A stretch of 64,000 nucleotides of DNA, from positions 496,001 through 560,000 of the forward strand of contig NZ_JAAVUW010000001.1 in assembly GCF_018449605.1 (NCBI RefSeq). Reading direction: 5' to 3'. This stretch comes from Luteibacter sp. dw_328. GTDB lineage: Bacteria > Pseudomonadota > Gammaproteobacteria > Xanthomonadales > Rhodanobacteraceae. Both the position numbers and the translations under genes were made by a program. The notes below the pieces were generated by a model, which was given only the letters and a program-made list of their open reading frames with translations, searched no databases and was not told where the DNA came from. Every line of letters begins with the position of its first letter. Position 1 is the first letter of the stretch. Below, one piece after another: positions 1 through 64,000 of the stretch.

Positions 1-449
<449 letters not shown>

Positions 450-473
450 CTATGAACGCATAGAGCCGACTAT
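450..473 (-). promoter_or_regulatory. Phased CTAT/ATAG repeats upstream of katG
   Basis: CTAT at 450-453, ATAG at 460-463 and CTAT at 470-473 are spaced exactly 10 bp apart, 50 to 75 bp upstream of the katG start. OxyR sites use ATAG/CTAT half-sites, but with an 11-bp repeat (7-nt spacers). Here the spacers are 6 nt and only three half-sites are seen. It may be a degenerate peroxide-regulator site or chance. Confidence 0.25.
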
Positions 474-577
474 ACGGGCAGGCCAGAGATTGCAGAAATT
501 GATTGAAGTTATCGTGACAAAAGGCTGAGCCTATGGAAACCCCGCTTAAGATGAGGATTTGCAAGGGAACGCGTGGA

Positions 578-1351
578 TCACGGTCGACCCGCCGTGACGC
601 CACCATCGACGGGAAGTACGGTTCCGGTGATCCACGACGCGGCGTCGGACGCGAGGAAGAGCACGGCCTCGGCGACATCGCGTGGCTGTCCGTTACGGCC
701 GAGTGGATGGAAAGCATTGAAGCCGGGCAGGGTCGCAGCGACTTCGTCGTCCGACATGAAGCTGTTGTAGACCGGCGTTTCCACGACGGCGGGCGCCACG
801 GTATTGATGCGGATTTTTTCCGAGGCCAGTTCGATGGCGAGATTGCGGGTCAACGCATGCACCCCCGCATTCGCTGCCGAGTACGCGGCCGACGGCGTCG
901 CGCCGATGGCCTGGATGGCCCAAAGCGAACCGATCTGCACGATGGCGCCACCCCCACGACGGATCATGGCCCGAGCGGCAGCCTGTGCCATGAAGAACTT
1001 GCCCTTCAGAATCGTATCCAGGAACCAGTCGTACTCGCCCGGTTCGACCTGCAGAAACGGTTTCGGGCGGAAGACACCGGCGTTGTTGACGAGGACGTCG
1101 ACGCCCCCGAAAGCGCGCGTCGCTTCATCCACGAGCGTCTGGGCCGTGAGGGGGTCGGCGATATCACCGGCAACCGTCCGGACCCTTACCCGGGAAGGGT
1201 CGATCGCTGCGGCAGCGGCCTCCAGTTTGGCCTCGTCCCGGCCACCGATCACAACGGATGCGCCAGCGGCGAAGAGCTGCTTCGCGACCTCTTTGCCGAT
1301 GCCGGAACTGCCGCCGGTGACGATGGCGACCTTGGAAGTGAAATCGTGCAT
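578..1351 (-). CDS. SDR-family oxidoreductase with Asn in place of the catalytic Lys
   Basis: Classical short-chain dehydrogenase/reductase, 257 residues. The cofactor motif TGGSSGIG is at residues 12-19 and NNAG at about 89-92. The active-site Tyr157 is followed by SAAN, so the usual YxxxK motif reads YxxxN and position 161 is Asn. The start was chosen at the ATG preceded by AGGAGA; an in-frame extension towards 1507 would run into the divergent LysR gene. Substrate unknown. It is divergently arranged with the LysR gene at 1451, the usual layout of a regulator and its target. Confidence 0.85.
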   Translation of the reverse strand: MHDFTSKVAIVTGGSSGIGKEVAKQLFAAGASVVIGGRDEAKLEAAAAAIDPSRVRVRTVAGDIADPLTAQTLVDEATRAFGGVDVLVNNAGVFRPKPFLQVEPGEYDWFLDTILKGKFFMAQAAARAMIRRGGGAIVQIGSLWAIQAIGATPSAAYSAANAGVHALTRNLAIELASEKIRINTVAPAVVETPVYNSFMSDDEVAATLPGFNAFHPLGRNGQPRDVAEAVLFLASDAASWITGTVLPVDGGVTAGRP

Positions 1352-1450
1352 GCCATTCTCCTGTAATGAGGGAGAATTCTGGGCGGAGTGGCGAGGTAGC
1401 CACAAAGCATTTAATGTGTGCTGACGAGAAACCTTTTCTTTAGCGTACCC

Positions 1451-2386
1451 ATGGAATCGCTGGCCTACCTCAACGCGCTCAAGGCTTTCGAAGCCTCCGC
1501 ACGGCATCGGAGTTTCTCCGCGGCAGGCGTTGAGCTCAACGTCACGGCGGCCGCCGTGGGGCAGCAGGTGCGCACGCTGGAGGCCTGGCTCGGCGTTCCA
1601 CTATTTATCCGCGCGGCCACAGGCCCAGCGCGGTTGACGCCCACCGACGCCGCGATGCGCGCGCTCCCCGACATTCGCCTGGGATTCGACCATCTCATTA
1701 CAGGCATCGGGCGACTTCGCGAAGCGGCCCATGGCACGGTCCTCACCGTCACCGTGAGCCCTGCATTTGCCGCGAAATGGTTGCTGCCACGGATCGATCG
1801 GTTCCAGAGCCGCCATCCTGGTGTGGACCTTCGTCTGGATACGAGCCAGCACCCGATCGACTTCGTCGCCAACGGCATCGATGTGGGCGTCCGTTATGGC
1901 GAGGGGCATTGGCCAGGTCTGGTGGCGATCAAGCTGATGGACGAAGACATCTTTCCCGTGTGTTCGCCCGCCCTGCGCGACCGGGTGCCCGAACTGCGAG
2001 TGGCGACAGACATCGCCAGATACACCTTGATTCACGACCTGACCATGGGCAGCAATCCCGCATTGCCCACCTGGCGGTCATGGCTGGATGCCGCGGGTCA
2101 TCCGGAGATTTCAAGCGAGCACGGGCTGCGCATCAACAATTCTGCAGCGGTGCTGCAAGCCGCCGCCGAAGGGCAGGGTCTGGCGCTTGCCCGAAGTGTC
2201 ATGGCCGCCGATGACCTCGCGGCCGGCCGGCTGGTCCGGCCCTTCGAAAACATGCCATGCCCGGTCGCGCTGTCGTACTACGTCGTCTATCGACCGGAGA
2301 GCGACGCGGCGACACACGTCACCGCGTTTCGGGATTGGCTACTCGACGAAGTGACGCGGGCTGCGCCGAGCCAGCGGACTCAGTAA
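1451..2386 (+). CDS. LysR-family transcriptional regulator (GcvA-like)
   Basis: 311 residues: N-terminal winged helix-turn-helix (about residues 5-65, with the AFEASARHRSFSAAG segment typical of GcvA-like members) and a LysR substrate-binding domain (about 90-300). It is transcribed away from the SDR gene with a 99-bp shared intergenic region and probably controls it. I chose the ATG at 1451 because family members start close to this point. Its stop overlaps the convergent rlmF stop by 7 bp (TCAGTAA). Confidence 0.88.
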   Translation: MESLAYLNALKAFEASARHRSFSAAGVELNVTAAAVGQQVRTLEAWLGVPLFIRAATGPARLTPTDAAMRALPDIRLGFDHLITGIGRLREAAHGTVLTVTVSPAFAAKWLLPRIDRFQSRHPGVDLRLDTSQHPIDFVANGIDVGVRYGEGHWPGLVAIKLMDEDIFPVCSPALRDRVPELRVATDIARYTLIHDLTMGSNPALPTWRSWLDAAGHPEISSEHGLRINNSAAVLQAAAEGQGLALARSVMAADDLAAGRLVRPFENMPCPVALSYYVVYRPESDAATHVTAFRDWLLDEVTRAAPSQRTQ

Positions 2387-3363
2387 CCGCTTGCCCGCTT
2401 CTTTTCGCGCTCTTCGTTCCAGGCGCGGTGCGAGGCTTCATCCTGGAAGGTCCAGGCGACGAAGCGGCTCTGCTTGTTGCCCTGGGCCATGTTGACCGTG
2501 CGCACGTCGAGCGCCTTCGCGTGGGTGAGCGCGCGGTAGATCTCATTGAGGTGTTCGCTCCGCGCGACCAGCGTGGTGAACCAGAGCACCGTGCGCGAGT
2601 AACTCGTGCTTTCGGTGATCATCGTGCGGATGAAGCGTTCCTCACCGCCCTGGCACCACAGTTCGCGACCCTGGCCACCGAAGTTGAGGTTGGTGGTTCG
2701 CGGCGGCGCGTTCTTGTCCAGGTTGCGTGTCTTGCGGATGTTGCCTGCCGCGGCTTCGCGGGCGGAGGCATGGAACGGCGGGTTGCACATGCTGACGTCG
2801 AAGCGATCTTCGGGGCGTAGTAACTGCTCGAAGACGTGGATCGGGTTCTCCTGGCGACGCAGGAAGATCCCGTCTCCTAGGCCCGGGTTACCATCGACAA
2901 TGCCTTTGGCGGCACGCAGCGCGTGTGTGTCCACTTCGGAGGCGGTAAACCGCCAACCATATTCGCGGTTGCCGATGAGCGGGTAGATCAGGTTCGCACC
3001 CGTACCGATGTCCAGCGCACGAACGCCGGCCCCGGTGGGAATCTGACCCCCGTTGGAACTGGCCAGCAGATCCGCCACGCCGTGCACGTAGTCGGCGCGG
3101 CCCGGGATGGGTGGCACCAGATAGTCCGGTGGGATGTCCCAATGAGCGATGCCGTACTGGGACTTCAACAGCGCCCGGTTCAGCGCCCGAACGGCGTGTG
3201 GATCCGAGAAATCGATGCTGTCCTCACCGTGGCCGTTGTCGCCGACATAGGCCGCGAGCAAGGGCAATTGCCGCGAGAGCTCGGCAAAGTCATAGCGCCC
3301 GGTGTGGCGATTGCGTGGGTGCAGGGACGTCACCGCAGGGGCGGCGGACTTGGGTTTCTTCAT
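2380..3363 (-). CDS. rlmF: 23S rRNA (adenine-1618-N6)-methyltransferase RlmF
   Basis: SAM-dependent enzyme that methylates A1618 of 23S rRNA. 327 residues, close to family length. The N-terminus carries LHPRNRHTGRYDF, typical of RlmF/YbiN. The catalytic NPPF motif is present as CNPPFHAS, and the SAM-binding segment ALDIGTGANLIYPL is visible. The start at 3363 (MKKPKSAAP) matches the family. The open frame extends upstream, but that part has no family features and overlaps the gene at 3458. Confidence 0.93.
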   Translation of the reverse strand: MKKPKSAAPAVTSLHPRNRHTGRYDFAELSRQLPLLAAYVGDNGHGEDSIDFSDPHAVRALNRALLKSQYGIAHWDIPPDYLVPPIPGRADYVHGVADLLASSNGGQIPTGAGVRALDIGTGANLIYPLIGNREYGWRFTASEVDTHALRAAKGIVDGNPGLGDGIFLRRQENPIHVFEQLLRPEDRFDVSMCNPPFHASAREAAAGNIRKTRNLDKNAPPRTTNLNFGGQGRELWCQGGEERFIRTMITESTSYSRTVLWFTTLVARSEHLNEIYRALTHAKALDVRTVNMAQGNKQSRFVAWTFQDEASHRAWNEEREKKRASGY

Positions 3364-3457
3364 CGCGAGGGGCCAGTTGGACGGTGGGGCAGCCCTATTG
3401 TCGCAGATGCGCCGCCATGTTCCGTGGCAACATGGTTTTCTTTGCAAGGCCGACCCC

Positions 3458-3979
3458 ATGGATGCCAAAACGGCGTGGCCCGACCGCGTGACCATCGACG
3501 GGACGGTCTTCAAGGCGCGTGTGGATGCCAGGGACGGCCTGGTGAGCCTCCCCTGCGCCTCGGAGCCCCAGGTGTCCGTTGGCGACGTGATCACCCAGAC
3601 GGTGGGCCGCCGCGAGAATTCGCTCGAGGTGCTCGAGGTCGATTTCCAGCTGAATGGCTCGCTCGGCATTGGCACCGTCCACCGCCACCTGTTGGTGCTG
3701 ACCGTCGAGCCCACGACCTCGCAGGCGCATACGCAGCAGCCAGGTGCGGCTGCCACGGCGCCCACCGCAAAGGTCGTTCCACGCAGAGCAGCGCCGGCCC
3801 CGGTTGCCCAGGCGGCGCCTGTGAGCACGTTGAAGCTTGCCGAGTTGGTCGAACGGGTATCGCGAGGGAGTGACAGCGAGGCTAAGGCGATGCTCGTCGC
3901 GTTACTGGACAACCCATCGGTATCGGCCATCGTGGGCCCGGTGGACGCATTGGGGATGCGCGCGAAGCTGCGCCCCTGA
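3458..3979 (+). CDS. Hypothetical protein, 173 aa
   Basis: Not recognised. The N-terminal half (residues 1-85) looks like a compact beta-rich domain (VTIDGTVFKARVDARDG and following). An Ala/Pro/Thr-rich linker covers about 86-125, and the C-terminal 45 residues look helical. There is no signal peptide or membrane segment. It is divergent from rlmF with a 94-bp gap. The start ATG at 3458 follows an AAGG-like element; earlier in-frame starts lie inside the rlmF leader and would encode an atypical N-terminus. Confidence 0.6.
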   Translation: MDAKTAWPDRVTIDGTVFKARVDARDGLVSLPCASEPQVSVGDVITQTVGRRENSLEVLEVDFQLNGSLGIGTVHRHLLVLTVEPTTSQAHTQQPGAAATAPTAKVVPRRAAPAPVAQAAPVSTLKLAELVERVSRGSDSEAKAMLVALLDNPSVSAIVGPVDALGMRAKLRP

Positions 3980-4183
3980 GGCAGCGCCGCTTCGGTGGGT
4001 AAGCCAATTCACGCCGACCGCCGTCCAGATGGGATACGGCGGTGTACCGAGTCGCCGTCGACGCCTTCCGGCATCTCGCCGAGGGCCTTCTGCAAGCGCG
4101 ATAACTATGGCTCTTGGTAGATAGCCACGGTAACCGGTGCGGGCTTAAAGTCGGACTTCCCCGCCGCGCCACGGAGACTCCGC

Positions 4184-4483
4184 ATGGTTACGTATTCGGT
4201 CCGCTGCACGGACCAGAGCGCGCACGATTGCTTCAAGACCGTCGAGGTGGATATCGGCATTCCCGACCTGACGCCCGATCAACTGGCCAGCATCTTCGAT
4301 GGCGGTCGCGCCACCGTGGCGTCGCATCAGTTGGAGAGGGCTGATGAAACCTATCGACGCCAGGGTGAGGGCCCTGGCGTCGACAAGACGCACTACGTGA
4401 AAGTCGAACTTGACTCCACGACGTGCGCGGCCTGCCTCAAGGACCGAAGTACCGAAATCCCTGAGTTCGTGCCGGTTAAATAG
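4184..4483 (+). CDS. Hypothetical protein, 99 aa
   Basis: Small acidic soluble protein, not recognised. It contains a CAAC motif near the C-terminus (residues about 84-87) and two further Cys near the N-terminus, so metal or disulfide chemistry is possible but unproven. The ATG is preceded by CGGAGA. Its stop overlaps the stop of the convergent TonB-dependent receptor by 8 bp. The 204 bp before it show no clear terminator or other gene. Confidence 0.6.
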   Translation: MVTYSVRCTDQSAHDCFKTVEVDIGIPDLTPDQLASIFDGGRATVASHQLERADETYRRQGEGPGVDKTHYVKVELDSTTCAACLKDRSTEIPEFVPVK

Positions 4484-6593
4484 CCACGCGGAACTGCACG
4501 TAGGTCGTGCGTGGCGCGCCGACCATGCGTCCGGCGTTGCCGTCGACATTGCGCGTATAGAAACGCTTGTCGGCCAGGTTGTTCACGCCGGCATCGATGC
4601 TGCTGCCTTTCCATGCCGGAATCTGCCAGCTCACCTGCGCATTCCACAGGCGGAAGCCCGGGATACGACCGACGCGCGCATCCGGCGTCTCCAGGACGGT
4701 GTTGGCCGTATCGGCGAACTGACCGCTCTGGTGAGTGCTGGACAGGTTGAAGGTCCATAGACCTACCTGGTACTTCGCGCCCGCGGTGTCGGTGCGACGG
4801 GAGTAGAACGGTACATCGAGGCCTGCGGTGGTGCCCGATTCCTGGATCGCCTTCGTATAGGTGAAGTTCGCGTACAGGTCGAGACCGTGCAGTGCCGACT
4901 GCTCCGCGAACTGATAGTCGATCGCCGACTCCAGGCCCTTGTGGTTGGTCGCACCGATGTTCTGGAAGGTCGGCGGCTGGACGCCCGGCACCTGCAGGAT
5001 CTGGTTGTCGAAGCGCATCTTGAACACGGTCAGTTCCGCGTGCAGCTGCGGTCCCTGCCAGCGCGCACCGAGTTCGGCGGTGCGCGCGAGTTCCGGCTTC
5101 AACGGATTGGTCGCAGACTGCGAATTGAGCTGGATGTTCTGCACCGGACCGAATGACGTGCCGTAGTCGGTGAACAGCGTCAGGTCCCGCGTGAGCAGGT
5201 ACGAGATGTTGAGCGACGGCAACGGTTTGTTGTTCAGGCTGCTGTACTGCTGGCCCAGCGTCGTGTCGACGCGGTCGGAATCGATGTGCTCGAAGCGGAC
5301 GCCCGGCGTGATGCGCCACTTGCCGATGGCAATACGGTCGTCGATATAGGCTGCGTTGGCATCCGTGGAATTATCGAAGCGGGTGGGCGCGGTGAGCTTG
5401 CCGTTGGCCGTGCTGAGGTTGTAACTGCCGTCGTCGCCGCGCTCACGAAGGTAACGGTAGCCGACCGTCACGTCGTTGGTCGTCGGCCCTAGATCGAAGC
5501 GCTGGGTGTAGCGCGGCTCGATGCCAAAGACCTTGTAATTGCGTGGCTGCACGGCCAGCTGGGTGCCGGTCGCGTTGATAAGGGTGCTGCTGCGATAGCT
5601 CTCGTTATCGTAGACGCGCACCTCGACTTCGCTGTCGTCGGACAACGTGTTGATGTAGCCAACGTCCGCGGCCTTACGGTGGCCCGTCCAGAAGTCGGTA
5701 GGGCGTGTGTTCTGGAACGGGTCGGTATCGTACTGGGCAACGGTCAGGCCGCCGGGTGTGCGCGACTTCACGTCGTAGTAGGAGAGCTTGCCGTACACCT
5801 CGGCGGTCGGGCTCACCGGATAACGGAACTTCAGGGCAACGTCGTTGACCTTCTCATCGCTGCCGCGACGCCAGTCCGTGCCCGTCATGCCGGAGTAGAG
5901 CAGGGCGAGTCCCAGCCCGTTATTCATCGTGGCACCGAGGAAGGTGCTGTACTGCTGGTTGCTGCCGCCACCCTTGCCGTAGGCGTTCTCGCGAACGGTG
6001 ACGTCACCGCTCAGGTCGGGCGTGGTGGGAATGGCGCGCGTATTGAAGTTGATGATGCCACCGACGTTTTGTGGCCCATAACGTACGGCGCCGCCACCGC
6101 GAACGACATCGATGGATTCGATGTTGTTCAAACTGACCGGCGCCACGGACAGCTGCGGCTGGCCGTAGGGCGCGAACGCCATGGGAATGCCGTCGAGCAG
6201 CACGGTGGAGCGAGGACTGTAGCGGCCGGTCAGGCCACGCACACCGATGCTGAGGGAGACCGCGCTGCCGGCCGAACCGGAATTATCGGTGGACTGGACG
6301 CCAGGGATGCGACGCATGACATCGCCGATGCTGGTCGCGCCGGTGCCGCTGATCTGCGTGCGGTCCAGCACGGTACGGGCGCCGGCAAAGGTCTTCACAC
6401 TGTCCTGGAGACCCGTGCCCAGCCAGCTGCCAGCGACCTGGATGGAGTCCAGCGTGGCGGCGTCGTCCGCCACGGCGGGCTTGGCTTCCTGTGCCTGCAC
6501 GGCGTACGGGCTGGCCGCGAGGGCCGCGGCGATGGACGCCGCGCTGAAGCGAAGGCGCAGGGCGGACGCCCGGCGGGAGTGAGACGAAAGCAT
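4476..6593 (-). CDS. TonB-dependent outer-membrane receptor, FecA-like (ferric citrate type)
   Basis: 705 residues: Sec signal peptide (about 1-34, ending AVQAQ), plug domain (about 50-170) and a 22-strand-type barrel up to the C-terminal beta strand ending RVAI. The plug segment LLDGIPMAFAPYGQPQLS and the following VRGGGAVRYGPQNVGGI closely resemble ferric-dicitrate receptors. It lacks the N-terminal signalling (STN) domain that FecA of E. coli carries, and no FecIR pair is nearby, so it is probably a transport-only receptor. A Fur-like box lies 69-87 bp upstream of the start. Confidence 0.9.
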   Translation of the reverse strand: MLSSHSRRASALRLRFSAASIAAALAASPYAVQAQEAKPAVADDAATLDSIQVAGSWLGTGLQDSVKTFAGARTVLDRTQISGTGATSIGDVMRRIPGVQSTDNSGSAGSAVSLSIGVRGLTGRYSPRSTVLLDGIPMAFAPYGQPQLSVAPVSLNNIESIDVVRGGGAVRYGPQNVGGIINFNTRAIPTTPDLSGDVTVRENAYGKGGGSNQQYSTFLGATMNNGLGLALLYSGMTGTDWRRGSDEKVNDVALKFRYPVSPTAEVYGKLSYYDVKSRTPGGLTVAQYDTDPFQNTRPTDFWTGHRKAADVGYINTLSDDSEVEVRVYDNESYRSSTLINATGTQLAVQPRNYKVFGIEPRYTQRFDLGPTTNDVTVGYRYLRERGDDGSYNLSTANGKLTAPTRFDNSTDANAAYIDDRIAIGKWRITPGVRFEHIDSDRVDTTLGQQYSSLNNKPLPSLNISYLLTRDLTLFTDYGTSFGPVQNIQLNSQSATNPLKPELARTAELGARWQGPQLHAELTVFKMRFDNQILQVPGVQPPTFQNIGATNHKGLESAIDYQFAEQSALHGLDLYANFTYTKAIQESGTTAGLDVPFYSRRTDTAGAKYQVGLWTFNLSSTHQSGQFADTANTVLETPDARVGRIPGFRLWNAQVSWQIPAWKGSSIDAGVNNLADKRFYTRNVDGNAGRMVGAPRTTYVQFRVAI

Positions 6594-6622
6594 GCTGAGC
6601 CCTTGGTTTTCGATGGCAGCCA

Positions 6623-6646
6623 GACCCCACCTCGAAAGGCGGGGTC
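6623..6646 (-). other. Hairpin in the 5' leader of the FecA-like gene
   Basis: GACCCC and GGGGTC arms, extended inward by CCT/AGG around a CGAA loop with one A-C mismatch. It lies between the Fur-like box and the receptor start, so it would form in the receptor mRNA leader. No T-run follows on either strand, which argues against a simple terminator. Confidence 0.4.
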
Positions 6647-6661
6647 AGTGTGTGCCAATCA

Positions 6662-6680
6662 GATGCGAATAGGTTGCATT
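6662..6680 (-). promoter_or_regulatory. Putative Fur box
   Basis: GATGCGAATAGGTTGCATT is a 19-bp imperfect inverted repeat. I aligned it to the gammaproteobacterial Fur consensus of the form AATGCGAAT-N-ATTCGCATT, recalled rather than searched; 15 of 19 positions fit, counting the N as a match. Its location just upstream of a FecA-like receptor gene supports iron-dependent repression. Confidence 0.5.
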
Positions 6681-6722
6681 TGCAATGGGGCGGGAGTCTA
6701 GCATGCTGTTCGACATCTGAAA

Positions 6723-7106
6723 CTAGGGGGCGTGGAACGCTGCCTCGATGTTGTGGCCGTCCGGATCGAGGATGAAGCCGCCGTAGTAGCCGGCGCTGTA
6801 ATGCGTGCGGGGGCCCGGAGGGCCATTGTCCCGACCACCCGCGTCCAGCGCGGCTTCGTGGAAGGCGCGGACGTCGTGCTGCGTCGTGACGCGGAAGGCC
6901 ACGTGCACCGGTGGCTGATTCGGCTCGCCCCGGTAAATCCAGAAGTCGGCCTTGCCATTTTCGCCAAAGCCGGCGACATCCGTACGCCCGGTGACGGATG
7001 CGGGAATTTCCAGAAGCAGCTCATAACCGATGGCTTTGAGCGTAGCCAGGTAGAACGCCTTGCTTCGCTCGAAGTCGCGAACGTAAATGCCGATGTGGTC
7101 GATCAT
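6723..7106 (-). CDS. VOC-family (glyoxalase-like) protein
   Basis: 127-residue vicinal-oxygen-chelate fold protein. Metal ligand positions are suggested by MIDHIGIYV at the N-terminus (His4), PVHVAFRV in the middle and DPDGHNIEA at the C-terminus. Substrate unknown; relatives include glyoxalases, dioxygenases and resistance proteins. The start ATG overlaps no neighbour. The region between it and the outer-membrane protein downstream is only 45 bp. Confidence 0.85.
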   Translation of the reverse strand: MIDHIGIYVRDFERSKAFYLATLKAIGYELLLEIPASVTGRTDVAGFGENGKADFWIYRGEPNQPPVHVAFRVTTQHDVRAFHEAALDAGGRDNGPPGPRTHYSAGYYGGFILDPDGHNIEAAFHAP

Positions 7107-7151
7107 GGTTGAGCCTGGACGGGTGGCTAAGGTCGTTGCAGCTTAGCGCCG

Positions 7152-7949
7152 TCAGCGCTTCATCGGGAACTGCAGGTTGACCCCCGCGAAGACCTGGAAC
7201 TGCGGCTGCCCCGCGCCGCTGCGTGACACGGTCCATTGGGGTTCGAGGAAAATATTCAGCGTCGTGCCGCTCTCGAGCAGTTTGACCTTGCCCAGGCCGA
7301 AGCCAACGGGGATGGCGTAGTTGCCGCGCCGCAGGTCGAAGTCCCAGGTCGCCGTCGATCTCAGGTACCAGCCTTTGGGAAGGTTGTAGAGAATCAGGGG
7401 TTGGAAAGCGAGACTGTTCTGGTCGAGGCGTCGGTTGGACCCTGCGAACGATTGCTGCCATGTCACCAGCGTTCCCAGCAGGCCCCATTTCTGCGGCGCG
7501 ATGACGATCGCCGCCAGACCGCCCTGCCATTTGCCGGTGCCGGTTTCGTCCTTGCTTGCCGTCGGTGCCGTGATCTGGGGCCCTATCGCCACCTCGGTGT
7601 TACCGACCTTGAAGGGAAACAGGTCGATCAGGTTCAGGTCGCCGATCGACGTGGTCGTTCCTGTCTGTGTGGGAGCAGTTGCGACAGGCAGCGTGTAGCG
7701 AAAGAGTTGCGGTGTGCCAAAAGCCGCATTCGGGATGACGCCGCGGAACAGGAAGGCGTTGGTGTAATCGTTGCTGTCGTAGAGCTGCGGCGCCCATTGG
7801 TCTTGGAAACTGACCGTTATCTTGGGCGTCAGCGGATTGTTCGCTTCGTTCGCCTCGCTGGATGGCGGTGCTGCCTGGGCGAATGCCAGGGGCGTCATCG
7901 CAAGGGCGACGATGATGCCGCTGATGACGCCCTTGAATGCTTTTGCCAT
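7152..7949 (-). CDS. Exported outer-membrane-type protein (Phenol_MetA_deg / 'neuromedin U'-annotated type)
   Basis: 265 residues after choosing the ATG at 7949, which has GGAG eight bases upstream. Signal peptide about 1-24 (GVISGIIVALAMTPLAFAQA). The rest alternates polar and hydrophobic residues with many aromatic ends, consistent with a beta-barrel. It resembles proteins often annotated as transporters or 'neuromedin U', but the family call is tentative. An in-frame extension to 8018 would hide the signal peptide and was rejected. Confidence 0.65.
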   Translation of the reverse strand: MAKAFKGVISGIIVALAMTPLAFAQAAPPSSEANEANNPLTPKITVSFQDQWAPQLYDSNDYTNAFLFRGVIPNAAFGTPQLFRYTLPVATAPTQTGTTTSIGDLNLIDLFPFKVGNTEVAIGPQITAPTASKDETGTGKWQGGLAAIVIAPQKWGLLGTLVTWQQSFAGSNRRLDQNSLAFQPLILYNLPKGWYLRSTATWDFDLRRGNYAIPVGFGLGKVKLLESGTTLNIFLEPQWTVSRSGAGQPQFQVFAGVNLQFPMKR

Positions 7950-8160
7950 GATTGCCGCTCCATGAGTGTCATGCCTATCTACGCATGCAGGGGCGGCTGT
8001 CGCGTCGGGAAAATGCATGAGGGGGCGTGCGTAGAACTACCTAGGCACCCCGGGTAACCTCGGATCAAAACATTCCTTGGGCCGATGCATCCAAAACCTG
8101 GCTTGCCTGTATCTAACTGGTACATGGCTACTCCAGCCATCCAACGAGACAGGATTACTT

Positions 8161-8517
8161 ATGGACGGTATCTACATTCCCATCATCGGCTTCCTCAGCA
8201 TCGCGGCCATGTTCATCACCTTTTCGGTGCTGAACAGCTGGACCCAGTTCGAGGTGCAACGGACCCTACGGACCGCCATCGAGAAGGGGGCGCCGTTGAC
8301 CTCGGAGCTGGTCGCGCAAATGGCGACCAACAAGTCCTCGCGCAAGACCGACATGCGTCGCGGCATCATCATCATGTCGATTGGTGTGGCGGCCTTAGTC
8401 GCCGGCCCGATCACGGGAATGGTGCAGGAGTTCACCACGGTCGCGGTGTTCCCGATCTTCGTGGGGCTTGGCTTCCTGCTGGTGTGGAAGCTGGAGCGAG
8501 GACAAGGCTCCCTCTGA
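8161..8517 (+). CDS. DUF6249-type inner-membrane protein
   Basis: 118 residues with a transmembrane helix at about 5-25 and two more at about 70-112, and a charged cytoplasmic segment between. Proteins of this type are commonly encoded directly before ECF sigma factors, as here. Start ATG at 8161, preceded by AGGA. The gene ends 13 bp before the sigma factor start, so the three genes 8161-9390 form one operon. It may sense or transmit the membrane signal to the sigma factor; this is inference. Confidence 0.75.
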   Translation: MDGIYIPIIGFLSIAAMFITFSVLNSWTQFEVQRTLRTAIEKGAPLTSELVAQMATNKSSRKTDMRRGIIIMSIGVAALVAGPITGMVQEFTTVAVFPIFVGLGFLLVWKLERGQGSL

Positions 8518-8530
8518 GGAGCCCGCACCG

Positions 8531-9070
8531 GTGTTGACGCCAAAGACGGATAGCGAGTTGATCTCCCGATTCCTTGCGGGAGACCAGCGGGCGTTTGCCG
8601 ATCTGGTACGGCGGTACCAGTCGCCCATTCGCCAGTTCCTGAGGCGTTTGTCAGCCGGCGATCATGCCCTGGCCGACGATATCGCACAGGAGACCTTCCT
8701 CAAGATGTTCACCAGCCTGGTGTCGTTCCGGGGCGAGGCCGGGATATCGACCTGGCTTCATACCATCGCCTACCGGACCTTCCTCCGTTACGTAGCCAAC
8801 CGTTCCCGCCTCGAATTCGTCGGTGATGACAGCATGCCCGAAGCGATATCGCCCGCGCCGACCGTCATGTCAGACATCCTCGTGGAGCAACTCATGAAGC
8901 ACCTGAGCCTCGACGAGCGCCTGATGGTGACCTTGTCCGTTTCCGGCGGCATGAGTCACGCGGAGATTGCCGAGGTCACGCAGGCCCCGTTGGGTACCAT
9001 CAAATCGCACATCAACCGCGCGAAGAAGAAGCTCGCACGACTGTTAGGATCCGAGGAGGAATGCATATGA
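8531..9070 (+). CDS. ECF-family RNA polymerase sigma factor
   Basis: 179 residues. Region 2 (about 8-75) includes FADLVRRYQSPIRQFLRRL and the core-binding DDIAQETFLKMF. Region 4 (about 115-170) ends in the helix-turn-helix MSHAEIAEVTQAPLGTIKSHINRAKKKL. I chose the GTG at 8531 because GAGGAG lies ten bases upstream; a TTG further upstream would overlap the preceding gene. It overlaps the next gene by four bases (ATGA), implying translational coupling. No typical zinc-binding anti-sigma factor is present. Confidence 0.9.
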   Translation: MLTPKTDSELISRFLAGDQRAFADLVRRYQSPIRQFLRRLSAGDHALADDIAQETFLKMFTSLVSFRGEAGISTWLHTIAYRTFLRYVANRSRLEFVGDDSMPEAISPAPTVMSDILVEQLMKHLSLDERLMVTLSVSGGMSHAEIAEVTQAPLGTIKSHINRAKKKLARLLGSEEECI

Positions 9071-9390
9071 CCGGCCTGCCACCGCTGGAAGAGCTGCTTG
9101 CCTATGATCGACATCTGGAGGGCGAGGCCTTTATCCGTCTGGTCATGGGCCAGGCCGTGCGCCGTAGCCATCGTCGTCGCCGCGGCTGGATTCTCGTTGG
9201 CTCGGCGGTTCTCGCACTGGCCGTCGTGATAGGTATCAAACCCGATAACTTCACGATGTTTGCGGACCTTCACCTCCCGCTTGAACGGGTAGGCGACCTC
9301 GCCGCTGCGATACCCGCGGGCGGGCTGATCGTGGTCTTGCTGATCACGGCCCTCGTGGTCGGTGCCAGCAAGACCGCCGACAGCATCTGA
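9067..9390 (+). CDS. Small two-TM membrane protein, possible anti-sigma partner
   Basis: 107 residues: a 35-residue cytoplasmic N-terminus, an Arg-rich stretch (RRSHRRRRGW), a first transmembrane helix (about 40-58), a short periplasmic loop and a second helix (about 78-98). It starts at the ATG overlapping the sigma factor stop; GAGGA sits at a usable distance upstream. Position and topology suggest it binds or holds the ECF sigma factor, but it has no recognisable anti-sigma motif. Confidence 0.65.
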   Translation: MTGLPPLEELLAYDRHLEGEAFIRLVMGQAVRRSHRRRRGWILVGSAVLALAVVIGIKPDNFTMFADLHLPLERVGDLAAAIPAGGLIVVLLITALVVGASKTADSI

Positions 9391-9537
9391 GATTCGGCGG
9401 TGTAATTTTTCATGATGCAGGCCGGTCTACCTGAGCGCACCATGACGGTTGGGGCGATGGCTGCGGCGCTTCCGCGAAAGGACTAACCTCGGCATCGCTC
9501 CAACCCTGATTCCACTGACCCAACAGGAAGCCCAGGT

Positions 9538-10317
9538 ATGAAATCAGCCTTTTACGTCGCGGCGACCGCCGCCGCCTTGCTCTCGGTAGCCGCTGTCGCG
9601 AAGACGCCACCGCCTGCCACCGCCCCTTCCATCGCCGCCGCCATCGCCAATACCCATCGGCCCGAGAAGGACACCCAGCAGGATGCCGTGCGTCGCCCTG
9701 CGGACCTGGTTGCGTTCTCCCGGGTGAAACCCGGGGATGTCGTCATGGACGTATGGCCGGGCGCTGGCTACTGGACCCGGCTGTTCTCGCCGGTCGTGGG
9801 CAGCAAGGGCAAGGTATATGCCTACGTTCCCGCTGAGATCGCGGGCTTCAAGTCGGATCCCGTCGCGGTGGCAAAAGCGCTAGCCGCCGAACCCGGACGC
9901 GGGAATGTGGAAGCCATCTCGGATCCGATCGCCCAGCAGCCGGCGCCCTCCGCCTTCAATACATTCGATGTCATCTGGACCTTCGAGAACTATCACGACC
10001 TCCACGACAGCTTCATGAACGGAGCGAGCGTGGATGGATTCAACCAGGCCGTGTTCAAGCTCCTGAAGCCGGGTGGTTATTTCGTGGTCGTCGACCACGC
10101 CGCTGCGCCGGGCGCGGGCCTGAAGAACACGGAAGACCTGCACCGGATCGACCCGGCGACGGTCAAGGCCGAAGTCGAGAAGGCCGGCTTCGTGCTCGAT
10201 GCCGAGGCGACGCTGCTCGCCAATCCGGCAGACGATCACACGCTCAAGATTTTCGATCCCGCGATCAAGGGCAAGACCGACCGCTTCATGCTGCGCTTCA
10301 AGAAGCCGGCACAGTAA
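9538..10317 (+). CDS. Exported class I SAM-methyltransferase-like protein
   Basis: 259 residues beginning with a clear Sec signal peptide (MKSAFYVAATAAALLSVAAVAKT). The mature part is a Rossmann methyltransferase-like domain. Motif I reads VVMDVWPGAGYWTRL, motif II-like acidic residues follow, and LLKPGGYFVVVDHAA is the post-core motif. A methyltransferase fold in the periplasm is odd because SAM is cytoplasmic. It is followed after 10 bp by an exported cupin, so the two are co-transcribed. Catalytic activity is unproven. Confidence 0.85.
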   Translation: MKSAFYVAATAAALLSVAAVAKTPPPATAPSIAAAIANTHRPEKDTQQDAVRRPADLVAFSRVKPGDVVMDVWPGAGYWTRLFSPVVGSKGKVYAYVPAEIAGFKSDPVAVAKALAAEPGRGNVEAISDPIAQQPAPSAFNTFDVIWTFENYHDLHDSFMNGASVDGFNQAVFKLLKPGGYFVVVDHAAAPGAGLKNTEDLHRIDPATVKAEVEKAGFVLDAEATLLANPADDHTLKIFDPAIKGKTDRFMLRFKKPAQ

Positions 10318-10327
10318 GGAGAGTGTC

Positions 10328-10717
10328 ATGCATCGATTTAAATCAACAATGTGCGGCCTGGTTGCCATCGCGGCGCTTCTTGTGGGCACCTCCGTACAGG
10401 CCGATAAGCGCACGCAGCTGTCACAGCACGACCTGAGCATTCCAGGATGGGAGGAAGTCCAGGCGCGGGTCGACCTCGACCCCGGCCATATCGCCGCGAA
10501 ACACCGTCACCCTGGCGAGGAGATCATCTACGTCGTCGAGGGAACGATCGAGTACGACCTGGAAGGCAAGCCGCCGGTGACGCTGAAAGCCGGCGACGTC
10601 CTGTTCGTCCCCAAGGGCGTCGTGCACAGTGCAAAGAATGTGGGCACGACGAATGCCGCCGAGATCGGTACGTACATCGTGCCGAAGGGCCAGCCGCTCC
10701 TGGAATGGGTGAAGTAA
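10328..10717 (+). CDS. Exported cupin-domain protein
   Basis: 129 residues: signal peptide about 1-23 (CGLVAIAALLVGTSVQA), then one cupin barrel. Cupin motif 1 is visible as KHRHPGEEIIYVVEG (metal ligands His, His, Glu) and motif 2 as LFVPKGVVHSAKN (His). The start ATG has AAGGAGA at ideal spacing. It probably binds a metal and a small ligand in the periplasm. It is in an operon with the exported methyltransferase-like protein upstream. Confidence 0.85.
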   Translation: MHRFKSTMCGLVAIAALLVGTSVQADKRTQLSQHDLSIPGWEEVQARVDLDPGHIAAKHRHPGEEIIYVVEGTIEYDLEGKPPVTLKAGDVLFVPKGVVHSAKNVGTTNAAEIGTYIVPKGQPLLEWVK

Positions 10718-10723
10718 ACGAAC

Positions 10724-10752
10724 CCGGCCGGATTCAACAAGAATTCGGCCGG
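10724..10752 (+). terminator. Strong hairpin after the cupin gene
   Basis: Twelve-base arms, CCGGCCGGATTC and GAATTCGGCCGG, with one mismatch around an AACAA loop, starting seven bases after the cupin stop. There is no T-run, so it may be a factor-assisted terminator or an mRNA 3'-end stabiliser. Confidence 0.5.
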
Positions 10753-10813
10753 ACACGGGCGCTGAATAGGAGGACCGCGACGGCCGCCTCGTCGCCATCA
10801 GGGAGACAGCGAC

Positions 10814-11773
10814 ATGAAACGCAGTCGGCTCCAGAACGTTCTTCTCGACGTTGCCGTGACGCTGGCCGCGGTCGGCGGTGCCACCGTCGGCATGGCCCGG
10901 GCAGAGGGTCCCACCAAGCCGGTCAGTCCGGTCATCATGATCAACAAGGCTGCCGCCACGACGCCGATCGACACCACGCTCTTGCGCGGCCCGCTCAGCA
11001 TGCTTTCGGGCTCCGGCGGAAACATCACCGTCCTGACGGGCAAGCAGGGCAAACTGATGGTAGATGCCGGCATCGCGGTATCCCGGCCACGTGTCGAGGC
11101 CGCGCTGGCGGCGATCAGCAACGCGCCCATCAAATACCTGATCAATACCCACTATCACTGGGATCACACTGACGGGAACCCCTGGGTTCGCGACGACGGC
11201 GCGACGATCATCGCAACGGCAGGCACGGTGAAGCGCGTCTCGAGGTCCATACGCGTCGACGACTGGGACTTCACCTTCCCGGCGCTTCCGGCCCGGGCGA
11301 TCCCTACCGAGGTGCTAACGGCCAACAAGACCTATCACTTCGACGGCCAGACCGTGGAGGTCGTGTTGGTCGATCCCGCCCATACGGATACCGACCTGTA
11401 TGTCGTCTTCAAGGAGGCCAACGTGGCCTCGCTCGGCGATCTCTTCTGGAACGGCGTGTATCCCTTCATCGACAACGAGAACGGCGGCGGTATCGACGGC
11501 ATGATCAAGGCCGACGATGCCGTGCTCGCCCGGTTGAAAGACGATGTCGTTCTTGTCCCGGGCCACGGCCCCGTCGGCAACAAGAAGCAGTTCCGCGAGT
11601 TTCGCGACATGCTTGCCGGCGTTCGCGACAAGGTGTCCGCGCTGAAGAAGCAGGGAAAGTCGCGTGACGAAGTGGTCGCGGCAAAGCCGACCGCGCCGTA
11701 TGACGCGGTTTACGGGCACTTCGTGATCGATCCGGATTTCTTTACCCGTATCGTCTACGACGGGCTCAGGTAG
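10814..11773 (+). CDS. Exported MBL-fold metallohydrolase
   Basis: 319 residues with a signal peptide (about 1-31). The zinc motif HxHxDH is complete at His113, His115, Asp117 and His118 (NTHYHWDHTDG). Later ligands are suggested by VDPAHTDTDLY, and by GHGPVG near residue 255. This resembles periplasmic metallo-beta-lactamase-fold hydrolases acting on cyclic or ester substrates; the substrate is unknown. GGGAGA precedes the ATG. Its stop overlaps the convergent PNPOx-like gene by 8 bp. Confidence 0.88.
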   Translation: MKRSRLQNVLLDVAVTLAAVGGATVGMARAEGPTKPVSPVIMINKAAATTPIDTTLLRGPLSMLSGSGGNITVLTGKQGKLMVDAGIAVSRPRVEAALAAISNAPIKYLINTHYHWDHTDGNPWVRDDGATIIATAGTVKRVSRSIRVDDWDFTFPALPARAIPTEVLTANKTYHFDGQTVEVVLVDPAHTDTDLYVVFKEANVASLGDLFWNGVYPFIDNENGGGIDGMIKADDAVLARLKDDVVLVPGHGPVGNKKQFREFRDMLAGVRDKVSALKKQGKSRDEVVAAKPTAPYDAVYGHFVIDPDFFTRIVYDGLR

Positions 11774-12746
11774 CTTCCCAGGTACCCATGTCGAGCGAGT
11801 CCGGCGACCATCCGTCTTCAAACAGCATCCACCGTTGCCGCAGTGCGCTGCGGCGACGGACGATGCGCCTGGGAACGAACTGCCAGAATTGCTCAGCCTC
11901 GGCGAAGGACGCCGTGCCGTGGGAACCCAGAAGAACATCTCCCGTCATCTGGAGTACGTCTCCGGTCCGGAAGTCGGCACACCATAATCCAGCCCGGGGA
12001 TTGAGCAGGAAATTACCCAGCGTGTTGTAGAACGTGTTGCCTGGGAACTCCGGAACGGTAATGACCCCATTCGCCTCGACGCGCATGAACCCAGGAAGTC
12101 CCCCGCGGTGGGAAACATCGACCTGACGCTCACCGCCTTCGCGATCGACATAGGAAGCGACGAAGAACGTGTCGCCCGACGCGATCAGTGCGCGGGCCGG
12201 CTCGTCCAGAGCGGGCAGTTGTTCGGCGAACGCCGGCGGCCATTCGGCCTTTGACGAGGGGAATGAGGCGTCCCGTGCCTGGATGTACTTGGGACAGTTA
12301 CCGAAACTCTGTTCGATCGCGAGCCTGAATACTCCGTGCGATTCACGTTCGATGTGACCGTTCAACCGAAGACGGCGTCGCATCGACAGGTCGATGCCGA
12401 GCATGCCGACCGCCTCACCCCCTTCAAGTCCCTCATCCGCGGGGTCGGCCGTGTCGCGTTCCGACGTGACGTCGAGCGCAAATGCCCCGTGCGCTGCCAG
12501 AAACCCCGGGCGCCCCTCGATCATCGTCGCCCAGACGTCACCGGACCGATCGACGCTGCCGATAACGGCATACGACAGCCGAGCATAGAACGCCTGTTGG
12601 ACCGCGCTGAGGTTGTTTCGAAAGAGACGGACGTCCAGGCCAGCCAGGGCATCGTCCACGCCCGCGCGGTGCTGCATGGCACGCTCGCCCGCATGCCATG
12701 TCGAAGCGAGCTTCGCGCGGTTCGGGTCAGCCAAGGTGAGCTCCAT
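11766..12746 (-). CDS. Pyridoxamine 5'-phosphate oxidase-like flavin-binding protein
   Basis: 326 residues. The N-terminal STWHAGERAMQHRAGV and the later PGNTFYNTLGNFLLNPRAGL are typical of PNPOx-fold proteins that bind FMN, often found next to or fused with ferredoxin reductases. The fold occurs in two halves, about 45-160 and 190-300. Start at 12746 is supported by family-like residues soon after it; the ribosome-binding site is weak. The divergent LysR at 12852 is the likely regulator. Confidence 0.8.
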   Translation of the reverse strand: MELTLADPNRAKLASTWHAGERAMQHRAGVDDALAGLDVRLFRNNLSAVQQAFYARLSYAVIGSVDRSGDVWATMIEGRPGFLAAHGAFALDVTSERDTADPADEGLEGGEAVGMLGIDLSMRRRLRLNGHIERESHGVFRLAIEQSFGNCPKYIQARDASFPSSKAEWPPAFAEQLPALDEPARALIASGDTFFVASYVDREGGERQVDVSHRGGLPGFMRVEANGVITVPEFPGNTFYNTLGNFLLNPRAGLWCADFRTGDVLQMTGDVLLGSHGTASFAEAEQFWQFVPRRIVRRRSALRQRWMLFEDGWSPDSLDMGTWEAT

Positions 12747-12851
12747 GTCGGGGCAGGGCAGGCGGTACCTCTCAACAAGACCATAGCCGAGGTCGGGACG
12801 ACACGCTTGTCGGGACCGGCTATTTTAGTCGTTTCGAGCCCGGGCACAGGT

Positions 12852-13775
12852 ATGGATCGCTTCGAATCGATGTCTTTGCTTTTGAAAGTCGCCGAAACGG
12901 GAAGCTTGTCGGCCGCGTCGCGTGAACTGGATATACCGCTGGCGACGGTGAGTCGTCATCTCTCGGATCTCGAGACGCGGATCGGCGCCCAGATTCTGGT
13001 GCGTTCATCCCGGCGGACGACGCTGACCGCCGCCGGCGTGGCTTACGTCGCGTCTGTGCGCCGCATTCTCGAACAGCTCAAGGAAGCTGAGCTGACCGCG
13101 GCAGGGGCGTACAGCGAGCCCAAGGGCAGCCTGTTAATTACGGCTCCGATCGTCCTGGGACGCACGCATATGGCCCCGCTTATCGCCGAGTTTCTCCAGG
13201 CCTACCCGCAGATCGACATCCGCATGCATCTGTCGGACCAGATCCAGCCTCTGGTCGAGAAGCAGATCGATCTCGCCGTACGGATCGGCCCCCTGCCGGA
13301 CAGCGGCCTCATCGCGGCCGAGGTCGGCGCCGTGCGTCGCGTGACGTGTGCCTCGCCGGGCTATCTCACGCGGCGAGGCACGCCGCAAACGCCGGGCGAC
13401 CTCTTCAGCCATGACTGCGTCACCTTCGACAACCTTGCCGGTGCGGATGCCTGGCGTTTTCAGGAGGGGGCGGACAGCCGCGCCGTGCCTGTTCATTCCC
13501 GCCTGGTGGTGAACACGGCGGAGGCCGCACTTCGCGCGGCGGAGGACGGGGTCGGGCTGACGCGGTTGCTCTCGTATCAGGTGATCGAGCCAATGAAACA
13601 AGGACGCCTGTCGACGGTCTTGTCATCGTTCGAGCTGCCACCTTGGCCCGTGCATCTGGTTTACCTGGGACAACAACTATTGCCACGAAAGCTGGTTGCG
13701 TTCCTGGACTTCTCGCTTCCGCGTTTGCGCGCGCGGTTCGCTATGGAAGGATCGCTTTTTGACGCCTTCCAGTAA
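12852..13775 (+). CDS. LysR-family transcriptional regulator
   Basis: 307 residues. Helix-turn-helix at about 1-60 (GSLSAASRELDIPLATVSRHLSDLE) and effector domain at about 88-295. It resembles the subgroup typified by DNA-binding LysR proteins next to oxidoreductases. The ATG at 12852 gives the canonical N-terminus MDRFESMSLLLKVAETGS. A much longer in-frame reading from 12336 lies over the opposite-strand PNPOx gene and is not coding. The 105-bp intergenic region is shared with that gene. Confidence 0.88.
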   Translation: MDRFESMSLLLKVAETGSLSAASRELDIPLATVSRHLSDLETRIGAQILVRSSRRTTLTAAGVAYVASVRRILEQLKEAELTAAGAYSEPKGSLLITAPIVLGRTHMAPLIAEFLQAYPQIDIRMHLSDQIQPLVEKQIDLAVRIGPLPDSGLIAAEVGAVRRVTCASPGYLTRRGTPQTPGDLFSHDCVTFDNLAGADAWRFQEGADSRAVPVHSRLVVNTAEAALRAAEDGVGLTRLLSYQVIEPMKQGRLSTVLSSFELPPWPVHLVYLGQQLLPRKLVAFLDFSLPRLRARFAMEGSLFDAFQ

Positions 13776-13837
13776 ATGGAAGGCTGGTTCCTACGAGGCC
13801 GGATGGTTCCGTGGGAAGGGGGTCCCTAGAATGCGGC

Positions 13838-14452
13838 ATGCGCAACGACTTGCTCGCCAGCCAGCTCCGCCGTCTGCTGCTCGCTTCCCGTGTATCGCTA
13901 CCGGACGTGGAGCTGATGACGTTGCTGGAAATGTCGCGGAGCGACGACCCCATACTCCATGAATTGTCCCTGGCGCTGGCGACCCTTGCCGATGACGATC
14001 GCCCGGAAAGCGTGGCGACGTTCGAACACCTGATACACGCCATCCAGCTTCACCTCGGATGGAAGCAGGCCCGCTTGCAACCGGGAAAGCAGGGATGCAC
14101 CGAGTGCCTGGCGTCCTGGCAAATCCGGCGAGCGACGGAACTCATGCACGCACGGCTTGGCGAAAAGATTCGTCTGGCGGACGTTGCCGAGGCGTGCGGG
14201 CTCTCGACGAGTTATTTCAGCCGGCTGTTCAAGAACACCACGGGCGTGACGACCCATCAGTGGCTCCTTGTACAGCGCGTAGAGCGTGCCAAGGTACTGC
14301 TGTCGACCACGCGCATGCCCATCGTCGAGATCGCCTTTGCCACGGGCTTCGCGGATCAGACCCATATGACACGCGTGTTCTCCAAACGGGTGCAGTCGAG
14401 CCCGCTGGTGTGGCGCCGGTTGAGTAGCCGCATGACCACGTTGCGCGCTTAG
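13838..14452 (+). CDS. AraC-family transcriptional regulator
   Basis: 204 residues: an unassigned helical N-terminal part (about 1-95), then two helix-turn-helix motifs (about 105-195). These are visible as IRLADVAEACGLSTSYFSRLFKNTTG and MPIVEIAFATGFADQTHMTRVFSK. The start could be the ATG at 13838 or a GTG at 13811. Convergent with the MOSC-reductase gene (4-bp overlap of stops). Effector unknown. Confidence 0.83.
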   Translation: MRNDLLASQLRRLLLASRVSLPDVELMTLLEMSRSDDPILHELSLALATLADDDRPESVATFEHLIHAIQLHLGWKQARLQPGKQGCTECLASWQIRRATELMHARLGEKIRLADVAEACGLSTSYFSRLFKNTTGVTTHQWLLVQRVERAKVLLSTTRMPIVEIAFATGFADQTHMTRVFSKRVQSSPLVWRRLSSRMTTLRA

Positions 14453-16203
14453 AGATCCAACTCCATGTCACCCGACGGTGCGCTGCAGCAGATCAGGATG
14501 CGTCCCGTCGCGGGAGGTTGAAGCGGCTCCGTGAAGTACGAGACGGTCCCGTCGATCATGGCCGTCTCACAGTTATGACAGACGCCCGAGCGGCAGGACC
14601 ACCGGACCGGAACATCGCAGGCTTCCGCCAGGTCCAACAGGCTGGTGTATCGCCCGTTCCAATGCACGCTGAGGCCGCTTCGAACGAAGGTCACCAGCGC
14701 ACCTTCCGTTGAGGGATTGTCCGGCGGGTGGGGTGCTCGAGGCGCGGTGGGGACGATCCCGGGACGGAGCGCTTCGACGCCGGCGAAGAGTTCCGAGGAG
14801 ACGTTCGTATCCGGGAATCCTGCGGCGTGAAGGCTGGTCCGTGCTTCCTCCATGAATGCCATGGGACCGCAAAGATAGACATGGGCATCAACTGGGATAG
14901 CGAGCCGATCCAGCGTCGCCAGGGTGATCCGGCCTCGAACGTCATACTCGCGACCGATGCCGTCCGCTTCGCCAGGCTGACTGAATGCAATGAGGCGTAT
15001 CGCGGGTCCGAGCTGTCGAAGCAAGCCGTCCACTTCGGCGGCGAATGCGTTCTCCTCGCCGCTGCGCGAACCATGAATCCAATAGATCTTCTTTGCGTAG
15101 GTTGTCGGATCGCCGGCCAGCTCGCGGAGCATCGCCAGCACAGGAGTGATGCCGATGCCTGCGCTCCAGAAGACCAGTGCATGGTGGTCGGGCCCGAGAA
15201 CGAAGCTCCCGCGCGGTGCACTGATGCTCAGGCGGTCGCCTTCGTTGATGTGGCCATGCAGGTATTGGCTTCCCTCGCCACCCGCCCGTTTCACTGAGAA
15301 GCGATACCGGCCCGGCGTACTCGCGTCGGAAAGCGAATAGCTTCGTATGAGCGGCAATTGCGGGGGAGGCCGCGTCAATCTGACCACGATGAACTGGCCG
15401 CCGCGAGCCGGAGGCAGGGCGGGACCCTCGGCCGCTTCGAGTACGAAGGACTTGACCGAGGTACTTTCCGAAACGATCGCTCGCACCGTGACGTCGCGGA
15501 AGCCACGCCAGGCCGGTTCAGCGCTCGGCAATCCGGTCAGGCCAGCGTTGCCCGGGGCATGGGGGCCAGCGGCAAGCATCGATTCCAGCGACTCTCGCCA
15601 GCCCTTGCTGAGGGCGGGCACACGAATCGCGCGTTCCAGAGCGTCGCGCGGGTGGTCAGTCAGATAGAGCAGGGCGTCGATCTCCGCGACGCTCACGTCG
15701 CTGCCCGAGAGCTCTTTCATAATGACGTCGCCGGTGCCTATGAATCCCTCTTCAATCACGCGGCAGTAGAATCCGGGTCGCTTATGCGAGACCAGTAGCG
15801 AAGGCATTCGCGGCTCCTCCAGCCGAAGTCCCACGCGGTAACAGGTGACACGCGGCTGGGTGACTTCAAGCAGGGCTCCGCCCATGCGAAAGCGGTCACC
15901 GATGAAAACCTCACTATCGGCCAGGCCATCGACGGTGAGGTTCTCGCCAAACGAACCCCATGGCATGGGCGGTCTGCCGAAAAACGCCTCCCAGTGCCGA
16001 TAGGACTCGACTTGATAAACCATGACGGCGCGGTGTTCCCCGCCATGCCCCTGGAGGTCGCCTTGCCCGTCGCCGTCGATATTGAGCCGGCGCGCCATGA
16101 CCCGGCCCGTGACGGGCGCCTTCCACACACTGGTGTAGACGACCTGGCCTTGCCAGGAAACGTCCTTCGGCAAGCCGACATTCACGGAGACCAGCGTGGC
16201 CAT
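14449..16203 (-). CDS. MOSC domain fused to ferredoxin-NADP reductase and [2Fe-2S] ferredoxin
   Basis: 584 residues in four parts: MOSC domain (about 1-165, with the Cys of QPRVTCYRVG), a YiiM-like 3-alpha segment (to about 220), an FAD/NAD-binding reductase (about 245-475; RSYSLSD, GIGITPVLAML, LCGPMAFM), and a plant-type ferredoxin with Cys537, Cys542, Cys545 and Cys572 or 573. Such fusions are thought to move electrons from NAD(P)H to a molybdenum-cofactor or detoxification reaction. The ATG at 16203 has GAGGTGA upstream; the longer reading to 16437 overlaps the neighbouring hydrolase start. Confidence 0.88.
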   Translation of the reverse strand: MATLVSVNVGLPKDVSWQGQVVYTSVWKAPVTGRVMARRLNIDGDGQGDLQGHGGEHRAVMVYQVESYRHWEAFFGRPPMPWGSFGENLTVDGLADSEVFIGDRFRMGGALLEVTQPRVTCYRVGLRLEEPRMPSLLVSHKRPGFYCRVIEEGFIGTGDVIMKELSGSDVSVAEIDALLYLTDHPRDALERAIRVPALSKGWRESLESMLAAGPHAPGNAGLTGLPSAEPAWRGFRDVTVRAIVSESTSVKSFVLEAAEGPALPPARGGQFIVVRLTRPPPQLPLIRSYSLSDASTPGRYRFSVKRAGGEGSQYLHGHINEGDRLSISAPRGSFVLGPDHHALVFWSAGIGITPVLAMLRELAGDPTTYAKKIYWIHGSRSGEENAFAAEVDGLLRQLGPAIRLIAFSQPGEADGIGREYDVRGRITLATLDRLAIPVDAHVYLCGPMAFMEEARTSLHAAGFPDTNVSSELFAGVEALRPGIVPTAPRAPHPPDNPSTEGALVTFVRSGLSVHWNGRYTSLLDLAEACDVPVRWSCRSGVCHNCETAMIDGTVSYFTEPLQPPATGRILICCSAPSGDMELDL

Positions 16204-16369
16204 GACCGTCACCTCGATGAGCGGACTTACATGACTTCCATAGTGCGTCGGGTTGAGGTTGTCATCAAGCCGCACTGTGCGAATCGTCAAAAAACACGCG
16301 AGCGAACAAGCCAGCCCCTGGAAGAGTCCGTAGGCTGATACGTGATGTTCACCTCGGAGATCCGTGTCT

Positions 16370-17278
16370 ATGAACGCGCAAGTCAAACCCGTAGCGAACG
16401 CCGCCCCCGTCGTGGTGCACCACCGGTTCGCGACCATCGATGGGCTGAAGATCTTCTACCGTGAGGCGGGCCCGGCGGACGGCCCGGTGGTCCTGTTGCT
16501 CCACGGGTTCCCCACCTCGTCGCACATGTTTCGCAACCTGATCCCGCTGCTTGCGGACCGATACCACGTCATTGCGCCGGATTACCCCGGTTACGGCCAA
16601 AGCGACATGCCGGACCCCGCCAAGTACGCCTACACCTTCGATGGTTTCGGCGATATCGTGGAAAAACTGCTCGCACAGCTCAGCGTGACGTCATTCGCCA
16701 TGTATGTGATGGACTACGGCGCACCGGTCGGCTGGCGGTTGTTCCTGAAGACACCGGAACGCGTGACGGCTCTCGTCATCCAGAACGGAAACGCTTACGA
16801 CGAAGGCCTGAAGACCTTCTGGGATCCGATCAAGACGTACTGGAACGATGGCAGCAAGGCGAGCAGGGACGCACTACTCGGACTGGTAACTCTGGAGACG
16901 ACCATTTTCCAGTACACCGACGGTGTCGACGACAAGACCCGTGTATCGCCGGATAACTGGATCCACGACCAGGCGCTTTTGGATCGTCCGAAGAATGCGG
17001 ACGTGCAGATGGACGTCATGTACGACTATCGCACCAACCTTCCGCTATACCCGGCTGTGCAGGAACTGTTCCGCAAGCACCAGCCGCCCACCCTGATCGT
17101 CTGGGGTGAGCGCGACTTCATCTTCCCGGCCGACGGTGCGCATCCCTATAAACGCGACCTCAAGGACCTCGAGTTTCATCTGATTCCGACGGGGCATTTC
17201 GCCCTGGAAGACCGTGCCGATGAAATGGTGCCGTTGATCCGAAGTTTCCTCGATCGGAAAATCGGCGACGCTAAATAG
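16370..17278 (+). CDS. Alpha/beta hydrolase with Asp nucleophile (epoxide hydrolase / haloalkane dehalogenase-like)
   Basis: 302 residues. HGFPTSSHMF gives the oxyanion region. The nucleophile elbow reads YVMDYGAPVGW, with Asp where lipases have Ser, as in haloalkane dehalogenases and epoxide hydrolases. VWGERDFIFP holds the third acid and PTGHFALED the catalytic His. The ATG at 16370 has GGAGA ten bases upstream; a GTG at 16364 is too close to that site. Divergent from the MOSC fusion. Stops overlap with the azoreductase by 8 bp. Confidence 0.85.
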   Translation: MNAQVKPVANAAPVVVHHRFATIDGLKIFYREAGPADGPVVLLLHGFPTSSHMFRNLIPLLADRYHVIAPDYPGYGQSDMPDPAKYAYTFDGFGDIVEKLLAQLSVTSFAMYVMDYGAPVGWRLFLKTPERVTALVIQNGNAYDEGLKTFWDPIKTYWNDGSKASRDALLGLVTLETTIFQYTDGVDDKTRVSPDNWIHDQALLDRPKNADVQMDVMYDYRTNLPLYPAVQELFRKHQPPTLIVWGERDFIFPADGAHPYKRDLKDLEFHLIPTGHFALEDRADEMVPLIRSFLDRKIGDAK

Positions 17279-17897
17279 CGTCAGGCATCGAGAAATGCAC
17301 TTGCAGGGCCGTCTCGGTCGCGTCCCTGGTGGCCGCGACGGCCTCCGTGCCTGCACCTGTCCCCTCGACGGAAAAGAACCTGAGGTCGTGCAGCCCGATC
17401 ATTGCAAGGATGGTCGTGAGGTAGGGCGTCAGGAAGTCGGGTTGGCGTGCGCGTTCACCGGAGAACCGGCCACCGGACGCCACCGCGATGTAGACCGGCC
17501 GGTCATGCAGCGTGCCGACCTTTCCGGCCGAGGTCATGGTGAAGGTGCGCCGGGCGCGAACGACGTGATCGAGCCATGCCTTGAGCGTCGAAGGTACGGT
17601 CAGGTTGTGCATGGGCGTGCCGATCACCACGACGTCCGCGCTCTCCAGTTCGTCGACAAGGATATCGGACAGCGCCATGGATCCCTCTTGCGATACGTCA
17701 TGCAGCGACGCCTGGGACATCGCGTAGCTCATGTCGACGTGCGGGATGGAGCCATCGCCGATGTTTCGATGGGTGACGTCCGCCGAGGGTTCGCGCTCAC
17801 GCAGCAACGCGACGATCCGGCTGGAAAGGCGATAGCTCTCGGCCGCTTCGCCGCGCGGGCTGCAACTCACGTGTAGGATCTTCTTCATGGTGTTCAT
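17271..17897 (-). CDS. azoR: FMN-dependent NADH-azoreductase
   Basis: 208 residues, flavodoxin-like fold of the AcpD/AzoR family. It reduces azo bonds and quinones with NADH. The FMN phosphate loop is SCSPRGEAAESYRLS at about 11-25; the family hallmark TPMHNLTVPSTLKAWLDHV follows at about 94-112. Start could be the first ATG or the one three codons later. Divergent from the MocR regulator at 17930, a layout typical of a MocR-type regulator and its target. Confidence 0.9.
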   Translation of the reverse strand: MNTMKKILHVSCSPRGEAAESYRLSSRIVALLREREPSADVTHRNIGDGSIPHVDMSYAMSQASLHDVSQEGSMALSDILVDELESADVVVIGTPMHNLTVPSTLKAWLDHVVRARRTFTMTSAGKVGTLHDRPVYIAVASGGRFSGERARQPDFLTPYLTTILAMIGLHDLRFFSVEGTGAGTEAVAATRDATETALQVHFSMPDAI

Positions 17898-17929
17898 GCT
17901 ACGACTGTCGTGGCCTAGACCAAAGAGCC

Positions 17930-19381
17930 ATGAATGGAGTAAATAACTGGTCCATGGCTACCCACAAACCCAGCGATATCGGAACACTGGACACCGAGGC
18001 GAGCGCGCCTTATTACCGGCAGATTTACGATCGCTTCTGCGATGCGATCATCGGCGGCGTCATGAAGCCTGGCGATCGCGTCCCGTCGGCACGCGCCCTG
18101 GCGGAAGAACTCGGGCTGGCCAGAGGAACGATCGACGCCGCGTATTCCCTGCTGGTCGCCGAGGGTTACATCCAGTCGCGCGGCCAGGCCGGCACCATCG
18201 TTACGCCGGGTCTCAAACCCAGGGCTCCCGTCGGTACGCCCGAAAAGTCGCCAGCGCCCTCTCGCGTGCTCGCGAACACGTTTCGCCCGGATTCGATACG
18301 GCCCTTCCAGATGGGGCTGCCCGCCCTGGATGCGTTTCCGCGTAAGGTGTGGGCAAGGCTGGGCGCTCGCTGCGCGCGCGAGATGCAACCGTCCGACATG
18401 GTTCATCCGGCTGTGCATGGACTTCCGGAGCTCCGGTCCCAGATCGCGGCGTATCTTCAGGTGTCGCGGGGTATCGCGTGTTCGCCGACGCAGGTCTTTG
18501 TCACCTCCGGCTACCGCCATACGCTGTCGTTGATCGCGCAGGCGTTGTTGAAGTCCGGCGACAAGGTCTGGGTGGAAGACCCCGGCTATCCACCGACCAG
18601 TGACCTGCTCGGCCATCGACGGGTCACTGCGGTTCCGGTCCCCGTGGATCACGAAGGTCTCATCGTTTCCGAAGGCTTGCGATTGGCGCCTCGTGCGCGT
18701 GCTGCCGTGGTCACACCTGCCCATCAAAGCCCGCTGTGCGTGTCCTTGTCGCTGGCCCGGCGATGGGCCTTGCTCGAGTGGGCTACGCGCAACGAGGCGT
18801 GGATCATCGAGGACGACTACGACGGCGAGTATCGCTACGTCAGCCGGCCTCTGCCGGCATTGAAAAGTCTCGACAGGGAAGGGCGGGTGCTTTACGCAGG
18901 GACCTTCAGCAAGGTGCTCTTCCCGAGTATCCGCCTTGCCTATCTGGTGGTTCCCGAGGCGCAGGTGGAGCGTTTCGAGGAGGTCAGCCGGGTATTCGCC
19001 GGTGGAAGCCCCTGGCTGACGCAAGCTGTTGTCTCAGCTTTTATCAAGGAGGGCCACTTCGCAAGGCACATCCAACGCACGCGCAAGCTCTATGGCGAGC
19101 GACGTGACGCAACAGCGGCCGGCCTCGAGAGCGTGCTCGGCAAATACCTGAGCGTGGATTCCCAGCCGGGCGGCATGCACCTGATCCTGCGCTTGCTGGG
19201 CCGGCGCTCCGATCGCCGGCTGGTAGAACGCATGCTTGACGCCGGCCTGTACGCGGAGGCCCTGACCGACTGGACCGCCCGTCGCGACGGTGCCTCCGCA
19301 TTGCTCGTCAACTTCACGAATGTTGAGTCGCAGGCGAAAGCAGAGACCCTTGGCAAGCGGATGCTCAACATCATGGCCTAG
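17930..19381 (+). CDS. MocR/PdxR-family transcriptional regulator (GntR HTH fused to aminotransferase domain)
   Basis: 483 residues. GntR-type winged helix at about 25-90 (PGDRVPSARALAEELGLARGTIDAAYSLL), then a fold-type I aminotransferase domain (about 120-480). The PLP-binding Lys is visible in AGTFSKVLFPSIRL. Such proteins use PLP or its adducts as effector. An alternative ATG lies at 17954. In the 32-bp gap and start region, TAGACCA (about 17916) and TGGTCC (about 17949) form an inverted pair, resembling MocR half-sites. Confidence 0.88.
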   Translation: MNGVNNWSMATHKPSDIGTLDTEASAPYYRQIYDRFCDAIIGGVMKPGDRVPSARALAEELGLARGTIDAAYSLLVAEGYIQSRGQAGTIVTPGLKPRAPVGTPEKSPAPSRVLANTFRPDSIRPFQMGLPALDAFPRKVWARLGARCAREMQPSDMVHPAVHGLPELRSQIAAYLQVSRGIACSPTQVFVTSGYRHTLSLIAQALLKSGDKVWVEDPGYPPTSDLLGHRRVTAVPVPVDHEGLIVSEGLRLAPRARAAVVTPAHQSPLCVSLSLARRWALLEWATRNEAWIIEDDYDGEYRYVSRPLPALKSLDREGRVLYAGTFSKVLFPSIRLAYLVVPEAQVERFEEVSRVFAGGSPWLTQAVVSAFIKEGHFARHIQRTRKLYGERRDATAAGLESVLGKYLSVDSQPGGMHLILRLLGRRSDRRLVERMLDAGLYAEALTDWTARRDGASALLVNFTNVESQAKAETLGKRMLNIMA

Positions 19382-19462
19382 TACGGAACACGATACTTGG
19401 ACCTTCTTACATGGGCCAAGAGGGAAGACGATGACATCCTCCTCCCAACGTGAAGCACAGCC

Positions 19463-19915
19463 ATGAATCAGCGCATCGATTATTCCAAAGCCTCTCCTGA
19501 CGGCTACAAGGCATTTGGCGGCGTCTACGTCACCGTACTGAAGGGCAGCCTGCCGAAGGAACTCATCGACCTGGTATACCTGCGCGTATCGCAGATCAAC
19601 GGCTGCGCGTTCTGCATCGACATGCATTCGCGCGATCTGCTCAAGTCCGGGCTCGACGTGGAGAAGCTCGTGCTCGTTCCGGTGTGGAGCGATGCCGGCC
19701 ACGTATTCAGTACCCGTGAGAAAAGGGCACTGGCGTGGGCCGAGACGGTAACCAACGTGTCGGCAACGGGTGTACCCGACGCGGACTACGAAGCGGCTGC
19801 CGGCGAATTCAACGCGGCGGAGCTTGCCGACCTGACCTATGCCATCGGCCTGATGAACGCCTTCAATCGATTCGGGGTCGCTTTCCGTTCGACCCCCGCC
19901 GCCAAGAACATCTGA
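19463..19915 (+). CDS. Carboxymuconolactone decarboxylase-like (AhpD-type) protein
   Basis: 150 residues, all-helical AhpD-like fold. The redox pair is Cys48-x-x-Cys51 in INGCAFCIDMHS, as in alkylhydroperoxidases. It ends 11 bp before the SugE-like exporter gene, so they share a transcript. It probably supplies a peroxidase or thiol-redox activity. ATG chosen for the canonical N-terminus and the preceding CACAGCC context; its ribosome-binding site is weak. Confidence 0.88.
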   Translation: MNQRIDYSKASPDGYKAFGGVYVTVLKGSLPKELIDLVYLRVSQINGCAFCIDMHSRDLLKSGLDVEKLVLVPVWSDAGHVFSTREKRALAWAETVTNVSATGVPDADYEAAAGEFNAAELADLTYAIGLMNAFNRFGVAFRSTPAAKNI

Positions 19916-19926
19916 GGACTACCGAC

Positions 19927-20247
19927 ATGGCCTGGACATTACTCAGCCTGGCGGGCGTGCTGGAGATCGCGTTCGCTGTTTTCCTCAAATCGTCGCTGGG
20001 CTTTACGCGGTGGTTACCTGCCGTGCTGACGGTAGTCACCGGGTTGTCGAGCGTGGTCCTTCTTTCGATCTCGCTGCGCACGCTCCCCGTCGGAACCGGT
20101 TATGCGGTCTGGACGGGGATCGGCGCGGCGGGTACAGCCATCATCGGCGTGGCATTTCTTGGCGATTCGGCGGCGCCCATGAGATTGCTGTGCATCGCGC
20201 TCATTCTCGGCGGGGTGATCGGGTTGAAGCTGGTATCGGGTGCTTGA
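19927..20247 (+). CDS. sugE: SMR-family exporter, SugE/Gdx-like
   Basis: 106 residues, four transmembrane helices. The essential Glu is in VLEIAFAVFLKSS (residue 13). LPVGTGYAVWTGIGAAGTA and SAAPMRL match SugE, the guanidinium/quaternary-ammonium exporter subgroup, better than EmrE. SMR proteins act as antiparallel dimers in the inner membrane. It is downstream of the AhpD-like gene, and no guanidine riboswitch is evident. Confidence 0.9.
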   Translation: MAWTLLSLAGVLEIAFAVFLKSSLGFTRWLPAVLTVVTGLSSVVLLSISLRTLPVGTGYAVWTGIGAAGTAIIGVAFLGDSAAPMRLLCIALILGGVIGLKLVSGA

Positions 20248-20262
20248 CGGGCGGTGACGGGG

Positions 20263-20293
20263 TTGACTGTAACGACTGTTACAGTTAGCCTTC
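20263..20293 (+). promoter_or_regulatory. Promoter with TGTAAC-N4-GTTACA operator upstream of the TetR gene
   Basis: A -35-like TTGACT (20263-20268), a 17-bp spacer and a weak -10-like TAGCCT (20286-20291). The perfect inverted repeat TGTAAC-GACT-GTTACA (20268-20283) lies across the spacer, where a bound repressor would block polymerase. The same 31-bp block recurs at 27542-27572 with four differences. Confidence 0.7.
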
Positions 20294-20298
20294 GTCAC

Positions 20299-20862
20299 AT
20301 GACCACCCGTAAAGAAACGTTGCTCGAAGACCTTCTGGGTTACCTGCTGCGGGAAGGTATCTCCGATCTCTCGCTGCGCCCCATGGCTGAAGCGATCGGC
20401 ACCAGCGCGCGCTTGCTCATTTTCCATTTCGGCACGAAGGATAACCTCCTGATGGAGGTGCTCGCCGAGATGCAGAACCGGTTGCAGCAGTCGTTCGTAC
20501 GCCTGTCGGAGGCGGCGAGCCGATCCGAGTCGTCTGAGCCACTGTTCCGTTTGTTCTGGGACTGGGCCCTTCAGGAAGAGAACTTCGTCCACCTGAAGCT
20601 CCTGTACCAGCTGCACATGCTGGTGATACAGGACAGCGCAACCTACGGTCCGTATCTCAAGGGCAATGCGGTTAATTGGCAGAAGATGATCCGGAAGACA
20701 CTGCCGGACTGCCACAAGAATGCCCCGATGGTCACGTTGTTCGGCGCGGTTTTCGACGGCCTGTTCATCGAACTCATGAGCACCGGCGATCGCAAACGAA
20801 CTACCCGGGCACTCGACGAGTTCGTCCTGCTGATCCGTAGCCAGGTCGCATCCGCAACGTAG
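20299..20862 (+). CDS. TetR/AcrR-family transcriptional regulator
   Basis: 187 residues; N-terminal helix-turn-helix at about 5-50 (LSLRPMAEAIGTSARLLIFHFGTKDNLL) and a helical ligand domain. The start at 20299 lies just after the palindromic operator, so it very likely represses its own promoter. It is followed after 14 bp by the CPBP protease gene and then by a DUF1801 gene, all on the same strand. The second operator copy before 27605 marks another likely target. Confidence 0.88.
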   Translation: MTTRKETLLEDLLGYLLREGISDLSLRPMAEAIGTSARLLIFHFGTKDNLLMEVLAEMQNRLQQSFVRLSEAASRSESSEPLFRLFWDWALQEENFVHLKLLYQLHMLVIQDSATYGPYLKGNAVNWQKMIRKTLPDCHKNAPMVTLFGAVFDGLFIELMSTGDRKRTTRALDEFVLLIRSQVASAT

Positions 20863-20876
20863 CCGAGGAAGCTTCC

Positions 20877-21530
20877 ATGACTGATCGTCTTCTCCGTGCC
20901 TCACCCCGGTGGATGCTTTGCTCATTGCTGGTGATGGTTGCGCTCCAGTTACCCCTGGCCGGTATGCTTTTCCCGGGCCAGGGGCTGATGTCCCAAGTAA
21001 ACAGGGAGATGGTGTACTGGAGCTCCGCGCTTCTTCTTCTCATCTATATCGTTCGCGTTGAACGACGGCCGTTAAGGTCGATCGGCTTGACATGGCCAAC
21101 GGGAAGAAGCCTGGTATTCGGAGTAGCCGGAGCCGTGGCGATGATCGCCGGCATGGCAGTCATTTACCTCGTCGTATTCCCGGCGTTCGGCCTGTCGGAC
21201 GCGACGCAGAACGCGGCCGCCGAGAACGAGCCGTTCGGCCTGCTGTTCTTCGTGGTTGTTCGAGCCGCTGTTCACGAGGAGCTTTTTTACCGCGGATTTG
21301 CGATTGAACGCCTGACGGAAATCACGGGTTTGCGCTGGTTGGCCGGTCTCATTTCGGTGATTGCTTTTACCTACGCCCATCTGAGCTATTGGGGTTGGGC
21401 GCACCTGATCGTTGCCGGCTATGGCGGCTTGGTGTTGACGGTCATGTATCTTTGGCGACGCGACCTTGCCTCCAACATGATCGCGCACTTCCTCACCGAC
21501 GCCGTCGGATTTCTGCTCGGCGCTGTTTGA
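20877..21530 (+). CDS. CPBP-family intramembrane metalloprotease (CAAX-protease-like)
   Basis: 217 residues, about six transmembrane helices. Motif 1 is EExxxR at Glu134, Glu135 and Arg139 (HEELFYRGF). Motif 2 is an FxxxH-like FTYAHLSYW, and motif 3 is NMIAHFLTD. These provide the metal site of the Abi/CPBP family. Its function may be in self-immunity or membrane protein processing. Co-transcribed with the TetR gene upstream. Confidence 0.88.
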   Translation: MTDRLLRASPRWMLCSLLVMVALQLPLAGMLFPGQGLMSQVNREMVYWSSALLLLIYIVRVERRPLRSIGLTWPTGRSLVFGVAGAVAMIAGMAVIYLVVFPAFGLSDATQNAAAENEPFGLLFFVVVRAAVHEELFYRGFAIERLTEITGLRWLAGLISVIAFTYAHLSYWGWAHLIVAGYGGLVLTVMYLWRRDLASNMIAHFLTDAVGFLLGAV

Positions 21531-21554
21531 CTGTCGTGAGCCAACAGGAGAGAC

Positions 21555-21947
21555 ATGGTGAACCAGGAAAGCCCTTCCTTACGCATTGACGAATACATTG
21601 CCGGACTTACTGACTGGCGCGGTCCGATGTTGGCGCGGCTGCGCAAGGCGATCCTGAAGGCGGATCCCGGTATCGTCGAGGCATGGAAGTGGATGGGAAG
21701 CCCCGTGTGGGTTCTCGACGGAAACCTCCTGGTCGGTAACGCGCACAAGGAAAAAGTCAAACTCACCTTTGCCCATGGCGCGGCCCTCGCCGATCCGGAC
21801 AAGCTTTTCAACAACGGCTTCGGCGGCAAGGTGTGGCGCGCGATCGATGTCTTCGAGGGCGATGCGATCGATGGGAACGCTTTGACGGCGTTAGTAAGAA
21901 CCGCCGTCGCGTTCAATCGTGGGAAGGCGAAGAGTAAATCACGCTAA
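21555..21947 (+). CDS. DUF1801 (YdhG-like) protein
   Basis: 130 residues. The pattern IDEYIAGLTDWRGPMLARLRKAILKADPGIVEAWKW, given here as family evidence in short form (residues 11-46), and KLTFAHGAAL are typical of DUF1801. Function unknown; relatives have an SRPBCC-unrelated small alpha/beta fold. AGGAGAG precedes the ATG. It is 24 bp after the CPBP gene and may be in the same operon. Confidence 0.8.
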   Translation: MVNQESPSLRIDEYIAGLTDWRGPMLARLRKAILKADPGIVEAWKWMGSPVWVLDGNLLVGNAHKEKVKLTFAHGAALADPDKLFNNGFGGKVWRAIDVFEGDAIDGNALTALVRTAVAFNRGKAKSKSR

Positions 21948-21969
21948 CTAGGGCGGATCACGGTGATCC

Positions 21970-22473
21970 TTACTTCGTCTGCTCCGTGAATGTGGTTGAG
22001 GCGAGACGAAGCACATCTTGCTTGAACAGGTAGATCGATACTGCCAGCAAGACCACGTCCTTCATGAGGAAGGGAACATTGCCTACCATTGCCGGGAAGC
22101 CACCGGCTGATTCTGCCCAGCCGTGAGGCATGAACGGAATGATCGTAACTGTGCCCACGAAGGTGGCGATGGAAGCCAACGCACCCGCCGCGCCAAGCTT
22201 TCGGTTCCAGAACCCTGCCAGAAGCAGAATACCGGTGGTCCACTCGGACACGCCCAGAAAGGTGCTCGCCCCGCGGATGCCGAATGCCGGATACATCCAG
22301 GAGATCAGCGGGCCGTTGCCGATGTAAGGAATGAGGATTTGCGCCTCGTAGTCGAACCACTTCTGATAACCGAAGAAGGCAAAAATGATGACCATCGAGG
22401 CGCGAAGCAGGTGGTAGTCGATATCCGACGTGAAGAATGCCGAACTCGAAAGTGCGTGGTTTTGGGTTTTCAT
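21970..22473 (-). CDS. DUF417 (YkgB/RclC-like) inner-membrane protein
   Basis: 167 residues with four predicted transmembrane helices. GYQKWFDYEAQILIPYIGNGP and SEWTTGILLLAGFW are typical of DUF417. In E. coli the member RclC belongs to the reactive-chlorine resistance system controlled by RclR. Here it is the second gene of an operon with an AhpD-like gene (39-bp gap), divergent from an AraC regulator with RclR-like features. Molecular function is not established. Confidence 0.85.
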   Translation of the reverse strand: MKTQNHALSSSAFFTSDIDYHLLRASMVIIFAFFGYQKWFDYEAQILIPYIGNGPLISWMYPAFGIRGASTFLGVSEWTTGILLLAGFWNRKLGAAGALASIATFVGTVTIIPFMPHGWAESAGGFPAMVGNVPFLMKDVVLLAVSIYLFKQDVLRLASTTFTEQTK

Positions 22474-22512
22474 CGTTAGCTGCCGAAGTTGACGAGTTGG
22501 ATGTGAAGTCGT

Positions 22513-23052
22513 TCAGTCGACTGCGGGGAAGTCCACGTCCGTGTCATTGATGCGATTGAACGTGTTGGTGAACATCGTCAGCGAGATAGCCAGGGAGATG
22601 GCCACCAGTTGGGCATCCGAATAGCCGGCAGCCCGGATATCCGCGACCGCGTCAGCCGGCACGGTGCCGCTCTCGCGCATGACACGGAGAACGAAGGTGA
22701 TAAGTGCATCGCGCTTGATGTCACCGGTCGGTGCCATGTGGCCGATGGCCCGGGTGGCCTCGGGCGACAGGCCGGTCATCGTTGCGAGCATGGTGTGTGC
22801 CGCAACGCAGTAGTCACAGCCGGTCTGCGCGCTCACTAGCAGTTTGATCGTCTCGAGATCCTTCTTGCCCAATCCAGCGGAAGCCAGCGCGGTTTCGGCG
22901 GCCAGGTAAGCCATCAGGACGTTGGGTGCGAGGTGACCTACGGCAGCGAAGAGGTTGGGTACCTGTCCGCCAGTCATCTTGCGGACCTGGCTGTAAACCT
23001 CGGCGGTGGCACCGGCGGCGGTATCGACGGCGGGGATAATCATTCGGCTCAT
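22513..23052 (-). CDS. Carboxymuconolactone decarboxylase-like (AhpD-type) protein
   Basis: 179 residues. The redox CxxC is Cys79-Asp-Tyr-Cys82 in QTGCDYCVAAHT, followed by the proton-relay His. It likely works as an alkylhydroperoxidase-type or thiol-disulfide enzyme in the cytoplasm. The ATG at 23052 has GAGGAG at good spacing. It is the first gene of the operon with DUF417 and faces the AraC regulator across a 110-bp promoter region. Confidence 0.88.
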   Translation of the reverse strand: MSRMIIPAVDTAAGATAEVYSQVRKMTGGQVPNLFAAVGHLAPNVLMAYLAAETALASAGLGKKDLETIKLLVSAQTGCDYCVAAHTMLATMTGLSPEATRAIGHMAPTGDIKRDALITFVLRVMRESGTVPADAVADIRAAGYSDAQLVAISLAISLTMFTNTFNRINDTDVDFPAVD

Positions 23053-23137
23053 GGCGTGCTCCTCATGGGAGGTGGTTGGGATGGAGAGATTCTCCGCCCC
23101 CAACATGACCTCGACGAGCCCCAATTGATTCGATATT

Positions 23138-23151
23138 ATCCTCAAAAGGAT
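23138..23151. promoter_or_regulatory. Inverted repeat ATCCT-N4-AGGAT, candidate operator
   Basis: A perfect five-base inverted repeat around CAAA, 12 bases before the AraC-family start and within the divergent promoter region. Position suggests an autoregulatory site; there is no independent support. Confidence 0.35.
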
Positions 23152-23162
23152 CAGGTGGCCGT

Positions 23163-24122
23163 ATGTCACACGACGTCGATTGGCTCAGTCGTTTCCTCGC
23201 CACGCTATCCGTCACGGGCCGGCTGGAAATTCGGTGCTCGTATGGCGCGCCCTGGGACATCACCTACGTCGACTCACCGCCCGGCGAGATGCCCTATCAC
23301 CTGGTAATTCGCGGCAAGGCTGTCCTCGAGCCTCCGACGGGCGGCGAACACGTCACGCTCACCGCGGGCGATATCGTGGTGATGCCACAAGGCGGAGGAC
23401 ATGTCCTGCGCGATGGCAGCGGTCTGCCCCCTGGCCCGGTGCATGAGCGCGACGCATTGAACGTGCTGCTAAGTGAAAATGAAGGTGAGGGCGAGCGACT
23501 TGAAATGTTGTGCGGCCGCTTCGTGATCGCCGCGCCCCACGACCGTTGGCTCCGCCACTACCTGCCCTCGACGCTCGTCGTACGTGCGGGAAAGCGCGTC
23601 ACGCACGGTGAGGTATCCGCGAAGGCCCGGTTGGGCCGGCTGGTGTCGCTCATGCGCGAAGAGAGCCTCGACGGCGGCCTGGGCGGCTACGCCCTCTTGA
23701 ACGCATTGTCGGCCGCACTCTTTGCCATCGTGCTGCGGGCGTCGAGTGAAGCGGAAGCACCTCCCGCGGGACTGCTGGCGTTGGCGGCACATCCGCGGCT
23801 CGCCCCTGCCATCTCGGCGATGTTCAGCGACCCGGCGCGCGCGTGGACCCTGCCTGAGTTGGCCGCCTTGAGCAGCATGTCGCGGGCGACGTTCATGCGA
23901 CGCTTCCAGGAAGGACTCGGACACTCGGCAAGCGAGCTGCTGCAGGATATCCGGATGAGTCTGGCGGCTAACGATCTGAGGAACCCCGGCCGCGCCACGG
24001 AGGCCGTTGCCGATGCGGTGGGTTATCAATCCGTCTCGGCGTTCCGGCGGGTGTTCACCGAGCGGATCGGGATGACGCCAGGGGCGTGGCGTCGGCAGTT
24101 CATCGAGGCAAGCCCCTCGTGA
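23163..24122 (+). CDS. AraC-family regulator, RclR-like (cupin N-domain)
   Basis: 319 residues: cupin-type N-domain (about 20-100, ending PQGGGHVLRDG), linker, and C-terminal AraC helix-turn-helix pair (about 215-310: WTLPELAALSSMSRATFMRRF and TEAVADAVGYQSVSAFRRVF). Cys25 (EIRCSYGAPW) and Cys117 (EMLCGRF) fall where, from memory of E. coli RclR, its redox-sensing Cys21 and Cys89 lie. It is divergent from an AhpD-like/DUF417 operon, matching a reactive-chlorine or thiol-stress switch. Confidence 0.85.
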   Translation: MSHDVDWLSRFLATLSVTGRLEIRCSYGAPWDITYVDSPPGEMPYHLVIRGKAVLEPPTGGEHVTLTAGDIVVMPQGGGHVLRDGSGLPPGPVHERDALNVLLSENEGEGERLEMLCGRFVIAAPHDRWLRHYLPSTLVVRAGKRVTHGEVSAKARLGRLVSLMREESLDGGLGGYALLNALSAALFAIVLRASSEAEAPPAGLLALAAHPRLAPAISAMFSDPARAWTLPELAALSSMSRATFMRRFQEGLGHSASELLQDIRMSLAANDLRNPGRATEAVADAVGYQSVSAFRRVFTERIGMTPGAWRRQFIEASPS

Positions 24123-24136
24123 TAAGCGATCGGCTC

Positions 24137-26974
24137 TCAGAAGCCGCGTAGATCGTCGACCGGTAAAGCCAGCGTTCCATCGGTGATTCGTTCCAGCGTG
24201 CGCCCGACCACGTCGACGTCGTTGTCGAAGCTGCCATGGGCCGCACTGATGGTCGTGCCCGAGAGACTCGTCCTGACCTTGTTCGCGGTGGTGAGGTCGA
24301 TGCGTCTGTCCAGGCCACTCTGCTTCGCGGCCTGGCGCCAGTTGCCCAGCGCTTCGCCTGAACTCGACGAGCCGTCCCAGCGGTCGTACGCAACGTCCAT
24401 GACATTGGCCAGGCCAAGGATGGGTGTGCGCACGTCCCGTTCGAGCGCGTCGGAGACGAGATAAAGCAGCGACTTTCGATACACGGCACCCACGTCGTCG
24501 TCGCGCTCATTCTCGTCGGAGAGGATGTCCAGGAACATGTTCTTCATCAGTGCAGCGTGAGGCGCGAAGTGGCTGTTGGCAAATTGGACGGTGCACGCCG
24601 GCGCGTAAAGATGGATGGACTTCGCCTTGGCATCCAGCCCCCGCGTTGCCAGCAGATCGACGAGCCAGCCGAGAAAGATCGCCCCGGCCGAGTGACCGAC
24701 CAGGTGGATTTCCAGTTCGTCGCCCCAGCTCTTTTCGAGGTTCTGCAGCGCGGTCACCAGCAGATCGACACCGCGGGTCGGCAGGCTCGCACCTTCGGCG
24801 TTGTCCTTCATCTCACTCCAGATCGGGCGGGCCAACGGACGACCCACGGTCGTCTCGATCAGCGCATCCGTCGCGTCGGTCAGGGCTTCCCGGATGCCGC
24901 CCGCACGTGACGTGGCACCTCGAAATTTGTCGGCGAGGATGTCCTCGATCGACTCGAGCACGCCTGTCTTCCACACCATGAACAGGGGGTAGCATCCGTT
25001 ACCGATGAAGTACTGCCCCATGACGCCGGCACGCTTGATCGCGGCTTCCTCGCTGTTCAGCCCACCGTGCGCGTAGATGACCAGCCGCTTTGGACCCTTC
25101 GGCTGCTGGCGAAACCACTGGTCGGGTAACGTGCATGCCTGATATACCAGCCCTCGACTCAGCTCGTCCTGGGTGAGGTAGCGCGATACGCGTCCATCGT
25201 TCCCAAGCACGATGCTGTGCTCATAGGCGTCCGCCTCATTCCATGCGCCGGAGCGGTCGGCTGCGCGACCTGAGGTCCCGGTCATGCCTGCCGCGCGCTG
25301 GCCGAATACCAGGCCCCGTACCCCCATTGCCGCGACCCATGCATCCATGCCGTTCGCCAGCCAGTCGGCGTACGTCAGCACGCCGAAGCCACCGCTTCCC
25401 CAACTCGTGCCCCAGGAATTCTGCACGACGAAACCACGGGTATTGAAACCGACCAGTGCGAACGCGTGGCCGTCGGTCTGCGAGGGATGGCCGTCGAAGG
25501 CGATCTCGGGCAAGGCGTCATGCCCGGTGACCTTGTGGCGAACGTGGGGTACGTTCTGCCAGCCAGCGTGCGTGTTGGCCGAGACGTAGATGGCCCCGAC
25601 TTCGAGGATAGCGGCCTGCAGGTCGGTAATCGTCGCGACGTCGATGCGGTAATAGACACCAAGCGTATTCGCCGTGGCACGGTCGGCATAGCCGAACCTG
25701 GGAGGACGCGTATCCCCGGGTACGTAAGGCCAGTCGTTCTCGAGGCAGGCGCCATTGTAGAACCAGCCTTTCAATGCGCCGCGGCAGCTCGATCCATCGT
25801 AGTTCTCGCCTGCATACTCGTCGTACCGCCGCGCAAAGTTGTAAAGCATCCGCGGACTGACCGACTCCAGCTTTCGGGCCTCATTGGCTTTTCGCCAACG
25901 CAGATAGTTGATGACGCAGGCCAGGCCGAAACCCGTGCACGCACCCTCGGAGCCCTGATCGAGAATCAGTCCGGCGCGGCTATAGACGGGCAGGAGCGCT
26001 TGTATCTCCGCATCGCTCGGTGAGCAGTCCGGCAGGCTGCGCGGCGGTGGCATATAGGAACGATCGCGGAGGTCGACGGGATCTTTGCTGGCATTCAAGG
26101 TGCGGACCGGTGTCTGGGTCTGGCTCGGCGTTCCCTTGCGAGCACGCGCCGTGAGGCCAGTCCGCGCAGCGACAGGCCAGACGGTGTCAGCCAGTCGAAA
26201 CACACTGCTGAACTTGTCCAGTCCGTAGGTGCCGCCGTTGACGAGCTTGCGCGCGACCGTCAACTTGTTTGCCGCCAACGCGGCTTGCATCGGGCCGGCG
26301 ACATCGTTGAGGAAGGTCGCCAGTAGCACGGCGGCGACCTCCGGTGCATTGGCCAGGTCCGGGAAGCTCTCGATGTCCAGGCCGATCTTGGCGGCGTAAG
26401 TGTGATAGTTGGCGCGTCCGGTCAACTGCACGAACCCGCGACCGCGAAAACGCGCGCCATCACCGGGCTGCGTGTTTCCCAGCGACTTACGACCGTCGTA
26501 GGCGCTGAAGGGCGGGGAGCCGGGCGTCGTGTTGAAGTGCGAGGGAAACTCAGAGATCGGGACGAAACCTTCTGTCTCGGCGCGGATCGTTCCCAGCGCG
26601 CTACAGATCATCGCCCGGTTCACCAGCCCGACGACATTCAGCGCTGCGGCGACATAGGGAAGGTTGCGCGCGATGTTGGACGCTTTTGTCGCCGGGAAAA
26701 GCTGCTTCACAGCGTCCAGCGTCAGGGGCACGGCAGTGGCCTGAAGCGTGACCATGCCCAAGACACTCTGGCAATAGGGACCGATGATCGCATCGGCGAC
26801 AAGCCCGACGCCTGACTGCCAGCTTCGGGCCGCCGCGTCGGTGAGATCATCGAACGCATTGCCCGAAGCCAGGCCCGGGAAGTCACCGGCGTGGCTGTTC
26901 AACGCCGATGCGAGTTTTTTGCGCAGTTGCGCTACATCAGGACCCGACGCGCCCTTCGTCAGAAGCATGGTCAC
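24137..26974 (-). CDS. Four-domain hydrolase: PG-binding + GH19 lysozyme-like + papain-like peptidase + alpha/beta hydrolase
   Basis: 945 residues, no signal peptide. Domains in order: a peptidoglycan-binding-1-like domain (about 5-75); a GH19 lysozyme/chitinase-like domain (about 95-270, acid region RAETEGF around Glu133 and [15 protein letters not shown]); a linker; a papain-like C1 peptidase (about 325-560; Gln340, Cys346 in [12 protein letters not shown], His503, Asn519 in VQNSWG); and an alpha/beta hydrolase (about 625-860; YAHGGLN, Ser762 in GHSAG). All key residues look intact. The start is a GTG with AAGGA nine bases upstream. It may be a secreted or injected lytic effector; its route of export is not visible. 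Confidence 0.85.
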
Positions 26975-27098
26975 GGCTTGATATCCTTCGTCCGAACGGA
27001 CGCTTATGCTGGAAGGGCAGCATGGCGCCTGAGCGATGAAGGTCGCAATATGACTTTCAGAGTGCTGAAGACGTACGAAAAACTACCGGTGTAAATTC

Positions 27099-27114
27099 GG
27101 CACAGCACTGTGCC
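27099..27114. repeat. Perfect inverted repeat GGCACAG-CA-CTGTGCC
   Basis: Seven-base arms around CA, 50 bp before the PhnA-family start and 124 bp from the divergent hydrolase start. It could be an operator for either gene or a small hairpin. Confidence 0.4.
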
Positions 27115-27164
27115 TCCCGTGATTCGCGATATCATCTCACGCTGATTTTCAAGAGAGTCTTATC

Positions 27165-27512
27165 GTGGAAACGTCTGATATGCCCGCCTGTCCCCGTTGC
27201 AGCATGGAGAATACCTACCCCGACGGCGACATCTACGTCTGTCCGGACTGCGCGCACGAATGGCCCCAGCAGTCGGCGAATGTCGCGGATGGCGCCGCTG
27301 TTGTGCGCGACGTTCACGGCAACGTGCTCGACAACGGCGATTCCGTCGTCGTCATCAAGGATCTGAAAGTAAAAGGCTCGTCCATTCCGCTCAAGCAGGG
27401 ATCGATCATCCGAAATATTCGCCTGGTCGACGGCGACGTCGAGCACATCGAAGGCAATTCGGACAAAATCAAGGGTCTTGTGCTGAAGGTGTGTTTTCTG
27501 AAGAAGGCCTGA
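27165..27512 (+). CDS. phnA: PhnA/YjdM-family zinc-ribbon protein
   Basis: 115 residues. N-terminal zinc ribbon with CPRC and CPDC knuckles (about residues 9-12 and 26-29), then the PhnA domain with IKDLKVKGSSIPLKQGS. The family was named from the phosphonate locus but its function is not settled. GTG at 27165 has AAGAGAG seven bases upstream; an ATG at 27180 is also possible and would give a more family-like N-terminus. Confidence 0.85.
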   Translation: METSDMPACPRCSMENTYPDGDIYVCPDCAHEWPQQSANVADGAAVVRDVHGNVLDNGDSVVVIKDLKVKGSSIPLKQGSIIRNIRLVDGDVEHIEGNSDKIKGLVLKVCFLKKA

Positions 27513-27541
27513 GCCACGCGCGTAAGTGTGGACGCCCGCAA

Positions 27542-27572
27542 TTGACTGTAACAAGTGTTACATTTAGCATTC
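27542..27572 (+). promoter_or_regulatory. Second copy of the TGTAAC-N4-GTTACA promoter/operator
   Basis: TTGACT (27542-27547), 17-bp spacer, -10-like TAGCAT (27565-27570), with TGTAAC-AAGT-GTTACA at 27547-27562. 27 of 31 positions match the block upstream of the TetR gene at 20299. It lies 33 bp before the NAD(P)-binding gene start. Confidence 0.7.
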
Positions 27573-27604
27573 TGTGCTTATCTGGCGCTTGAGAACCCGA
27601 CGCG

Positions 27605-28249
27605 ATGCGAATACTGATACTTGGCGCAACGGGCCTGGTGGGGAGACACACTCTCGCGCGGGCATTGGCAGACACGCGTATCCGACAAGTCATTGCCCCG
27701 AGTCGTCGCAGCCTGGCTTCACACCCAAAGCTCGTCAATCCGGTGGCCCAGCAGATCGAATCCTTGCTCCATGAAGCCGATCACTGGCCACTGGATGCGC
27801 TGATATGCGCGATGGGAACCACGATCGGCACGGCCGGCTCGAAAGAAGCCTTTCGTCACGTCGACTACGAACTGCCCCTTGCTTTCGCTGGCCGAGCTGT
27901 TCGTCAAGGCGCAAAGGCACTCGCCCTGGTTTCGTCGCCCGGGGCATCGCTCACCCTGCCGCTGTACTACAACCGCACCAAGGGCGAGCTCGAACGCGAC
28001 ATACAAGGGCTGGGCTACACCTCGCTCACGATCGTCCGCCCGGGCATGATCGGCGGCGACCGGAAAGAGTTCCGACTCGCCGAGCGCCTCGTTCTTCCGG
28101 TGGCAGCGGCGCTTCGGCCGCTGTTGCCCAAGGGCCTCTGGATAAATCCAGCGGAGCGTATCGCCGATATCCTGGTCGATGCGGTTATCGCCCAGACGCA
28201 AGGGCTGCACCGGATCGCATCCAGGGACGTCGTCGAGTACCGCGATTAA
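27605..28249 (+). CDS. NAD(P)-binding (atypical SDR, YraR/HTATIP2-like) protein
   Basis: 214 residues. Rossmann glycine motif GATGLVGRH at residues 7-15; SSPGASLTLPLYYNRTKGELE holds a YxxxK-like Tyr-Asn-Arg-Thr-Lys. This matches small NAD(P)-binding proteins related to YraR and TIP30. Substrate unknown. It is preceded by an operator identical in its arms to that of the TetR gene at 20299, so its expression is probably controlled by that repressor. Its stop overlaps the convergent GH31 gene by 4 bp. Confidence 0.83.
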   Translation: MRILILGATGLVGRHTLARALADTRIRQVIAPSRRSLASHPKLVNPVAQQIESLLHEADHWPLDALICAMGTTIGTAGSKEAFRHVDYELPLAFAGRAVRQGAKALALVSSPGASLTLPLYYNRTKGELERDIQGLGYTSLTIVRPGMIGGDRKEFRLAERLVLPVAAALRPLLPKGLWINPAERIADILVDAVIAQTQGLHRIASRDVVEYRD

Positions 28250-30855
28250 TCGTTCCGCGACGCCCTCGCCTTGAACTGCGCGCGCATGTCCGCAGGCAGC
28301 CCACCTTTCTCCAGCGACTGGTCAAGCTGACTGACTCGTGCGCGGAAGGCTGCCACTTCCTGGGCAAAGCGCTCGGGGTGGTAGTCGATGAGGCGATCGG
28401 CCTGTGCCGCTTCGGAGAGTTCGTCAGGGATACCGCCGAACTCGGTCCAGTGGCTCTTCAGCCATTCGACCGCCTCGCGCACGTCTCGCATTTGACCCGC
28501 AAGACCGTCGACATCCGGTGCGTCGTTGGGCCAGGTGACTTCCACCATCTGGGCGTTGGCGAAATCGTGCACGGGCAATGCTACCTGCAGCGCAAGTGTG
28601 CGGCCCTCGAGACGCCACGTGCCGGGCGTGAGATCGGCGTCGCCGTCCACACGTTTCACGGGCTGGCCATCGACGGTCACGTTCGACGGCATGGCCGAGG
28701 CCATGAAGGCGACGCTCCAGCGTCGCGTCGTCGGCATGCCCGCATAGTGACCTGCGCGGGGAGCGATACGCAGGCGCACCGCGTGCTTCGACCACTCGGT
28801 GGCCAGTGCGGTCCGCGCGAACGCCGTGCCGCGATATCCCTCGTCGTCGCCTGCGTCTTCGTATAGTTCGGTCTGCTGGCTTTTCCCGGGGTAAACGACA
28901 ATGGTGCGAGCACCATCGTCGTTCGCCACGCTATGGGTGGGATCGCTGTTGGTCGGCACGATGGCGCCTGCGCGTGCGAACACCGGCACGTCGTCGAGCC
29001 GGTAGCGACCGCCGACGATTCGGCCACCCTCCCGTGTGCGCCCGCGCGTCACGTCGAACCATTTGCCGCTGGGAAGCCATGTGTCCTGTTTTGCGAAGCC
29101 ATCGGCATCTGCCGCCGCGGTCACGGGAGCCACCAGAAGGTCGTCGCCGAACATGTACTGCCCGCTGGACCGGTACGCCTTCTCGTCTTCCGGCCACGCG
29201 TAGTACATGGGCCGGACCAGCGAGATACCGGTGTCAAAGGCTTTGCGACCCATCGTGTACGTGTAGGGAAGCAGGGTGTAGCGCGTGAGTACGGTGTGGC
29301 GTAGTGCATCGAACTGCGCCGGCGCGAAGCGCCAGGGTTCCTTGCGCAGATCGGGATTCTTCGTGGTGTGCGTCCGCATGATCGGGCTGTACGCGCCGAA
29401 TTGCATCCAGCGAATGTAGAGCTCCGGGTCGATCCGGCGCGTCGCCGGATCGCTCTCATCGCGGAAGGTATGGCCGCCCAGATCGTGACTCCAGTAGCCG
29501 TACAGCACGTTGGAGGCGGTGGCGGTGAAACGGGGTTGGAAGGCCAGCGATCCCCATGAGATGATGGAATCGCCCGAGAAACCGATCTGGTAACGATGGT
29601 TACCCAGGCCGCCCCAACGGTGATAGATGAGCGCACGCTGCTCACCCTGCTGCTGCATGTGGGTGAAGAAAACATGGTTGAGCCACCAGGTGTTGCTCAG
29701 GCCAGGCAGTGCCTTCGACTCTCGCCATTGCTGCCAGTCCAGCCACCAGAAGCTCACGCCCATGTGTTGCAGCGGATCGAGGACGGCATGGAACAACGCA
29801 GCCATATAAGCCGGGTCCGCGGCTTCGAATGCCAGCGGCTTAGCCGGATCGGCCTTCAGATCCCCCATGAAGCGACCGTAGGACTCCTCGTGAGGCAGGA
29901 CGCCGGAAGCCGGGTGCAGATTCAGCGTGACCTTGAGGCCTTGCCCCCGCAGCCACTGGAGCAGGCGTTCCGGCTCCGGAAAGAGAGCGCGATTCCAGGT
30001 GAAGCCTGTCCAGCCCATGGTCTGTCCGTTGATGTCATCCCGCGGATGTACAGACGAGAGCCCATCGGTACGGTGCCAGTCCATGTCGATGACCAGCACG
30101 TCGAGCGGAATGCGATAGCGCACGAAGTCGGCGACGACATCGCGCAGTTCGCTGTCACTGTAGTTCCAGTAGCGCGACCACCAGTACCCGAAGGCGTAGC
30201 GCGGCGGTAGCGGCTCTCGACCAGCCAGCAGCGCGAAATCCTGCAGGGCCGCGGCGTAATCGTGGCCATACCCGAAAAAGGTCCAGTCAGTGCAGCCCTC
30301 ACAGGCCCTGCGATGAACCCACGGTAGTTTCTCGTTGCCGAAGACGAAACTGCCGGTGTCGTCGACCACGTGCCAGCCTTCGCGCGAGAGCAGGCCATCG
30401 CCCAGATCGAGGGGCGTGTTATCGGCAGCGTGGCGGTCACCGTCGACCTGGTCGAGGGTGCGAGCTGTGCCGCCGAGGTTGGCGGTGTCCTTCTGGCCGG
30501 GATGCCAGTTGAAAGAGGTTTTCGCCTTGCTGGAAACGATGCCAAGGTTGTCAGCCGTAAAGACGCCCGTGCCTTCTTTGTAGCGAAGAGTGATGTCGCT
30601 GGTGCGAATGACCAGCCAGCCTTTCTCGTGAGAGACCTTCGCGTCGACGGCAGGGGCGCCTGTGCGCGTCGCAAATACCAGCGACGGCGCGTCTTCAAAG
30701 CGGCCGCCTTCGGCATACTCCATACGGATGACGCGCGGCGTAAGCACGGTGAAGCGGGCGGATCCGCTGATGACAGGTGGTGTGGATGCCTGGACGACCG
30801 ATGTGCCGGTCAGGAGCAATACCGTCGAAAACAAGATCTTCCGCGCTAGCATCAT
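28246..30855 (-). CDS. Exported glycoside hydrolase family 31 (alpha-glucosidase/alpha-xylosidase type)
   Basis: 869 residues: signal peptide (about 1-23, LLLTGTSVVQAS), N-terminal beta-sandwich, catalytic TIM barrel (about 230-560), C-terminal beta domains and a helical tail of about 100 residues. The nucleophile Asp is in FWWLDWQQW, the acid/base Asp in IGFSGDSIISW, and RYWNYSDSELRDVV is a further family segment. It cleaves alpha-linked glucosides or xylosides outside the cytoplasm; exact specificity is not clear. The helical C-terminal extension (after about 780) is unassigned. The ribosome-binding site is weak. Confidence 0.9.
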   Translation of the reverse strand: MMLARKILFSTVLLLTGTSVVQASTPPVISGSARFTVLTPRVIRMEYAEGGRFEDAPSLVFATRTGAPAVDAKVSHEKGWLVIRTSDITLRYKEGTGVFTADNLGIVSSKAKTSFNWHPGQKDTANLGGTARTLDQVDGDRHAADNTPLDLGDGLLSREGWHVVDDTGSFVFGNEKLPWVHRRACEGCTDWTFFGYGHDYAAALQDFALLAGREPLPPRYAFGYWWSRYWNYSDSELRDVVADFVRYRIPLDVLVIDMDWHRTDGLSSVHPRDDINGQTMGWTGFTWNRALFPEPERLLQWLRGQGLKVTLNLHPASGVLPHEESYGRFMGDLKADPAKPLAFEAADPAYMAALFHAVLDPLQHMGVSFWWLDWQQWRESKALPGLSNTWWLNHVFFTHMQQQGEQRALIYHRWGGLGNHRYQIGFSGDSIISWGSLAFQPRFTATASNVLYGYWSHDLGGHTFRDESDPATRRIDPELYIRWMQFGAYSPIMRTHTTKNPDLRKEPWRFAPAQFDALRHTVLTRYTLLPYTYTMGRKAFDTGISLVRPMYYAWPEDEKAYRSSGQYMFGDDLLVAPVTAAADADGFAKQDTWLPSGKWFDVTRGRTREGGRIVGGRYRLDDVPVFARAGAIVPTNSDPTHSVANDDGARTIVVYPGKSQQTELYEDAGDDEGYRGTAFARTALATEWSKHAVRLRIAPRAGHYAGMPTTRRWSVAFMASAMPSNVTVDGQPVKRVDGDADLTPGTWRLEGRTLALQVALPVHDFANAQMVEVTWPNDAPDVDGLAGQMRDVREAVEWLKSHWTEFGGIPDELSEAAQADRLIDYHPERFAQEVAAFRARVSQLDQSLEKGGLPADMRAQFKARASRND

Positions 30856-31011
30856 GCGTTTGGCCCCAGTCGGAGAACGCCCGGGCAGCCCGGGCAACAC
30901 CCGACCGTAACATGTCACGCTGGCTTCGCACTGCGTCATCCGGCACAGTCCGACGGCGCCTTCAACGTACCTGTATCTTATGGTTCTTCCCCTTCCCTGG
31001 AGACCTCAGTC

Positions 31012-31563
31012 ATGAAGCCACTAATGACGTTCGCTGCACTCGTGTTAGCCGGTACAGCCGCTCTCGCCACCCCCGCCTCCGCCGCCCTGAAGGAAGGCAC
31101 ACAGGCGCCGGACTTCGCCGCGCCGGCCTACCTCGCTGGCAAGCCGTTTACTTTCAGGCTCGCCGATGCCCTGAAGGAAGGCCCGGTGGTGGTCTACTTC
31201 TTCCCGGCAGCGCACACGGATGGCTGCAATGTCGAAGCCCACATGTTTTCGGAGGCGATCGACAAGTTCAAGGCGCTGCACGCCACGGTGATCGGCGTGA
31301 CGGCGGGCAACACCGGTGAGCTGGCGGATTTCTCGAAAGAGAACGAACACTGCGGCGGCAAGTTCCCGGTGGCGGCCGACGAGGGTGCGAAAATCGCAAA
31401 AGAGTACGACGCCATGCTGATGCTTCGGCCGGGCTGGTCGGACCGTACGTCCTATGTGATCGCCCCATCCGGGAAGATCACGCACGTCTATTCGAGCCTC
31501 AAGCCGCAGAAGCATGTCCAGGAGACGCTCGACGCCGTGAAAGCGATCGAGGGTAACCACTAA
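31012..31563 (+). CDS. Exported peroxiredoxin (AhpC/TSA family)
   Basis: 183 residues with a signal peptide (about 1-24). The peroxidatic motif PxxxTxxC is Pro65, Thr69, Cys72 (FFPAAHTDGCNVEAH). The usual BCP/PrxQ second Cys five residues later is absent; Cys114 (ENEHCGGKF) may be the resolving Cys. It reduces peroxides in the periplasm using an unknown thiol donor. GGAGA precedes the ATG. The HAD gene starts three bases after its stop. Confidence 0.88.
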   Translation: MKPLMTFAALVLAGTAALATPASAALKEGTQAPDFAAPAYLAGKPFTFRLADALKEGPVVVYFFPAAHTDGCNVEAHMFSEAIDKFKALHATVIGVTAGNTGELADFSKENEHCGGKFPVAADEGAKIAKEYDAMLMLRPGWSDRTSYVIAPSGKITHVYSSLKPQKHVQETLDAVKAIEGNH

Positions 31564-31566
31564 ACG

Positions 31567-32253
31567 GTGCAGCTCGATTCGACGCCCGAGGTCCGACGGG
31601 ATTGCGCCGTGTTCGATCTGGACAAGACGCTGCTGTCGGCGGATTCAACCGTAGCCTGGATGCGCGGCTTGCTTAGCGCGTCTCCATGGAAGCGGCTTGC
31701 CTTACTGCCGGTCCTTCCCGTGGCATGGGTTCTTCTTCACCTCTCCTGGGCGAGACGCGCGGGCGCGTCCGTCCTGCTGTGGATTACCACCTACGGACTT
31801 GATCGCTCTGCCGTGGAGCAAAGCATCGACGCGTTCGCGACGCGTTTCGAGGGAGGCCTGCAAGGCTTGCGCTGGTTTGACGATGGCATGGAACGACTCG
31901 GGGAGCACATCGCCCGTGGCGATCGTGTGGTTGTCGTTACGGCGGCTCCCCAATGGCTCGCCGAGCGGTTGCTCGTTGCCTTCGGCAGCGATCTGGAAGT
32001 CATCGGCTCGACCCTGCGAAGGGCAGGTGGCGGCTGGATCATGCAGCGCCACTGCCGCGGCGCCGAGAAGTGCCGGATGCTTTCCGAAGCGGGATACGGT
32101 GAATCGTGGCGGTACGCCTATAGCGACAGCGAGGATGACTCGCCGATGCTTGCACGGGCACAGGAAGCCTTCCTCATCAACCCGAGTACGACGACTCAAC
32201 GACGAGCCGCCGCACGCGGAGTGGTTCATGCCACGACGGTTCGATGGCGGTAG
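31567..32253 (+). CDS. HAD-superfamily (subclass IB) phosphatase-like protein
   Basis: 228 residues. Motif I is FDLDKTLLSADST (Asp17 nucleophile, Asp19), motif II VVVTAAP, motif III Lys in GAEKCRML, and motif IV SDSEDDSPML. This is the SerB/PAP-like pattern. The cap region contains a hydrophobic stretch (LALLPVLPVAWVLLHLSW) that may attach it to the membrane. Starts with GTG three bases after the peroxiredoxin stop; probably co-transcribed. Confidence 0.85.
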   Translation: MQLDSTPEVRRDCAVFDLDKTLLSADSTVAWMRGLLSASPWKRLALLPVLPVAWVLLHLSWARRAGASVLLWITTYGLDRSAVEQSIDAFATRFEGGLQGLRWFDDGMERLGEHIARGDRVVVVTAAPQWLAERLLVAFGSDLEVIGSTLRRAGGGWIMQRHCRGAEKCRMLSEAGYGESWRYAYSDSEDDSPMLARAQEAFLINPSTTTQRRAAARGVVHATTVRWR

Positions 32254-32259
32254 GCCGAA

Positions 32260-32730
32260 TCAGAACGGCTTGGTCGGCAGATATTTCCCGTTCAACGTGA
32301 TCACCGCACGTTCGCCGCCATCGGGATCTGACACCTTTTTCACGTCGAGCTTGAAGTTGATGGCACTGATGATGCCGTCACCGAACTTCTCATGGACCAA
32401 AGCCTTGAGAGTCGTTCCATACACCTGGATCATTTCGTAGAACCGGTAAATGGTCGGGTCGGTCGGCACGCCGTTGCCGATGCTTCCGCGCACAGGAATG
32501 GTCTGTAGCAGGGCAATCGCGTCCTGGTCCAGCCCGAGCTTCTTGCCCACGACCTCAGCGGCGTCAGCGGGCAGCGGATGCTGGCCGAGCAGGGCGGCGG
32601 TGACAAAGGCCTCCGACAAGCCGGTGCCGTCGGCAATCTGGGCGAAGGTCAGCGACTTCTTCGCCTTCGCGAGGACGATGGTGTCAGCGAGGTCGAGGCG
32701 GGAAACGTTGCGAAACTGGGTCTGGGTCAT
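32260..32730 (-). CDS. cynS: Cyanate hydratase (cyanase)
   Basis: 156 residues, the usual length. Converts cyanate and bicarbonate to ammonia and carbon dioxide as a homodecamer. The catalytic residues Arg96, Glu99 and Ser122 fall at the E. coli numbers (YRFYEM and ISAINF). The open frame continues upstream but the ATG at 32730 gives the family N-terminus. Second gene of the operon, 41 bp after the carbonic anhydrase gene. Confidence 0.96.
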
Positions 32731-32771
32731 GTCAGGTCTCGGTGTGTGGACAGTGGGATCAAGCAGCCGGA

Positions 32772-33431
32772 TCAAGCAGCCACGCGGGATGGCGTAGCGG
32801 TTGCGCAGGCATGGGGATGGCCTGCCAGGGAGACAAATTCGCCGGTCGTTCCGTCGTACGCATCGATGCCGCCGCTCTCGATGTCGTAGAACCAGCCGTG
32901 CAGGGCCAGGCGTCCTTCCTTCAGCGCCAGGCGCACGGACGGATGGGTTTGCAGGTTGGCGAGCTGCGAGACGACATTTTCGCGGCCCATCGCTTCGATC
33001 TTGGCGGCGGCGCTTTCGTGTGAGCGGGCTTCGTTGACGACACGTGCCGAGTCGGCATATCGCAACCAATGGGCGACGGCAGGCATGTCGGTCATGCACG
33101 TGCAGTTCGCGATGGCCGACATCGCACCGCAGCTGGAGTGTCCACAGACAACGATATCAGTCACTTTCAGTGCGACCACGGCGTACTCGACCGTCGCGGT
33201 GACGCCGCCGGGTTCGGGCCCGTATGACGGCACGATGTTGCCGGCATTGCGGATGACGAAAAGCTCCCCGGGCTCTTGCTGGGTCACCAGCTCCGGTACC
33301 AGGCGGCTGTCCGAGCATGAGATGAAGAGCGTACTGGGGCTCTGGCCGCCAGCCAGGTCCTTGAACAGCTTCGCCCGGGCGGGGAAAGCGTCATGCTGGA
33401 ATTTGAGGATGCCGTTGATGATGTCTTGCAC
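32772..33431 (-). CDS. cynT: Beta-class carbonic anhydrase (cyanate operon)
   Basis: 219 residues. Zinc ligands Cys39, His98 and Cys101, with the Asp41-Arg43 dyad ([15 protein letters not shown]). It retains bicarbonate for cyanase by hydrating the carbon dioxide released. Starts with a GTG having GGAG six bases upstream. First gene of the cynTS operon, divergent from cynR. Confidence 0.95.
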
Positions 33432-33480
33432 GATGAGCTCCGCGTCTGGCTGGTGGGAGCGAGACTAGGGCGGGACCGGC

Positions 33481-33502
33481 ATAACGTAAAATACCGAGTT
33501 AT
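33481..33502. promoter_or_regulatory. ATAAC-N12-GTTAT inverted repeat, candidate CynR site
   Basis: Five-base inverted arms 22 bp across in the 104-bp region between cynT and cynR, the spacing and AT-content expected of a LysR-type site. It lies 34 bp before the cynR start. Confidence 0.5.
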
Positions 33503-33535
33503 AATGAAGTCCATCGGATTTTCTTATGGATTCCC

Positions 33536-34426
33536 ATGCTCTCGCGCCATGTCAGATATTTTCTGGCCGTAGCAGCGCACGGCAGCTTCACGCGCGCCGC
33601 GACGGCGCTGCATGTCTCCCAGCCAGCGTTGTCCCAGCAGATAAAGCAGCTCGAAGAAAGTCTCGGGGCACAGCTGTTCGACCGCTCGGGACGCGCAACA
33701 CGACTGACGGACGCCGGAGAGGTCTATGCGAACCATGCGCGCAAAGCTCTCAGGGATCTGGAGGAAGGCCGGCGAGCCATTCACGATGTCGGAGACCTCA
33801 GTCGGGGGTCGCTACGCATTGGCGTGACACCGACCTTCACAGCCTACTTCGCCGGGCCCCTGATCGAGTCGTTTCACGGCCGATACCCGCACGTGACCCT
33901 GTCGCTGCGCGAGATGCCGCAGGAACGCATGGAGGCGTTGCTTGCCGAAGACACGTTGGACATCGGCATCGCATTCGACGATGTCCACTCGGCTGACATC
34001 GAAGCCACGCCACTGATGATCGAGTCACTCGCCCTGGTCGTCGGACGGCAACATCCGCTGGCAAAGCGACGCAGGGTGGGGGCTGATGCGATCGGCAGCG
34101 AGTCGATGATCCTGTTGACCGAGGAATTCGCAACGCGCGAGCAGATCGATCGCTACTTCCGCGAGAATCGTATCCGGCCGATCGTGGCGATCGAGGCCAA
34201 CTCCATCACAGCCGTCGTCGAAGCGGTTCGGAGAACGACGCTCTCGACGCTTCTTCCTGCCGCCATTGCCCATGGCAGCAAGGACCTTTTCGCCATCGCC
34301 CTGGAGCCCCAGACCCTGCAACGGACCGCGGCACTCCTCGGGCGCAAGACCGCCTATCGAAGTGCGGCTGGTCAGGCGTTCACCGCACTGGCGCGCGAGC
34401 TTGCCGGTTCACTCGAAGAAATGTGA
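33536..34426 (+). CDS. cynR: LysR-family cyn operon activator
   Basis: 296 residues. N-terminal helix-turn-helix ([25 protein letters not shown], here residues 18-42) and an effector domain with [10 protein letters not shown]. Sequence and divergent position next to cynTS identify it as CynR, which activates the operon with cyanate and represses itself. Start ATG at 33536 gives [16 protein letters not shown], the canonical CynR N-terminus. Confidence 0.92.
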
Positions 34427-34540
34427 TGTCCGTTGCGATTTGAGGCAGGGCGAGCCGCCGGGGGCGGTAACGTGCACAAATTGTCATAACCCGTCGTGAT
34501 AATCGCCGGCGCAGGGGACAACCAGCGCACGGGGATACGC

Positions 34541-36640
34541 ATGACGATCCAGGACCGACGACACTTCCTGAAGCTTTCCCTTGGCGCGGCGGGTGCCGCG
34601 TTCACGGCGTCGGTACTGCCGCCATCCATCCAGAAGGCGCTCGCGATACCCGCGGCACGTCGTACTGGCACGCTCAAGGACGTCGAACACGTGGTCATCC
34701 TCATGCAGGAGAACCGCTCGTTCGATCATTACTTCGGCAGCATGCGCGGCGTGCGAGGCTTCGGTGATCCCCGGACACTCACGCTCTCCAGTGGCCGCTC
34801 AGTCTGGCACCAGCCGCTGACCGCCGGCAGTGACGACTATCTGCTCCCGTTCCGCCCGCAGGCGGACAACCTCGGCCTGCAGTTCATCGAAGATCTTCCG
34901 CACGGCTGGAACGATACGCACGGCGCCTTCAACGCCGGCAAGTACGACCAATGGGTGCCGTCGAAGGGCACGACGACCATGGCTTACCTGACGCGCGAGG
35001 ACATCCCGTTCCACTATGCGCTGGCGGACGCCTTTACCGTCTGCGACGCGTATCACTGCTCGATGCTTTCCTCGACCGATCCCAACCGTTACTACATGTG
35101 GACCGGTTACGTCGGCAACGACGGGCAGGGTGGCGGACCGGTGCTCTCCAATGCGGAGCTGGGCTACGGCTGGACGACCTACCCGGAACGTCTCGAGGCG
35201 GCCGGCGTGTCGTGGAAGATATACCAGGACGTGGGTACCGGCCTCGACGCGGCGGGCGGCTGGGGCTGGGGTTCCAATCCCTACATCGGCAACTATGGCG
35301 ACAACTCGCTCCTCTACTTCAATCAGTACCGGAATGCCGAGCCGGGCAACCCGTTGTACGACAAAGCCCGCACGGGCACGAATACGCTGAATGGGCAGTC
35401 GCTGTTCGACCTCCTGCAGAAGGATGTCATGGCCGACCGCCTGCCGCAGGTTTCATGGATCGCGGCACCCGAAGCGTATACCGAGCACCCTAGCTGGCCC
35501 GCCAACTACGGTGCCTGGTATGTCGACCAGGTGCTCGATGCCTTGACGGCCAATCCGGACGTCTGGAGCAAGACGGCGCTGTTCATTACCTACGATGAAA
35601 ACGACGGCTTCTTCGATCACATGCTGCCGGCGTACCCGCCGCAGTCACGCGACCGGGGGCTGTCCACGGTCAGCATCGATGGTGAAGTCTACGCGGGCGG
35701 CAACGGTTTCAATGCGGGCGTTTACGGCCTTGGCGTGCGTGTACCGATGATGGTCGTTTCGCCGTGGAGCAAGGGCGGCTGGGTGTGTTCGGAGACCTAC
35801 GACCATACGTCCATCCTCCGTTTCCTCGAGCAGCGCTTCGGTGTGCGCGAGCCGAACATCTCTGCCTGGCGGCGTGCGGTCTGCGGCGACCTGACCCGCG
35901 CCTTCGATTTTGAAGGCCACGATGGGCGCGTGCCGCCTTTGCCCTCGACCACGGGCTACCAGCCTGATCGCACTACCCACAGTGACTTCAGTCCGACGCC
36001 GCCGACTCACCAGCAGCTTCCGCGACAGGAGCGTGGGCAACGTCCGGCGCGTGCACTGGCCTACGCACTCGAAGTGACAGGCAAGCTCGACCAGGCACAG
36101 GGACGTTACGTCCTTGGATTCGGCAACACCGGCGACATCGGTGCCTGCTTCAGCGTGACCTCGTCGCTCCGTTCCGACGGTCCGTGGACCTATACGGTGG
36201 AAGCCGGTAAATCGTTGTCCGACTACTGGACCAGCTCCAACAGCGGCGATGCGTACGACCTCACCGTGATCGGGCCGAACGGCTTCCTTCGCCAGTTCAG
36301 TGGCAAGCAGCCGGGTCTGGTCGAAGATCGCCGGCGTCTTGCGCTACCCGAGGTCACGATGTCCGAGGGACGTCATTCGGGTGAGTTGCATCTGGTCATG
36401 AGCAACGAGGGTGGGCGTCCTTGCGCCATTACGATCGAAGCCAACGCGTATCTCCGCCAACCGCCGCAGCGTTTCTGGCTGCAGCCGGGGGAGCACGCGG
36501 AGGCCCGGTTCGATATCACCGGCTGCGACCATTGGTACGACCTTACCGCGACCAGTGATTCCGATGCGTCGTTTCGCCGGCGGTTCGCGGGGCACCGCGA
36601 GACCGGGCAGGCATCCGTCTCCGATCCGGCGTTCTCCTAG
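34541..36640 (+). CDS. Tat-exported phosphocholine-type phospholipase C
   Basis: 699 residues. Twin-arginine signal at the N-terminus (RRHFLKLSLGAAG, Arg6-Arg7). Phosphoesterase family domain (about 40-420; HVVILMQENRSFDHYFG, with the metal-binding Glu-Asn, and TYDENDGFFDH), then C-terminal DUF756 domains (about 480-690). This is the PlcN/PlcH-like architecture that hydrolyses phosphatidylcholine or phosphatidylserine outside the cytoplasm. The ATG at 34541 follows GGGGA. Confidence 0.92.
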   Translation: MTIQDRRHFLKLSLGAAGAAFTASVLPPSIQKALAIPAARRTGTLKDVEHVVILMQENRSFDHYFGSMRGVRGFGDPRTLTLSSGRSVWHQPLTAGSDDYLLPFRPQADNLGLQFIEDLPHGWNDTHGAFNAGKYDQWVPSKGTTTMAYLTREDIPFHYALADAFTVCDAYHCSMLSSTDPNRYYMWTGYVGNDGQGGGPVLSNAELGYGWTTYPERLEAAGVSWKIYQDVGTGLDAAGGWGWGSNPYIGNYGDNSLLYFNQYRNAEPGNPLYDKARTGTNTLNGQSLFDLLQKDVMADRLPQVSWIAAPEAYTEHPSWPANYGAWYVDQVLDALTANPDVWSKTALFITYDENDGFFDHMLPAYPPQSRDRGLSTVSIDGEVYAGGNGFNAGVYGLGVRVPMMVVSPWSKGGWVCSETYDHTSILRFLEQRFGVREPNISAWRRAVCGDLTRAFDFEGHDGRVPPLPSTTGYQPDRTTHSDFSPTPPTHQQLPRQERGQRPARALAYALEVTGKLDQAQGRYVLGFGNTGDIGACFSVTSSLRSDGPWTYTVEAGKSLSDYWTSSNSGDAYDLTVIGPNGFLRQFSGKQPGLVEDRRRLALPEVTMSEGRHSGELHLVMSNEGGRPCAITIEANAYLRQPPQRFWLQPGEHAEARFDITGCDHWYDLTATSDSDASFRRRFAGHRETGQASVSDPAFS

Positions 36641-36655
36641 CCAGGGGAACCTCGG

Positions 36656-37309
36656 TCACTGGGGCAGCTCGCCAGCCGACTGTTCGGCGGCGAGGTAGCT
36701 GGCGTACCAATCCGGCCAGTTCTCGTCGTGCTGGCCGCCGGTTCGCTTCTCGTGCTCGCCGTGCGCAGCCCCCGCCCGGCGTAGCGCAGCCGCAAGGTCG
36801 CTGGCCGAGGCAAATGTCGTGATGCCGGTATCGATCCGCCCAGGCAGGCGCTGGGTGATCTCCTGGAAGAGCCACCCATTGCCATCGGGATCGGCGAACG
36901 AAGCGAACGAACGGTAGCTGCTGCGCTCCTTATCCGGGCCGCTGACCCTGACCCGTCCGAACAGGTACGGCTCGTCTGGCCCAGCGTGAGCGTCGCCGGC
37001 ACCGTGGAACACCTCGCTCACATCGACGCCGCGGCGGATCAGTTCGTCGCGGGCGGCCTCGATGTCGGAGACGATCAGGTACAGACCCTGCGCGGACCCA
37101 GGGGCCGCCGCGGTGACGTTCTTTCCGAAGATGACCGAACAACCGGAGCCGGGCGGCGTGAACTGGATGACGCGGAAGTAGCCATCGTCCGAAGCGAAAT
37201 CGGCGTCCAGTCGCCACCCCAGTTCGCCGTAAAATCGCTTGGCGCGATCGACGTCGGAAACGGGGATGACCACGATCTCGAGCTTCATATTGACTGCAGC
37301 ACTGCTCAT
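36656..37309 (-). CDS. VOC-family protein with C-terminal AHGEHEKR extension
   Basis: 217 residues: a glyoxalase/bleomycin-resistance-type VOC domain (about 8-150: VIPVSDVDRAKRFYGELGW, FADPDGNGWLFQEI) and a C-terminal helical segment (about 165-217) with AHGEHEKRTGG and WPDWYASYLAAEQSA, known from a VOC subgroup. Ligand unknown. GGAGG precedes the ATG at 37309. Converges with the phospholipase C gene (15-bp gap). Confidence 0.85.
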   Translation of the reverse strand: MSSAAVNMKLEIVVIPVSDVDRAKRFYGELGWRLDADFASDDGYFRVIQFTPPGSGCSVIFGKNVTAAAPGSAQGLYLIVSDIEAARDELIRRGVDVSEVFHGAGDAHAGPDEPYLFGRVRVSGPDKERSSYRSFASFADPDGNGWLFQEITQRLPGRIDTGITTFASASDLAAALRRAGAAHGEHEKRTGGQHDENWPDWYASYLAAEQSAGELPQ

Positions 37310-37405
37310 GCGAACCTCCGAAGGAATCGGCCGCCGAATGCCATGCGTGTCATGTTGCAGATGCAGATCCCCCTACGTCTTGGAGGTTCTTCCGTAGGAG
37401 CCGAT

Positions 37406-38290
37406 TCATCGGCGAAGGGTGCTCGCGATGCCGCTGACGGCTACCAGCCCGGCGACGATGAACGCCATGCCTAGCCACTCGCTGTTGGTGGGTTTCTCGT
37501 GCAGAACGACCCAGGCCATCAGCACGCTGATCACGGGGACGGCCAGTGACGACACCGAGGCCACCGCAGTGGGTAGCCGGCGCACGACCAGTAGCCACAG
37601 CGTCCATGCCAGGCTGGTGGCAAGGATCACCGAGTACGCCAGGCCCGCGATGAAGGTCGGGCTCCAGTCGATGGATCGCTGGGGAACCAGCACGGCGACA
37701 ACGCCCAGTGCGACAGCGCCGAAAGCCATTTGCCATGCGGTAAAGGTGAGCGGGTCGGGCTGGTGGCGTTGGAACATGCGCTTGCTGGTGACGGTGCCCA
37801 ACGCCCAGCACATGCCGCCCAGCAAGGCGAAGGCCGTGCTGACCGGATTGCCCAGCCCGTTCCATGGCGCGATGACAAAGGTGAGGCCGGTGGCTGCCAG
37901 GGCCAGCCCGATCCAGTGCCGACGCAACGGGCGCTCGCCGAGCAACAACCAGGCCAGCAGCACGGCCCAGAACGGCATGGCGTAAGCCAGCAACACCACG
38001 TGCCCCGTGCCTCCGGAGGTCAACGCAAATTGACCCAGGCCCTGAAAGGCTGCCGTCTGGGCCAGTCCGGTGACGATGGTTCCGCCCAGGGGAGGGCAGG
38101 CCAGGGGACGACGCATCACTACAAGCACGACGAACAGCAACGCAGCCCCGATGAGGTAGCGCAGCGCGCAGAAGTCGAACGGCCCGGCGTAGCGCAGCAC
38201 CAGCTTCATCACGATCCAGCTGAATGCCCAGATGACGACGGTCGCGCCCAGTGCGACGACCGCGCCCGTTGATGCTCTTGCTTCGTTCAT
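37406..38290 (-). CDS. EamA/DMT-family transporter
   Basis: 294 residues, ten predicted transmembrane helices in two EamA halves (about 10-140 and 155-285). Typical end-of-helix patterns include ALRYLIGAALLF and LAVPVISVLMAWVVLHEKPT. Metabolite or amino-acid exporter of unknown substrate. No regulator adjoins it; the upstream 119 bp lead divergently to the beta-propeller gene. Confidence 0.9.
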   Translation of the reverse strand: MNEARASTGAVVALGATVVIWAFSWIVMKLVLRYAGPFDFCALRYLIGAALLFVVLVVMRRPLACPPLGGTIVTGLAQTAAFQGLGQFALTSGGTGHVVLLAYAMPFWAVLLAWLLLGERPLRRHWIGLALAATGLTFVIAPWNGLGNPVSTAFALLGGMCWALGTVTSKRMFQRHQPDPLTFTAWQMAFGAVALGVVAVLVPQRSIDWSPTFIAGLAYSVILATSLAWTLWLLVVRRLPTAVASVSSLAVPVISVLMAWVVLHEKPTNSEWLGMAFIVAGLVAVSGIASTLRR

Positions 38291-38409
38291 GCCCGGCCGA
38301 CGTAAAGATCGAAGTCCTTATCTTGGCCTATTCGGGCACATACCTGTAACCAAACGCGTCTCGAGGGCGAAGACCCATTGAGCTATCTGGCTCTTTCGGA
38401 GACGCGACC

Positions 38410-39582
38410 ATGAACACCACACAAAAGCTGGCTGCCGCCCTTGCCGGGGTACTGGCGGCCGCAAGCGCCGTCCACGCGCAGGATCGCCCGCTCGATCAAC
38501 GGCGCTTCGACTCACCCTACGTCTACGTTATGTCCAACGACATCCAGGGCAACAGCGTCGCCGTGTTACGTCGCAACTTTTTCGGGGGCCTGGAAAAGGT
38601 GTCGGTCACGTCGACGGGAGGGAAGGGCGTCGGCGTCGGCACCACGGCTCCGCCCCCGGACCCGCTCGGTTCTCAGAATGCGCTGATCAGGAGCGAGGAC
38701 GGCCGTCTGCTCTTCGCCACCAATGCGGGCTCCAATCAGGTGTCCGTATTCGCTATCGAGGGCAGCCGCCTGCGCCTGATCGACGTCCAGCCTACCGGCG
38801 GTACCTATCCGGTCAGCGTCGCCCAGAGGGGCAGTCGCCTCTATGTTCTCAACAGCGCCAACACCTCCACGATCACGGCATTTCAGATCACCGCCGGAGG
38901 GCAGCTCGTCGCCTTGCCGGCGGAGACGCGCCTGCTTGGCACGGATGCTCCCCTGGTCGGCAACCAGCCCAACGTTGGCATGACCCCGGCGCAACTGCAG
39001 TTCTCGCCGGACGGCGACTGGCTCGCGGTGTCGGTCAAAGATGCCTCCGCCAAGGGGTGGTTCGAACTCTTCGCTGTCGACCGCAACGGGAGTCTGGCCA
39101 AGGATCCCGACATCACACCGTCGAACGACCCACAGCCCTTCGGCTTCGACTTCGACGCGCACGGTCACCTCGTCACGTCGCAGGCGGCCGGCTCGGCGGC
39201 CAGTTCGTATGCGATCAGCCATGACGGCAGCCTGAAGTCGATCTCCAGCGATATCGCAAACGGACAGGCCGCCGCATGCTGGCTGACGGTGTCCGGACGT
39301 TTCGCGTTTACCGCAAACGCGGGCAAGGGAAACATCAGCGCGTATCGCATCGGTGGAGATGGCTCGCTGACCGTCCTCCATGGCGGCGTCGCTGGTTCGC
39401 TGGAAGCCGGTGCTGCACCGACCGATCTCAAGGCTTCCGCGGATGGATTGTTCTTGTACGTCGGCAATTCCCTGGGTGGCGATATCGACACATTCCTGAT
39501 CCTGGCCGACGGTCGACTGTTGCAAGTCGGACAGACCCCCGTGTTCTCAGGGGCATCCGGTATGCAGGGTATTGCTCTCTGA
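38410..39582 (+). CDS. Exported beta-propeller protein (lactonase-like)
   Basis: 390 residues with signal peptide (about 1-23, AALAGVLAAASAVHAQ). The rest is a seven-bladed propeller related to the 6-phosphogluconolactonase/YVTN families: repeated segments such as LLFATNAGSNQVSVFAI, RLYVLNSANTSTITAF and LFLYVGNSLGGDIDTFLI. Enzymatic activity is uncertain. GGAGA precedes the ATG. A long inverted repeat follows the stop. Confidence 0.85.
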   Translation: MNTTQKLAAALAGVLAAASAVHAQDRPLDQRRFDSPYVYVMSNDIQGNSVAVLRRNFFGGLEKVSVTSTGGKGVGVGTTAPPPDPLGSQNALIRSEDGRLLFATNAGSNQVSVFAIEGSRLRLIDVQPTGGTYPVSVAQRGSRLYVLNSANTSTITAFQITAGGQLVALPAETRLLGTDAPLVGNQPNVGMTPAQLQFSPDGDWLAVSVKDASAKGWFELFAVDRNGSLAKDPDITPSNDPQPFGFDFDAHGHLVTSQAAGSAASSYAISHDGSLKSISSDIANGQAAACWLTVSGRFAFTANAGKGNISAYRIGGDGSLTVLHGGVAGSLEAGAAPTDLKASADGLFLYVGNSLGGDIDTFLILADGRLLQVGQTPVFSGASGMQGIAL

Positions 39583-39590
39583 TCGACAGT

Positions 39591-39627
39591 GCAGGGGAGT
39601 TCCTGCAGACAGGCACGACTCCCCTGC
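39591..39627 (+). terminator. Terminator-like hairpin after the beta-propeller gene
   Basis: Ten-base perfect arms, GCAGGGGAGT and ACTCCCCTGC, around a 17-base loop, starting eight bases after the stop. It lacks a T-run, but the position and stem strength support a transcript end and a boundary between the metabolic genes and the eCIS locus. Confidence 0.55.
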
Positions 39628-40196
39628 GCACGTGAGATCAGCACATCGGTGCGGTGACACCATCGTGGCAACAGCATTTCCTTTTTACGAAATGCATCGC
39701 ATGAATGTGCAACTCGCTTACGCAGGCGACACATGCACCGTGCATTTGCCAAATGCGCTTATCAAAGTACGTTGTGTCTTCACGCGCGAAATGGTTCGAT
39801 TGTGAAGTCTCGCTTCACCTTCCTGGTGAGCGAAGGACAGGGGATTCAGGTGAGCCTTGGACATGGCAAGTAGAGGAAGAAATGTGAGCCAGGAGGCGTA
39901 CCACGGCATGACGTAGTCATTGCCGCGGCGGAATTTCCTACGCGTCTTTCCTGGTGTTTGTCAGCGCGGTTCAACCGCGGCGTCCGGTATCCATCCGACA
40001 TTCTGCTCGTGGCATTCGTGCCGCGCTGGAATGTTGCTGCCGCGATTTCGCTTGGCCTTCTCCGTCCAGCGTTGGCTGGGCACGGATGATTGCGCCTGAA
40101 AAAACACAAGCTGACACGCAGTTCGCGCTCGACGATGTCGTGGGCAGGGCACTTGACGCACCGACCATCAATGACTGAGACCAGGAGTGACCGACC
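39628..40196 (+). promoter_or_regulatory. Long leader/regulatory region before the eCIS operon
   Basis: About 570 bp without a credible gene, more AT-rich than its surroundings between 39660 and 39820. It holds three inverted repeats: GCATTTC-N8-GAAATGC (39674-39695); a hairpin TCGCT-T-CACC / GGTG-AGCGA (39810-39833); and CGCGGTT-C-AACCGCG (39965-39979). A good ribosome-binding site (CAGGAG) precedes the first gene at 40197. No sigma-70 promoter stands out. Being the largest gap in the window, it is the likely control region of the whole operon. Confidence 0.5.
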
Positions 40197-40694
40197 ATGA
40201 GCACTACCGAATTGAACGCCAGCTATGACGCTTCTTCCCTCGTAAAAGCGGCTGACCTGAAAACGGACGTCGATTTCGACAAGTACATGAACCTTCTGCT
40301 GACCATCAGCAGCTCGGCGACCAGCACTTCGAAGATTGTCATCAATGTCGGCGGAGCCGCTGCGGGCTACCCGGTGATCTACAGCCTTGGCGACGAAGCA
40401 TCCGGTTCGGCCGGCATGCAGGTTTCGCTGGTAACCGCCGGTAGCCTGCCGCTGTCGGCAATCACCATCACCCCGAACGTGACCACGCTCGACACTGCCT
40501 CAAGTGGAGGTGGCGGCAACCAGTGGACGCTGCAGGTCCAGGGCTATCTGGCCGCCCAGGCCGGCACGCAGGGCCTCCTGCTATACGCGATTGTCACCGA
40601 CGCCACCACGACGGTGCAGGTGTCGCTCAACAACGGCGGCAAGACCACGCTGAGCCAGACCCCGATCTACTTCCCGTGGAAGCCGATCAACTGA
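40197..40694 (+). CDS. eCIS-associated beta-rich protein 1 (unknown)
   Basis: 165 residues, first gene of the eCIS operon. Not recognised. It is rich in Ser, Thr, Gly and Val with few charged residues, ends in IYFPWKPIN, has no signal peptide, and looks like a beta-sandwich. AGGAG precedes the ATG. As a highly placed, well-initiated first gene it could be an abundant component or a cargo/targeting protein; this is inference only. Confidence 0.65.
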   Translation: MSTTELNASYDASSLVKAADLKTDVDFDKYMNLLLTISSSATSTSKIVINVGGAAAGYPVIYSLGDEASGSAGMQVSLVTAGSLPLSAITITPNVTTLDTASSGGGGNQWTLQVQGYLAAQAGTQGLLLYAIVTDATTTVQVSLNNGGKTTLSQTPIYFPWKPIN

Positions 40695-40807
40695 CCGTGT
40701 AGCTGCGGCTTCACGGCGAAAGCGCTACCACCCGGCGCGGCCTGTTCATCGGCCGCACCGGGTACGTGCGCCCACGCTCCGACATCACGATCGTCCAGGG
40801 GAATGCC

Positions 40808-41203
40808 ATGGCGAATGCGCCGATCTACCAGATCGCGTTCATGTTCGTGTTCAATCAGGATTTCACCAACCAGAAAGTGCAGCTCAACGTGGCTGACAGC
40901 AACGACTTCCTGGTGACCGATAGCCAGACAGCGCAGCTGGAGGCGTATTCGGGCAACACGACGCCACCGCTGCTGAATTTCAGCGTGTCTGGCAAGCAGG
41001 TATTTTTCAATGTCAGCGACGGCAAGACCTATGGCGGCATGCAGGCCCTGGTGTGGAGCAGCTTCACCGCAGGCAGCCCTCCCACGCTACAGCTCGACCT
41101 GGCGTTCTCTTCGGGACTGATCACGGCCACGTATAACGTGCCCGGTGGCAGCGCGAGCGGCCAGCTCGTGTCCGGGCGCAACACCATCACGATCGGAAAG
41201 TGA
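40808..41203 (+). CDS. eCIS-associated beta-rich protein 2 (unknown)
   Basis: 131 residues, not recognised. Alternating hydrophobic patterns (KVQLNVADSNDFLV, LQLDLAFSSGLITATYNV) suggest a compact beta fold. The ATG at 40808 has GGGGA at good spacing; a GTG at 40766 is possible but lacks one. The 113-bp gap before it shows only a short GC-rich repeat-like stretch. The next gene overlaps or follows within five bases. Confidence 0.62.
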   Translation: MANAPIYQIAFMFVFNQDFTNQKVQLNVADSNDFLVTDSQTAQLEAYSGNTTPPLLNFSVSGKQVFFNVSDGKTYGGMQALVWSSFTAGSPPTLQLDLAFSSGLITATYNVPGGSASGQLVSGRNTITIGK

Positions 41204-41208
41204 CCGCC

Positions 41209-41796
41209 ATGGAAGAGTCCAGGAAAGGTGAGGGCAAGGCGACGCACAAGGCGGGCACAGGGTCCGCGGTGACGTCCTCGGCATCCGCTACGCCGCCCGA
41301 GACGACGCCGCCCACCGTGGAGGAAAACCCGCAGGACGTACTGCTGTCGGTTCCGATCCGGAACCAGCGAATGATGGACCACGTTGACGAGGAGACGCTG
41401 AAGGGCAAACTGTTCCGCGCGGACCGCGACGTGGCGTTCCAGCCGTTGAGCATCGCGCTACGCAACGTGCGGGCCAACTCCCGCGTGCTGATCACCATCC
41501 GCGACGACCAGCATGCGGTGTGGAGCGAAGGCGACGGCCGGGGTCTGGTCGGATTGAGCTTTTCCACCAACGTCGACCCGGCGCTATACCTCAGCAATTT
41601 TCTGATCAACGCGCGCGAGTTCTTCGTTCAGACCTACGCCGATAGCCAGGAGATCCTGGTGCAACTCTATGTGCGCACCACCCAGCGCGAGCTGCGCGGT
41701 CGTGTGGACCTGCCTCCGAATGCGGTCGCTACCTTGCAGTCGAGCACCGATCGCACCAGCGTCGTGGGCCTGAGCGCCTTCGCCATCGATTTTTGA
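41209..41796 (+). CDS. eCIS-associated protein 3, related to the next gene's repeats
   Basis: 195 residues. The N-terminal 45 residues are low-complexity (Ser/Thr/Pro/Ala, probably disordered). The remainder is a beta-rich domain in which LRNVRANSRVLITI, HAVWSEGDGRGLVGLSFS and ILVQLYVRTTQRELRGRV align by eye with segments of the next protein. The ATG at 41209 is preferred over a GTG at 41200 that overlaps the upstream stop. Function unknown. Confidence 0.62.
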   Translation: MEESRKGEGKATHKAGTGSAVTSSASATPPETTPPTVEENPQDVLLSVPIRNQRMMDHVDEETLKGKLFRADRDVAFQPLSIALRNVRANSRVLITIRDDQHAVWSEGDGRGLVGLSFSTNVDPALYLSNFLINAREFFVQTYADSQEILVQLYVRTTQRELRGRVDLPPNAVATLQSSTDRTSVVGLSAFAIDF

Positions 41797-41814
41797 CCAG
41801 GGAAACGAACAGCC

Positions 41815-42612
41815 ATGTCCCGAGTGCTGATACCCGTGGTGCTCCAGTTCCAGAAGGTCGCGGCCAACAGCGGCATCAACATCACCTTCGAGACGCCAGG
41901 CGTACGCTGGTCGTTGGGCCGCCGCCTTGGCGACAGCATGGGCTTTTCGTACAACGTCACGTCGGATGCCAGCGACAGCGGCACACCCATCCTGCGTTCA
42001 GTGGCGTTCAACGACAGCGTGCTGCAGCTCACTACCTCGGCCATCGCGCCTGCGTCCAACGACTTTACCTTCACCCTGTTCGTGGAGGTCGAGGAAGGGA
42101 CGACGTTCGTGCAGGGTTATTGCACTGTCAACAACGAAGCGAACGTCCTTGCCTTCTTTAGCGATGGCCCGCCGGCGTTGTGGCGGAACGGACGCATCAG
42201 TGCCAGCTTCCATCGGGAATCGCGGCGGTACCACACGGTGCTTCTCAACATTCGCAACGTTCGGCCGGGCCGCCAGTTGGATATCGTGGTCGACTCCGAC
42301 ATGGACGCCAATGTGCGCTGGTCCTTCGGACCTTACCGGCGGGGCGCTAACGGCATCATGGTCAGCAATCAGACCAGCGGCGCTGTGCAGCTGGCTTCAT
42401 GGTCGATGACTTCGAGCGAGATTCGCCTGCGCACCGGCGATACGGGCAGCTCGACCGACCTGGCGTTACGCACCTACGTTTCCTACGGGGAGGTGGATCC
42501 TGGCCGCTTGTTCCTCAAGACGGTGGGCGATACGGACATCTCGGTGCTCGCCCAGGTCGGCACGCGCCAACCGCAATGGGTGGGCTCGGCCTATACCCTG
42601 TTTACCTTGTGA
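41815..42612 (+). CDS. eCIS-associated protein 4 with internal beta-domain duplication
   Basis: 265 residues. It appears to contain two copies of a roughly 100-residue beta domain. VRWSLGRRLGDSMGFSYN (about 30-47) matches VRWSFGPYRRGANGIMVSN (about 161-179), and the segments about 60 residues after each copy also align. The preceding gene carries a third related copy. Not recognised by family. Its stop overlaps the next ATG (TGATG), indicating translational coupling. Confidence 0.65.
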   Translation: MSRVLIPVVLQFQKVAANSGINITFETPGVRWSLGRRLGDSMGFSYNVTSDASDSGTPILRSVAFNDSVLQLTTSAIAPASNDFTFTLFVEVEEGTTFVQGYCTVNNEANVLAFFSDGPPALWRNGRISASFHRESRRYHTVLLNIRNVRPGRQLDIVVDSDMDANVRWSFGPYRRGANGIMVSNQTSGAVQLASWSMTSSEIRLRTGDTGSSTDLALRTYVSYGEVDPGRLFLKTVGDTDISVLAQVGTRQPQWVGSAYTLFTL

Positions 42613-43265
42613 TGCCCATGGCTTCCGTCGATAGCGGGCAGGTGGTGCGCTGGGTCAGCGAATCGTTGCGCCAACTCGTGCGCGCGCATATTCCGTTGTT
42701 GGCGGCGGAGTCTGCCGTCGTGTTCGATTCGCCGGCGGAGATGGATGCGCAGAGCGAGAACAAGCTGTCGGTGTATCTCTTCCAGCTGGAGCACAACCCC
42801 TGGCTGCGCAACCTGCCACCCACACTGGATCGCCGCCCGTCTGCAACCGATCGGCCCAGTGCCATGCAGATGACGCCGGCGCCCCTGGTGGTCGACCTGA
42901 TGTACACGATGGTCCCGTATGCCAAGTCCGCCGAGATCGAACTGGTACTGGCGGACGAACTGCTTCGCCTGTTCCACGACGTGCCGGCGCTGGAGGGGAA
43001 GTGGCTTCACCAGGGCCTGCGCGATGCCGGCAACGAGCGTATCGAGATCGTCCCGCGAGCGACATCGCTGGACGGCCTGCGCGACATCTGGTCCGGCTTC
43101 CAAGGCAAGGCGTACAAACTCACGAAGCTCTACACCCTGACGCCAGTTCGCATTCCTTCGACGCGTCCAGTCGATGTCGACATGGTCACGAACACCGATC
43201 TGTCCATCGTCAATACCCGGCCACTGCCGGCGAACTTCAACGAGGCATCGCGATGCACCGACTGA
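42612..43265 (+). CDS. DUF4255 protein (Pvc16/Afp16 N-domain; tail terminator)
   Basis: 217 residues. VVRWVSESLRQLVR, the conserved ENKLSVYLFQLEHNPWLRN and PLVVDLMYTMVPYA identify the Pvc16 N-terminal domain. In Afp/PVC particles this protein caps the tube and sheath end distal to the baseplate and fixes particle length. It is encoded here before the sheath gene rather than at the 3' end as in Afp/PVC. Start at 42612 overlaps the upstream stop; 42618 is an alternative. Confidence 0.85.
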   Translation: MPMASVDSGQVVRWVSESLRQLVRAHIPLLAAESAVVFDSPAEMDAQSENKLSVYLFQLEHNPWLRNLPPTLDRRPSATDRPSAMQMTPAPLVVDLMYTMVPYAKSAEIELVLADELLRLFHDVPALEGKWLHQGLRDAGNERIEIVPRATSLDGLRDIWSGFQGKAYKLTKLYTLTPVRIPSTRPVDVDMVTNTDLSIVNTRPLPANFNEASRCTD

Positions 43266-43801
43266 GCGGCGTCATCGAGTTGCTGGATTCGCACAGCGGA
43301 CGGCCCGCGGTGGGAATCGTGCCTCACTTTCGTCTCAACGGCGCACCGATCGCACTGCCCAGGCGGCCCGAAGCACGCTATGTGCTTGTGGACGTGGCGC
43401 CGGGGCGTTATCGACTGGACGTGGATGCGCCGGGGTTCCTGGCCTACGGCCTCGACTTTGAGCTGACGCCGGAGGCGACGCTGGCAGACGCGTGGTTGCG
43501 CTGCATGCTGGAGCCGGGGCCCGGCTATGAGTATCCGCCGCAGGCCACGCTGATCCGTGGCGCGCTGGCGTCGACCCGGACTCCGGCGGAAATCAGCGCA
43601 CGTTACGTTACAGTGCGCGGAAGGGAGCGCCATGTGCGCACCCGCTGCGCGCCGGGGGGTGCGTACACGCTGGCACTTTCTGGCCAGCTCGCCGATCCGA
43701 CGCCCGTGACACTGAGCTTCGCCTTCACCGACGGCCAGGCGCGGGAACTTCAACTGACGGTAACGCCCGGGCGCACGCATCGCGCGGGCGCGCCGCTCTG
43801 A
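43253..43801 (+). CDS. eCIS beta-sandwich protein (carboxypeptidase-regulatory-like)
   Basis: 182 residues, overlapping the DUF4255 gene by 13 bases. VPHFRLNGAPIALPRRP and YVLVDVAPGRYRLDVDAPGF resemble a carboxypeptidase-regulatory or transthyretin-like beta-sandwich. Such small proteins recur between DUF4255 and sheath genes in eCIS loci, but their role is not known to me. No signal peptide. Confidence 0.7.
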   Translation: MHRLSGVIELLDSHSGRPAVGIVPHFRLNGAPIALPRRPEARYVLVDVAPGRYRLDVDAPGFLAYGLDFELTPEATLADAWLRCMLEPGPGYEYPPQATLIRGALASTRTPAEISARYVTVRGRERHVRTRCAPGGAYTLALSGQLADPTPVTLSFAFTDGQARELQLTVTPGRTHRAGAPL

Positions 43802-43829
43802 ATCATTCATCGGGAAAGGAACCAGGACC

Positions 43830-45461
43830 GTGGCCAACTATCAGCACCCGGGCGTCTATATCCAGGAGATTCCCAGTACGCGCAGCATCCAGGGTGCCTC
43901 GACGTCGATGCCGGCTTTCATCGGTGTCACCGACAGCGGCCCGCTGAACACGCCGACGCTGATCACCAGCTGGAACGCCTACACGCGCCTGTTCGGCGGG
44001 CTGGTGTGGATGGGCTTCACCTCCTGGGCGGTCTACGAGTTCTTTCAGGAAGGCGGCGCCGCCTGCTACGTGCTGCGCGTGGCCGACAAGACCGGCGCGC
44101 CTGCCACCAGCACGGTGGGCACTGCCAAGATGGTCGCCACCACTAGCGGCACCTGGGGCGCGAGCCTCATGTACTACATAAGCAACAGCGGTGGTCCACC
44201 ACCTAACGGCGGTGGCACGCCTCAGCCGACACCCGTGTTCAACTTCCAGATCGTCGTACAGGCGACGACCATCGACGGCGCCGGCGCCAACGCGGACAAA
44301 CTCAGCACGCAGTTGCTGGTGAATTTTGTGCGGCAGAACGGCCTCGCCCCGGTGGCAATCGGCGGCAACAGCTATTACGTGCTGGAGACCTTCAGCGGCC
44401 TTACCTTCCTGGATGCGGCGGCCGTTGGACGTATCAATTCGCAGTCGATGTTCGTACGTCTTGCCCTGGCGACGCCCAAAGACAGCCAGCGGCCCGGCAA
44501 CACGACCACGCCCATGGCACTCAGTGGCGGAACCAACGGCCAGCTGGATTTTCCCACCGCGCAGGAAGCGATCAAGACCGTACAGGGCCTGAGCCTTCTG
44601 GCGCAGCCGGACACCGCCGCGATCGTCGACAGCAATGGCAAATCCGACCCGATCAAGCAGGCCCAGCTGATCAACCAGGGCATGCTGTTGTGCGAGACCC
44701 TTGCCAACCTGTTCTACGCGGCCGATCCACCGTTCGGACAGAGCGTGCAGCAGATCGTCGCGTTCAAGTCGGGCACCGCGCAGTCCGGAGGTCAAACCCA
44801 GCCGCAGGCGATCAATTCCAGCTACGGCTCGCTCTACTACCCGTGGCTCTGGATCTTCAATCCGCTCTCGGGCAGCAACGTGCCGATTCCACCGTCGGGG
44901 CCGGTACTCGGCCGCTACGCCCACACCGACAGCAGCGTGGGTGTGTGGAAGTCGCCGGCCGGTGTGAATGACGGCAGCATGCGCACGGTGGTCGGTGTCG
45001 AACGGCCGATTACCGACGACGACCAGAGCCAGCTCAATCCCAACGGCGTCAACGCGGTACGCAACCTGATCAACTACGGCAACGTGATCTACGGCGCCCG
45101 TACCGTTTCCCTGGATACGCAATGGACCTACCTGAGCGTGCGCCGCCTGTTCATCTACGTCGAGCAGAGCCTGAAGAACAGCCTGCAGTGGGTGGTGTTC
45201 GAATCGAACGACCAGACCTTGTGGGCCGCGGTAACGCGCGACATCGATGCCTTCCTCACTACGCTGTGGCAGCAGGGCGGCCTGTTCGGCGCCACGCCGC
45301 AAGAAGCCTTTTTCGTCACCTGTGACGCGAGCAACAATCCGCCCGAGACGCGCATGCTGGGGCAGTTGTACATCGACATCGGACTGGCGCCGGTCTATCC
45401 GGCCGAGTTCGTCATCATCCGCATCACCCAGAAAACCGCCGGCCCGGATTCGGGCAGCTAA
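43830..45461 (+). CDS. Contractile tail sheath protein
   Basis: 543 residues. Forms the contractile outer cylinder. The N-terminus ANYQHPGVYIQEIPS, the insert-bearing middle and the C-terminal INYGNVIYGARTVSLDTQWTYLSV with VRRLFIYVEQSL are hallmarks of phage sheath/Afp2-4 proteins. Starts with GTG after GGAAAGGAACCAGGA. A single sheath gene is present in the window, whereas Afp and PVC have three. Confidence 0.95.
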   Translation: MANYQHPGVYIQEIPSTRSIQGASTSMPAFIGVTDSGPLNTPTLITSWNAYTRLFGGLVWMGFTSWAVYEFFQEGGAACYVLRVADKTGAPATSTVGTAKMVATTSGTWGASLMYYISNSGGPPPNGGGTPQPTPVFNFQIVVQATTIDGAGANADKLSTQLLVNFVRQNGLAPVAIGGNSYYVLETFSGLTFLDAAAVGRINSQSMFVRLALATPKDSQRPGNTTTPMALSGGTNGQLDFPTAQEAIKTVQGLSLLAQPDTAAIVDSNGKSDPIKQAQLINQGMLLCETLANLFYAADPPFGQSVQQIVAFKSGTAQSGGQTQPQAINSSYGSLYYPWLWIFNPLSGSNVPIPPSGPVLGRYAHTDSSVGVWKSPAGVNDGSMRTVVGVERPITDDDQSQLNPNGVNAVRNLINYGNVIYGARTVSLDTQWTYLSVRRLFIYVEQSLKNSLQWVVFESNDQTLWAAVTRDIDAFLTTLWQQGGLFGATPQEAFFVTCDASNNPPETRMLGQLYIDIGLAPVYPAEFVIIRITQKTAGPDSGS

Positions 45462-45475
45462 GCCGGAGCTGACAT

Positions 45476-45922
45476 ATGGCCACCCAACTGACCGACCCGT
45501 TCCGCGGCTTCCGTTTCCGTGTCGAGATCGCCGGCATCCAGATCGCCTCGTTTTCCGAAGCGAGCGTGCCGGACATCAGCGTCGACACGGTCGACTACCG
45601 CGAAGGCACTGACCCGACCTACAAGCGCACCCTATCGGGCCTGACCAACTACGGCCGCCTCAACCTCAAGAAGGGGCTGACCACCACCCTGGACCTGTAC
45701 AACTGGCAGCAGCAGGTGTCCCAGCTCGGCTCCGGCAGTCCGGGCGCGCGCAAGAACATCTCGCTGATCCTGATGGATACGGCCGGTGCCGAGGGCGCCC
45801 GTTGGAACATCATCAACGCCTGGCCGGTGAAGTACGACACCACGGGGCTCAACGCGTCCTCCACCGAGGTGTTGGTGGAGACGCTTGAACTGGCCATGGA
45901 TTACATCAACCGCATCAAGTGA
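45476..45922 (+). CDS. Inner tube protein (Afp1/gp19-like)
   Basis: 148 residues, the usual length for Afp1/Pvc1. PFRGFRFRVEIAGIQIASFSEAS begins at residue 8 (quoted short: RFRVEIAGI), and ILMDTAGAEGARWNIINAWPVKY is in the second half. It forms the hexameric inner tube through which cargo passes. Start ATG 14 bp after the sheath stop. Confidence 0.95.
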   Translation: MATQLTDPFRGFRFRVEIAGIQIASFSEASVPDISVDTVDYREGTDPTYKRTLSGLTNYGRLNLKKGLTTTLDLYNWQQQVSQLGSGSPGARKNISLILMDTAGAEGARWNIINAWPVKYDTTGLNASSTEVLVETLELAMDYINRIK

Positions 45923-45935
45923 CAGGGGAAGCAAC

Positions 45936-46310
45936 GTGAGCGTAATCAGTACCGAAGTCGAATTCACCCTGCCTATCGGCTACCGCGACGGTGACGGCAA
46001 CCTGCATCGCCAGGGCGTGATGCGCCTGGCCACCGCCGGTGACGAGATCCTGCCGCTGAAGGACCACCGCGTGCAGGCCAATCCCGCCTACCTGTCGATC
46101 ATCGTGCTGTCGCGCGTGGTGACCCGGCTGGGCACCCTGGAAATGATCAGCACGCACGTCATCGAGGAACTGTTCTCGGCGGACTTCGCGTACCTGCAGG
46201 ACCTCTACAACCGCATCAACCAGATGGACGGCGCGGACGACGAGGTGGCCGCTTCCGCGGGAAAAGGGCAGGCGGCGCGGCTGCACCCGATCAGCTCTAC
46301 GCCGAGATAG
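45936..46310 (+). CDS. Tail-assembly-chaperone-like protein (short, unshifted product)
   Basis: 124 residues. FTLPIGYRDGDGNLHRQG and MRLATAGDEILPLKD are typical of phage E/gp41-type tail assembly chaperones (PF10109-like), which in phages such as P2 are made in two forms by frameshifting. GTG start with GGGGAAG upstream. The zero frame ends 15 codons after the GGGAAAA heptamer at 46259-46265; a -1 slip there would replace that tail with the DUF6760 domain, giving a 174-residue protein. Confidence 0.85.
   Translation: MSVISTEVEFTLPIGYRDGDGNLHRQGVMRLATAGDEILPLKDHRVQANPAYLSIIVLSRVVTRLGTLEMISTHVIEELFSADFAYLQDLYNRINQMDGADDEVAASAGKGQAARLHPISSTPR
46259..46265 (+). promoter_or_regulatory. Predicted -1 ribosomal frameshift site GGGAAAA
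   Basis: Zero-frame codons read GCG GGA AAA GGG, so the heptamer has the register G-GGA-AAA, the canonical X-XXY-YYZ form (lambda G/T uses GGGAAAG). A Shine-Dalgarno-like GAGGTG (46242-46247) lies 11 bases upstream, where internal SD sites stimulate -1 slips. A small hairpin with GCAG/CTGC arms (46268-46284) follows three bases downstream. Confidence 0.75.
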
Positions 46311-46459
46311 CGTTCGTCGCGTACCACTTTCACTGGTCGTTGGACGACGTGTTGGCGCTGGAGCACAAGGAACGCCGTCGCTTCTGTGAGCACATCAGCC
46401 GCATCAACCAGGCCATGAGCGCGGACGAGCCGCGGCGAAGCCTCGATCTGGAGACATGA
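46265..46459 (+). CDS. Afp6/DUF6760-like domain, expressed only by -1 frameshift (predicted)
   Basis: 64 codons plus stop in the -1 frame of the preceding gene. The conserved eCIS motif DQLYAEIAFVAYHFHW and DVLALEHKERRRFCEHISRIN identify the small Afp6/Pvc6-type (DUF6760) protein. No ATG, GTG or TTG occurs in this frame from about 46142 to the conserved motif; the first TTG falls inside the domain. Continuous coding from the slip site makes a fusion to the chaperone the simplest reading. Its stop is one base before the next gene's ATG. Confidence 0.8.
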   Translation, partial: RAGGAAAPDQLYAEIAFVAYHFHWSLDDVLALEHKERRRFCEHISRINQAMSADEPRRSLDLET

Positions 46460-46460
46460 G

Positions 46461-46991
46461 ATGGCATTGGGCATCAACGCGGCAGCCGCCGTGGCCAATC
46501 GCGCGGGACTGCATCTGGACCCGTTCAAGTCCTATAACTTCTTCGTGGAGGTGGAGGGCATCCTGGTCGGCGGCTTCACCTCGGTACGCGGGATGGACTC
46601 GAAGATGGAAGTGGTGACCATCCGCGAGGGTGGCGTCAACGACCGTGCCTATAAGCTGGGCGGGCAGGTCGGTTACAGCGATCTCGTGCTGGAGTCGGGG
46701 CTGACCGCGCTCGACCCGATGTGGCTGTGGTACCAATCCACCCTGCAGGGCACCATCAAGCGCCGTAACGGTTCGATCTACATGCTCAACGACGTGGGCT
46801 TGCCCACGGTCTGGTACGACTTCTACAACGCGTGGCCGATTGAGTGGCAGGGACCAGCGCTGGATGCCGGACAAACCCTGGTGGCGACGCAGCGCTTCGT
46901 GCTCGCTCACGAAGGCGTGCGCAAGAGTCGCGCGGCGATGGCGTACTCGGCTGCGGTGGGTGTCGCTTCGGCCGTGGGTGGCGCGCTCTGA
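46461..46991 (+). CDS. Second tube protein (Afp5-like tube initiator)
   Basis: 176 residues, gp19-like tube fold: SYNFFVEVEGILVGGF, VRGMDSKMEV and WYDFYNAWPIEWQG. It resembles Afp5/Pvc5, which sits between the inner tube and the LysM/hub proteins and starts tube polymerisation. It carries an extra Ala-rich C-terminal tail (about 155-176). GGAG precedes the ATG. Its stop overlaps the next gene by one base (TGATG). Confidence 0.9.
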   Translation: MALGINAAAAVANRAGLHLDPFKSYNFFVEVEGILVGGFTSVRGMDSKMEVVTIREGGVNDRAYKLGGQVGYSDLVLESGLTALDPMWLWYQSTLQGTIKRRNGSIYMLNDVGLPTVWYDFYNAWPIEWQGPALDAGQTLVATQRFVLAHEGVRKSRAAMAYSAAVGVASAVGGAL

Positions 46992-48268
46992 TGCACCAGC
47001 GCAACGCCCTGGGTCGTGTGCTATCGCGTGCCGTCCGCCGGCCGGCGCGTGACGCGCTGCCACCATCGCGCTTACGCTTGCGCACGCACCGGATGCTGTT
47101 CGGCATGTCGGGCGGCGTCCGGCTGCTTTATCTGACGGCGTCTCGGACGTCCGCCGCGATGCGGATCGACAACCGGCTCACCGTACGGCTGCTCATGGCC
47201 GAAGCACGCGCTGCGCGCGCGACTTCGCTTCACGCCTACCTCGTGTGCATGATCGCTGCGCGCGAGTTCGTCGCAAGCCGAGGGCATCACGCGGAGCGCC
47301 GCATCGTTGCGCGCGGCGTGCATGGTTCGCGTACGGCACGGTCGCTCGCTACCGGCGATGGGATCTTGCATCTGTTGCGAGCACCGGATCAAGGGCAGTC
47401 GGCGTCGGTACGCGGGAGCCAGCGCCACGACGTACTGCGCACGCTGACGTTGTCACAGATCCTGTCCGGCACACAGCGATTCTTCCGGGATCTGAAGAAC
47501 AGGCAAGTACCGTCGGTCGACGGACGGAAGGCCTCGTCCCGGCGTGATGCGCCCGGCTTGCGCGGTGGGCCCAAGACGCCAATGCGATCGGCCATCGACG
47601 CGAGCACCGCGGCGCAGCGCATTGTGGCCACGAGGCGGCACACGTCGCAGCCGATCGACGATCTCTCGAAGAACATCCCGACAGGACGGCCCGGCAGCAC
47701 GGCACCCTCGCATCGACCCACGACACGACCCTGGATGCGTCTGCGTGACCGGCACGCCCCATCCTTGCGCGGAAAAGGTGCAACGCCCCGGACAACCGCT
47801 GCGCGCCAGGCTTCTGCGAATGCCTTGCCGCGCATGACGTACTTCCTGGCCTTGGCGCGCCATCGCATGGTAGCGATGTCAGCTGCCGAGGGACCTCGTC
47901 CGGGCACACCGGACACACCGCGCGAGCGGGCGGCCGCCCGTCTCTCGGCGTTTCACCTGATCGACACGGTCATCACCCAAGCGGCAATATCCCCGTCGAT
48001 GCCGCGCAGTTATGCCAGTAAACCCTCCACCACGCTCACGTTCCGCCGTACACCACGCGCCGCGCCACCCGATGCAAAGCGCCAGACCAGTCAGCTGCAA
48101 CAGCAGGTGGTGCGCCAGGTCACGCAGGAGCTCGCGCAGAACGCGCCCTGGCGTGGCCAACTCGAACAGGCCGTGCTTGCACCGCGCGTGCTGCGTGAAC
48201 TGACCGACCGGGTGGCCGGCGCGATCGCCGGGCGCCAGGGTCTCGAACGCTATCGCCGGGGGCTGTGA
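46991..48268 (+). CDS. Extremely Arg-rich eCIS protein of unknown function
   Basis: 425 residues with 69 Arg and only about 7 Lys. The first 340 residues look mostly disordered and basic. The last 60, from SQLQQQVVRQVTQELAQNAPWR to the C-terminus, look like a folded helical module. It is coupled to its neighbours at both ends (TGATG; overlap with GTGATG). No family recognised. Possible roles: tape-measure-like tube filler (no separate Afp14-like gene is visible here), or nucleic-acid or cargo binder. The start at 46991 fits coupling. Confidence 0.7.
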   Translation: MHQRNALGRVLSRAVRRPARDALPPSRLRLRTHRMLFGMSGGVRLLYLTASRTSAAMRIDNRLTVRLLMAEARAARATSLHAYLVCMIAAREFVASRGHHAERRIVARGVHGSRTARSLATGDGILHLLRAPDQGQSASVRGSQRHDVLRTLTLSQILSGTQRFFRDLKNRQVPSVDGRKASSRRDAPGLRGGPKTPMRSAIDASTAAQRIVATRRHTSQPIDDLSKNIPTGRPGSTAPSHRPTTRPWMRLRDRHAPSLRGKGATPRTTAARQASANALPRMTYFLALARHRMVAMSAAEGPRPGTPDTPRERAAARLSAFHLIDTVITQAAISPSMPRSYASKPSTTLTFRRTPRAAPPDAKRQTSQLQQQVVRQVTQELAQNAPWRGQLEQAVLAPRVLRELTDRVAGAIAGRQGLERYRRGL

Positions 48269-48912
48269 TGCTGGAGAAGGCCAAAATCATCGTGCGGCCC
48301 ACCGCCGAGACCATCCCGGTGATGTACAACCCCACCGAGTTGTCGCTCAACAAATCGGTGGTCGTGCAGGGCGAGGGCTCGAACATCCAGTTCCAGCGGG
48401 TCAACGATGATGACCTGACGGTCAATCTGTTTTTCGATACCTACGACAAGCGCACTGACGTGCGGCTTTACACCAACCGCATTGCCGCGCTGACCCAGCC
48501 CACGGTCGGCACGGGCATGCGCAAGGAACCGCCGACGGTCGTGTTCTCCTGGGCCGGGGCGCTGTTTACCGGCATCATCGTGCGGCTGGAACAGAAGTTC
48601 ACCATGTTCCTGGAATCGGGCGTGCCGGTGCGTGCCGAGCTCAACGTCACCTTCAAGTCCGTCCTCACCGTGCAACAGGACCTGGCTGCGCGCGGCTACT
48701 ACAACTGCCGTCAGTTCTGGACGGTGGGCGAGAATGACCGCCTCTACCTGGTGGCCCAGCACACGCTCGGCGACCCTGCGCTGTGGCGACTGATCGCCGA
48801 TGCCAACGGGATCGACGATCCCCTGAACTTCCCGACGCGTGCGGACATCGGTCGCACCCTGGTGATCGTCGACGTACACGGCGAGTCCTATACGCCGCCG
48901 GCGAGGGTGTGA
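48268..48912 (+). CDS. LysM/tube-connector protein (Afp7-like)
   Basis: 214 residues. The N-terminal CIS tube-connector domain (about 1-145) includes VMYNPTELSLNKSVVVQGEG and VNLFFDTYDKRTDVR. A C-terminal LysM-like module (about 150-205) is visible in DRLYLVAQHTLGDPALWRLIADANGIDDP. It links the tube to the hub. Starts at the ATG overlapping the previous stop. Confidence 0.9.
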   Translation: MLEKAKIIVRPTAETIPVMYNPTELSLNKSVVVQGEGSNIQFQRVNDDDLTVNLFFDTYDKRTDVRLYTNRIAALTQPTVGTGMRKEPPTVVFSWAGALFTGIIVRLEQKFTMFLESGVPVRAELNVTFKSVLTVQQDLAARGYYNCRQFWTVGENDRLYLVAQHTLGDPALWRLIADANGIDDPLNFPTRADIGRTLVIVDVHGESYTPPARV

Positions 48913-48913
48913 G

Positions 48914-49966
48914 ATGGCCGTCAGTGCCCAAGCGGAAACCGGCGCCTTCCGGCTGTTGCTCAACCGGCAGCCCCTCCCGCTGTCGATGCAGGCGGCGATC
49001 AGTTCGGTCGAGGTATCGAACGAGATCAACGTGCCGGGCATGTTCAACTTCACGTTCAGCATGCTGTCGCAACTGGGCAATTGGCAGGGCGCGGATCTGG
49101 ATCTGTTCAAGCCGGGCGACCAGGTCGGCGTGCAGATGGGCCTGGGTCAGCCACGCACCGTGCTCACCGGGCAGATCTACGCGATCGAACCCAATTTCGC
49201 CGAGTACTCCGCGGCCACGGTCAGCGGCTTCGATGCGATGGCGAAGCTTCGCTTCGGCAACCACTCCGAGATATACAGCGGGATAGATGAAAACCGCATC
49301 GCCAGGAAGGTAGCAGACGCCGCGCGCGTCGACCTGAGCACCCCCGGGCCGCCGGTCATGCTCAATGAAACCGTGTGGCAGCGGCAGCAGAACAACTATC
49401 ACTTCCTGCTGGGACGTTGTGCGCTGATCAACCATGAGCTGGTGGTGGACGGGACCACGGTCGTGTTCCGTCCCAGCGCCGAGGGCTTGTCACCGGTGAA
49501 GTCGCTGGCTTTTCCGCGAGACATCCGTCGCGTCGACCTCCGTCTGCGTGTGCCCACTGAGGGCAGCACGGTACAGGTGCTCGGCTTCGATCCCGCCACC
49601 AACAAGCCGATCAGCGCGCGCAGTAACCCGAACACGGTGCGTGCCCGCATGGGTGGCAGCGAATCGGGCTTCGACTTCATCGGGGCGTTTCCCGACGCCG
49701 CCATCAACATCACCGACCCGAGCCTCACCAAGGTACAGGCGCTGCAGTCGCGTGCAGACGCCGAATACATGCAGAACCTCGATCGCTTCATCGAGGGCGA
49801 GCTGGAACTGGAAGGTGATCCGGACCTCAACGCGGGAGTGAACGTGCGCCTTACCGGCCTGAGCCGGCGCTTTGACGGCATCTATTACGTACGCTCGAGC
49901 CGCCACCACTACGACGACGCGACTGGCTATCGCACCACACTGCAATTGCGCCGGACCGGCGCATGA
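48914..49966 (+). CDS. Baseplate hub protein (gp27/late-control-D-like, N-half of Afp8)
   Basis: 350 residues. Matches phage late control D/VgrG N-terminal hub domains (SAQAETGAFRLLLNRQ, GDQVGVQMGLGQPRTVLTGQI). In Afp and PVC the hub and spike are one protein (Afp8); here the gp5-like spike is the next, separate gene. A trimer of this protein joins the six-fold tube to the spike. Confidence 0.9.
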   Translation: MAVSAQAETGAFRLLLNRQPLPLSMQAAISSVEVSNEINVPGMFNFTFSMLSQLGNWQGADLDLFKPGDQVGVQMGLGQPRTVLTGQIYAIEPNFAEYSAATVSGFDAMAKLRFGNHSEIYSGIDENRIARKVADAARVDLSTPGPPVMLNETVWQRQQNNYHFLLGRCALINHELVVDGTTVVFRPSAEGLSPVKSLAFPRDIRRVDLRLRVPTEGSTVQVLGFDPATNKPISARSNPNTVRARMGGSESGFDFIGAFPDAAINITDPSLTKVQALQSRADAEYMQNLDRFIEGELELEGDPDLNAGVNVRLTGLSRRFDGIYYVRSSRHHYDDATGYRTTLQLRRTGA

Positions 49967-49979
49967 GGAAAACCCATTG

Positions 49980-50609
49980 ATGGACGATCTTTCAATGCCG
50001 CAGGCCTTGCCCGGCGCCATGCTCGGTGGCGTCACCGTGGCGATGGTTGAGAAGACCGACGACCCGCAGGGGCTGGGCCGCGTCACGGTCAGCTTCCTGG
50101 TCGACGGCCAGCGGCTGGAGTCGGGCTGGCTGCAGGTGATGAGCGGCTTCGCCGGCCCCGGCTACGGCGCTTTCTTCCTGCCTGCCGTGGGCCAGTCGGC
50201 ACTGGTGGCATTCGCCGATGGCGATATCAACCAGCCCTTCGTGCTGGGCTTCCTCTGGAACGGCGGGATCAAACCGCCGGTAGAGGGTGCGGCCGTGCAG
50301 CAGGACGTTCGCGTCATCCGCACGGCCAAGGGCAAGCAACTGCTGCTGGACGACAGCGAGAACGGCCAGCTGACCCTGATCGACGAGAAGCAGAACAAGG
50401 TCCAGATCGACACCGCCAACCAGCGCATTGTTGTGGAGACCAAGGGCGATGTGACCGTCACGGCCGGCGGCACGCTGACACTCAAGGCCGCCAACGTGGT
50501 GCTGCAGAACACGGCCGGCTCGGTGAAGCTGGAACTGGGCGCGAACGGCCTGCAGGCGAATGGCGGGCAGAGCATGAAGCTCAACGCCGCCATGGTCGAA
50601 ATCAACTGA
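49980..50609 (+). CDS. Baseplate spike protein (gp5/VgrG OB-fold and beta-helix)
   Basis: 209 residues. An OB-fold (about 10-95: VTVAMVEKTDDPQGLGRVTVSF, FLPAVGQSALVAFADGD) is followed by a short triple-stranded beta-helix (about 110-205: QLTLIDEKQNKVQIDTANQRIVVETKGDVTVTAGG and following repeats, seen at about 135-170). This is the membrane-piercing spike, carrying the PAAR tip encoded next. Confidence 0.92.
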   Translation: MDDLSMPQALPGAMLGGVTVAMVEKTDDPQGLGRVTVSFLVDGQRLESGWLQVMSGFAGPGYGAFFLPAVGQSALVAFADGDINQPFVLGFLWNGGIKPPVEGAAVQQDVRVIRTAKGKQLLLDDSENGQLTLIDEKQNKVQIDTANQRIVVETKGDVTVTAGGTLTLKAANVVLQNTAGSVKLELGANGLQANGGQSMKLNAAMVEIN

Positions 50610-50623
50610 CGGGAGAACGACCG

Positions 50624-51037
50624 ATGGGCAAGCCAGCAGCGCGCATGGGCGACAGCATCGTCAACGCCGGTGACATCCACATCGTACTGGTCCCCTCGCC
50701 GGGCGGTCCGGTGCCGACGCCACAGCCGTGCCCGTTCAATGGGCGCATCCAGACCAACGTCAGCATGAACGTGCGCATCAACGGACGAGGCGCCGCACTG
50801 CTGGGCTCGATCGCGCAGAACATGCCGCCACACGTACCGCAGGGTGGTCCGTTCCAGGTGCCGCCGACCAACCTCGGGCGCGTGATCATGGCCAGCGCCA
50901 CCGTGCGCATCAACGGTCGCGGCGCGGCGCGCGCCGGCGATTTCTGTGAGACCTGCCATGACATCCCGCCAGTCGGCCCGCAGGCGCCGATGCCACTGGT
51001 CGTCGTGGCCGGCGTCGCGAACGTGCTGATCGGATGA
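50624..51037 (+). CDS. PAAR-like spike tip protein
   Basis: 137 residues. PAARMGDSIV starts the PAAR-like repeat series; GRGAALLGS, ATVRINGRGAARAGD and the Cys pair CETCH near residue 108 are consistent with a metal-stabilised tip (Afp10/Pvc10 role). It caps the spike. Ends with a four-base ATGA overlap into the gp25 gene. Confidence 0.9.
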   Translation: MGKPAARMGDSIVNAGDIHIVLVPSPGGPVPTPQPCPFNGRIQTNVSMNVRINGRGAALLGSIAQNMPPHVPQGGPFQVPPTNLGRVIMASATVRINGRGAARAGDFCETCHDIPPVGPQAPMPLVVVAGVANVLIG

Positions 51038-51450
51038 GCGCGCGCATGAGCACCATCCGCGGCAATGGCGACGACTTCCTGGGTCGCGGCTGGGCTTTCC
51101 CGGTGCGGGTGCAGGGCGGCAGCGTGATGTTCGCGGCGGACGACGAAGACATCCGCCAGGCGATCCTGCTGATCCTTCAGACAGCGCCCGGCGAGCGCGT
51201 GATGCTGCCCACGTTCGGATGCCGCATCAACGAGCTGGTGTTCGCCGCTGGCAACGCCTCCAGCCTCAGCCTCGCGCAACTGTATGCGCGCGAGGCGTTG
51301 GAACAATGGGAGCCGCGCATCCAGGTTGCCGGCGTGGGGGCCAGCATCGACCCGGCGGCGCCCGACTGCATGCTGATCTCCGTCGACTACGTCGTGCGCG
51401 ATCGCAACCGGCCAGACAACCTGGTCTATCCGTTTTACCTGAAGAGCTGA
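51034..51450 (+). CDS. Baseplate gp25-like protein (Afp9-like)
   Basis: 138 residues. GRGWAFPVRVQGGSVMFAADDEDIRQAILLILQTAPGERVM (about 15-55, quoted for position), FGCRINELVFA and DYVVRDRNRPDNLVYPFYL are gp25 signatures. It ties the sheath to the baseplate. Two possible starts, 51034 (coupled ATGA) and 51046. Confidence 0.92.
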   Translation: MSARMSTIRGNGDDFLGRGWAFPVRVQGGSVMFAADDEDIRQAILLILQTAPGERVMLPTFGCRINELVFAAGNASSLSLAQLYAREALEQWEPRIQVAGVGASIDPAAPDCMLISVDYVVRDRNRPDNLVYPFYLKS

Positions 51451-51465
51451 GCCCTGGAGCCACGC

Positions 51466-51489
51466 ATGAGCAAATCCGAAACGTTATGA
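51466..51489 (+). other. Seven-codon leader ORF coupled to the baseplate J gene
   Basis: ATG at 51466 with GGAG at ideal spacing opens a seven-codon frame (MSKSETL) whose TGA overlaps the ATG of the big baseplate gene at 51486 (ATGA). The large gene has no ribosome-binding site of its own directly upstream, so it appears to be translated by re-initiation. Confidence 0.5.
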
Positions 51490-54400
51490 GCGATCCCGCC
51501 GCCAACCCCACGCTCGACTTCCGCAGCGCCGACGCCTTCTACCAGCAGACGCTGGAGCTCGCGCGTGCGTACGTGCCGGAGTGGACATCCGTGTGGATGG
51601 CGCAGGAGCCGGATGCACAGCAAGTCAACGACGACCCCGGGCTGGCCTTGCTGAAACTGTTCGCCCTCCTGGCGCGCTACATCGGCCAGATGGAGAACCA
51701 GATTCCCAACCAGCGGCGACTGGATTTCTTCCGCTTCCTCGGCCTGCAACTGCGTCCACCTCTGGCTGCGCAGGCGTCGCTGAGCTTCGTGTTGCAGCCT
51801 CGGCAGGGATCGTTCGACCTGCCCATCGATAGCGCGGTGCTGGACGCTCCCACGCAGACGATTCGCTTTCAGACCGACCGCGCACTCACGGTGATGCCGG
51901 CCACACTCAGCGCGTTGCTCACCATCGTTCCGGCGCAGGACCGCTACATCAGCGTATTCGACGGCCTGGCCGCCGGACGTTCGATGCCACTGTTCCTGGC
52001 CGGTGAGGACGAGGCGCTGGAACTGCCGCTGACGCACTGGTTCACGCTCGGCGATTCAACGCTGTTCAAGCCCGATCCCTCCCTGCAGCGCATCACGGTG
52101 GATATCGCCGGCCAGCGGCTACGCGCGGAGTATTTCGAGCGCTGGGCCGACGGCGCACTGCATCCGCTAGCCGCTACGGTGAATGTGTCCGAAGGCGGTA
52201 TGCAGCTGAGCGCGACCATCCTCCAGCCGCCGACGGCTGGCCCGCTCACGGTGACGCAACTGGAAGCCGGCCTCTACGTCGCCGACGGACGTAGCACCGG
52301 CTTCACCGCCGATCCGCGCGCCGAAGACCAGCCGCCGCATTACTGGCTACTGACACAGCCTGCACCGCTGGTGCGCGTGGTCGGCGCCATTGCCGAGCAG
52401 CTGCCGGTGATCACCAGCCTGCGCTGCACCCTGGCCGGTGACGGCATACCGCCCGAGCAGGCCGCATCGGGACCGGCGTCCTCGGGCGCCGTACAGGTCA
52501 ACATCCGCAACGGCGCATATCCCTTCGGGCAGACGCCGGAGGTGGAAGACGGTTTCTATGTTCGTAGCGATGCATTGTTCGCGCGCCAGGGCGCGGAAAT
52601 CTGCCTGAACTTCGCGCTCAGCGAGGTGGCCACCGACTACCCGGTCACCCTGGTCTGGCAATTCTGGGACGGCTCGACCTGGCAGGCACTCAACGGGACG
52701 CCAGCGCAGGTAGCGTCCTACGGCTTCGTCGACACCACTGCCGCGTTGCGCCACGGGAATCCGAATGGCCCGACCTGCGTGCGCTTCCTGTGTCCGGACA
52801 TCCAGCCCACCACGGTGGCCGGCAACGAAGGGCGCTGGATCCGCGTGGTTATCGCCAGCGGCGGCTACGGCGACATCGGCGGCATCACGACCCAGGGCGT
52901 GGCGGCGACCATCGACGCGATTCCCGGCGAGATCCTGCCGGCGGCGAAGAAAGCGGAGGTGATCGACTACCTCACCAGCAAGGAGGGCGTGAACTTCTCC
53001 TACACCTACACACCCAGCAGCTACGCCCCGCCGTACATCCAGTCGCTGACGCTGAGCTACACCTACGTGGCCACGCCAAACAGCCTGTGGTCGTACAACG
53101 CGTTCGCGTTGAGTCGCTTCCTGTTCCGGCCCTATAAGCCGGTGGCAGGGCGCTACAGCGTCTGCCACCTGGGATTCTCGCCGGAGGACTTCGTTCGCGC
53201 GACCGCCGGCGGCACGCTGACGCTGTATTTCCATCTGGTGCGGGAACGGGGGGAAGCCGGTCCGGCGCTGCCGTGGTCGTACTACGACGGTCACGCCTGG
53301 CAACCCTTGCCGGTCGACGACGGCACGGCTGGGCTGACCCGCTCGGGCATCGTCAGCTTCGTGCTGCCGGACAACCTGCGGCCAGCGACGCTGTACTCGC
53401 AGTCGGCGTGCTGGCTGCGCATCGAGAATCCACGGCCGCGGCAGGACATCCGTGTGTACGGCGTCTATCCCAACACCGTGATGGCCGGCAATCGCACGAC
53501 CGTGCTGGAGGAAATCCTCGGATCCAGCAACGAGCAGCCGCTACAGACCTTCCAGATCGCCCACGCGCCGGTGCTGGTCGATGTGGCGCTGGACGTCGCC
53601 GAACCCGCAGGCATGCAGCCCGACCCGGGCGCCGCTGGCGAGGAGTTGGCACTCACGGTGACACCGTCCTCGACCACGGCCGGCGCCGACACCGTGTTGC
53701 GACGCTGGCAAAAGGTGCCGACCTTCAGCTTCAGCGGGCCAACCTCGCGCGTGTACACGCTGGATACGGCCACCGGCATCGTGACGTTCGGTGACGGGCA
53801 GAACGGCATGATCCCGCCGCGCGGTTACAACAACATCATCGTCACGCGTTACGAGTACACGCAGGGGCTGGACGGCAATGTCGACGCCGGCCTGCTCACG
53901 GTATTGCGACCCGGCTATGACGCCATCGCCAGCGTGAGCAACCACGCCGCGGCGCAGGGCGGCGTGAACGGCGACACAGTGAACGACCTCTCGGCTACCG
54001 CACCCCCGCAGGTAAAAGCGAACGACCGCGCTGTGCAACTGGCCGACCTGGACACACTCGCGCGTGTCGCCAGTCCCGCCGTGAGCCGTGCCCGTGCGGT
54101 CGAAACCGGCGACGGACGCATCGAGGTCAGCGTGTTGGCGTTATCGCGAGCCTCGCGCCCCTATGCACCGCCGGCACTGCTGGACGAAGTGGCGGCGTAT
54201 CTGGGCGCGCGCAGCCTGGCGTCGCTCGCTCCGCGAATCCGCTGCCGCGAGCCACACTACGTACCGATCGACGTGGTCGCGCAGGTCGTGACGAACGTGT
54301 CACCGGACCAGCGCAACGCCTTGCAGCAGGACCTGGCGCGGCAGTTGGAAGCCTTCCTGCAGCCCGTGTTCGGTGGCCCGGCAGGGCAGGGCTGGGAATT

Positions 54401-54614
54401 CGGCCAGACCGTGCAGTCGGCGCAAATCGCTCACAGGCTGCGCGAGGATCCACGGGTGAATGGCATCGCCGGCCTGTCGGTGAACGGACGGCAATACGGC
54501 AACGTGACACTCGCACCCCATGAGATACCCGTGTTCGGGAGTGCCGGCGTACTTGCCTATGCGGCGCCGGCGACCACGGTCGCAGCACTGGCGGGGGCTG
54601 GCGATGGCGTTTGA
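51486..54614 (+). CDS. Baseplate wedge protein J-like (Afp11-like)
   Basis: 1042 residues. Starts MSDPAANPTLDFRSADAFY. The N-terminal half carries LARYIGQMENQIPNQRRLDFFRF, the C-terminal half gpJ-type features (VKANDRAVQLADLDTLARVASPAVSRARAV, seen at about 840-870) and the usual VTNVSPDQRNALQQDL tail. A large multi-domain wedge forming the baseplate. Its stop overlaps the next gene by 11 bases. Confidence 0.88.
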   Translation: MSDPAANPTLDFRSADAFYQQTLELARAYVPEWTSVWMAQEPDAQQVNDDPGLALLKLFALLARYIGQMENQIPNQRRLDFFRFLGLQLRPPLAAQASLSFVLQPRQGSFDLPIDSAVLDAPTQTIRFQTDRALTVMPATLSALLTIVPAQDRYISVFDGLAAGRSMPLFLAGEDEALELPLTHWFTLGDSTLFKPDPSLQRITVDIAGQRLRAEYFERWADGALHPLAATVNVSEGGMQLSATILQPPTAGPLTVTQLEAGLYVADGRSTGFTADPRAEDQPPHYWLLTQPAPLVRVVGAIAEQLPVITSLRCTLAGDGIPPEQAASGPASSGAVQVNIRNGAYPFGQTPEVEDGFYVRSDALFARQGAEICLNFALSEVATDYPVTLVWQFWDGSTWQALNGTPAQVASYGFVDTTAALRHGNPNGPTCVRFLCPDIQPTTVAGNEGRWIRVVIASGGYGDIGGITTQGVAATIDAIPGEILPAAKKAEVIDYLTSKEGVNFSYTYTPSSYAPPYIQSLTLSYTYVATPNSLWSYNAFALSRFLFRPYKPVAGRYSVCHLGFSPEDFVRATAGGTLTLYFHLVRERGEAGPALPWSYYDGHAWQPLPVDDGTAGLTRSGIVSFVLPDNLRPATLYSQSACWLRIENPRPRQDIRVYGVYPNTVMAGNRTTVLEEILGSSNEQPLQTFQIAHAPVLVDVALDVAEPAGMQPDPGAAGEELALTVTPSSTTAGADTVLRRWQKVPTFSFSGPTSRVYTLDTATGIVTFGDGQNGMIPPRGYNNIIVTRYEYTQGLDGNVDAGLLTVLRPGYDAIASVSNHAAAQGGVNGDTVNDLSATAPPQVKANDRAVQLADLDTLARVASPAVSRARAVETGDGRIEVSVLALSRASRPYAPPALLDEVAAYLGARSLASLAPRIRCREPHYVPIDVVAQVVTNVSPDQRNALQQDLARQLEAFLQPVFGGPAGQGWEFGQTVQSAQIAHRLREDPRVNGIAGLSVNGRQYGNVTLAPHEIPVFGSAGVLAYAAPATTVAALAGAGDGV

Positions 54615-55719
54615 GCTGCCGAACCTCGACACGCGCGACAGCGCTGCCTTGCAGGCGGAGCTGATCCGGCGCATTCCGCAATTCACCACGCAGTGGACGG
54701 ATTTCAACGCGTCCGATCCGGGCATCACGCTGCTGCAGACGTTGTGCTGGATTGGCGAATCGTTGCTCTACCAGGCCAACGCCATTCCGCTGCTGGCCAG
54801 GCAGAACTACCTGCGTCAGGCGCTGGGCCTGGCCTTCTCCGACAACGTCACGCCGTACAGTCAGGCGGCCGTGCTGGATAACGACGACGCTTTCGAAGCC
54901 CTGCGCCAGATGCTCGCGAAAGTGGAAGCGGGCACGCCGTTCACCGGTGCCGACCTGCAGCGTGCGGTGCTGGGCTATCGCGACGAGCCGTACCTGGCGT
55001 TGACGCTGGATGACGTGCAGGCGCTCGCGCTGCAAGCCAACCGCATGATCGAGGCCAACTGGGAGAAGAGCAAGCGTGCGCCACCGACGCCGCTGCAGGT
55101 CAGGCGCGCCGATGCGCTGGCGCGTGGCGAAGCGACCCAGCTCTACGTGCTGGGCGATGCGAGCTGGGCCTATCGTCTCCCGCCCAACGGAAACATGACG
55201 GTGCCGGATGCCCACGGCTGGTGGCGGCGTGTCCTCATGCGCGATCCGCCCACCGCCAAGGCGGCTGTCGATGCGGCGACGGCAGAAAGCGTGCTGTTGA
55301 GCAACGTGCGCCAGTACATCGCGCCGCGCGTGCTGCTGGGTAACCGCGTCAACGTGTGGGCCGCGCAGCTGACGTCGATCAACCTGTACGTCGAGCTGCG
55401 CTGCCCACCGAACGTATTGCCCCTGGTCGTGCTCGACGCGGTGCTGTCGACGCTGTTCGCTTACTTCCAGCCGGATGGCTGGGTGTACAACGAGGCACCG
55501 GTGGCCGAGAGCGTGCAGCTGCTGATCGAAAGCGTGCCCGGCGTGGCCGCACTGACATCGCTTACGCTTGACTACACGCCGACGGCGCGCCTGCCGGAGT
55601 ACGCGCAGCTGGGTGTCAACGCGTTGCTCGCTGACCTACCACCGGGCTCGCCTGGCCCGTTCTACCGTGGCCTGCCGCAGCTGCGCTGTGTCGAGTTGCG
55701 CGCCAGGGTCGCGCCATGA
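54604..55719 (+). CDS. Second baseplate wedge protein (Afp12-like)
   Basis: 371 residues. FELPNLDTRDSAALQAELIR and WTDFNASDPGITLLQTLCW are typical of baseplate J/gp6-like eCIS proteins. It contains an inserted helical part at about 100-170 and a C-terminal gpJ-like part (VNVWAAQLTSINLYVELRC). It pairs with the large wedge to close the baseplate ring. ATGA overlap with the next gene. Confidence 0.87.
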   Translation: MAFELPNLDTRDSAALQAELIRRIPQFTTQWTDFNASDPGITLLQTLCWIGESLLYQANAIPLLARQNYLRQALGLAFSDNVTPYSQAAVLDNDDAFEALRQMLAKVEAGTPFTGADLQRAVLGYRDEPYLALTLDDVQALALQANRMIEANWEKSKRAPPTPLQVRRADALARGEATQLYVLGDASWAYRLPPNGNMTVPDAHGWWRRVLMRDPPTAKAAVDAATAESVLLSNVRQYIAPRVLLGNRVNVWAAQLTSINLYVELRCPPNVLPLVVLDAVLSTLFAYFQPDGWVYNEAPVAESVQLLIESVPGVAALTSLTLDYTPTARLPEYAQLGVNALLADLPPGSPGPFYRGLPQLRCVELRARVAP

Positions 55720-56714
55720 ACCAGCCTGCACCGATGCCGCCTTCGAGCTACCTGCGATACCTGCCGGCCGTATTCGCGCGAACCGACGACGACTTTCTCG
55801 CGCACTACCTGCTGATCTTCGAGAAGCTGCTCACCGGTCTGGCTGACACCACACTGGATGGACGCAAGGGCATCCAGGACCTCCTCAGCGCAGACGTGAT
55901 CGGTAACCTTTTCTACAGCCGCTTCAGTTTTCTGTTCCCGCCGGGCGACGAAACCTTCATTCCGCCGATTTCTGGCTTGCCACCGGCAAAGGGCACGGCG
56001 ATCCTCGAACGGTTCGACAGCTATATCGGCGTGCCCGAGATCGGTAGCGCACTCGACGGGCATATCGATTCACCGCTGTATTCGAGTGATGCGCTAGCCG
56101 CTTTCAACGCGTGGCTGGACGAGTTCCTCGCCTGGCTGGGTGGCTGGGTGGACCTGCCTCTGGATAGCACCTGGGACCTGGACAAGAAGCGCAACGTGAT
56201 CGCCCAGAGCATGGCGTTGTACCGCCTGCGCGGCACGCCGCAAGGCCTGGGCATGCTGCTGAACCTGCTGCTCGACCTTCCGCTGCAGCAGGTGAGCTGC
56301 GTAAAGCCATCGGGCACCACCGATCCGGTCTATGGCACCGTGACCGTCAACGTACTCCATCCTGCGCCGCCACCGATCCTGCTCAAAGACGACGCCTCGC
56401 AGCCCGGTAGCTTCGTGCTGCGCTGTGCCTACCAGCCGGGTATGCCGCTGGTTTCCGGCTACGCGCCATGGCTGTTCGTGGTGCAAGTGGTGTTGCCGGC
56501 GTATGGCAACGCGAAACTCGTGCCCGATGCCACCGGCATCCAGCAGATACAGGCGCTGCTCGCGCAGATCACCACCGTGCTCGATGCCCAGCGGCCGGCA
56601 GCGACACGCTACCAGTTGCAGATCCTCGGCGCCTCGGCACTGCGCGCGGATGCGATCTATCAACCAGTACTCAACTCCAACGCCCTCCTGGGCACGCAGA
56701 CATCACCCCCATGA
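55716..56714 (+). CDS. Phage tail protein I-like baseplate component
   Basis: 332 residues. SSYLRYLPAVFARTDDDFLAHYLLIFEKLLTGL (residues about 10-42), LDEFLAWLGGWVDLPLDSTWD and LYRLRGTPQGLGMLLNLLL match the gpI-type tail domain common to eCIS clusters. It probably holds the fibres at the baseplate edge. Coupled at both ends by ATGA overlaps. Confidence 0.87.
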   Translation: MNQPAPMPPSSYLRYLPAVFARTDDDFLAHYLLIFEKLLTGLADTTLDGRKGIQDLLSADVIGNLFYSRFSFLFPPGDETFIPPISGLPPAKGTAILERFDSYIGVPEIGSALDGHIDSPLYSSDALAAFNAWLDEFLAWLGGWVDLPLDSTWDLDKKRNVIAQSMALYRLRGTPQGLGMLLNLLLDLPLQQVSCVKPSGTTDPVYGTVTVNVLHPAPPPILLKDDASQPGSFVLRCAYQPGMPLVSGYAPWLFVVQVVLPAYGNAKLVPDATGIQQIQALLAQITTVLDAQRPAATRYQLQILGASALRADAIYQPVLNSNALLGTQTSPP

Positions 56715-57598
56715 ATCAGACCAGCCCGCCATCCCCGCAAGCGATTACCGTCCAGCCGGCGGGCGTCTCCGTGCCCCCGCCGACTCCCGTGATCGCAGCG
56801 AACGTGGCCTATTCGGTGGTCTACACCGACGGCACATTCCTCACCTCCGCGCTAATGAACGAAGCGCAGTCGTACCTCGTCAACTGGATGCAACTGCAGA
56901 ACCAGCTGCTCTACACGCCGGGGGTGCTCAATGGCATGGTGGTGAGCAACCCGAGCGGTAACAGCCTCGCGGTGAGCGGCGGCGCGGGCTTCGACGATCT
57001 GGGCCATTTCGTGGTCCTGCCGGATAACAGCGGCGCGGCAACGGTGCCGACCACCGCGGCCAATCCCTGTTACGTGGGTATCTCCTTTCCCACCACGGCG
57101 CAGCCGGTGTCCGGGCAGACCAACGTGCAGAACATGGCCGGCGTGCTCACCGTGGCCGACACGCTCGGGGGTTTGCCTGCGCATAGCCTGCTGCTGGCGG
57201 AGATCGCCATGGCCAACGGCGGGATCACCGGCGTGACCGACCAGCGCATGCCGGTGACCAGCCGGCTGCCGGCCAATCTCGGTGCCGCGGCGGTGATGCC
57301 GCAGGCATTGCGCGCCGAGGGCGCGAGGACGATGCAGGGCAGGGTGATGGTGCCGTCCGGCGCGCTGCGCCGTCAGGGCGACAGCGTCGCCGTGACGGTG
57401 CCTTACAGCGCGCATCGGGCGCCGGGACCGACTTTCCCCGAGCCGCCGCGGGTCATGGTCACCGTGCAAGGCACGTTGCCGTATGCCACGGCGATCAGCG
57501 ACATCAGCGGAAACGAGTTCACATTGACCCTGACCGCGGTGCTCGCCCCGCTGCCAGATGGCGCGCCTATTGCCGTGGAGTGGATCGCATATGTCTGA
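56711..57598 (+). CDS. eCIS fibre-associated or baseplate protein, 295 aa
   Basis: 295 residues, not firmly recognised. A Pro-rich N-terminus is followed by NVAYSVVYTDGTFLTSALMNEAQSYLVNWM (residues about 28-57) and beta-rich segments such as LAVSGGAGFDDLGHFVVL, which resemble fibre N-terminal domains. An Ala-rich hinge lies near 200-215, and the C-terminal part looks like a beta domain. It overlaps the next, larger fibre gene by eight bases. Probably a fibre or fibre-attachment protein. Confidence 0.65.
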   Translation: MNQTSPPSPQAITVQPAGVSVPPPTPVIAANVAYSVVYTDGTFLTSALMNEAQSYLVNWMQLQNQLLYTPGVLNGMVVSNPSGNSLAVSGGAGFDDLGHFVVLPDNSGAATVPTTAANPCYVGISFPTTAQPVSGQTNVQNMAGVLTVADTLGGLPAHSLLLAEIAMANGGITGVTDQRMPVTSRLPANLGAAAVMPQALRAEGARTMQGRVMVPSGALRRQGDSVAVTVPYSAHRAPGPTFPEPPRVMVTVQGTLPYATAISDISGNEFTLTLTAVLAPLPDGAPIAVEWIAYV

Positions 57599-60500
57599 TC
57601 AGGGCCGGCCACCGATCAAGCGCAACAACTACTTCACCGGCGAGTCGTTGCTTACCGCCGATTTCACGTGCGAGCAGCAGTACAACATGGAGATGCTCGC
57701 ACTGGTCAACAGCAGCCTGCACACCTGGGGCATCGCCAGCGGGCTGGAGGTGAGCTGGCAGGCAAGCCAGGCCAACCAGGTACGGATCACCGCTGGCATG
57801 GCGATCGACCGCCTTGGCCGCCAGATCGTGTTGACCGAGCCGCAGGTGGTTCGCGTGGAAGGCACCGGGGACAACGCGTTCGTCTACCTGGTGATCCGCT
57901 ACCACGAGGTGTACAGCGACCTGACCGACGATAGCGGTGTCATGGGCTACAAGCGTGTGGTGCAGCAGCCGCTGCTGACCTGCACGCCGACGCTTCGGGA
58001 TCCGGGCATCGACATCGTGCTGGCCGTCGTCAACCTTACTTCGCAGGATGCCGTCAACGCCCTGACCTTCAAGCAGGGTCGCCATGAACGACGCTACGTC
58101 GGCTCGCGTCTGGGCATGGTGGATCTGGTCACCGAAGGTGCGGGTATCGATGGCAGTGCCGCCGTGTCCGTCGCCGCGTTGCCCGGCGTGCGCCTTCGTG
58201 CAAAGCGCGAGGACAGCGGGCTGGACGACTACCTCAGCGTGGAGACCGCGCGCGCGCAGTTCGACGGCATGCTCGCTACCCGCGGCAACGTGGGCGTAGG
58301 CGTGGACCAGCCGCAGGCGAACCTGCAGGTCGAGCGCATCGTGACCGAGGGCGTCGGCAGCATCACCACCAAAGGGCGGCTGCTGAGGTTCGAGCACGCG
58401 ATCCACCCGCCGCTGCGCCCGGGCGACCTGGTGATCCCCACCTTGCCGGCGGGTGCGGCGGTACTCACTCCGCAACAGGCGGTGATCGGCGGCGCCACCA
58501 GCGATCCGGCGCAGTTCCAGATGGTGCAGGCCTTCCAGCAAGACCTCCTGGTGCCGGCGCGCTTCCGCTACGTGCGCGCCACACTGGTCAGCTTCTCCGC
58601 CACCGGCACGGTGGGCGAGCTGCTCAACATCGGCATCGACGGCAGCGTGGGAATGGGCGTGCGGGCCGGCGCGCAGACCGGCGCGACCGGTGTCTCCGCG
58701 CTGACGATAACGCCGGATCGCCGTGTCGGCATCGCGCTCAACGGCGACGCCGTACCGCGCGTGACGCTGGACGTGAACGGCGATGTCATGGCCGGCGCCT
58801 TGACCTGCAGTGACGCTGTCGTAGCGAAATCGTTCGAGGGCAACGGCAGCAAACTGCGGAACCTGCCGATCCTCAGCTACTGGACCAAGCAGGACCCGTC
58901 CTCGCCGTACAGTGGGATCTACTACGACACTGGCAACGTCGGCGTACAGATGCGCGATACACCGGCGTCGCTGAGCGTGGGTACAGGCCAGAGCTTCATC
59001 GGTTCGGGACTGGTTTCCGCCATGCCGTCCGACTCGAATAGCGGGATCAAGGGCGCCGACGGCGTCGCCTACGTGACTCTCACCGGCACGCAGACCGCCT
59101 TCGTCGACGAGGTGCAGGTGGGAGATGCCATTCGCCTGGGCGAGCTTCTCAAGCAGTACCGGCAGGTCCGGACGGTGGTTTCGAACGAGCAGTTGGAACT
59201 GACCGAACAGTTTCCCAGCATTGTCCGGGCCTCCTCCTTTAAGTACCTGCCTGCCGGGAGCGCCGGACTACCGGGAGCGGCACAGCTGGTCCAGACCGCC
59301 GCACCCACGCCGCCGGATGGCAACGACGGCAGCGGCACCATCAGCAGCAGTGGCACCACGCTTACCGGCGTCAAGACCGCGTTTCTGACGGAGCTGCGAG
59401 AAGGCGACTGGATCCTGATTCCGGAGTTCCGGCCATCGACCATGGAGGGCTACCAGGACCAGTGGTTGGTCAGCAAGGTGACGGACGACCGCACGCTGGT
59501 GGTCATCGACTCGACGGGGCACGGTGTGCCCGCCAACGTATCGGCGTTCCTGGTGGCGCCAGCGCTGCTCGCCGTGATGCAAAGCAATAGTGTCGCATCC
59601 GACAAACCGCCACCGCCGGCGATGCTCGTGGCCAACAATCGGCAGGACATGTCCAAGGACAGCAAGAAGGCGCCGAACACGGTCGCCATCAACGTACCAT
59701 TCTCGAAGCTCGATGCCCGTTATGCGCTGCAGGTGGATGGCAACGTGAGCTTCCAGGGTGGCGGCAGCTTCGGCGACCTGACGGCGAAGACCGTCACTGT
59801 CACTGACTGGATCAAGATCGCCGGCGCGGGCGACGGCGGCAACGTGCTCACGGCCGGTTCGACCTTGGGACCGCCGCTGCTGACGGTGACGCAGACCAAC
59901 GTGGTGGTCGGCGCCGGCAAGGGCGCCAGTCCGCTGGAAGTGGGCGGCGACGCGCACGCCACCGGCAACATCGTGTCCGATAAGGAGCTGCAGGGCGTCA
60001 GCGCGTCGCTCAGTGGTACCGTGACGAGCAAGGCGCTGGCCGCGACATCGATGAACGTGGGCGGTGTGCAGGTCGACGACAAGGGCGGCGTCACGCTGTT
60101 CGGCGCACGCCAGCCGATCACCTTCACCAAGAACCAGGCAAGCGGCATCGCCGCGACCGATGGCTTCATCCAGGCCACGATCGGCACCTTCTCAAGCGAC
60201 TTCAGCGCGAACTTCGCCGGCCTGGTCAGCTGTACCGTACAGAACGGTGCCACCGTTACCGGCGTCACCTATGCCTCGGCCAACACCACCAAGGAAGTGA
60301 TCAAAACCAAGAAAGGCACGAATACGTATTACCTCCCGCTGTTCGGCAACATCTGCATGCCGGTGCGCAAGGGCGAGCAATGGACGCTGGTGTACCTGGC
60401 GGAAACGATATTCAAGCCGGCAGCCGACATCGTCGCCTTCTGGATGCCGCTGGGGCCCGGCCTGACGCAGGCCCCGCTGCCGTCGGCACCGACGGGACCG

Positions 60501-61040
60501 GATCTTGCCGAGGTGGCCAGGCAGTTCGAGGTGCTTCGCCAGCGCGCGCTAAGCGGAAGCCTGGTCCCGCCGGCCTCGTTGGAAGCCATACAGAAGGCGA
60601 TCGACCAGCGCGTCGGCGATCTGGCCCGTGTGCTCGGCGACGCCACCGGCATGCCGCCCGACGAAGAAGCGCGCACCGCCTTCGTGCGGCAGTTGGGCGC
60701 GCTGGCCTGCTCGGCCGCCCTGCCGGTACCCGATGGTCACCGGGTGGACCAGCCGCGCATCGACGGCGTGATCGATACCTTCGCTACGCTGACCGGCCGC
60801 ACCTTCACGCCGGCGCAGCGCGCGATGCTGGAAGAGGCCATCCGTGCACTGGAATCGGTCAACGACAGCGACGAAGCCCGGCACGATGCGAAGACGATCA
60901 GCGACAACATCCGACTGTTCCTGCGCACGCTGCAAGAGGTGACGGGGCTGACCTTCGACGCCACCCGGATGCGCCTGCTGACCCGGGCGCTTGCGCGTCT
61001 GGTCGGCAACGGCTCGCAGGAACCGGTGCAGGAGCAGTGA
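57591..61040 (+). CDS. Large fibre-like protein, 1149 aa (Afp13 role)
   Basis: Starts KRNNYFTGESLLTADF (from residue 9), a segment recurrent in eCIS fibre-type proteins, with a beta-rich N-domain to about 170. TLDVNGDVMAGALTCSDAVVAKSFEGNG and the middle look like a fibre shaft. Two related 70-residue beta repeats lie at about 487-555 and 578-660 (TGTQTAFVDEVQVGDAIRL and TGVKTAFLTELREGDWILI). The last 180 residues are helical. It probably binds target cells. ATG at 57591 overlaps the previous gene. Confidence 0.75.
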   Translation: MSDQGRPPIKRNNYFTGESLLTADFTCEQQYNMEMLALVNSSLHTWGIASGLEVSWQASQANQVRITAGMAIDRLGRQIVLTEPQVVRVEGTGDNAFVYLVIRYHEVYSDLTDDSGVMGYKRVVQQPLLTCTPTLRDPGIDIVLAVVNLTSQDAVNALTFKQGRHERRYVGSRLGMVDLVTEGAGIDGSAAVSVAALPGVRLRAKREDSGLDDYLSVETARAQFDGMLATRGNVGVGVDQPQANLQVERIVTEGVGSITTKGRLLRFEHAIHPPLRPGDLVIPTLPAGAAVLTPQQAVIGGATSDPAQFQMVQAFQQDLLVPARFRYVRATLVSFSATGTVGELLNIGIDGSVGMGVRAGAQTGATGVSALTITPDRRVGIALNGDAVPRVTLDVNGDVMAGALTCSDAVVAKSFEGNGSKLRNLPILSYWTKQDPSSPYSGIYYDTGNVGVQMRDTPASLSVGTGQSFIGSGLVSAMPSDSNSGIKGADGVAYVTLTGTQTAFVDEVQVGDAIRLGELLKQYRQVRTVVSNEQLELTEQFPSIVRASSFKYLPAGSAGLPGAAQLVQTAAPTPPDGNDGSGTISSSGTTLTGVKTAFLTELREGDWILIPEFRPSTMEGYQDQWLVSKVTDDRTLVVIDSTGHGVPANVSAFLVAPALLAVMQSNSVASDKPPPPAMLVANNRQDMSKDSKKAPNTVAINVPFSKLDARYALQVDGNVSFQGGGSFGDLTAKTVTVTDWIKIAGAGDGGNVLTAGSTLGPPLLTVTQTNVVVGAGKGASPLEVGGDAHATGNIVSDKELQGVSASLSGTVTSKALAATSMNVGGVQVDDKGGVTLFGARQPITFTKNQASGIAATDGFIQATIGTFSSDFSANFAGLVSCTVQNGATVTGVTYASANTTKEVIKTKKGTNTYYLPLFGNICMPVRKGEQWTLVYLAETIFKPAADIVAFWMPLGPGLTQAPLPSAPTGPDLAEVARQFEVLRQRALSGSLVPPASLEAIQKAIDQRVGDLARVLGDATGMPPDEEARTAFVRQLGALACSAALPVPDGHRVDQPRIDGVIDTFATLTGRTFTPAQRAMLEEAIRALESVNDSDEARHDAKTISDNIRLFLRTLQEVTGLTFDATRMRLLTRALARLVGNGSQEPVQEQ

Positions 61041-61044
61041 CGCC

Positions 61045-61545
61045 ATGTTCTATCCGGACCATGTCTTGCCTGCCACCGCGTTATTGCGCGAACACTGGCG
61101 CCTTATCCGCGACGAATGTCTCGCACTGCCATCGTCGGATTTCGTCGCATGGCCGGAGGTGGAGCTCTACAACCACGGCTGGGACATCTATGGGATGGTC
61201 GCACAGCGCCGACGCCTGCTGGAGAACTGTGTCTTCTGCCCGCAGACCGCCGACCTGCTGCGGTCGCTGGACGGCGTGGTCAACGCGGGATTCTCGCGGC
61301 TCGCACCCGGGACGCGCATCCTGCCGCACGTCGGTTACCGGCACGCGAACGTGCGTTATCACCTGGCGCTGCAGGCCGACGGCGATTGCCATCTCCGGGT
61401 CGGCGAGGAGAGCCGGCCGTGGCGGGAAGGGCATAGCCTGCTGTTTGAAGACATGGCCACGCACGAGGCGTGGAATCACGGCAGCCAGACGCGCATCGTC
61501 CTGCTGGTGGATTTCGACCGGACCTTGCTGAGGGACGAGACATGA
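61045..61545 (+). CDS. Aspartyl/asparaginyl beta-hydroxylase-family protein
   Basis: 166 residues, cupin-like Fe(II)/2-oxoglutarate dioxygenase domain. GTRILPHVGYRHANVRYHLAL contains the first iron-ligand His; HEAWNHGSQTRIVLLVDFDR carries the second His and the co-substrate-binding Arg. It probably hydroxylates Asp or Asn side chains of a protein or small peptide. Encoded inside the operon between the fibre and ATPase genes, so a particle protein or cargo is the likely substrate. AGGAG upstream. Confidence 0.87.
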   Translation: MFYPDHVLPATALLREHWRLIRDECLALPSSDFVAWPEVELYNHGWDIYGMVAQRRRLLENCVFCPQTADLLRSLDGVVNAGFSRLAPGTRILPHVGYRHANVRYHLALQADGDCHLRVGEESRPWREGHSLLFEDMATHEAWNHGSQTRIVLLVDFDRTLLRDET

Positions 61546-63704
61546 GCCTGCCGCCGGGACCGGCCGACGACAACGCCGTCTTCCTGGAAGGCTTGTGCCG
61601 CTACGCCGACCTGCTGATCGACCGCGCGGTGTCGCGCCGCGAAGCGGCTGCGGCGGCCGCGGCGACGGGCCACCTTGCAGTACGCCAGCGTGTGCTGCGC
61701 GAGCAGTTTTCGATGGCCATGGATGTCGAAGTCACCGCCCTGTGGGAGGCGTTGCAAGCGACGATGGAGGATCTGCTCGACAGCGACCGCTTCGTGCCTT
61801 GGGTGCATCTGGTGCAAATGTTGTCGTTGGGGCCGCTGGAACAGCAGGTGATGCTGGTGGCACTGCTGCCCGATCTCGATGACGCTTATCGCGGGATGCT
61901 GGCTGAACTGGCCGAGGGAGAGCGTGTGGCTGAGGGCTGGCTGCCGCTCTCCGCGCTGTCCTACTTGCTGGACGATCCCTCGCAGGCGCACACGGTTCTT
62001 CTTGCCGACAATGCCTTACGCCGGTGGAATGTTCTGGAACGGGAACCGCGCTCCGACGTGTCGCGCTTGCGCGGCGGATTCCGCCTCGATGTGGCGCTGT
62101 CCGGCTATTTGTGCGCCCGCGCCGTGCCGCAGTTGCAGCTCTACGAAACGTTGCGCGAACTGGACCCGGTGGCCTCGCTGGACGAGCTATCGCTCGAGCC
62201 GGCAGTGCGAGAGCAGGCCCAGCGTTTCGTCGACCGCTGTGGTGGGGATGCTCCCGAAGACATGTCCTTCGTCTTGCAGCTTCAAGGACCCGATGGTCAC
62301 GCACTGGAACAGCTCTGCTCGGCCATCTTCCTGTCGATGCGCATGGCCTGCGCCGAACTGGATGGCGCCCAACTTGTCGTCCACGCGGGCGATGGCCGCG
62401 CGGCAGTGCTCGAACGTGTGCGCCTGCTGTGCCGCAATGCCATGTTGTGCAACCGCGTACTGGTGCTGACCCAGTGCCAACGCCTCAGCGGCGATGCGGC
62501 CGACGAGGAATCCCGCGCCCTGTTCGCTGCGGTGTTCGACACGTTGCTGGAAAGCCAGCGCTATGTCGTGGCGATCAATGCGCCTTCACGGCTGGTGTCG
62601 GAACGCGCACATCGCTACACCGCGCATCCCGTAGTGCCGGTGCTGATCCAACTGGCCATGCCCACCGCCGCCGGGCGCCGCCGTACATGGGAGCAGGGCG
62701 CCACGCGCCACGGGCTGTCCTTACCGGACGATCTGCTGGATCGCCTGGCCGGCACCTATCTGTTTACCGAAACCCAGATCGAGTCCGCACTGAAGGAACT
62801 GGAAAGCCGCCGTCTGCTCGACGGCGACGCACCGCTGAACCGGCTGCTGCTGGACGTGTGTCGCGACGCCAGTGTCAGCGAGCAGTTCAGCGTCGCCGAG
62901 GAAGTGAAGACGCGCTACCGTCTGGAGGACATCGTGCTGCCGGCAACCACGCGCGCCTGGCTGGAGGAACTGCTGCAGTACGCGCGCAACCGCCACCAGG
63001 TCGTCGAGCAATGGGGTTTCGACGGCCACCAGGCCAACAGTCGCAACCTGTGTGTGCTGTTCTACGGGCCGTCCGGCACCGGCAAGACCATGGCCGCCTC
63101 GGTGATCGCCAATGAACTCAACCTGGGTCTGTACCGCGTCGACTTGTCGAGCGTGCTGAGCAAGTACATCGGCGAGACGGAAAAGCACCTCGCGCAGCTG
63201 TTCGACCAGGCCGAGTCGGGCAACCTCGTGCTGTGCTTCGACGAGGCAGAGAGCCTGTTCGCCAAGCGTACCGAGATGCACGACGCGCACGACCGCTACG
63301 CTAACCTGCAGACCGGTTACCTGCTGCAGCGGATCGAGACCTATCCCGGCATCGTGGTGCTCTCGACCAACCTGCTCGGCAATATCGACAAGGCGTTTAC
63401 GCGTCGCTTCAAGTTCATCATCGAATATCCGTTTCCCGCCGCGGCGCAGCGCCGTGAGCTGTGGCGCAAGGCGTTTCCGGCCGACGCCCCGCTGGCCGAC
63501 GACATCGACCTGGACCTGCTTGCCGAACGCGCGCCATTGAGCGGCGGCAACATCGGTAACATCGTCCTGCGCGCGGCGTTTTACGCGGCTGGGGAGGGCC
63601 ATGCGATCGGTATGGCGGACCTGCTCAAGGCGGTGGAGCGGGAGTACGACAAGCTGGGCAAGGTGTTTGCGCCCGGGGAGTTCTCGTGGGGGGAGGACGA
63701 TTGA
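61542..63704 (+). CDS. AAA+ ATPase (Afp15/Pvc15-like)
   Basis: 720 residues. An N-terminal helical part with a degenerate ATPase-like half (about 260-420) precedes a canonical AAA+ module. Walker A is GPSGTGKT (about 509-516) and Walker B LCFDEAES (about 564-571). Sensor 1 is STNLLGNID, and two arginines in FTRRFKF act as arginine fingers. In eCIS it is needed for assembly or cargo loading. ATGA overlap with the hydroxylase gene. Confidence 0.93.
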   Translation: MSLPPGPADDNAVFLEGLCRYADLLIDRAVSRREAAAAAAATGHLAVRQRVLREQFSMAMDVEVTALWEALQATMEDLLDSDRFVPWVHLVQMLSLGPLEQQVMLVALLPDLDDAYRGMLAELAEGERVAEGWLPLSALSYLLDDPSQAHTVLLADNALRRWNVLEREPRSDVSRLRGGFRLDVALSGYLCARAVPQLQLYETLRELDPVASLDELSLEPAVREQAQRFVDRCGGDAPEDMSFVLQLQGPDGHALEQLCSAIFLSMRMACAELDGAQLVVHAGDGRAAVLERVRLLCRNAMLCNRVLVLTQCQRLSGDAADEESRALFAAVFDTLLESQRYVVAINAPSRLVSERAHRYTAHPVVPVLIQLAMPTAAGRRRTWEQGATRHGLSLPDDLLDRLAGTYLFTETQIESALKELESRRLLDGDAPLNRLLLDVCRDASVSEQFSVAEEVKTRYRLEDIVLPATTRAWLEELLQYARNRHQVVEQWGFDGHQANSRNLCVLFYGPSGTGKTMAASVIANELNLGLYRVDLSSVLSKYIGETEKHLAQLFDQAESGNLVLCFDEAESLFAKRTEMHDAHDRYANLQTGYLLQRIETYPGIVVLSTNLLGNIDKAFTRRFKFIIEYPFPAAAQRRELWRKAFPADAPLADDIDLDLLAERAPLSGGNIGNIVLRAAFYAAGEGHAIGMADLLKAVEREYDKLGKVFAPGEFSWGEDD

Positions 63705-63705
63705 C

Positions 63706-64000
63706 GTGTTTACCAGGTCGCCGCCCAAGCCAGACGTAGCTTCCGCGGAACAAACCCCGCCCATGCAGCGGGCGGCATCTGCGCTCGCCCCGATGGGCGA
63801 CCTTCACTACGCGCAGCGTGGACCGGCGCTTCCTGCCGCCAACCGCACCGGACTGCCGGACCGCCTGAAGTCAGGCGTGGAGGCGCTCTCTGGTATCAAT
63901 CTCGATGCGGTCCGGGTGCACTACAACTCGCCGCAGCCGGCCAGGTTGCAAGCCCACGCCTATACCCAGGGCAACGAGATCCATCTCGCACCGGGGCAGG
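63706..64000 (+). CDS. DUF4157 eCIS core protein, N-terminal part (cut by window edge)
   Basis: GTG start after GGGAGGAC; 98 codons are visible. After a Pro-rich lead, GLPDRLKSGVEALSGINLD and VRVHYNSPQPARLQAHAYTQGNEIHLAPGQ (from about residue 53) are the start of DUF4157. This domain normally continues into an HExxH zinc-protease motif, here beyond the window. DUF4157 proteins are strongly tied to eCIS and may process or load toxins. Confidence 0.85.
   Translation, partial: MFTRSPPKPDVASAEQTPPMQRAASALAPMGDLHYAQRGPALPAANRTGLPDRLKSGVEALSGINLDAVRVHYNSPQPARLQAHAYTQGNEIHLAPGQ

Follow-up and report, generated by a model that had tools for sequence, protein, structure and literature searches.

A predicted programmed −1 ribosomal frameshift joins a tail-assembly-chaperone-like protein to DUF6760 in contractile injection systems

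As judged from sequence comparison, a programmed −1 ribosomal frameshift at the end of a tail-assembly-chaperone-like gene (TAC) very probably directs the synthesis of two proteins, TAC and a TAC-DUF6760 fusion, in a contractile injection system encoded by Luteibacter sp. dw_328, and it points to the same arrangement in related machines of many bacteria and of some archaea. The locus lies in a stretch of 64,000 nucleotides, hereafter the window (contig NZ_JAAVUW010000001.1, positions 496,001 to 560,000). The initial annotation of this DNA had predicted such a frameshift, with products of 124 and 174 amino acids made according to the logic of the lambda G/GT and P2 E/E′ chaperones, a prediction that the comparison strongly supported. 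The window locus alone could not show significance, which therefore rests on the comparative counts presented below.

All features of the window described here are on the forward strand. The TAC gene (45936..46310) is read in what we call the zero frame from a GTG start at 45936 to a TAG at 46308-46310, and its assignment relies on its homologues and on the match of its 124-aa product to PHROG 508, ‘tail assembly chaperone’ (E = 2.6e-10). The −1 frame that carries DUF6760 (46265..46459) extends from AGG at 46265 to a TGA at 46457-46459, and its domain matched PF20546 at E = 8.4e-19. Both the coordinates and the −1 relation to the gene starting at 45936 were as initially annotated. The pair sits between two tube genes (45476..45922 and 46461..46991, both PF06841), downstream of a sheath gene (43830..45461; PF17482, PF04984) and of a gene for a Pvc16-type cap protein (42399..43265; PF14065), and it is followed by genes for a CIS_tube protein (48265..48912; PF19266), a spike OB-domain protein (49872..50609; PF04717) and a PAAR protein (50624..51037; PF05488), with the ORF starts of the cap and spike proteins being uncertain. 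Hence, the sheath, tube, CIS_tube protein, spike, PAAR and Pvc16-type cap components by which an eCIS is recognized were all present, and no tape-measure gene was identified within the window. A 714-aa phospholipase-C-like protein (PF04185, PF05506) is encoded at 34496-36640, several kb ahead of the injection genes.

Inside the overlap between TAC and the DUF6760 frame lies the slippery heptamer G GGA AAA (46259..46265). It stands in the zero-frame register, as the initial annotation had proposed, with GGA at 46260-46262 and AAA at 46263-46265, and a slip at this point would yield a product of 110 + 64 = 174 aa. GGA is an uncommon codon here, used for 9 of the 109 glycines in five injection-system genes of the window. 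The Shine-Dalgarno (SD)-like sequence GAGGTG that had been noted 11 nt upstream of the heptamer was likewise found, at 46242..46247. Ahead of DUF6760, the −1 frame is open from 265 nt before the TAC stop codon, and this stretch contains no ATG, GTG or TTG.

Homologous loci were collected by two routes. On the one hand, an alignment of 12 TACs was used to scan species genomes, which returned at least 590 stretches encoding a relative; the best 80 loci were fetched, together with 9 from viral contigs and 12 from plasmid records. A tblastn search of TAC against phages gave no match at E values up to 0.1. On the other hand, the DUF6760 family itself was searched for in the sampled groups to avoid selecting by TAC alone, and it was found in the groups centred on a Streptomyces locus (112 of 200 genomes), a cyanobacterial locus (23 of 244), a myxobacterial locus (22 of 193), a haloarchaeal locus (25 of 145) and a Lachnospiraceae locus (11 of 245), and in 3 of 274 genomes of the window's class, its own among them. 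Finally, once the slippery pattern had been fixed, the window's order was searched, and 8 of 348 genomes matched, including that of the window. The 218 loci collected before this last search comprised 205 with the pair, 11 with TAC only, one with DUF6760 only and one with neither. Within the first 104 loci, the 12 lacking a DUF6760 match were left out of the junction counts (L003, L005, L012, L014, L016, L018, L019, L020, L032, L049, L062 and L083). Counts of sites and starts refer either to the 203 loci with DUF6760 in the −1 frame or to 103 of 105 representatives below 80% identity, a crude position-by-position measure; since some loci come from one genome fetched twice, the representatives were meant to remove duplicates.

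The relative frame of the two coding regions was nearly invariant. DUF6760 followed TAC in the −1 frame in 203 of the 205 pairs, and in 103 of the 105 representatives. By comparison, the frames of neighbouring pairs were mixed among the representatives, with 44, 28 and 25 cases in the three frames for tube to TAC and 19, 18 and 17 for DUF6760 to tube. The two exceptions were L153, in which the TAC frame is broken upstream of a local junction of standard appearance, and L217, whose junction looks decayed.

An in-register slippery pattern within the open overlap was present in 100 of the 103 representatives, compared with 25.0 ± 4.0 when synonymous codons were shuffled within each TAC, and patterns in the other two registers occurred only 13 and 3 times. 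Here, the pattern comprised strict X XXY YYZ or GGGGGAR, the latter having been added after the data were seen; the strict form alone was found in 51 representatives, against 16.7 ± 3.1 in the shuffles. With regard to the type of site, G GGG GRN predominated (73 representatives), followed by G GGA AAN (10), A AAU UUU (8) and U UUU UUN (6), which together account for 97 representatives, and three others had only unusual strict patterns (CCCTTTC, CCCGGGG and GGGCCCT). Three of the 103 representatives, or 5 of the 203 loci, had no site. Complete re-pairing at G GGG GAR is possible in the P site alone, which makes its slip efficiency uncertain. A quick TAC tree showed at least ten changes in the type of site, and the 49 representatives with a named phylum were spread over 13 phyla, two of them archaeal. 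Furthermore, all seven loci added by the later search of the window's order had DUF6760 in the −1 frame and an in-register site.

Start codons bear directly on whether DUF6760 might instead be a gene of its own, whose translation begins by termination-reinitiation where a stop and a start codon overlap (ATGA or GTGA), with the −1 frame as a by-product of the 4-nt overlap, which always gives that frame. In favour of this reading, the only NTG was the one formed with a TGA stop in 19 of the 103 representatives, and another 7 had some other near start; the domain begins with a GTG codon in L017 and L219, two close kin of the window, and the Haloferax and S. clavuligerus records annotate an ATG or GTG of DUF6760 overlapping the TAC stop, so that an overlap start is possible for those records. 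However, the open −1 frame ahead of the domain lacked ATG, GTG and TTG in 56 of the 103 representatives, as it does in the window, in line with the initial annotation, and 21 had a standard start only more than 24 nt upstream (these counts ignore starts beyond the second codon of the domain, and other definitions of a start give other counts). In addition, TAC ended in TAA or TAG in 73 of the 103 representatives, and a TGA not preceded by C creates an NTG by itself, which was the case for 23 of the 30 TGA stops. Some annotated starts also look forced, namely an ATA in the Nostoc record (L009, 1863-2033) and a TTG inside the conserved domain in the Rhodococcus record (L007, 1890-2033). Because reinitiation would, moreover, leave the in-register slippery sites unexplained, we consider it unlikely. 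Clear independent starts without slippery sites in homologues, which the initial annotation had named as evidence against itself, were thus not the picture obtained: sites were found in 100 and startless frames in 56 of the 103 representatives.

Two further readings were weighed against a programmed frameshift. Slippage of RNA polymerase on a homopolymeric run, by which some transcripts would carry the fused frame, is suggested by the many sites that are runs of five to seven G or six to seven T; yet G GGA AAR and A AAU UUU, which are not long homopolymers, occupy the same place, and polymerase slippage is independent of the codon register in which the sites are so strongly concentrated. We therefore give it hardly any credence. 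That the DUF6760 region of the window is a decaying or mis-assembled frame, as the missing start codon and two pairs elsewhere of decayed or frame-broken appearance (L217 and L153) might indicate, is very improbable, though slightly less so, given the strong PF20546 match of the window's domain and the pattern of conservation among its close kin. These are L017, from the earlier scan, and L219, L221 and L222, fetched later, and all four keep the domain, its frame and, in the window's register, the heptamer G GGA AAR (AAG in L017 and L219, AAA in L221 and L222), while the linker sequence between has diverged. The conservation of GGGAAA(A/G) among homologous loci, proposed at the outset as a check of the frameshift, was thereby borne out for the kin of the window.

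A programmed frameshift of the E. coli dnaX type would also involve stimulatory elements on either side of the heptamer. Of the 73 representatives with a G GGG GRN site, 46 had an SD-like tetramer 6-16 nt upstream, most often at 10-11 nt, against 26.6 ± 2.9 after synonymous shuffling. The GGGAAA class was not clearly raised (7 of 10, against 5.5 ± 1.3), and two other small classes pointed in the same direction with numbers too small to weigh (4 of 7, against 1.7 ± 1.0, and 5 of 7, against 3.0 ± 1.1). Upstream of the heptamer, the window and its kin L017, L219, L221 and L222 all have a GAGG or GGAG core.

Downstream, 5 nt after the G GGG GRN heptamer, GGCUACC(C)CCUC faces GAGG(A)GGUAGCC in a putative stem of 11 pairs. 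In the 62 of 73 representatives with the site at one fixed distance, 85.0% of cells were paired, a count that leans towards those sequences, since conserved wobble positions had led to the choice of the stem by eye before any pairs were counted. Two-sided changes occurred in 45 cells, where shuffles gave 16.8 ± 3.3; for the covariation score, the corresponding values were 0.211 and 0.116 ± 0.009. When the partner was slid by one to three columns, pairing fell to 31-57%, although the covariation score of the +1 slide was still 0.177. The number of pair types was not above that of shuffles, 149 of 500 of which reached the observed value, and wobble positions were more uniform inside the stem than just downstream of it. 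RNAalifold returned an empty structure for the 62 sequences, as did scripted folding of the set, apart from one weak fold that did not match. Among single sequences, L022 (z −4.4) and L026 (z −5.7) folded well and L195 moderately (z −2.7), and the folds of the window, L017, L034, L071 and L077 were not significant. In particular, the small hairpin downstream of the window's heptamer, which the initial annotation had noted, was at chance level (z +0.62; 140 of 200 shuffles folded at least as well). Given a stem in the G GGG GRN class and no significant hairpin in the window, the stem is to be regarded as a feature of that class and not of the window locus.

A number of TACs occurred apart from DUF6760. 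Among the best loci fetched, those outside the window's order with TACs most like that of the window were L016, L018, L019, L020 and L049 (about 2986-3330 in each), with 76-87% identity to the query segment, compared with 88% for L017. Within the fetched flanks of these five loci, there was no homologue of the window's sheath, tube or DUF6760 and no −1 DUF6760 frame after TAC; the neighbours include a HAD hydrolase, a LysR regulator, a TonB receptor and a GH1 protein, and a Pvc16_N match was absent in 4 of the 5 genomes. Possibly, the chaperone has found a second use outside injection systems. Separately, a Pseudanabaena plasmid (L005, 1-1827) carries three annotated tail proteins and TAC without DUF6760, the next gene being a COR-domain gene on the other strand.

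Comparison of the loci reveals a −1 frame, frequent lack of a start codon and an in-register site, complemented in the commonest class by an SD-like element and a stem, and we infer from these the production of both proteins, their ratio and their roles. In the mechanism that we propose, most ribosomes would make the 124-aa chaperone. With the upstream GAGGTG as an aid, a minority would move back by one base at G GGA AAA (46259-46265) and go on to make the 174-aa chaperone-DUF6760 fusion, and the frequency of slipping would determine how much short chaperone is made relative to the long one. By analogy with lambda G/GT, the chaperone part may attach to the tape measure or to the tail under assembly, and the DUF6760 extension may recruit tube subunits. 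It is a fair inference from this analogy that DUF6760 would act as the equivalent of the T domain, as a T-like adaptor.

Taking these elements together, we lean towards a broader reading, in which the TAC-DUF6760 frameshift is conserved and probably ancestral in one large branch of contractile injection systems of bacteria and archaea, selection keeps the site slippery while its sequence changes repeatedly, the ratio set by slippage matters for tube assembly, and DUF6760 is a new, unnamed counterpart of lambda T. In the literature searched, which included few subscription papers and some sources only in part, no earlier report of frameshifting in an eCIS and no mention of DUF6760 was found. 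A public mass spectrometry data set for Streptomyces coelicolor particles (MSV000091288, listed in PMC10020575) may allow a test at once. If the proposal is true, domesticated phage tails have kept the frameshift control of tail assembly used by phages. The frameshift would also account for startless and mis-called DUF6760 frames, such as those placed on ATA in Nostoc and on an internal TTG in Rhodococcus, and it would fill in a missing gene product for research on injection particles and for their engineering. Likewise, the loci would form a natural series of one recoding event, extending to archaea, in which the slippery sequence has changed at least 10 times on the TAC tree.

With respect to known systems, the E. 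coli dnaX-type −1 signal combines an SD-like element about 10 nt upstream, a heptamer and a downstream stem. The G GGG GRN class shares this layout, each of its three elements being above controls, although the dnaX gene is unrelated and its heptamer different; the window has the heptamer and the SD-like element, and its stem was not significant. The chaperones of T4-like phages, likewise chaperones of contractile tails, are reportedly produced otherwise, the title of a 2022 study by Vladimirov, Gautam and Davidson arguing for a non-frameshift mechanism. Corynephage phi16 has a putative −1 site GGGGGAA with an internal SD sequence GAGG and a pseudoknot (PMC5506516). GGGGGAA is also the commonest heptamer in our set, and an SD-like element upstream, RNA structure downstream and a setting in tail assembly genes are common to both; unlike phi16, a prediction for one phage, our set has a stem-loop and covers many hosts. 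As for the ‘Afp6-like’ label initially given to DUF6760, both are small proteins of contractile injection systems, but Afp6/Cis6/Alg6 is a structural protein, described as the trimeric spike plug (PMC8894136, PMC8894135), and the label is therefore unsupported. In agreement, the only match of the DUF6760 profile to PDB sequences was to a designed-looking chain at E = 8.7, in a copy of the PDB from which plug chains are perhaps absent. PDB searches for a spike plug in L007 and in the ORF that precedes the CIS_tube gene likewise gave no credible match.

The closest parallels are with phages lambda, whose heptamer is GGGAAAG, and P2. Lambda gpG/gpGT and P2 E/E+E′ share with our loci a chaperone-like gene, a −1 extension, an in-register site and two predicted products; the tail assembly chaperone logic is that of lambda G/GT (PMC5009743), and the P2 slippery site is TTTTTTG (PMC3091744). 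DUF6760 is likened to lambda T by role and not by a demonstrated sequence link. Here, unlike in both phages, the gene belongs to an injection system, has a tube gene on either side and carries DUF6760 as its extension.
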